A stretch of 24,270 nt of DNA from a virus. Positions 1 to 24,270 of this stretch are shown one piece after another. The position numbers and the translations under genes are program-made. Each line of letters begins with the position of its first letter. Position 1 is the first letter of the stretch. The notes beneath the pieces are model-generated. The model worked only from the letters and a program-made list of their open reading frames with translations. It did not search any database and was not told where the DNA came from. The stretch covers positions 1-24,270 of IMG/VR virus record IMGVR_UViG_3300005435_000402; one strand, given 5' to 3'.

Positions 1-13
1 AAGGGGCAAAAAC

Positions 14-142
14 ATGAACAGAAGGCAACGAAGAAAACAAAGGGTGGTTGCTTGTCCGAGCTGCGGCGAATCGTTGGACGCGATCGGTAAAAAATTAAAG
101 CGTCGAATCGGGCGCGTGCTGAAGGCGAAAGGATTGATATGA
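14..142 (+). CDS. small basic zinc-ribbon-like protein (42 aa)
   Basis: A 42-residue Arg/Lys-rich protein with a single CPSCG knuckle (Cys14, Cys17), which could be half of a zinc site. An AAGGGG ribosome site at 3-6 sits about 7 bases before ATG 14. The stop TGA (140-142) overlaps the exonuclease start as ATGA, so the two are probably translationally coupled. The highly basic composition would suit nucleic-acid binding, but I recognise no family. The start at the window edge and the good ribosome site make it a credible small gene; upstream context is cut off. Confidence 0.55.
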   Translation: MNRRQRRKQRVVACPSCGESLDAIGKKLKRRIGRVLKAKGLI

Positions 143-720
143 TTCTATTTTTCGACACCGAAACCACCGGGAAAGCCGACTTTCGCGCGCGCGCCGACGC
201 GGAGCATCAGCCGCGGCTGGTCCAGTTGGCGGCGATCCTCACTGATTTCGGCGGCAAGGAAATTTCCATGATGAGCTGCATCGTGCGGCCGATTGGATTT
301 GAAATTCCCGCCGAGGCCGCGGCGGTGCACGGCATCACCACTGAGATTGCCGTCCAGCGCGGGGTGCCAGTGGCGCACGCGCTCGATCTCTTTTCCTCCC
401 TGGGCAAACTGGCCGAGACGTTCGTTTGCCACAACATCGAGTTCGACCACCTGATCATGGTGGGTGAATGCATGAGGATGGTGGTGGATTATCCGAACCG
501 CCGGCGTTTCTGCACGATGCAGCAAATGACCGACGTTTGCCAAATTCCAGGGAGCTACGGTTACAAATGGCCAACCCTGCAGGAAGCGCATCAGCATTGC
601 TTTGGAAAAGATTTTGATGGCGCACATGACGCGCTGGCCGACGTCCGCGCGTGCAAGGATATTTATTTTTGGCTGCAGCGCAGCCGGCAACCAGCAACCG
701 AAGTGAAAGGTGAGCACTGA
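139..720 (+). CDS. DnaQ-like DEDDh 3'-5' exonuclease
   Basis: A 193-residue exonuclease of the DnaQ/RNase T superfamily, which removes nucleotides from 3' ends of DNA using two metal ions. The ExoI motif is FFDTETTG with Asp6 and Glu8. ExoII is CHNIEFD with Asp103. ExoIII is AHDALAD with His163 and Asp168, so the full DEDDh set is present. The length fits a stand-alone proofreading or processing exonuclease, with no polymerase domain attached. The start ATG overlaps the upstream stop as ATGA. It heads the DNA-metabolism block, close to a HerA-like ATPase, so a role in phage DNA end processing, repair or replication proofreading is likely. Family assignment is firm; the exact substrate is inference. 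Confidence 0.93.
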   Translation: MILFFDTETTGKADFRARADAEHQPRLVQLAAILTDFGGKEISMMSCIVRPIGFEIPAEAAAVHGITTEIAVQRGVPVAHALDLFSSLGKLAETFVCHNIEFDHLIMVGECMRMVVDYPNRRRFCTMQQMTDVCQIPGSYGYKWPTLQEAHQHCFGKDFDGAHDALADVRACKDIYFWLQRSRQPATEVKGEH

Positions 721-721
721 T

Positions 722-1510
722 ATGACTGCACTCGAAAAAATCGTTTATCCAGGATCCTACACCCAGGACGCGCCGGAGGCCGGCGAGACGCCGGCGCTCC
801 CAAACGATGGCAATGTTGCTCCAATTTTGACGGCGACCGAGCGGGCGGCGCTCCTGGAGTGCGAGGCGATCATCCGGCAGGGGCGGGCGGTGTTTGTCCA
901 GGTCGGGCACGCGCTCTCGCGGATCCGGGACTCGCGGTTGTATCGCGAGAAATACGACACGTTCGAAGAGTATTGCCTGGCGGAGTGGGAAATCTCCGAC
1001 CGCTACGCGCGCAACTTGAGGACGGCGGCGGACGTGGTGCACGTGCTCGAAGAAAAGAAGTTTGCTGTAGTGCCAACGACGGAGAGCCAGGCGCGGCCGT
1101 TGACGAAGCTTCCGCGCGAGGAATGGGCGCCGGCGTGGGAGGAAGTAGTAGGCACGGCGCCGAGCGGCCGGGTGACCGCCAGCCACGTGGTAAATGTCGT
1201 CCAAAGGCGGGTGAACCGGATCGCCGGCATCAAGTCGGACACGGAAGTTTTGTCCAAGGGCCAAAGTTCAAAGTCCAAGGTCATCGAGGCGGGAACGCGG
1301 GATGAGCAGGTGCGGGCCCAGGCGAAGCGGACGCAGGCCGAGCTGCGAACGTTGCTCGAAATCATTGCGACGGCGGACAGCGTGGTGGCTGGCAATGTGG
1401 CGGTGACCATGCACGCGATGGATGATTTGATCGCGCACCTGGATCGCAAGGGGCAGATGCTGGAAAACCGGAAACTTGAACAGAAGGAAACGAAGGGAGC
1501 GAAGGTATGA
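722..1510 (+). CDS. ParB/KorB-like DNA-binding protein ('ESQARPL' family)
   Basis: A 262-residue protein. The core at about residues 35-165 contains an alpha-helical stretch (LSRIRDSRLYREKYDTFEEYC) followed by an ESQARPLTKL segment and a TAPSGRVTASHV segment. I associate this arrangement with ParB/KorB-like proteins of plasmids, phages and integrative elements, which bind DNA sites in partition or transcription control. ATG 722 has AAAGG at 706-710 as ribosome site; a GTG at 710 overlapping the exonuclease stop would add four residues. Two segments look like low-constraint insertions derived from dispersed DNA repeats: residues about 16-27 (AGETPALP) and about 178-187 (SSKSK). The C-terminal stretch from about 195 is helical. 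It overlaps the next gene as ATGA. The molecular role is inferred from family resemblance only. Confidence 0.7.
   Translation: MTALEKIVYPGSYTQDAPEAGETPALPNDGNVAPILTATERAALLECEAIIRQGRAVFVQVGHALSRIRDSRLYREKYDTFEEYCLAEWEISDRYARNLRTAADVVHVLEEKKFAVVPTTESQARPLTKLPREEWAPAWEEVVGTAPSGRVTASHVVNVVQRRVNRIAGIKSDTEVLSKGQSSKSKVIEAGTRDEQVRAQAKRTQAELRTLLEIIATADSVVAGNVAVTMHAMDDLIAHLDRKGQMLENRKLEQKETKGAKV
768..801 (+). repeat. REP-like palindromic element inside a coding region
   Basis: Perfect 7-bp stem GCCGGCG (779-785) with loop AGA and CGCCGGC (789-795), within a GC-rich 34-base stretch. It encodes the residues EAGETPALP. I recall very similar elements dispersed in Verrucomicrobiota genomes, where they yield 'AGETPALP' peptides in spurious or real proteins. 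Here it lies in the disordered N-terminus of the ParB-like gene and keeps the frame open. Confidence 0.5.
1253..1283 (+). repeat. AGTTCAAAGTCCAAGG-type short repeat inside a coding linker
   Basis: Degenerate tandem of TCCAAGG / AAGTTCAAAG units, translated as a Ser/Lys linker (SKGQSSKSKV) in the ParB-like protein. A second stretch of the same type occurs at 8284-8312 at the N-terminus of the terminase small subunit. Both lie in probable unstructured regions. Confidence 0.5.
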
Positions 1511-1770
1511 TCAATTTTGCCGACGAACCAGCCGGTCCGGAGAAGACGCACCCACTGGCGAACCTGCCAAGCCTGGCGGAAAAGACCCTGGATACGAGCA
1601 ACCAGTTTTTGGTGGGAGCGGTTCCCGGGAAAGACATGATCACCATCATCAGCATGGGCGCGCGGCTGACCAAAGCGCAGGCCGTGAACCTGGCGGCCTG
1701 GCTCAAAGTCATTGCCGACCCGGACGGGAAGGAGTTCGACCGAGTGGAGGAGGAGATCAAAAAGACGTAG
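1507..1770 (+). CDS. hypothetical protein (87 aa)
   Basis: An 87-residue mostly soluble protein, acidic overall, with no transmembrane segment. Residues about 35-75 read as a compact alpha/beta segment (KDMITIISMG followed by LTKAQAVNLAAWLKVIA) and the tail is acidic and helical. It starts with an ATGA overlap to the ParB-like gene. It ends immediately before the ATG of the HerA-like ATPase at 1771, so the three are one translational unit. I recognise no family; a small partner of the neighbouring ATPase or of the ParB-like protein is possible but unsupported. Confidence 0.75.
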   Translation: MINFADEPAGPEKTHPLANLPSLAEKTLDTSNQFLVGAVPGKDMITIISMGARLTKAQAVNLAAWLKVIADPDGKEFDRVEEEIKKT

Positions 1771-3504
1771 ATGAGCGCCAAGCTTCATATTTCCGAAACA
1801 CTTTCCCTACCGGTCGACGCGGCGACGCAGACGTTTGCTTTTGTCGCACGCAAGGGCGCCGGCAAAACCTACGCGGCCGGCAAATTGAACGAACTGCTTT
1901 TGGACGCCGGCGTGCAGTGTGTGATTCTTGACACGGTCGGCAATTGGTACGGATTGCGGATAGCCGCGGACGGCAAGGGAAAAGGTTTTGATATTCCCGT
2001 TCTCGGAGGCCTGCGCGGTGATATTCCGCTGGAGGCGACCGGCGGCGAATTGGTCGCTGACCTGGTCGTGGACACCGGACGGAGCGTTATTCTGGATCTG
2101 AGCCAGTTCAGCCAATCGGACCGAAAACGATTTGCGACGGCATTCGCTGTGCGGTTGTGGCAGCGGAAAAAGGCGGAACGCAATCCCTCGCCGGTTTTTA
2201 TTACGTTGGAAGAGGCGCAGTTGATCGTGCCGCAAATGGTGCGTGGTGATGACGCGCGCATGGTTGGCATTTGGGAGGAGATTATTCGCCTGGGCAGAAA
2301 TTACGGCATTGGGGTGGCGATGATTTCGCAGCGGCCGCAATCGGTGAACAAGGAAGTGCTGACGCAGACGGAGTGCCTGGTCGTGCTGCAGGTGAACGGC
2401 GCGCCGGAGCGCAAGGCGCTGAAGGAGTGGATTGTTCACCAGGGGATGGACACCGGTCTCGTGGACGAGCTGCCGACGCTGCCGATCGGCACGGCTTATA
2501 TCTGGTCGCCCCAATGGCTCGGTATCCTGGAGAAGATCAAGATTGCGGCAAAAAAGACTTTCGACGCCAGCGCCACGCCGAAGGTGGGCGAGAAACGTTT
2601 GCAGCGTGAACTCGGCGAACTCGACCTGGAAGCGTTCAAGGAAAAGATGTCCGCGACGATCGAGAAGGCGAAGGAAAACGACGTGGCGCTTTTAAAGCGC
2701 ACAATCGCCGACCAGCGCCGGGAGATTCAAAAGCTTCAGGTGCCGAAGGTGGCAGCGCCGCCGGCTACGGTTGAGACCACGAAGGAAGTGCCCATCCTGA
2801 AAGAGAAGCAGATCCATTCTCTGTTGGCAGTCACTGATCGCGTGGAAAAATTCGCGAGCCAGCTGATCAAGCTCGGCAGTGATTTGGCGGAAGCCATTCG
2901 CACAGCCAACCGCGACGCACAAGCCGCCACGACGAAACCGGTTTTGGTTCGCGCGCCGGCGAATTCGCATACTGCACAAAAATACAGTATGCCGGTGCGT
3001 GTGCCTTCCCGATCGGTGGCAGTGCGCTCGGCGCCGACCAACGGCGACATATCCGGCGGATTGCGGCGGATGATGGTGGCGCTGGCGCAGCGCAGTCCGT
3101 TGAACAAGCGCCAGCTTGGCGTGAGAGCGGGCCTATCGAGCACCAGCGGCACATTTGGAACGTATCTCGGACGACTGCGCGCGAGCGGTTATGTGGATGG
3201 AGATGGCGATGTCCTGGTGTTGACCGAAAGCGGCCGCGCCGCGCTGGGTAATTACAGTCCACTTCCGGAAGGGCGCGACTTGCTGAACTACTGGTTGAGC
3301 AATCTGGGGCAGGGGGGCGCCGGCAGGATGTTGTCTGTATTGGCGGAGGCTTATCCGCAACCACTCTCCAAAGAAGAGTTGGGCGCGCGGGCGAATATCT
3401 CGCACACGAGCGGAACCTTTGGAACTTACCTGGGAAAGCTGCGGACCTTGGAATTAGTCGAGGGCCGGAGCGAACTCACAGCAAGCAGGGAGTTTTTCGA
3501 ATGA
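1771..3504 (+). CDS. HerA/FtsK-like ATPase with duplicated C-terminal winged-helix-like repeat
   Basis: A 577-residue P-loop ATPase of the HerA/FtsK type (DUF87-like), the group of hexameric DNA translocases. Walker A is ARKGAGKT at 26-33 (Lys32). Walker B is PVFITLEEAQ at 141-150 (Glu147/Glu148). A conserved SQRPQ segment follows near residue 190. Residues about 285-330 form a charged coiled coil. Two copies of one module close the protein: TSGTFGTYLGRLR near 456-468 and TSGTFGTYLGKLR near 544-556, each preceded by an LxKxxLGxRA helix, so a duplicated winged-helix DNA-binding unit is likely. Cellular HerA works with NurA nuclease on DNA ends. Here no NurA is seen, but a DnaQ-type exonuclease lies in the same operon. 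A terminase is encoded separately, so this is probably not the packaging motor. Confidence 0.85.
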   Translation: MSAKLHISETLSLPVDAATQTFAFVARKGAGKTYAAGKLNELLLDAGVQCVILDTVGNWYGLRIAADGKGKGFDIPVLGGLRGDIPLEATGGELVADLVVDTGRSVILDLSQFSQSDRKRFATAFAVRLWQRKKAERNPSPVFITLEEAQLIVPQMVRGDDARMVGIWEEIIRLGRNYGIGVAMISQRPQSVNKEVLTQTECLVVLQVNGAPERKALKEWIVHQGMDTGLVDELPTLPIGTAYIWSPQWLGILEKIKIAAKKTFDASATPKVGEKRLQRELGELDLEAFKEKMSATIEKAKENDVALLKRTIADQRREIQKLQVPKVAAPPATVETTKEVPILKEKQIHSLLAVTDRVEKFASQLIKLGSDLAEAIRTANRDAQAATTKPVLVRAPANSHTAQKYSMPVRVPSRSVAVRSAPTNGDISGGLRRMMVALAQRSPLNKRQLGVRAGLSSTSGTFGTYLGRLRASGYVDGDGDVLVLTESGRAALGNYSPLPEGRDLLNYWLSNLGQGGAGRMLSVLAEAYPQPLSKEELGARANISHTSGTFGTYLGKLRTLELVEGRSELTASREFFE

Positions 3505-3902
3505 GCAAACGACAATGCAGAATTTGCGGGTGCACCGAGGATAACGCGTGCGTGACGAGCGACGGGCCATGCCACTGGGTGGACGTGGACTTGTGCAGCG
3601 CAGGCACGGAGTTGGACATGACGCAGGAAGATATCCAGGCGCTCGAACAGGCGGAGATCCCGATCGTGCTGGACGGTGTTTCGGCGCTCCAGATATTAAG
3701 CGGGCTGCAGCTCGCGTTGCGGCACCCCGGCTTTTCGGGGCCGGCCAGCAAGACGGCGCGCGATTTTGCGATCGGCCTGGCTCAACGCCTGGCTGTGACA
3801 CCGAACCTGTTAAAAGTGTGCCGGGCTGGTTTTGACGAGCGGTTCGACACGCCGGCGGAGGTTAGAGAAGACGAGCGGCGAATCATTCGCCCTGGTGAAT
3901 AA
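3501..3902 (+). CDS. Cys-rich (zinc-binding-like) conserved phage protein
   Basis: A 133-residue protein with an N-terminal cysteine cluster: C6, C9, C11, C17, C24 and C32 in CRICGCTEDNAC...GPCHWVDVDLCSAG. The pattern matches small phage proteins that usually end this motif in CSxC. Here the final Cys is replaced by Gly35, so one ligand of the expected zinc site may be missing. The C-terminal half (about 45-115) is helical, with a segment PIVLDGVSALQILSGLQLALRH that suggests a folded second domain. The start overlaps the HerA-like stop as ATGA. Function is unknown; the family resemblance is from memory. Confidence 0.8.
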   Translation: MSKRQCRICGCTEDNACVTSDGPCHWVDVDLCSAGTELDMTQEDIQALEQAEIPIVLDGVSALQILSGLQLALRHPGFSGPASKTARDFAIGLAQRLAVTPNLLKVCRAGFDERFDTPAEVREDERRIIRPGE

Positions 3903-3911
3903 CAACAAAAA

Positions 3912-3933
3912 GGCCGCTCCCCTTGGAGCGGCC
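3912..3933. terminator. 9-bp GC hairpin after the first operon
   Basis: GGCCGCTCC (3912-3920), loop CCTT, GGAGCGGCC (3925-3933): a perfect 9-bp stem ten bases after the stop at 3902. On the + strand it is preceded by A-rich sequence (3904-3911) and not followed by a T-run, so strictly the U-tract lies on the minus side (reading TTTTT after the stem). It may act as a terminator for leftward transcription, or as a transcript 3'-end stabiliser or pausing hairpin for the rightward operon. Confidence 0.5.
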
Positions 3934-3944
3934 GTGTAATCCGA

Positions 3945-3975
3945 TTGACCGAATGAATAGCCACAAAACTACTGT
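3945..3975 (+). promoter_or_regulatory. weak candidate promoter before the replication gene
   Basis: TTGACC at 3945-3950 resembles a -35 box. A poor -10 (TACTGT, 3970-3975) follows after 19 bases, in the only AT-richer part of the gap between the hairpin and the start at 4048. Placement after a hairpin and before a new gene block is sensible, but the match is weak and host promoter consensus is unknown. Confidence 0.2.
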
Positions 3976-4033
3976 AAATAGTGGGGATTTCAAGGCCGCA
4001 ATGGTGCATCCTGGTAATCCGGAAAAACAAACC

Positions 4034-4044
4034 GGGGGGGGGGG
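4034..4044 (+). repeat. G11 homopolymer just upstream of a start codon
   Basis: Eleven consecutive G residues end three bases before ATG 4048. No other clear ribosome site is present, so the tract itself overlaps the Shine-Dalgarno position. Runs of this length slip readily and could vary translation of the replication gene, or could be a sequencing or assembly length error. Confidence 0.8.
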
Positions 4045-4047
4045 ATA

Positions 4048-5307
4048 ATGGTTAAAGGGGCGCTCACGCGCGAGCAATTCGAGGCCGCAGAATTGCGGGT
4101 GCGACGCGAGATCGCGGCGCGCGACTCCGTGCTGCTGGAGCCGAATGTGAAGCCCCAACACCGCAGGGGTTTTGACGCCGAGGAGCTGCGGCTGCTCGAT
4201 TATTTTGTGGAGCGACAGTTTCGAAAAGAGGAGCCGCGGACCGCCGCCTCTTTCCGGACTTACCGGCAGTTGGGAGCGGCCACGCAGACGTTCTCCCATT
4301 CGCACGAGGCGCTGAAGCGTTTGCTCGATAAAAACGTGCTGGCGCCGCTGCCATTTTCGACGCAACAATTGCCGGCGGAAAAGAGGAGCAACACCACGGA
4401 CTGCTGGCATTGGTACGGGATTAATTTAAACTTTGGGCTTTGGCCGCCACCCTTGAAGCGGCCGGAAGAGTTTTGGGAGCAGGGCTCGCTGCCGGATGAG
4501 TTTGCTGATATGCTCCGCGAAACCTTCATTGAAATTTCGGCATGTGGCAGCACACCAGTTGTTGCCAGCGCAGGGACGGACCGGGACGCCGGATCCGTTT
4601 CGGTTCCTAATGCCGACAAAGGCGGCCCGGAGATGATCTCTCCGGGCCGTCCCACTTCGTGCGGCGATTCTAAATCTGAATTGCCTCAACCTCAACAGAA
4701 TCCGCAATGGCTGGAAGATTTGCGCCTGCTCAAACAAGCGCTGGCGGAAAATCGGCCGGTCGCCGAGCTACAACAGTTAGCTGCGGAACTCGAAGCGCGT
4801 ACCGCCCCAGGGGACGCTCCGTCCGGAAAAGTTGTACCGCCCCAGGGGACAAAGCTGTACCCAGCCGCATCGTGTACCCCGGGAGGGTACGCGACCAACA
4901 CCAATAACGACGCGGAAAAACCCGGCGCTGTACCGCCCCAGGGGACGTACCCTCACGCGCGCGCGGTAGCTAGCTTAGCTCTTGAAAAGAAAGCTAAGCT
5001 AGCTATGCCGAGCGTACCCCGGGAGGGGACAGTCTCTCCAGCGAAGGTGACGGAGGCTTGGAGCTGGCTGCAAAAAGTCGATTCCACCGGAGGATTGCTG
5101 GTGCAGCGTTTTGCTGAGCGCTGGCGGCTGACGTGCGAGCTTTACCCGAACTACGTGCTAAACCGGTTGCGGGGAGCTTTTGAGGAACACATGCGGCGAG
5201 TCGAAAAGAAGGATCCAACGGTCGAACCGATCGAGGTGCCGCTGGGCTGGCTCTCAGCCAAGGCCCGCGACGATGGACGCATGGAACGGTTTAAACGAAA
5301 GCGATAG
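4048..5307 (+). CDS. replication-initiator-like protein (phage O-like architecture)
   Basis: A 419-residue protein with three parts. Residues about 20-110 look like a winged-helix unit (LLDYFVERQF ... SFRTYRQLGAA ... SHEALKRLLDKNVL) as in phage replication initiators that read 'conserved region then helix-turn-helix'. Residues about 165-325 are a low-complexity Pro/Gly/Ala linker. Residues about 328-419 are a helical C-terminal domain (VTEAWSWLQ ... FAERWRLTCELYPNYVLNRLRGAFEEH). The linker DNA carries five 17-bp repeats and two strong hairpins. That recalls lambda O, where the origin lies inside the initiator gene between the DNA-binding and helicase-loading domains. No helicase or loader gene is recognised nearby. 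ATG 4048 follows the G11 tract. The initiator role is inferred from architecture and repeats, not from a recognised signature. Confidence 0.6.
   Translation: MVKGALTREQFEAAELRVRREIAARDSVLLEPNVKPQHRRGFDAEELRLLDYFVERQFRKEEPRTAASFRTYRQLGAATQTFSHSHEALKRLLDKNVLAPLPFSTQQLPAEKRSNTTDCWHWYGINLNFGLWPPPLKRPEEFWEQGSLPDEFADMLRETFIEISACGSTPVVASAGTDRDAGSVSVPNADKGGPEMISPGRPTSCGDSKSELPQPQQNPQWLEDLRLLKQALAENRPVAELQQLAAELEARTAPGDAPSGKVVPPQGTKLYPAASCTPGGYATNTNNDAEKPGAVPPQGTYPHARAVASLALEKKAKLAMPSVPREGTVSPAKVTEAWSWLQKVDSTGGLLVQRFAERWRLTCELYPNYVLNRLRGAFEEHMRRVEKKDPTVEPIEVPLGWLSAKARDDGRMERFKRKR
4623..4649. other. 11-bp perfect hairpin within the replication gene
   Basis: CGGCCCGGAGA (4623-4633), loop TGATC, TCTCCGGGCCG (4639-4649). 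The stem is perfect and GC-rich, in the start of the low-complexity linker (about residues 192-201). It resembles an intrinsic-terminator stem without a T-run. It lies about 150 bases before the first iteron-like repeat and could be part of a structured origin or a transcript pause site. Confidence 0.7.
4799..5030 (+). repeat. five 17-bp iteron-like repeats (candidate replication origin)
   Basis: GTACCGCCCCAGGGGAC occurs exactly at 4799-4815, 4834-4850 and 4930-4946. The related GTACCCCGGGAGGGTAC is at 4874-4890 and GTACCCCGGGAGGGGAC at 5014-5030. Across the first and last forms 13 of 17 positions agree, and each unit has small internal dyad symmetry. Copies at 4799 and 4874 start at codon position 2, the others at position 1. 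Identical DNA is therefore read as TAPGD or as VPPQGT, and the repeat is conserved at DNA rather than protein level. Start-to-start spacings are 35, 40, 56 and 84. Extra GTACC-like fragments occur at 4857 and 4947. Confidence 0.8.
4967..5005. other. 14-bp perfect inverted repeat between iteron-like copies
   Basis: TAGCTAGCTTAGCT (4967-4980), 11-base loop, AGCTAAGCTAGCTA (4992-5005). The perfect stem sits between the fourth and fifth 17-bp repeats and encodes the low-complexity peptide around ASLALEKKAKLA. It is AT-richer than its surroundings, so it could be a cruciform or unwinding element in the putative origin. Confidence 0.8.
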
Positions 5308-5308
5308 C

Positions 5309-5842
5309 ATGGTTAAACTCGTTCAACTGCTTTGCCCGCAGCGGCACGCGATTCTCGCCGCGGCTTATGAGGAGGAACACTCGAATTTTATCGAGACCTG
5401 CAACTACATCGAGGACCTGGTAGGACCGAAAGGCCCGGTCGAGCGGCAATGCATGTTGTGCGGCTCCTTTGATTTGCGTTTTGACGAACAGACGCTGCCT
5501 TTTAAGACGCTTCTGGAAGCAGCGCCGTATTTGCAGCAGCGCGAATCAAATAACATTTTCTCACGTCGACTGCTGGACCAGCAGGGAAAGACCTTGAAGC
5601 CGTTATTGGGGACCCTAAGCTTTGATGAGCTTATGGATTACGGCAAACCTGAGTATTTTAAAAACTGGCGTGAGGTAGATGAGGAGGCGTTCGAAAAGTG
5701 GCTAGCGAGTCCGCATGCTCCGGATTATGTCGTGCACGGACGTTATTACGAAAAAGACTATTTTGTCCGGCACAACGAAAAGCATTTTGCCTCTCTACTG
5801 CGGTCGGGCAAAGTTTTGATTGACCCCACCTATCTGAAGTAA
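5309..5842 (+). CDS. conserved phage protein with Cys/His motif (177 aa)
   Basis: A 177-residue protein starting MVKLVQLLCPQRH. Cys9, His13, Cys48 and Cys51 (CMLCG) could form a zinc site, dividing a short N-terminal module from a longer, acidic, aromatic C-terminal part (about 75-177). I recall phage proteins beginning with the same 'LLCPQRH' phrase, but know no function. ATG 5309 is three bases after the stop of the replication gene, so co-translation is likely. A longer frame open from 5180 would overlap the replication gene by more than 120 bases, so the start at 5309 is preferred. Base composition is AT-richer than its left neighbour. Confidence 0.8.
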   Translation: MVKLVQLLCPQRHAILAAAYEEEHSNFIETCNYIEDLVGPKGPVERQCMLCGSFDLRFDEQTLPFKTLLEAAPYLQQRESNNIFSRRLLDQQGKTLKPLLGTLSFDELMDYGKPEYFKNWREVDEEAFEKWLASPHAPDYVVHGRYYEKDYFVRHNEKHFASLLRSGKVLIDPTYLK

Positions 5843-5872
5843 TGAGTGACACGCGCTTTATTCCTTCACGAC

Positions 5873-5901
5873 AAGCAGCGTCGTCAGTCGACGTTTTGCT
5901 T
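5873..5901 (+). terminator. weak hairpin followed by T-rich sequence
   Basis: Arms AAGCA (5873-5877) / TGCTT (5897-5901) enclose CGTCG (5879-5883) / CGACG (5889-5893) with a TCAGT loop. T-rich sequence follows. It lies 30 bases after the stop at 5842 and in front of the convergent minus-strand gene, a sensible place for termination. The stem is interrupted by an internal loop. Confidence 0.35.
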
Positions 5902-5995
5902 TCGATTTCTTAAGCGGTTTCATGTGAATATGGTTATCCAAATTAGCCCATAGAGGGTTGCTGCTTCTTCGTGCTCGGTTGTTTGTCATCACGAA

Positions 5996-6262
5996 TCAGG
6001 CAGCGGCCGGCATTCTGATGATCGGCAGGAAGGCGGCCATTGATTTGACGGGTCGCATGGGCGCCGGCTGCTCTTCCAATTCCTTGCGGCGTTGATAGGC
6101 GGCGTGGCGCAGGCAGGTGGCGAGGGTTTTTACGAGGATCCGTTTACCCAGCGTCTTGGCGGTGCTCAGCGAGATATCGAGCTCGGCGCAGATATCTTTG
6201 TAGCTTTTCCCCTGGTAGTAGAGTGTGAGGAACCTTTTTTCTTTTGGCGAGAGTGGCGGCAT
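5996..6262 (-). CDS. LuxR/sigma-region-4-like HTH regulator
   Basis: An 88-residue protein and the only convincing minus-strand gene. Residues about 3-45 (LSPKEKRFLTLYYQGKSYKDICAELDISLSTAKTLGKRI) match the four-helix HTH of GerE/LuxR and sigma-70 region 4 proteins: the LSPKEKRFLTLYYQG helix, the DICAELDIS turn, then recognition helix STAKTLGKRI. No receiver or other sensory domain is attached. The rest is a basic helix and a Pro-rich tail. It is transcribed away from the Gam-like gene and towards the gene ending at 5842. A role as a phage transcription switch is plausible. Its start CAT at 6260-6262 leaves about 220 bases of leader shared with the rightward genes. Confidence 0.8.
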   Translation of the reverse strand: MPPLSPKEKRFLTLYYQGKSYKDICAELDISLSTAKTLGKRILVKTLATCLRHAAYQRRKELEEQPAPMRPVKSMAAFLPIIRMPAAA

Positions 6263-6480
6263 AACACGTGCGATTCATTCGGCCACTCAGTGCCGTCATA
6301 ATACCAACGCTGTCAATTGGGTAGGGTCCCTGGTCGTCCAACAGGCCGCCGTTATTGTTGAATCCGTGTTTTTGCGGTGCAGTTTCTTGAGTCCATAAAA
6401 GGGTCCTCGCGGACGGCGATCTGCCCCTCTTGCTGTGTTGCGAAAAAGGCCGACTAGGCAATAACTCCATTGCGCGTAGG
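6263..6480. promoter_or_regulatory. divergent intergenic region (likely control region)
   Basis: A 218-base gap between the minus-strand HTH gene and the rightward Gam-like gene, the largest non-coding gap in the window. TTGCGG (6372-6377) followed after 16 bases by CATAAA (6394-6399) is a weak rightward promoter candidate. On the minus strand TTGACA (6316-6311) and TATTAT (6303-6298) both occur, but only 7 bases apart, so they do not form a standard pair. The divergent layout itself is the main argument for control sequences here. Confidence 0.4.
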
Positions 6481-7098
6481 ATGCAGACTGCCATGGAGGC
6501 GCTGAAGAATGTCCGAGCCGCACAGGCTGTTGCCCCGAACGTGCCTGTTCCGCTCCAAAACAAAGAGGAGGCGGCGTTAGCCGTCAAGAAACACGCGCAT
6601 TTAACCGCCCAACTGGGCGTGTTGATCGCGGCCCGCGACCAGGCTACGGCCGCTCTCAACAAGGAGCTTTCCGATCTGCTGAACAAACATCAGCCGGCGA
6701 TCGACACCACGTCCAAACAGATCTCGTTTTACGAGGACCAGCTCGAAGCCTGGTCCCGGGATAACCGCAAGGAATTTGGCGGGGAACAGCGCCTGGAATT
6801 TTCGCACGGGTTCCTTTGTTTCCGCAAAGGGCAGCGCAAGCTCGAATGCCTGGCGCGGTGGACGTGGGACAAGGTTTTGAAAAAGCTGCTGGAATCCAAG
6901 GTCACCAGCCAGTGGCGCGAGTTTGTCCGTAATGATCCCGAGGTGAACGCGCAAAAATTACTGGCTGAAACCAAGGAGGGCGGGAGTTTGCCGGAAGCCA
7001 GGCTGAAGGAGGTCGGCCTCAAGATCACAGTGAATGAATCCTTCAAAGTTGAGCCCAAGCCGGATGCGGTCGCCCAGGATTGTGATTTGATGCCCTGA
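6481..7098 (+). CDS. gam: Mu Gam-like host-nuclease inhibitor / DNA end-binding protein
   Basis: A 205-residue protein of the phage Mu Gam type, which binds double-stranded DNA ends and shields them from host exonucleases such as RecBCD. An N-terminal helical region (about 25-100) contains the typical run of Leu/Glu/Gln heptads ending in ISFYEDQLEAWSRDNRKEF. Then follow a beta hairpin (RLEFSHGFLCFRKGQRKLE) and a C-terminal part with WDKVLKKLLES, a VRNDPEVNAQKLLAE helix and the closing GLKITVNESFKVEPK strand. All are in the family order. ATG 6481 is preferred; ATG 6493 gives better spacing to the AGGA at 6478-6481, and an open frame reaches 6430. It is the first rightward gene after the divergent gap. 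Confidence 0.85.
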   Translation: MQTAMEALKNVRAAQAVAPNVPVPLQNKEEAALAVKKHAHLTAQLGVLIAARDQATAALNKELSDLLNKHQPAIDTTSKQISFYEDQLEAWSRDNRKEFGGEQRLEFSHGFLCFRKGQRKLECLARWTWDKVLKKLLESKVTSQWREFVRNDPEVNAQKLLAETKEGGSLPEARLKEVGLKITVNESFKVEPKPDAVAQDCDLMP

Positions 7099-7111
7099 AC
7101 CAAACGAAAAT

Positions 7112-7312
7112 ATGAATGCAAAAACACTATCGCCTGAATCGTCTGAATGCTGCGCTACTACCGCACGGGAATCATGCGCCACGCTCCTGCGGAATAAAGC
7201 GCGGGTGATGCACGCCGAGGCCGTTGAGCTCGATTTGCTCGCCAATCGTGTCGAGCATTTGGATCCGCAGTCCGATCGTACCCTTTGGAAGATTCTCATT
7301 AGCCGGCCGTAG
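7112..7312 (+). CDS. hypothetical protein (66 aa)
   Basis: A 66-residue protein beginning 13 bases after the Gam-like stop. It has four Cys residues in the first half (two adjacent) and an acidic helical segment about 35-55. No transmembrane segment or recognised motif. An A-rich leader precedes ATG 7112, as for several other genes here. The position inside a continuous co-directional run supports it; the sequence itself gives no functional clue. Confidence 0.5.
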   Translation: MNAKTLSPESSECCATTARESCATLLRNKARVMHAEAVELDLLANRVEHLDPQSDRTLWKILISRP

Positions 7313-7320
7313 CATCGTGA

Positions 7321-7614
7321 GTGAACGCCTTCGAGATGTTGCAGGCCCACGTGGGAGCTTTGGAGAGTCGCTTGAGAAAGCTGGAAATTGAATTTGGCCA
7401 GATGGTCAAGGCCCGCGGCGACGATCTCCGGGCCCAGCGCGTGGCGCAGGAACTGGGTTTTGGCGTCGAGGTGTTGCACTCGCTGCAGCGCGGCCGGCGA
7501 AAAGAGCGCCAACTGCTGGCGGCCGAGCTGAAGAAAAAAGGATGGTCGAGCGAACGGGTGGCGCGCGTGCTCAATTGCAGTTCACGGACGGTCCAAAGGA
7601 ATTTTTCCCAATAA
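7321..7614 (+). CDS. small coiled-coil plus HTH protein (97 aa)
   Basis: A 97-residue protein starting at GTG 7321. The first part (about 3-35) is a heptad-rich coiled coil (MLQAHVGALESRLRKLEIEFG). The C-terminus (about 72-95) is a helix-turn-helix of the resolvase/Hin kind: KKGWSSERVARVLNCSSRTVQRN. This suggests a dimeric DNA-binding protein. It is 8 bases downstream of the preceding gene and 2 bases upstream of the small membrane protein, and may take part in late gene control with the LuxR-like gene at 7865. The start codon is less certain because the ribosome site is weak. Confidence 0.65.
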   Translation: MNAFEMLQAHVGALESRLRKLEIEFGQMVKARGDDLRAQRVAQELGFGVEVLHSLQRGRRKERQLLAAELKKKGWSSERVARVLNCSSRTVQRNFSQ

Positions 7615-7616
7615 CG

Positions 7617-7868
7617 ATGTTGCTAATCCTGATCTTCTGTTGCGGAGCAGCTTACGAAATCACGTCAGTGTTTTGGGTTTTCTCGACTGAAAAACAGAAG
7701 CCGTGGCACGCCGGTTTTTGGTCAATGATTCAAGCCTTTGTGATGATAACGGGCATTGGTGAATCTCTTCACAGCCAGTGGGCCAAACTCTGTTTCATAG
7801 GCGGCTACAGTTTCGGAAGCTTCATCGCGATTTCGGTAAACAAACACCTCGCACCTGCCACGCTATGA
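7617..7868 (+). CDS. small membrane protein (83 aa)
   Basis: An 83-residue protein with at least two, probably three, hydrophobic segments: about 1-20 (MLLILIFCCGAAYEITSVFWVF), 30-48 and 56-75. Charges are few. The start is ATG 7617, two bases after the upstream stop; a longer frame from 7542 would overlap that gene and lacks a ribosome site. The stop overlaps the next start as ATGA. I do not recognise the family. A holin is possible by size and topology, but the neighbours are HTH genes rather than lysis enzymes, so I leave it as a membrane protein. Confidence 0.7.
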   Translation: MLLILIFCCGAAYEITSVFWVFSTEKQKPWHAGFWSMIQAFVMITGIGESLHSQWAKLCFIGGYSFGSFIAISVNKHLAPATL

Positions 7869-8251
7869 CTTCACCGGAACGCATACAGCCGATCCCGGCG
7901 CCCACGTCCTCCGGCAGGAGCGTGCGAAAGGTTTATCCCGTCGGTAACGCCTATTTGACGGAGCGCGAGATGGACGTGTTGCAGTTGCTCACACAGGGCT
8001 TGATGAGCAAGCAGATCGCCAAGGAGTTGCATGTTTCGATCAAGACGATCGAGAAGCACCGGCAGAGCATTTATTACGCGCTGCGGGTGAACAGCGCAAT
8101 GGCAGCCACACGGGTGGCGCTGCGCACTGGATTGATTTCGTTTGAGGAGTGGCTCGGCGGCGATGCCGGCGAGAACGCGCATCATTCCGATTACGTTGTG
8201 TCGCGACACAACGCGGTAGCGGCCTCGCCGCCGGCGTGGTTTGTGAGTTAG
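7865..8251 (+). CDS. LuxR-type HTH transcription regulator (128 aa)
   Basis: A 128-residue protein with a clear LuxR/GerE HTH at about 31-75: LTEREMDVLQLLTQG, SKQIAKELHVS, then recognition helix IKTIEKHRQSIYYAL. It continues with the family's usual MAATRVALRTGLI. The N-terminus is a short Pro/Arg-rich arm, with no receiver domain. ATG 7865 overlaps the membrane-protein stop as ATGA. Its placement right before the terminase genes would suit an activator of late genes. A 20-bp palindrome lies inside its 3' end at 8194-8213. Together with the minus-strand HTH gene it gives two short, stand-alone LuxR-fold proteins in one phage region. Confidence 0.88.
   Translation: MTSPERIQPIPAPTSSGRSVRKVYPVGNAYLTEREMDVLQLLTQGLMSKQIAKELHVSIKTIEKHRQSIYYALRVNSAMAATRVALRTGLISFEEWLGGDAGENAHHSDYVVSRHNAVAASPPAWFVS
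8194..8213. promoter_or_regulatory. 20-bp perfect palindrome before the terminase operon
   Basis: CGTTGTGTCGCGACACAACG is a perfect 20-bp dyad about 50 bases before the terminase small-subunit start. Its core TGTCGCGACA recurs with one change (TGTCCCGACA) at 13846-13855, at the portal stop codon. Perfect dyads of this length are typical operators, but it could also be a dispersed host-type palindrome. Confidence 0.5.
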
Positions 8252-8262
8252 GAAGGAAAGCT

Positions 8263-8799
8263 GTGAGGAAAGCCACGCGAAGCTCCAAGGTTAAAGGTTC
8301 CAGTTCCAAGGGTGGACGGCCTTCTGCCTATCGCGCGGAGTATGCGCACATCGCGTACCGGCACACGCTGCTGGGAGCGATCGACAAGGACCTGGCGGAG
8401 GCCTTCAGCGTTTCGGAGCAGACGATCAACTCCTGGAAGAAATCGCACCCGAAATTTCGGGAGTCGATCCAGCGCGGGAAGAGTTCGGCCGACGCGATCG
8501 TGGCAGAAAGCCTGTTCAAACGTGCCAACGGTTACTCTCATCCGGCCGTTAAAATCTTTTCTTGCGAGGGAGTCACCACCGAACACGCCTACACGGAGCA
8601 TTATCCGCCGGATACGGCCGCGTGCATTTTCTTTCTGAAGAACCGGCAGCCGGACAAGTGGCGCGATAAGCCCGAGGTGCAGGTGGACGTGCACACGGAC
8701 GTGCGCGTGGATCTTTCGAAGCCAATGGAGGAATGGGGCGAAGCCGAGCTGCGCGCCGAGCTGGCGCGCCGCGGCGCTCTCCCAGGGAAACCCAAATGA
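8263..8799 (+). CDS. terminase small subunit
   Basis: A 178-residue DNA-recognition subunit of the packaging terminase. After a Ser/Lys-rich arm comes GGRPSAYRAEYAH, then the HTH AIDKDLAEAFSVSEQTINSWKKSHPKFRESIQRGK, then the family's SADAIVAESLFKRANGYSHPAVKI stretch and the closing FFLKNRQPDKWRDK, all in canonical order. GTG 8263 is chosen because GGAAGGA (8251-8257) is six bases upstream; the frame stays open to 8149 but would overlap the LuxR-like gene. The N-terminal arm is encoded by an AGTTCCAAGG-type repeat. It overlaps the next gene as ATGA, with the large subunit four genes downstream. Confidence 0.92.
   Translation: MRKATRSSKVKGSSSKGGRPSAYRAEYAHIAYRHTLLGAIDKDLAEAFSVSEQTINSWKKSHPKFRESIQRGKSSADAIVAESLFKRANGYSHPAVKIFSCEGVTTEHAYTEHYPPDTAACIFFLKNRQPDKWRDKPEVQVDVHTDVRVDLSKPMEEWGEAELRAELARRGALPGKPK
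8284..8312 (+). repeat. TCCAAGG/TTCAAAG-type repeat at the terminase N-terminus
   Basis: A tandem of degenerate TCCAAGG, TTAAAGG, TTCCAG, TTCCAAGG units gives the SSKVKGSSSK arm. It matches the kind of repeat seen at 1253-1283, in a different gene, again in a flexible segment. Confidence 0.5.
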
Positions 8800-9008
8800 G
8801 CAACCACTGGATCAAGACGGCGATCAAGCATCACGGGCAACTGCACCGGGACCTGGGCGTGCCGCAGGGGCAGGAAATACCACACGAGAAGATCGTGGAG
8901 GCCGCTAAGCGCAAGGACGTGGTCGGCGACCGGGCCCGGATGGCGCTCACATTGCGCGCGCTCCATAAACACGATTCCGACGGGGACGGGGACGGGGACG
9001 AGTCCTAA
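8796..9008 (+). CDS. conserved small phage protein (70 aa)
   Basis: A 70-residue protein. The start MSNHWIKTAIKHHGQLHRDLGVPQG matches small proteins common in phage genomes, which typically read 'WIKGAIKHPGAL' followed by 'ARLAQTLKK'; here the equivalent is ARMALTLRAL. Function is unknown, but it is often near terminase or structural genes. ATG 8796 overlaps the terminase small-subunit stop as ATGA. The C-terminus DSDGDGDGDES is strongly acidic and looks like a Ca-binding loop, but comes from a hexanucleotide repeat and may be incidental. Confidence 0.8.
   Translation: MSNHWIKTAIKHHGQLHRDLGVPQGQEIPHEKIVEAAKRKDVVGDRARMALTLRALHKHDSDGDGDGDES
8982..8999 (+). repeat. (GGGGAC)3 hexanucleotide repeat
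   Basis: Three tandem GGGGAC units encode the DGDGDG tail of the small protein above. In-frame expansion or contraction would change only tail length. Confidence 0.8.
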
Positions 9009-9011
9009 CAC

Positions 9012-9281
9012 GTGAAACCGCAATTTGCCAAGCCAGGTTCCAGCCACGCGGCCATGCCAGGGAAAACGCCGCGGCTGGGCAATGCGATCGGGAAAGTGCC
9101 GCAACGGATGCCGGGCGGCCGGCTGTGGCATTCCGGCCCGGGCATCATGACGAATTTGAACGGGCACTTGCTGCACGCCGACACAGTGGCGGAGCGCGCG
9201 AAACGCGGGCTGCCGCCTTATCGCGAGCCCGTGATCGGAGAACCGGATCCAACCCAAAGCCCGGGAAACTTTAGCGAATGA
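9012..9281 (+). CDS. hypothetical phage protein (89 aa)
   Basis: An 89-residue, Pro/Gly-rich, basic protein starting at GTG 9012; an in-frame ATG at 9054 would remove 14 residues. Sequence such as MPGGRLWHSGPGIMTNLNGHLLHADTVAERAKRG suggests an extended, possibly structural or DNA-contacting protein. The stop overlaps the next start as ATGA, supporting the frame. I know no family. Confidence 0.6.
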   Translation: MKPQFAKPGSSHAAMPGKTPRLGNAIGKVPQRMPGGRLWHSGPGIMTNLNGHLLHADTVAERAKRGLPPYREPVIGEPDPTQSPGNFSE

Positions 9282-9610
9282 TCATTCACGAATATCAATC
9301 TCCTGTTTTGAGGGCCTTCAGACCGGCGTTTACCAACAGCGTCGCGATTGCCGCGATCCGAGACGACTCGACGGGGCTTTATGTTGGGCAACAGCTCGTT
9401 CTCAAGAAGGTCGAAGAATCCTCGGCCATAACTCCGATTCTTACGCTAGCGCCGGCACAGGCCCAGGAGCTGATGGACGATTTGTGGATGTGTGGCTTGC
9501 GGCCAACGGAGGGCAGTGGAAGCTCCGGCAGCCTGGCGGCAACGCAACGGCACTTGGAGGACATGCGCAAACTCGTTTTCAAAAAGGACTTTGTTCCCAC
9601 CAAAATATGA
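9278..9610 (+). CDS. conserved phage protein (110 aa)
   Basis: A 110-residue soluble protein with an N-terminal beta-rich half and a C-terminal LAPAQAQELMDDLWMCGLRPTEGSGSSGSLAATQRHLEDMRKLVF segment. I recall the phrase 'QALMDxLWxxGxRPxxG...AxxxHLxDMR' from many uncharacterised phage proteins near terminase genes. Both ends overlap neighbours as ATGA. The function is unknown. Confidence 0.8.
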   Translation: MIIHEYQSPVLRAFRPAFTNSVAIAAIRDDSTGLYVGQQLVLKKVEESSAITPILTLAPAQAQELMDDLWMCGLRPTEGSGSSGSLAATQRHLEDMRKLVFKKDFVPTKI

Positions 9611-9858
9611 AAATCCTGATTTGTTTCGACCTGCCAGTGGAAGACCGTGGACTGATCAGCGGCCATGCGGTCCACGAGGTAAAGGCGTTGACCGAAGAGG
9701 AGCTGAAGCGGGTTTGTTCTGAACAGCGAATGCTGATCCAGAAGCAAATCGCGCGGCGCGCGCAAATCCAACAGGAGGCGATCCCGATGTCCCAGGAGCT
9801 CGTCTTGCGCAGCGTGGTGCGGCTCGATGAGGAGTCGCGAATCATTACGCCCCAATGA
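9607..9858 (+). CDS. hypothetical protein (83 aa)
   Basis: An 83-residue protein: a short beta/hydrophobic start (MKILICFDLP), then a charged helical middle (TEEELKRVCSEQRMLIQKQIARRAQIQQE) and a short C-terminal strand. The start ATG 9607 and the stop both overlap neighbours as ATGA, which fixes the frame. I recognise no family. Confidence 0.7.
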   Translation: MKILICFDLPVEDRGLISGHAVHEVKALTEEELKRVCSEQRMLIQKQIARRAQIQQEAIPMSQELVLRSVVRLDEESRIITPQ

Positions 9859-11462
9859 TTTTTTTGTTGCTCATGCTTGCGGCGGTTTTACCCACGGACC
9901 TTCTCCAGGAGCGCCTGCTCTTTGCCCAGCTCGCCCGGCATGACCTGGTCGAGTTCGCGCGGTTCACCAGCCCCTTGCCGAGCGACCCCCTGAACGCCCG
10001 CGCTTCCCGCTACCTGGCGGCCAATCACCATTGGTATGTCGGCCGGGCGCTCCAACGGGTGCGCGCCGGCGAGATCAAGCGGCTGATGATCATGGTGCCG
10101 TATCGGCACGGCAAAACGGAAATAGCGGTCCGCAAATTTGTGCCGTGGGTGATGGGCGATAACCCCACGCAGGGGATCATCACCATCACGCACAGCGATT
10201 CGCTGGCGTGGGAGCACGGCCGCGACGTGCGCAATTGTTTCCTGTCACCGAGTTACCGGACCGTGTTCAGCGGCGAAGACGCACAGTTGCGCGACGACAG
10301 CCAGGCGCGCGACCGGCTGCAACTCGCCGGCGGCGGAGTGGCGATGTTCACCGGCCGCGGAGGCCTCGGGGGCGGGTTCGGCGCCAACGGCATTATTTTC
10401 GACGACTTTTTCAAGAACGCGGAGGAGGCGGCCAGCCAGGTGATGCGCGATCACGCCTGGGAATGTTACGTGTCCGACTGCAAAAGCCGGTTGAACGAGG
10501 AAACCGGTTGGATCGTGATGATCGGCACGCGCAAGAACGAGGACGACGTCCAGGGCCGGCTGCTGGATCCCACCAACCGGCATTACGATCCGCGGGAAGC
10601 CAAGCGCTGGACGGTTATCCGGCTGCCGGCGTTGGCGGAGGAAAACGATCCCCTGGGCCGGGCCCGGGACGAGGCGCTTTGGCCGCAACGCTTCAGTTAC
10701 GATTTTTGGAACGAACAACGCACGCATCGCAGCGAGCTGGTGCGGATTGATTTTCAAACCCAAGGGCAATGCAACCCGACGCCGGCCGAAGGCAATTATT
10801 TCAAACGCAAATGGTGGGCGCAGCGCACCTATCAACTGAAGGAATTGCCGGCGGAACTGCGGATCTACGTCGCGAGCGATCATGCCTTCCGGAAGAAGCA
10901 ACACAATGACCGGTCTTGTTTGCTGGTCGTGGGCGTGGACGCGAGCGACACGATTTGGATCCTGCCCGATACCTGGTGGAAGCGCGCGGAGACGGACGAG
11001 CTGGTGGAGTCGATGCTGGGCATCATGCAGAACCGCAAGCCGCTCGAATGGTTTGCGGCCAAGGACGCGATCAGTGGATCCATCGGGCCGTTTCTCCGGA
11101 AGCGAATGCGCGAGACGAGCACGTTTTGCAACATCAACGAAGTGACCGAGGACGTGGACCTGGAACGGCGCGCGCAGAGCATTCGCAACCGTTTCGCCAT
11201 GGGAATGGTCCGCGTGCCGTCCTTCTGGCCGTTATGGGCCGATGCCGAGGAGGAGCTGCTCAGTTTTCCCAATGGCAAACACGACGACCTGGTCGCCGCC
11301 CTGGCGCTGATCGGCATGGGATTGGACCGGATGATTCCGGCCGAGAAAAGCTATCGCCCGCAGGATTACCTGGCCAAGCCCATGACGTTGGCCTGGGTAA
11401 AGCAGAGCGACAAAACCGAGCGCGCGCGGCGCAAGGCCGCTAAGGAACTCGATGGTTGGTGA
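9855..11462 (+). CDS. terminase large subunit
   Basis: A 535-residue packaging motor and nuclease that drives DNA into the prohead and cuts concatemers. Walker A is VPYRHGKTE around 81-89. Walker B is GIIFDDFFK at 179-187, a variant of the family's IDDPxK. The coupling motif is the VMIGTR that follows. The C-terminal RNase-H-like nuclease has YVASDHAF with its first Asp and ends with KHDDLVAALALI carrying the last Asp. The length is normal. The first 13 residues (MIFLLLMLAAVLP) are oddly hydrophobic for this family; ATG 9873 (Met7) is an alternative start, but ATG 9855 overlaps the previous stop as ATGA. Confidence 0.95.
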   Translation: MIFLLLMLAAVLPTDLLQERLLFAQLARHDLVEFARFTSPLPSDPLNARASRYLAANHHWYVGRALQRVRAGEIKRLMIMVPYRHGKTEIAVRKFVPWVMGDNPTQGIITITHSDSLAWEHGRDVRNCFLSPSYRTVFSGEDAQLRDDSQARDRLQLAGGGVAMFTGRGGLGGGFGANGIIFDDFFKNAEEAASQVMRDHAWECYVSDCKSRLNEETGWIVMIGTRKNEDDVQGRLLDPTNRHYDPREAKRWTVIRLPALAEENDPLGRARDEALWPQRFSYDFWNEQRTHRSELVRIDFQTQGQCNPTPAEGNYFKRKWWAQRTYQLKELPAELRIYVASDHAFRKKQHNDRSCLLVVGVDASDTIWILPDTWWKRAETDELVESMLGIMQNRKPLEWFAAKDAISGSIGPFLRKRMRETSTFCNINEVTEDVDLERRAQSIRNRFAMGMVRVPSFWPLWADAEEELLSFPNGKHDDLVAALALIGMGLDRMIPAEKSYRPQDYLAKPMTLAWVKQSDKTERARRKAAKELDGW

Positions 11463-11484
11463 GTCCGTTCCGGACCTGACATAA

Positions 11485-13845
11485 ATGAACATGAGCGAAC
11501 AAACTTCCAATTCAACCCCGGATCCCGCGCTCGAATCTTCACAACCGGGAATGGTGGCCAGCATCGAGGCGCCGAAGCCCAAGACCCAGGAGGACGCGAT
11601 GGACGCGCCCGAGGCGCGCCGGCGGCTCGTCAACGAATTGACCGAGACCGTGCGCAGCGATCGCACTTTCTGGCAGCCGGTGTTCGAGCGCGTGCGCGAG
11701 GATGAACGCTTTGCGGCCGGGGACCAGTGGGGCAGCGCGGAGGAAAAGAACGCGCTCGGGCTCAAGAAATACAGCGCCAACATTGTGCAGCGCCAGAATG
11801 CGCTAAAGGTTTCACAGCTCTACGCGAAGAATCCAACCCCGGTTTGCAAGCGCCGGCCGAAGATGGATTTCATGGTGTGGGACGGCACGCAGACGCAATT
11901 GCAGCAGGCGCGCGCGGCCGTGGCCGCGGCCATGCAGCAGATGGGGCAGATACAGCCAGGGCAGCAACCCCCGCCGCCGCCGGAGCCGGCCGCCACGATT
12001 CTAAAAGATTACGCGAACGGGATTCAGAACAAAAAGAAGTACGACAAGATCAGCGAGACGCTGCAGATGCTGGCGGATAAAGAGGTGTCCGAGCAGCAGC
12101 CGGAATTTTTCACGCAAATGTGGCAGCTCGTGCTGCGCGCGGTCACGACCAATGTCGGTTTCCTGAAGGTCGCCTATCAGCGCGAGGATGAGACGATGCC
12201 GACGTCGTCCACCACGACGACGGGATTCCTGGAGCGGTTGCAGATGCTCAAAGCCAAGGCGCAGGAGCTGGAGCAGGATGATGCCGACCCGGACTCTTCG
12301 CTGGTGGAGGAATTAAAAATCCTCACGTTGCAACTGGCGCAGGCTGCGCAACAAGGAGAACAGAAAGTTTTACGCGAAGGGCTGGTGTTCGATTTTCCTC
12401 CGACGACGGCCATCATCGTGGACCGCAACTGCCGGCTGCTGACCGGTTTCGTGGGCGCCGACTGGATCGCCCAGGAATTCTTGATGACGCCGGAGCAGAT
12501 CCTCAAGCAATACAACGTCGATATCCGCGAGAGCGCCGCGCGCCAATACGTGGACGGCACCGAAAAGGAAAGCGGCCAGAAAGACCAGGGCCTGCTCAAG
12601 ACGGCCGTCAATTGGATCAAGAGCAAATTCGGCGGCTGGAAAGACGGCGCCAAGGGTTGCGTGTGGGAGATCTACCGCAAGAGCGACCAGATAAAGTATG
12701 TCATCTGCGACGGCTATCCCGACTTCCTGGAAGAGCCGGAAACGCCCAACCCGGAAATCACCGGCTTCTGGCCGATAGGCGCTTACGTCAAAAATCCCAT
12801 CGAGGTCGAAGAAAACCGGCCGAAGGAATTCTGCACCATTTACGGCGAGAGCGACGTGCGCCTTATGCGCTCGCAGCAGGAGGAGCTGAACCGGTCGCGC
12901 GAAGCGCTGCGACTGCACCGGATCCATAACAAGGACGTTTACTGCTATCCGGAAGGGCAGCTCAACAAAACCGAAATGGACAATCTCTCGGCGGCGCCGT
13001 CCGGCGCGTTCATCCCGATCGCGGCGCTGGCGGCCGGCCAGAAACTCGCCGACATCGTCCAGCCGATTCAACATTCGCAGATCGATCCCTCGGTTTACGA
13101 CGCCAAACACGTGATGCAGGACGTGATGCTGACCGTCGGCAGCCAGGACGCGGACCTGGGGAATGCGCCATCCGGACAGACGGCCACCGGCCAGAGCATC
13201 GCGGCCACCAGCCGCATGACAGTGTCCTCTTCGGAGATCGATCGGCTCGACAAATTCCTGACCTGGGCAATGCGCACCGGCGGCGAAATGCTGCTGATGC
13301 TGATGAACGGCGACACGGTCCGGCAAAAGGTGGGGCCCGGTGCGGCCTGGCCGATGTTCGACCGGCAAGCGATCAAAAACGAAATTTACCTGGAGATCGA
13401 AGCCGGCAGCACCGGCCGGCCGAACAAGGCGGTCGACGTGCAGAACCTGACGCAAGCTTTGCCCTGGCTGCAAAATCTTTGGGCGCTGAAGGGATTGGAT
13501 CCCACGCCACTCATCAAATACGGGCTGACGGTCCTCGACGCCAAGATCGACCTCGACGAATTGATCGACGAAGCCACGAGCCAGGCGCAGCCAGGCGGCG
13601 CACCGGGCGGTGGACCACCGGGGAAGGGACCAGCGGGCCCGGCGGAATCGATATCCATCAAATTACCGGACCTGGCGCCGAGTGAACGCGTCCAGGCGCT
13701 GCGCATGTTTGGCATCCAGGCGGCCGGCGCCGGCGAGCTGGCGGCGCACGCGGCGATGATGAAACCACCCACGCCGGCGCCGCGCGCGGTCGGCGCGCCG
13801 GCCGCTCCGGTCCACCCGCAAAAGCAACCCGCGCAGCAACCGTAG
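11485..13845 (+). CDS. portal protein (P22/podovirus-like)
   Basis: A 786-residue head portal, the dodecameric ring through which DNA enters and leaves. Supporting features are the N-terminal WQPVFERVREDERFAAGDQWGSAEE, followed by NIVQRQNALKVSQLYAKNPTP, the central RPKEFCTIYGESDVRLMRSQQEELNRSREALRLHR helix and the late GQTATGQSIAATSRMTVSSSEIDRLDKFL segment. All are in the order seen in large podovirus portals. It has a Gln/Pro-rich insertion near 135-165 and a Gly/Pro/Ala-rich tail from about 700. It follows terminase directly and precedes scaffold and coat. Two start ATGs exist (11485 and 11491). Confidence 0.92.
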   Translation: MNMSEQTSNSTPDPALESSQPGMVASIEAPKPKTQEDAMDAPEARRRLVNELTETVRSDRTFWQPVFERVREDERFAAGDQWGSAEEKNALGLKKYSANIVQRQNALKVSQLYAKNPTPVCKRRPKMDFMVWDGTQTQLQQARAAVAAAMQQMGQIQPGQQPPPPPEPAATILKDYANGIQNKKKYDKISETLQMLADKEVSEQQPEFFTQMWQLVLRAVTTNVGFLKVAYQREDETMPTSSTTTTGFLERLQMLKAKAQELEQDDADPDSSLVEELKILTLQLAQAAQQGEQKVLREGLVFDFPPTTAIIVDRNCRLLTGFVGADWIAQEFLMTPEQILKQYNVDIRESAARQYVDGTEKESGQKDQGLLKTAVNWIKSKFGGWKDGAKGCVWEIYRKSDQIKYVICDGYPDFLEEPETPNPEITGFWPIGAYVKNPIEVEENRPKEFCTIYGESDVRLMRSQQEELNRSREALRLHRIHNKDVYCYPEGQLNKTEMDNLSAAPSGAFIPIAALAAGQKLADIVQPIQHSQIDPSVYDAKHVMQDVMLTVGSQDADLGNAPSGQTATGQSIAATSRMTVSSSEIDRLDKFLTWAMRTGGEMLLMLMNGDTVRQKVGPGAAWPMFDRQAIKNEIYLEIEAGSTGRPNKAVDVQNLTQALPWLQNLWALKGLDPTPLIKYGLTVLDAKIDLDELIDEATSQAQPGGAPGGGPPGKGPAGPAESISIKLPDLAPSERVQALRMFGIQAAGAGELAAHAAMMKPPTPAPRAVGAPAAPVHPQKQPAQQP

Positions 13846-13856
13846 TGTCCCGACAC
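13845..13856. other. near-palindrome at the portal stop codon
   Basis: GTGTC-CC-GACAC at 13845-13856 starts on the last base of the portal stop codon. Its core differs by one base from that of the 20-bp palindrome at 8194-8213. It lies about 40 bases before the scaffold start, a possible second operator or the remnant of a dispersed palindrome. Confidence 0.4.
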
Positions 13857-13894
13857 ATCACACAAACCTTTCGCAAAACCAAACCAGGAGATTT

Positions 13895-15115
13895 ATGCAA
13901 GACACTGACGAGACGCTAAGCACCGCTGACCAATCGTCTCAGGCAGCCGGGCACGAAGCAGCCCGTGAAACCGCTTCAGGCGCTACCACGGAATCGCCAC
14001 CCGTAACTCCCGACGCTAAGTCCGAGCCGGACCGGCAAGGAAGAGAGACTTCGTCGAGCTCTCAGGACGCTAAAAAAACTCCGCCCAAACTGACGGAAGT
14101 CATCAAGGCCGCAAGCGACACGCTGGGCAAGGACATCGTTGAAGAGGGTGAAGAACAGAGGGGCTCGTCCGCCGCTGGGACCGAGGCAGGCAAGGGGAAG
14201 CCGAACGGCGCTGCGGCCGCAAAGGACGAGACGGCCACAGCAACGGCAGACTCCACTGCGCTCGATGCTCATTTCCATACGCGGGATGAGTGGAAGAAGG
14301 CCGTAGAAATCGGCGGCGACAAAATCAAGCCGATCCTGCGCCAGATATTCTCCCGCGAAGCTCAGTTAAGCGAGCGTTTGCAGAAAGCAGAACCTGAGGC
14401 CAAAAGCCTGGCGAAAATTCGCGCCTTCACCGGCAACAATGAAACCGGCTTCAAGAACCTCAACACTCTGCTGGAAACGTTCACCCAGGACCCGGGCGCG
14501 GCGCTGCCGATGCTCGAGAAATTGGTGGAGGACGCCAAGCAACGCGCGGGTCTGGTGTTGCAGAGCGACGATCTGAAGCGGGAAGCGGAAAAGATCAGTC
14601 AGCAGTTGAAAGACAACGTGATTGATGAGGAAACCGCCAACGCCCAGAAAGCCAGGCTGGTGGAGATCGAAAAGGCGCGCGCCGGCAAGCGCGCGGCCGA
14701 GACGAGGCTCCAGCAGACCAACGAGTCGCAGCAGCAACGGCAGGCGCGCGAAGCGCAGCAGCAGACGGTCAACGCGCTGAACACATGGGAAGAGAGTGTC
14801 CGGGCAAGGTATCCCGACCTCGGTGCACTGACTGATTTAAACGACCCGAATCACGGCGAGTCCGTGATGGATCAGGTTTTTGATTTGCTCGCGAGCAAGG
14901 TGAGCATCAAGCCGCCGGCAACGACGGCTGAATACACGGCGCTCGCTCAACAATGCCTGGAAACGGTCCAGAAACGGATCGGCAAGTTATTGCCGGCCGG
15001 CCGGACCATGAGGCCGATGACCAGTCAAAGCTCGTCCGCAACCGCGAAAGTGAAGCCAAGGAACTTTCAGGAAGCGGAACAGCAGGCCCGTAAAAGTTTA
15101 TTCGGGACCGGCTGA
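13895..15115 (+). CDS. capsid scaffolding protein
   Basis: A 406-residue protein between portal and coat, where a scaffold is expected. Residues 1-125 are low complexity and rich in Ser, Thr, Glu, Ala and Lys. Residues about 150-310 are helical with long Gln/Glu/Arg coiled coils (ETRLQQTNESQQQRQAREAQQQ). The C-terminal part holds a folded segment (about 310-365) and ends basic (KVKPRNFQEAEQQARKSLFG), as scaffolds often do to bind coat. It would direct prohead assembly and then leave or be digested. A good ribosome site AGGAG lies six bases before ATG 13895. The assignment is from position and composition rather than a conserved motif. Confidence 0.8.
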   Translation: MQDTDETLSTADQSSQAAGHEAARETASGATTESPPVTPDAKSEPDRQGRETSSSSQDAKKTPPKLTEVIKAASDTLGKDIVEEGEEQRGSSAAGTEAGKGKPNGAAAAKDETATATADSTALDAHFHTRDEWKKAVEIGGDKIKPILRQIFSREAQLSERLQKAEPEAKSLAKIRAFTGNNETGFKNLNTLLETFTQDPGAALPMLEKLVEDAKQRAGLVLQSDDLKREAEKISQQLKDNVIDEETANAQKARLVEIEKARAGKRAAETRLQQTNESQQQRQAREAQQQTVNALNTWEESVRARYPDLGALTDLNDPNHGESVMDQVFDLLASKVSIKPPATTAEYTALAQQCLETVQKRIGKLLPAGRTMRPMTSQSSSATAKVKPRNFQEAEQQARKSLFGTG

Positions 15116-15153
15116 GAGCCGCGGCACCGCAAACGCGGGGCACTGACAGCAAC

Positions 15154-15201
15154 AAGGAGGATCGCTTTCGCCAACACGGAAACATGAGTTATGGCGATTA
15201 G
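15154..15201 (+). promoter_or_regulatory. coat-gene leader with orphan SD and five-codon mini-ORF
   Basis: AAGGAGG (15154-15160) is the strongest ribosome site in this part, but no ATG/GTG/TTG follows at normal distance; the next start is ATG 15184. That start opens the mini-ORF MSYGD, whose stop TAG (15199-15201) lies inside the coat gene beginning at 15191 in another frame. Ribosomes ending the mini-ORF could restart on the coat ATG. Confidence 0.4.
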
Positions 15202-16240
15202 TTTTAACAATTTCGACACGTACGTGAACGACGTCATTGACGCTTTCGTTCGCGAAAAACCCGTTGCGCAAAACATCCAGAGCAAGCCGCTCCTGAAGAT
15301 GCTCAACGACAAAAAGAAAACCTTTCCCGGTGGCGCCGGCTTTGTCTCGATCCCCGTCCAGGGCGAATACATTTCCGACCAGCCGGGCAGCTTCCAATGG
15401 TACAGCCACACCGACCAGGTCAACTACGTGCACCCGAACAACCATCGGCGCGCGAAGTATCAATGGCGCGAAGCGCACATGGGTGTGGTCCTCGACTTCA
15501 CCGAATTGAAGCAGCGCGGGGTTTCGGTCGTCTCCGGCACGCCGGAAACGCGCCCCAGCTCCAAGGAAGTGCAGATCGTTTCGGATTACGTCCAGAGCGT
15601 CCTCGTCGACGACTTCGGCGAATCCTACTCCCGCTCGATGAACGCCAGCGTCTGGTTCGACGGCACGCAGGCGGCCAACGCGATCGTGGGCTTGTTCGGC
15701 ATCCTGACCGACGACCCGACCACGGGCGTGATCGGCGGCCTGGACCGCGCGGTTTATCCCTGGTGGCGCCATCGCACCCGCGTGGGCAACGCCAAGATCG
15801 CCAGCAGCACGGCGACGCAGGAGCTGATCAATACGCTCCGCCGTGAATACATCCAGCTCACGCGCTTTGGCGGCCAGCCGAATCACGCGTTTGTGGGCAG
15901 CGACTTTTTGGACGCGCTGCGCCGGGAACAACAGAGCAAGGGATTCGTCACGATGACCGGTTTCAATGGCAAGGACGCCACGGAGTTGGACATGGCGGAT
16001 TTCACCCTGGACAAGATCAAATTCTTCTACGACCCGACGCTCGACACGCTGGGTTATTCCAAGCGCTGCGTCATCATCGATGACCGGCACGTGAAGCTCC
16101 AGCCGATGGAGGACGAGGACATGGTGGTCCAGAAGCCCGTCCGGCCGTTCGACCAATACGTGATGTTCAAGGCCGTCACGTGGACCGGGACACTGACCTT
16201 CGACCAGATGAACTGCCACGGGGTGTACGAAATCGCGTAA
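15191..16240 (+). CDS. major capsid protein (HK97-fold)
   Basis: A 349-residue coat protein, the main shell subunit. Its position after portal and scaffold and its length are typical. An N-arm (MAISFNNFDTYVNDVIDAFVREKP...NIQSKPLLKML) is followed by the E-loop/P-domain region with WYSHTDQVNYVHPNNHRRAKYQWREAHMGVVLDFTELK. A helical spine (SKEVQIVSDYVQSVLVDDFGESYSRSMNASVWFDGTQ) and the A-domain (AFVGSDFLDALRREQQS, DKIKFFYDP) come next. The C-terminus CVIIDDRHVKLQPMEDEDMV... matches podovirus-type coats I recall. It is the most confident structural call together with portal and terminase. Confidence 0.88.
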   Translation: MAISFNNFDTYVNDVIDAFVREKPVAQNIQSKPLLKMLNDKKKTFPGGAGFVSIPVQGEYISDQPGSFQWYSHTDQVNYVHPNNHRRAKYQWREAHMGVVLDFTELKQRGVSVVSGTPETRPSSKEVQIVSDYVQSVLVDDFGESYSRSMNASVWFDGTQAANAIVGLFGILTDDPTTGVIGGLDRAVYPWWRHRTRVGNAKIASSTATQELINTLRREYIQLTRFGGQPNHAFVGSDFLDALRREQQSKGFVTMTGFNGKDATELDMADFTLDKIKFFYDPTLDTLGYSKRCVIIDDRHVKLQPMEDEDMVVQKPVRPFDQYVMFKAVTWTGTLTFDQMNCHGVYEIA

Positions 16241-16297
16241 GCGAGTTCGTCACCTGACAAACGTCAACTGACAAAAATCTTAACCGAAGAAAAACAA

Positions 16298-16990
16298 ATG
16301 AAAAAATTGATTAAAAAAATTCGCGCCCGGCTTGCCGGGATGATCAAGGTGGCCGCTCCGGCGGCCGCCGCGCTCACGCTCCTGGCGTGCGCGCCGGCGG
16401 CGAAGGCTTCCGGGACGTTCTACGCCAACACGCTGCTGGCGGGGGGCACCCTGGTCCTGACCAACAACACCGCGTTCACCAACGGGGTGAACTCCACCGC
16501 TTATGTGCCGTTGCTCTCCGAGCAGTATCCGGTCGGCTTCGGCGGAGGCACCAACTGGTGGGCCAACGGCTGGACCTATTACACCAACCAGAGCGGTGTG
16601 ATCGTCACCAATCCGCTGCCGGTGTTCGCGACCAATGCGAACTGGGCGTCGGACGCCAGGCTCCTGCCAGATGCCAACGGCAACGTTCCGAGCGTCAGCG
16701 TCTTCGCCAGCATGTATGGGCCGGACACGACCAGCACCAACACGCTGACGATTGTCCTGGGCGGCGTAGTCGGCACCAACCATCTGACCGCGGCGCAAAA
16801 TTTGTTCACCTTCGCCATCAAGGGATTGGGGACGAATTATTCCAACCTATCCACCAACTTGCCGGCGTCGTTCCTGCAGGGGATCGATGGAGTGTACATC
16901 AGCTACATCTCCCTGGATAACAAAGCGTCCACCAACAGCTATCTGCAGCAGTTGCGCCTGACCGGGTGGGGCCCGGGACCTAACGAGTAA
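16298..16990 (+). CDS. signal-peptide-bearing Asn/Thr-rich protein after the coat gene
   Basis: A 230-residue protein. Residues 1-37 are a textbook signal peptide: basic start MKKLIKKIRARL, hydrophobic core APAAAALTLLACAPA, and a likely cut after AKA37. The LLAC at 28-31 could alternatively be a weak lipobox. The mature part is rich in Asn, Thr, Gly and aromatic residues (NTAFTNGVNSTAYVPLL, GGTNWWANGWTYYTN), probably all beta. The position right after coat is usual for head decoration proteins, yet a Sec signal would send it out of the cytoplasm. An A-rich leader precedes the ATG. The function is unknown; decoration, surface exposure or exclusion are all open. Confidence 0.75.
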   Translation: MKKLIKKIRARLAGMIKVAAPAAAALTLLACAPAAKASGTFYANTLLAGGTLVLTNNTAFTNGVNSTAYVPLLSEQYPVGFGGGTNWWANGWTYYTNQSGVIVTNPLPVFATNANWASDARLLPDANGNVPSVSVFASMYGPDTTSTNTLTIVLGGVVGTNHLTAAQNLFTFAIKGLGTNYSNLSTNLPASFLQGIDGVYISYISLDNKASTNSYLQQLRLTGWGPGPNE

Positions 16991-17042
16991 GTGCGAGCCG
17001 CACGGGTAAATAATTCAAAGCCAAAAATCAACCGACAAAATT

Positions 17043-17435
17043 ATGAGAACGATCAATTGCATCATTCGCTTGCACGACTTTCACGCGCACCCGGTCTGCG
17101 GCATCACGCCGACCGAGGCGCTGGTGTTGCGAGCCTTGCACGCTCCGGACGCGCCGACCGAACCGGAAGATCCGGAAAATCCTTACATCCCGTTTCCCTG
17201 TATCGAGCAGGCGGTCGCGGGCGAGGACGTGGACCGGACTGACCGCCAGGAACTCGCGCGGCTCAAGTTCAAGTACAACGTGTTTTCCAAAAAGACACCG
17301 AACAAGCACGTCGTGGAGGATCTCTTCCCGGGATCCAATCCGAAGCTGCCGGAGTCTTTCAAGGAAATCGGTTTGCGCGTGGACGCTCCCGAGCCGGCCG
17401 CCAAACCGGTGAAGAAGGACAAGGCCGAGAAGTAA
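17043..17435 (+). CDS. hypothetical structural-region protein (130 aa)
   Basis: A 130-residue soluble protein. The N-terminus (about 1-35) looks like a small folded segment (INCIIRLHDFHAHPVCGITPTEALVLRALHA). A Pro/Glu-rich link follows, then an acidic/basic segment with LARLKFKYNVFSKKTPNKHVVEDLFPG and a Lys-rich tail. It sits between the secreted protein and the connector gene, where head-completion proteins are common. I recognise no family. The GTGCG-AGC-CGCAC mini-hairpin at 16991-17003 lies in its leader. Confidence 0.65.
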   Translation: MRTINCIIRLHDFHAHPVCGITPTEALVLRALHAPDAPTEPEDPENPYIPFPCIEQAVAGEDVDRTDRQELARLKFKYNVFSKKTPNKHVVEDLFPGSNPKLPESFKEIGLRVDAPEPAAKPVKKDKAEK

Positions 17436-17439
17436 AATT

Positions 17440-17492
17440 TGCCGCGCGCCGGCTGAAGCATGGGTGAGGGGCTAAGGAGGCGGCGCGCGGCA
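17440..17492. other. 12-bp GC inverted repeat in the connector-gene leader
   Basis: TGCCGCGCGCCG (17440-17451) and CGGCGCGCGGCA (17481-17492) are perfect 12-bp arms around a 29-base loop. The loop ends in AAGGAGG (17474-17480), directly against the right arm, which could hide or expose that ribosome site. The coding ATG at 17517 is 36 bases further on. Confidence 0.65.
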
Positions 17493-17516
17493 TTGTTCCG
17501 GATTTGACTCCGTTCT

Positions 17517-18251
17517 ATGGCACGCGGGACCACACTGTCGAACTTGCGCGGGATGCTGAAGGGGGAGATCGGCAACGATCTCGACAGCAGCGTTTCCCCA
17601 GGCGGGGACTCGGTGATGAACCAGCAGCTCGCCAACCAGCAGAACTGGCTCGCGACGGAATACGATTGGCCGTTCCTGGAGATCCGCAACGACCTCCAGC
17701 TTCAGCCGAACGTGCGCTATTACAACCTGCCGGTAAACGGCGGAAATCCCATTTTCGAATTGGAGCGGCCGATCAAGGCGGAATGCCTCTGGAGCAACCT
17801 TTGGACGCCGGTGGAGCTGGGGATCACGATCTACGATTACAACACGATCAACCCGGACATCGGGCAGACCATGGCGCCGGCCGTGAAATGGCAGCTCTAT
17901 AACGTGGCCGGCGCCGGGACGCAGTTCGAAGTGTGGCCGGTGCCATCCATGGCCATGACGCTGCGCCTGACCGGGCAGCAAATTTTGACGCCGCTCGTCC
18001 AGGACACCGACACGGCCATGCTCGATGACATGCTGATCGTTTTGTTCACGGCGGCGCAGCTCCTGGCGCGCTACCGGCAAAGCGACGCGCAGGCGATGGC
18101 GGCCCGGGCCAAGAGCCGGCTGGACAAGTTGCGCCAGGGTTACCCGAAGCCGAACGGGATGTTTGTGCTTTCGGACGGGGACACAGGCTGGAAACGCCGC
18201 GATTGGAGCCGGCAACCAACGGTGGCCACAATGATCAGCGGACCGAAATAG
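17517..18251 (+). CDS. head-tail adaptor/connector protein
   Basis: A 244-residue protein resembling the adaptor ring proteins of podoviruses (P22 gp4/SU10-adaptor type), which dock on the portal and carry the tail. The NQQLANQQNWLATEYDWPFLEIRND segment at about 36-60 matches the family's 'xxQxWLxxEYDWPFL' signature. The centre is beta-rich. A helical C-terminal half (LDDMLIVLFTAAQLLARYRQSDAQAMAARAKSRLDKLRQG) follows and the end is basic. The position after coat and before tail genes fits. It would form the first tail ring. Confidence 0.8.
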   Translation: MARGTTLSNLRGMLKGEIGNDLDSSVSPGGDSVMNQQLANQQNWLATEYDWPFLEIRNDLQLQPNVRYYNLPVNGGNPIFELERPIKAECLWSNLWTPVELGITIYDYNTINPDIGQTMAPAVKWQLYNVAGAGTQFEVWPVPSMAMTLRLTGQQILTPLVQDTDTAMLDDMLIVLFTAAQLLARYRQSDAQAMAARAKSRLDKLRQGYPKPNGMFVLSDGDTGWKRRDWSRQPTVATMISGPK

Positions 18252-18266
18252 GAGGAAGAATTTTTT

Positions 18267-19052
18267 GTGAAAACGAGAACCATATCAACGTATCAAGGAG
18301 CGGCGCCGGCGCCGGCAACGAACCTGGTCGTGGACAACCAGAACCGCCGCGTGCGCATCAACAAGATCGAAGGCTACTGCGTGGGCGCCACGGCGCAGGA
18401 CAATGCGCAGTATTTCATTCAGATTTTCGCGCTGTCGGCCGTGCCGATCAACGGGAGCATCCCGCTGCGATCTCTCCAGGTCACGGCCAACCTCGGTTTT
18501 ACTTTCGATTACCTGGAGCAGGGGATCGATGTCTCGCAACTGGCCGTGCCGCCGAACGTCGGCAATTGCATCCTCGTTTTGAGCACGACGGAAGCGACCC
18601 TCACGGTGGCCACCGGCAATATCAAGATGGATTGCAGCGTGGACATCGAGGAGTACGAAACCCAGCCGGTCAACACCACGACCGTGGGCGACCAGGTCAC
18701 GGCCGTTGCCTCGCTCCAGGTGTGGGCCGAGGCCGCAAACCCGACGCCAAGCGCGCTTCTCCAGGTAATCGCGAAAAATAATTCGGGCGGGACGCAATAC
18801 CTGATGCTCTTCGCGAAGGACGCACCGGCGCTAGGGGACGCGCCGATCCAGGTGTGGACGCTCACCAACGGGCAGCAAAAGATTTTAAACTTTGGCGATG
18901 CCAACGCCGGCACGGCCACGCAGACGGCGGACAAGAGCGCGGCCGGCACCGTGCGGCGCGGGTGCAGCCTGTTCGCCAGCTCCACGCCCTACACGCTGAC
19001 GGCCGCGGCCGCCAATTGGAACATGCAGGCGACTTACAGGGTGCTGCCATGA
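18267..19052 (+). CDS. putative structural protein, beta-rich (261 aa)
   Basis: A 261-residue protein starting at GTG 18267 with GGAGGA (18251-18256) ten bases upstream. It is strongly beta-like and rich in Thr, Ala, Val and Gln, without charged clusters, coiled coils or transmembrane segments. About 30-110 and 150-260 look like two similar-sized beta domains (the second with a TQYLMLFAKDAPAL segment). Its place between adaptor and tail spike suggests a tail or head-completion component. I recognise no family; the stop overlaps the tail-spike start as ATGA. Confidence 0.75.
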   Translation: MKTRTISTYQGAAPAPATNLVVDNQNRRVRINKIEGYCVGATAQDNAQYFIQIFALSAVPINGSIPLRSLQVTANLGFTFDYLEQGIDVSQLAVPPNVGNCILVLSTTEATLTVATGNIKMDCSVDIEEYETQPVNTTTVGDQVTAVASLQVWAEAANPTPSALLQVIAKNNSGGTQYLMLFAKDAPALGDAPIQVWTLTNGQQKILNFGDANAGTATQTADKSAAGTVRRGCSLFASSTPYTLTAAAANWNMQATYRVLP

Positions 19053-20833
19053 GCAAGGGAGCTAAAATTTATTGGTTCGTTCTGCTGTCAGTGCTCTACG
19101 CGCTGAATGCGTTTTCGGCGAACTACCCGATCCCGCCAGCAACGCAGGCGCAAGTCAATGCGGGCGTGGATACCTTGCATCCGGTGACGCCGGCGACGAT
19201 GGCCAATTATCCCTGGGTGGCAACCAATCTATCGCCGGCGACGATGACGAACGCTTTCAACGGGCAGATGACAAACGGCTTGCAGCCGTTCCGCCAGGTC
19301 ATAAACGTCAAGGCGGCGCCGTATAACGCCGTGGGCGATGGCGTGCATGATGACTGGGTGGCTTTTCAAACGGCTCTGACGAACGCCTGCCTTGCCACCA
19401 ATGGACCAATTTTGGTTTATGCTCCGCGCGGAAAGTATCGGCTGACAAATACGCTCGCGCTGACTTCGCAGACCGCGCCGACACTTGAAACCACCGGGAA
19501 CCCGTCTCTCACCGAATTTTACGGAGACGGGATGACGGCAACCATTCTGGCTTTCACAGTCACCAACGCGAACGGCTTGGAATTTCGCGTCGAGACCAAC
19601 GATTCCCGGCACATAAATAATTTTACCGTTCACGATCTGGCTCTTCTTGGTCCGGCGATCGGCAACACCAACGTTTCCGGGGCCGGTTACTTTTTTGGGT
19701 ATGACGGAGCTGTACCTTACGGCGGCGACACTACCGGCTGGCACGATTCGCTTTTGCACTGCGCTCTGACGGGTTGGGGCCGAGGAGTGTGCCTCACCAA
19801 CACCGTTTTTTTCACGATCAAGGATTGTTACTTCAAATCGAACGTCAACAACTGTGTTTTCATGGCGCACTGCGACACGGCGCGATTGGAAAATAATGAC
19901 TTTGATTCGCCGACGGTCTCCTATGGCGACAAGGCTGCGATTCAGATTTCACCGGACATTTCCGGGGGCTCGGGGCAGGGCACGCTCAGTTTGGGCAACG
20001 AATGCGGCCGTAGCGTGTGCTACGTCTACAACGACGGCGGGAAATTCGTCCAGGTGGGTGGCAACTTTGAGGACAATGACTGCATGTTGGTGGCCACCAA
20101 CGGTAATACGTCGGTGTTCGAAGGATGCAACATCGGATTTGCCACTAACGCGATTTTTATTTTCCGGAACGGCGGCGCACAAGGCTTTTGGGCGGTGGGT
20201 TGTAATATCCAGAATTGCACGAACTTTTTTGACCAAAGGAGCGACGGTTACGCGGTTGAATTACCCATCCGACACGGCTTGCTTGGACTGAAGACGAACG
20301 GTCTCTATAACGGTGCGGCTAGAATTTATCCCCCAGTCACTTTGCAAACGCCGCGCTGGACGGGAAACATTTCCTTGTCCAAAGCTGGTTCCCTGGATGC
20401 GGGCTCAACTGCATTGTCACTGGCAAATCCATCGCCAACGCCGTTTTCATCGGCGGATGGTTTGAGCATCACCAACGCAACGGCGCAGGTATGGCTCTCG
20501 ATTCCTTCCGGGTTGGGGAATAATTACGACGACAACAACCTAGAAGAGATTCAATTCACGCTGTTGATTCAGGGCGGTGCTAACTGCACCAACGGAACCG
20601 TTACGCTTACGTCCGATAGTGTTCGGATGGACCCCAACGCGGGCTATGTGCTGGACTACAATCCGCAGTTCACTATTACCGGCATAACCAATGGGATGTG
20701 CAAGACGTTCTCCTGGGTAACGCACTGGACGGGGACAACGAGCGATTCAAACCCACGCTGGCTTCGGCTTCATATTCAGTCGATTTCGCAGACCTACATG
20801 ATCGGTTTGAACGCTCACACCGTCGATTATTGA
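19049..20833 (+). CDS. tail spike with pectate-lyase-like beta-helix and N-terminal signal peptide
   Basis: A 594-residue protein. Residues 1-24 form a signal peptide (MSKGAKIYWFVLLSVLYALNAFSA). Then comes a tail-fibre-like phrase PATQAQVNAGVDTLHPVTPATM (30-51). From 85 the pectate-lyase superfamily start INVKAAPYNAVGDGVHDDW appears, followed by a long stretch of Asn/Gly-rich beta-helix rungs to about 430. A jelly-roll-like C-terminal domain (about 450-594) ends it. Such spikes bind and often cut surface polysaccharides; the exact sugar is unknown. ATG 19049 overlaps the previous stop as ATGA; an upstream open frame from 18854 overlaps too much to be real. The gene looks AT-richer than its neighbours, compatible with exchange of the host-recognition module. 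Confidence 0.82.
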   Translation: MSKGAKIYWFVLLSVLYALNAFSANYPIPPATQAQVNAGVDTLHPVTPATMANYPWVATNLSPATMTNAFNGQMTNGLQPFRQVINVKAAPYNAVGDGVHDDWVAFQTALTNACLATNGPILVYAPRGKYRLTNTLALTSQTAPTLETTGNPSLTEFYGDGMTATILAFTVTNANGLEFRVETNDSRHINNFTVHDLALLGPAIGNTNVSGAGYFFGYDGAVPYGGDTTGWHDSLLHCALTGWGRGVCLTNTVFFTIKDCYFKSNVNNCVFMAHCDTARLENNDFDSPTVSYGDKAAIQISPDISGGSGQGTLSLGNECGRSVCYVYNDGGKFVQVGGNFEDNDCMLVATNGNTSVFEGCNIGFATNAIFIFRNGGAQGFWAVGCNIQNCTNFFDQRSDGYAVELPIRHGLLGLKTNGLYNGAARIYPPVTLQTPRWTGNISLSKAGSLDAGSTALSLANPSPTPFSSADGLSITNATAQVWLSIPSGLGNNYDDNNLEEIQFTLLIQGGANCTNGTVTLTSDSVRMDPNAGYVLDYNPQFTITGITNGMCKTFSWVTHWTGTTSDSNPRWLRLHIQSISQTYMIGLNAHTVDY

Positions 20834-21234
20834 TGAAGCCGCTTGTGCTCATTTCATTTTTGTTTTGCGCCACGGCGTTTGGTTCGGCCGTCTCGACGAA
20901 TTTAATCAGCGGCCACGTGCGGTTAGCCTGGACCTACGACACTTCGGCGGAGCCAATCTCGAGCAATTTGGCTTTCAACGTCTACGGCTCTACGAACCTG
21001 GCGACGCCGGTCGCGCAATGGCCGTGCCTGACCAATCTCCCCAGCCCGGCCGCCGGCGTGGACTGGACCGGAACAAACTTTTACACGGACCTGAGCCTGA
21101 GCCCGGCGCAGTACTTCTTCGTGATGACAGCGAGCAACTTCTGGGGGGAATGCTCAATCACCAGCAACATGGTTTCAACGCCGCCGCCGGCGCAGGTGAT
21201 CAATAACTCCGTGAGGATCCAAAAACTGCCATGA
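20833..21234 (+). CDS. secreted FN3-like protein (133 aa)
   Basis: A 133-residue protein with an N-terminal signal peptide (MKPLVLISFLFCATAFGSA, cut near 19). The rest reads like one fibronectin type III-like beta-sandwich: VRLAWTYDTSAEPISSNLAFNVYGSTNL ... YTDLSLSPAQYFFVMTASNFWGECSITSNMV. ATG 20833 overlaps the tail-spike stop as TGATG, so the start and therefore the signal are well fixed. FN3 domains on phage proteins often add weak surface adhesion. Where it acts is open because of the signal. Confidence 0.75.
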   Translation: MKPLVLISFLFCATAFGSAVSTNLISGHVRLAWTYDTSAEPISSNLAFNVYGSTNLATPVAQWPCLTNLPSPAAGVDWTGTNFYTDLSLSPAQYFFVMTASNFWGECSITSNMVSTPPPAQVINNSVRIQKLP

Positions 21235-21386
21235 ACATTCCCATTGAAATAGTCTCCGCCGCTTTTTGCGCCATCCTCGCGCTGCAGGGCTGGACTGTGC
21301 GCGAGATCATCGCGCTCAAAATGAAGACCGTGCGGATGCACGAGCTGGAGAAGCGCGTCAAAAAATTAGAGGAAGCCAAAGCATGA
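21231..21386 (+). CDS. small membrane-anchored coiled-coil protein (51 aa)
   Basis: A 51-residue protein. Residues about 4-22 (PIEIVSAAFCAILALQGW) form one transmembrane helix; the remainder is a charged coiled coil (VRMHELEKRVKKLEEAK). Both ends overlap neighbours by ATGA. Small proteins of this build are common in phage lysis cassettes (holin partners or short Rz-like i-spanins). It is short for a spanin, but a lipoprotein is encoded 220 bases downstream. Lysis is a suggestion only. Confidence 0.7.
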   Translation: MNIPIEIVSAAFCAILALQGWTVREIIALKMKTVRMHELEKRVKKLEEAKA

Positions 21387-21601
21387 ACCAGCTCCATGAT
21401 TTTGCCCAACAACACATCGTCGCCGCGATGGCGGCCGTGCATTTCGCGCATCTCGCCTGGGGGAAAATCAAGGCGGCCTGGCCGGGCGTGAAAGCGGCCT
21501 ACATCTATGCGCGCAGCAATGGCGGCGCCGAGGGCATCCTTAAAGAATTTCTCCAGGGCAAACCACCGGTCCTGGCGAATCCACCACACAACCCAACATA
21601 A
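21383..21601 (+). CDS. small Ala-rich phage protein (72 aa)
   Basis: A 72-residue protein with an Ala/His-rich helical N-terminus (MNQLHDFAQQHIVAAMAAVHFAHLAWGKIKAAWPG) and a GGAEGILKEFLQGKPPV end. I recall phage proteins with an 'xxGGIxxxFLxGxxP' C-terminus in the tail/lysis area, of unknown role. Residues about 8-27 could insert into membrane or lie amphipathic. The start overlaps the upstream stop as ATGA. Confidence 0.65.
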   Translation: MNQLHDFAQQHIVAAMAAVHFAHLAWGKIKAAWPGVKAAYIYARSNGGAEGILKEFLQGKPPVLANPPHNPT

Positions 21602-21605
21602 AAGT

Positions 21606-22091
21606 ATGACGAAATTCAAAGTTCTCACGGTATTAACGCTCGGCGCGATCGCCACGCTGTTCGCCGGCTGCTCCTCAACTGACCTGCTCAAACATCCCTC
21701 CACGACGCACATCGTGGACGCGAAGCTTTCCGTGAAAAAGCTCGGTGCAGTCCAGGATCCTGTCAGCGGCCAATATTCGCTTGGTTATCAGTCGGGCTTT
21801 GTGGGCCTGACCACCATTCCCATCACCACAGCCATGGACACGAACGGCACCATTCATTTCATCGTGCCGGATGCGACGATCTCCTACGAGGTGGGCGGAA
21901 AATCCGGCATCTTCGGATCCGGAGGAAGCACTTACACGCTGGCGGTCGGGCAGAACGCGGTCCAGACGCTTTTGGGTGGCCAGCATTTCCCGATCAACGG
22001 CGGATTTTATTCCACCAACAACGTGGTCGTGCAGCCCGTAATGGCGACGGTGACGAGTCCGGTGCCGACGGTTCCTCCCATCAAGCCGTAG
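21606..22091 (+). CDS. putative lipoprotein (161 aa)
   Basis: A 161-residue protein with a lipoprotein signal: MTKFKVLTVLTLGAIATLFAGC, Cys22 as lipidated residue in FAGC. After SSTD the mature protein is beta-rich (VSGQYSLGYQSGFVGLTTIPITTAM, TYTLAVGQNAVQTLLGG) and ends Pro-rich without a transmembrane segment, so it is not a unimolecular spanin. Ser23 at position +2 predicts outer-membrane sorting if enterobacterial Lol rules apply. It might be an o-spanin, a superinfection-exclusion lipoprotein, or a surface protein altering the host. Confidence 0.75.
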   Translation: MTKFKVLTVLTLGAIATLFAGCSSTDLLKHPSTTHIVDAKLSVKKLGAVQDPVSGQYSLGYQSGFVGLTTIPITTAMDTNGTIHFIVPDATISYEVGGKSGIFGSGGSTYTLAVGQNAVQTLLGGQHFPINGGFYSTNNVVVQPVMATVTSPVPTVPPIKP

Positions 22092-22094
22092 TCG

Positions 22095-22766
22095 ATGCGC
22101 CAGGCTTTTCATCTCGTCAATGGCATCCTGAATTTCCCCGGCTGTTCCAAAAACTGGAACGGGCGGGGAGTGACCTGGCTGCACACAGATGAGACCGCGC
22201 TGCCGTTGGAAGCGCGGGCCGAAAAGGTTGAATACCTTTGCGGGCCGGTCGACCGGGTCCTGGGACAGAAGGAACGCGCTCACAAATTATTCCTTACGCT
22301 GGACCGCTATCATGGCTGGGCGAACACCCTGGCGGGGCACAGCAACGGCGCGGACGTAATCCTGACCATGATGCGGGACTATCACGGCTGGCCGACGATC
22401 CAGCGCCTGCACCTCATCTGCGGCGCCACCAACGCCGATTTCGAAAAGAACGGACTCAATGCCTGGCTGCGCGCGGAGCGCGTGCACGAGGTATTTGTCT
22501 ACGTAGCCGGCAAGGACCTGGCGCTGCGCCTGGCGCACACGCTTTTGGGCAAGTTGCTCGGTTACGGCACGCTTGGGTTGCACGGCCCGCGCAACGTGGC
22601 CACGGACGTGGACGCGCGCGTGCAAACGATTTGGGCCGGACCGTGGATCAACTACGGGCACTCGGATTGCTGGGCGCCGCGGAACTTTGCCCGGACGATG
22701 CGTCAGTTGGCGGGGGTAACGGACGGCATCCCGGCAGGGATGCCCTACCACGATCGGGGCTTGTGA
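22095..22766 (+). CDS. alpha/beta-hydrolase-like protein
   Basis: A 223-residue protein with the nucleophile elbow LAGHSNGADV (Ser83), a possible acid at Asp141 (YVAGKDLALR) and a catalytic His at 189 (INYGHSDCW). All three fall in the correct order for an alpha/beta hydrolase. The N-terminus VNGILNFPGCSKNW resembles the first strand and oxyanion region. There is no signal peptide. It starts three bases after the lipoprotein stop. Phage hydrolases near lysis or tail genes can act as esterases on cell-envelope lipids or polysaccharide acetyl groups, so an esterase assisting lysis or adsorption is a fair guess. The substrate is unknown. Confidence 0.75.
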   Translation: MRQAFHLVNGILNFPGCSKNWNGRGVTWLHTDETALPLEARAEKVEYLCGPVDRVLGQKERAHKLFLTLDRYHGWANTLAGHSNGADVILTMMRDYHGWPTIQRLHLICGATNADFEKNGLNAWLRAERVHEVFVYVAGKDLALRLAHTLLGKLLGYGTLGLHGPRNVATDVDARVQTIWAGPWINYGHSDCWAPRNFARTMRQLAGVTDGIPAGMPYHDRGL

Positions 22767-22769
22767 AGC

Positions 22770-24270
22770 ATGAGCTACCAGGTCATCACCGATTTTCGGC
22801 AGGGGCTCGATGCGCGAAAGTTCAAGCTCGCGCTGCCGCCGGGCGCGTTGCTCAAGTGCAATAACGGGCACATCACCCAGGGCGGCGAGATCGAGAAGCG
22901 CAAGGCTTTCGTGCCGGTGACAATTCCGGCCGCTTACACGGGGATCCATTACGGGCTGCAGGCGACCAGCAACGGGATTTATATTTTCGGTTCGACGATC
23001 ATCGTCCAGGCGACGTCCACGCGGGACCGCAACGCGAATGTCGCCCGGCTCAAGCTTCCGTTTGCTTCCGGCGTTTTCGCGGTCGGCAACGTGGTGAATA
23101 TTTCCGGGGTCGGCGGCGTGGGTTACAACGGCAACGGGGTTGTCATCACCGCCATCCTCAATTCGGGCGGGGACCAGTATATCTCCTACGCCTCGGCCAA
23201 TCCGAACGAGGCGCTTAACACTCCCGACACCGGCGGCCAGGTGATTCTGCAATCCAACGTTCTGCCGGCGCCCCTCGTTTACCAGAACCTGCCGAACCCG
23301 AACACGTACGGCGGGCTGCTAAGCTGGGTATTTGGGCCGGCGATGACCGGGGTGGTTTCTTCCACGGTCTTTTCCGGAGCGCCCTACACGCTGGCGCAAT
23401 ACGCCGACGGATCCGTTTATCCCTTTTACGGCGCCGCGGCGAACCTGCTGGTCGGGCCGCTGCTCTCCAACCAGTTCCCGATGGCCAACGCCGGCCCGAT
23501 CGTGGAGGACTCGATTTCGGGGATGCAGTTAATGGCGCCTGGCTTCGGGACCGATGGACACATCCTGCTTGAAACGCTGTCGACCCTGGCCAATTCCAGC
23601 GGCAGTTACACGGCCACCACCAACGGCACCGGGGTGGAGGATTTCTTTTCCATACCCACGACCTTGAATGGGACGCCTTATACCGTTTCGGTTTCACTGA
23701 ACAGCAAGGCGGGCACATTGACGGCCGCGCAGCAGACGACCGGGCAGGCCTCGACCGCGGCGGCGCAGGCCGTGGGAAGTTTTCAGATTGTTTCGGCCGG
23801 CCCGGGCACCCAGGCGACCGGGACGATCATCAATTCCAACGACACGATCATGAGCGATGGCGACACGGTCACCATCGGCACGACCGTTTACCGGTTCAAA
23901 ACGGTGATGGCGCAGGCCTACGACGTGAAGATCGGCGGCACCATCGCCGCAACCCTGATTTCATTTGCGGCCGCCATCAACGGCACGGGTGTCTCCGGCA
24001 CAGATTATTTCGCCGGCACGCTGAAGCATCCGAATGTGATTTGCACCGGGTTGAACAGCGCGACCGCGCACCGCAGCCTGGCGCTGGCGGCGATCGTCGG
24101 CGGCACGGCCGGCAACGCGCTCGCCTTGTCCTCCACGGCCGGCGCGCGGCTCGTGGTGTCCGCCGCGACGCTAACCGGCGCCGTCGATTCGAAGATTAAC
24201 CAGATCGTCGTCAACGGCGCGACCAACCTGCTGGCTGGCCCGGTCGCGTTTACCACGGATGAGCCCACGA
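22770..24270 (+). CDS. large tail protein, 3' end outside the window
   Basis: An open frame from ATG 22770 runs without a stop to the right edge, giving at least 500 residues. The start MSYQVITDFRQGLDARKFKLALPPGALLKCNNGHITQGGEIEKRKAF has the layout of podovirus tail-tube/nozzle proteins ('F..G.d.rk..l.lppg.l..c.N......G.i.kR.'). The middle is beta-rich with Gly/Asn loops. From about 365 comes a DGDTVTIGTTVYRFKT ... IAATLISFAAAINGTG ... GTAGNALALSSTAGA unit known to me from phage tail and baseplate proteins, probably a small repeated beta domain. It most likely builds the distal tail. Five codon-scale features (no stop, Thr/Ala bias, GC-rich third positions) support it. Confidence 0.8.
   Translation, partial: MSYQVITDFRQGLDARKFKLALPPGALLKCNNGHITQGGEIEKRKAFVPVTIPAAYTGIHYGLQATSNGIYIFGSTIIVQATSTRDRNANVARLKLPFASGVFAVGNVVNISGVGGVGYNGNGVVITAILNSGGDQYISYASANPNEALNTPDTGGQVILQSNVLPAPLVYQNLPNPNTYGGLLSWVFGPAMTGVVSSTVFSGAPYTLAQYADGSVYPFYGAAANLLVGPLLSNQFPMANAGPIVEDSISGMQLMAPGFGTDGHILLETLSTLANSSGSYTATTNGTGVEDFFSIPTTLNGTPYTVSVSLNSKAGTLTAAQQTTGQASTAAAQAVGSFQIVSAGPGTQATGTIINSNDTIMSDGDTVTIGTTVYRFKTVMAQAYDVKIGGTIAATLISFAAAINGTGVSGTDYFAGTLKHPNVICTGLNSATAHRSLALAAIVGGTAGNALALSSTAGARLVVSAATLTGAVDSKINQIVVNGATNLLAGPVAFTTDEPT

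Follow-up and report, generated by a model that had tools for sequence, protein, structure and literature searches.

A probable lambda/SPP1-style intragenic replication origin in an orphan gene of an uncultured phage

Analysis of the window, which is the entire 24,270-bp viral record IMGVR_UViG_3300005435_000402, revealed five 17-bp sites inside an ORF of 419 aa and, between the fourth and the fifth of them, a palindrome of low stability. The stretch from 4799 to 5030 is probably an intragenic replication origin of the lambda/SPP1 style, bound by the product of the gene in which it lies. An earlier note on this DNA had proposed an origin at the same place. The components of that proposal that concern the DNA, namely selection on the DNA, clustering of the sites, their location in a linker, and the lambda-like plan, held up in our analysis, whereas the identity of the ORF as an initiator was not upheld by family matches. 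The features of the locus are as follows:

4048–5307, + strand: 419-aa orphan ORF, putative initiator (ORF call; domains read by eye)
4799–4815, + strand: iteron 1, subtype A, GTACCGCCCCAGGGGAC, frame 1
4834–4850, + strand: iteron 2, subtype A, GTACCGCCCCAGGGGAC, frame 0
4857–4862, + strand: half-site GTACCC
4874–4890, + strand: iteron 3, subtype B, GTACCCCGGGAGGGTAC, frame 1, perfect 6-bp dyad arms
4930–4946, + strand: iteron 4, subtype A, GTACCGCCCCAGGGGAC, frame 0
4947–4952, + strand: half-site GTACCC, abutting iteron 4
4958–5014, no strand: palindrome/hairpin, 23-nt arms 83% complementary, perfect arm 14 bp
4966–5006, no strand: candidate unwinding element, 61% AT, core of the palindrome
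5014–5030, + strand: iteron 5, subtype B, GTACCCCGGGAGGGGAC, frame 0

The five sites start at 4799, 4834, 4874, 4930, and 5014, with a spacing of 35, 40, 56, and 84 bp, and the cluster is located 750–980 bp inside the gene. Their consensus, GTACC-S-C-SSS-AGGG-K-AC (GTACCSCSSSAGGGKAC), fits all five and has no other match in the window; no copy was found upstream of any gene there. The exact 17-mer GTACCGCCCCAGGGGAC occurs at 4799, 4834, and 4930, against a chance expectation of 0.03 matches with at most three mismatches, and none of 100 shuffles reached three matches. The three exact copies and two variants that the earlier note had placed at 4799–5030 were thus confirmed. The variants, assigned here to subtype B, differ from the exact copies by five bases (GTACCCCGGGAGGGTAC, at 4874) and four bases (GTACCCCGGGAGGGGAC, at 5014) and were therefore missed by the 3-mismatch search; a single base distinguishes them from each other. 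The outer arms are common to both subtypes, which differ at core position 6, at positions 8–10, and at one arm base in a single copy. Within the sites, 12 of the 17 columns are invariant, and outside the 17 bp not one column is conserved in all five. The site at 4874 forms a perfect dyad, its 6-bp arms being separated by 5 nt.

In positional order, the sites occupy frames 1, 0, 1, 0, and 0 relative to the ATG at 4048, and they encode the peptides RTAPGD, VPPQGT, CTPGGY, VPPQGT, and VPREGT. Because two reading frames are used, identical DNA encodes both RTAPGD and VPPQGT, and the near-identical subtype B sites encode CTPGGY and VPREGT. In 500 synonymous-codon shuffles with the protein fixed, exact 17-mer pairings averaged 0.002 and never exceeded 1, compared with the 5 observed. 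Since protein-preserving shuffles fail to reproduce the sites, the constraint acts on the DNA, as had already been argued from the two frames, and we regard it as established.

A second element, absent from the earlier note, is the palindrome between iterons 4 and 5. Its hairpin arms, at 4958–4980 and 4992–5014, gave a DNA fold of −20.7 kcal/mol (z −4.3), and the perfect arm of 14 bp compares with a maximum of 10 in 100 protein-preserving synonymous shuffles. The least stable 41-mer of the region, 4966–5006, ranks at the 99.3rd percentile of instability in the window and at the 99.8th in coding DNA. This candidate unwinding element adjoins the sites, yet it is only 61% AT.

The rarity of such a cluster was evaluated in 1.43 Mb of sequence from 105 viral records, which were scanned for at least three identical 15-mers inside an ORF, in at least two frames and with a spacing of at least 18 bp. 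Besides a terminal repeat array in L038/L039, the cluster was the sole one of its type, and the window contained no further dispersed-copy cluster. A scan of 1065 ORFs for 5-mer clusters placed the window gene, along with genes of L016 and L009 (see below), among 33 that exceeded 25 shuffles, the top ones being mostly low-complexity. The exact 17-mer had no match in 2.9 million viral contigs. In 84,980 genomes, 27 isolated matches were detected, one per contig and many of them in Streptomyces, which is close to chance (roughly 30 for 257 Gb by our own estimate); none of the 27 was titled Verrucomicrobiota. The wider site consensus was matched once each in five of the genomes containing the 17-mer. 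Thus, the 17-mer is not an abundant, dispersed repeat, in agreement with the earlier proposal; the case is strong but not complete, as the 84,980 genomes may not include the host's own.

Inspection by eye divided the 419-aa ORF into an HTH-like N-terminal part (residues about 35–135), a low-complexity linker (about 165–325), and a C-terminal region (about 326–419). The earlier placement of the sites in the low-complexity linker was supported. Also by eye, residues ~68–100 look helix-turn-helix-like, and the ‘GINLNFGLW’ that follows recalls the end of Phage_rep_O domains; ‘LNLNFKTW’ in L140 was compared with it. The description of the gene as replication-initiator-like was not borne out by the searches: the ORF matched no initiator family in Pfam, PHROGs, NCBIfam, or PDB, nor did it give a family match with Phage_rep_O (PF04492). 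Homology to the latter was rejected after a test with a small profile of five members, with which the ORF ranked 765th (score −1.2). Two AlphaFold models, built without relatives, had a mean pLDDT of 42–43, too poor to show a winged helix or to search folds. Taken whole or in parts, the ORF had no usable homologue in viral contigs, genome contigs, phages, plasmids, or 24 related viral records, and the use of neighbour genes as bait returned nothing. A match in approximately 590 genomes of two phyla (E 2e-4) contained four stop codons and was taken as chance, and a weak match in L008 was rejected because it lies antisense to a gene of SbcC type. Among the proteins searched, none was recognisable as a helicase loader or a helicase of DnaB type.

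The genes for the two terminase subunits, small and large, are located at about 8.1–11.5 kb of the window, with the small-subunit gene at 8149, and the structural genes after them are syntenic with those of several IMG/VR phages. The early genes upstream include an exonuclease, a HerA-like ATPase, and a Mu Gam-like gene; no conservation of these early genes was found among the terminase relatives of the phage. The HerA-like ATPase (1771–3504) has relatives in nine non-syntenic IMG/VR phages (36–69% identity), its C-terminal region resembles tandem winged helices, and its best match in PHROGs is a family named terminase large subunit. Its homologues (L004–L012) lack synteny with the window, and their neighbourhoods yielded no relative of the 419-aa ORF. 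The 11-G run at 4034–4044, the only homopolymer that long in the window, stops 3 bp short of the start codon of the 419-aa ORF, in the position of a ribosome-binding site, and could vary in length. Rfam and tRNA searches of the window gave no result, and a scan for DnaA boxes found none. The GC-skew minimum envisaged in the earlier note is absent from the iteron cluster in this record, which is a 24-kb linear fragment.

Comparison with lambda and SPP1 demonstrated that the parts of the intragenic-origin plan are present in the window, where their sequences are unrelated and the sites more widely spaced. Lambdoid phages have their origin midway through gene O, and it consists of iterons and an AT-rich tract (PMC7466680). 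In lambda gene O (NC_001416), which we measured alongside, the four annotated iterons occupy frames 0, 2, 2, and 1 with a spacing of 20–24 bp and are followed by a very unstable A-rich stretch and then by a palindrome with 12-nt arms. Both loci thus have, within the linker of an initiator (a putative one in the window), dyad-containing iterons of 17–18 bp that fall in different frames, and both combine the iterons with an unstable segment and a palindrome. Because the unstable palindromic element is present besides the iterons, the likeness to gene O that had been claimed previously is stronger than was then known. However, the iteron sequences are unrelated, the window has five sites and lambda four, and the sites of the window, at 35–84 bp, are spaced more widely and less evenly than those of lambda. 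The unstable segment of the window is positioned between sites and within the palindrome, whereas that of lambda comes after the iterons, and the 419-aa protein has no detectable homology to lambda O. In the Bacillus phage SPP1, oriL is located inside the initiator gene 38 and contains direct repeats and an unwinding element (PMC6316719), an arrangement that the window resembles with its candidate unwinding element and putative initiator gene. SPP1 differs in that it possesses another origin at a separate location, as well as known genes for a loader and a helicase; none was recognised in the window. Judged by these comparisons, the plan appears to be a known one of the lambda/SPP1 kind, and its parts, the site sequences and the orphan protein, appear to be new.

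From this arrangement we infer that the five dyad sites of 17 bp are recognised by the HTH-like N-terminal region of the 419-aa protein, which probably sits as a dimer on the GTACC and GGKAC arms and perhaps also binds the two GTACCC half-sites. The assembled complex would strain the DNA and melt the weak palindromic segment of 41 bp that lies between sites 4 and 5. Recruitment of a helicase or its loader, for use of the region as an origin, would fall to the C-terminal part of the protein. The linker would tolerate whatever residues the sites encode, and for this reason identical DNA could be read in two frames.

A second candidate intragenic origin was found in L016 (IMGVR_UViG_3300031251_000962), the terminase of which is 58% identical to that of the window. 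In L016 and L018, two relatives with upstream sequence, a candidate replication gene lies directly before the terminase small subunit. The L016 gene (7467–8540) is HTH-like by eye and has a Ser/Asn-rich linker, in which nine copies of TCGA fall in mixed frames within 90 bp (8106–8193), ~600 bp upstream of the small subunit of the terminase; elsewhere in the 21.5-kb locus, the densest independent place has three. The 5-mer count of the cluster was reached by none of 100 synonymous shuffles, and the cluster overlies an unstable stretch at the 99.9th percentile. L016 resembles the window in that an HTH-like gene close to the terminase genes has, in its linker, a DNA-level mixed-frame cluster and a highly unstable segment. 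Its TCGA-type repeats, however, are unrelated to the GTACC sites, and its HTH-like protein is not alignable to the 419-aa ORF. Moreover, the L016 gene immediately precedes the terminase small subunit, whereas the 419-aa ORF lies about 2.8 kb before it. The candidate replication gene of L018, at a comparable position, weakly matches a primosomal protein (PHROGs E 8e-4); its VT-rich linker was discarded, being repeat-like in frame only and showing no excess over shuffles. L009, a relative via the HerA-like gene only, contains tandem 10-bp (GCAGATGCAC) and 7-bp (TCCCGAR) repeats in mixed frames at 16411–16525, in the linker of a 303-aa gene, with no unstable element in that linker. These genes illustrate the pattern and do not prove it because they were picked by inspection; a hypergeometric value of 1e-4 (three of four chosen genes) is not evidence, as the genes were chosen after the fact. 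In-frame repeat arrays were also observed in coding regions, namely a long array of ARDAR/AIDAR-type repeats in a 490-aa gene of L016 (2864–3410) and an array in L109.

Alternatively, the sites could be an operator array for a regulator of phage or host origin (possibly the 419-aa protein itself) that would repress or silence transcription across this early gene. The imperfect dyads are of operator size, an HTH-like region seems to be present in the gene, and the lack of copies elsewhere would suit a local switch. Operators, however, are usually located at promoters, whereas these sites lie far inside the gene and upstream of none in the window, and the unstable palindrome between them would be left unexplained; we therefore consider this reading unlikely. 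It is quite improbable that the sites serve partition, packaging, or recombination (as a parS-like, pac/cos, or res-like site) and lie in the 419-aa gene by coincidence. Partition and recombination sites are likewise known to contain arrayed dyads and hairpins, and the Gam-like end-protection gene and the terminase genes are within a few kb, but about 3 kb separates the sites from the gene for the terminase small subunit, and no ParA/ParB or resolvase match was found among the proteins searched.

We give the least credence to DNA without function, in which slippage or template switching would have produced short duplications in a low-complexity linker. Linkers tolerate duplications, and repeat-rich coding sequence is common in phage genes, as in the arrays of L016 and L109. 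Nevertheless, the copies are dispersed and not tandem, have sharp 17-bp edges, and occupy two frames; the two subtypes vary solely at core positions and at one base of an arm, and the co-occurring palindrome goes beyond what protein-preserving shuffles produce. An intragenic origin is the most economical explanation; each of its rivals accounts less well for dyad sites in two frames together with a weak palindrome.

More tentatively, and with considerable doubt, the 419-aa protein may found an initiator family unrelated in sequence to known ones, and phages of the terminase group may keep placing unrelated repeats in initiator linkers, with origins turning over rapidly and the plan being kept. 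The L016 comparison suggests a persistent plan in which repeats and proteins are replaced, a point relevant to the co-evolution of origins and initiators. If the intragenic-origin explanation is true, sequence alone would suffice to read off the origin and the initiator in an uncultured lineage of phages. Origins could also be revealed in phages whose initiators are without a recognisable homologue, by a simple signature in which several frames of a linker contain identical DNA overlying a weak duplex.
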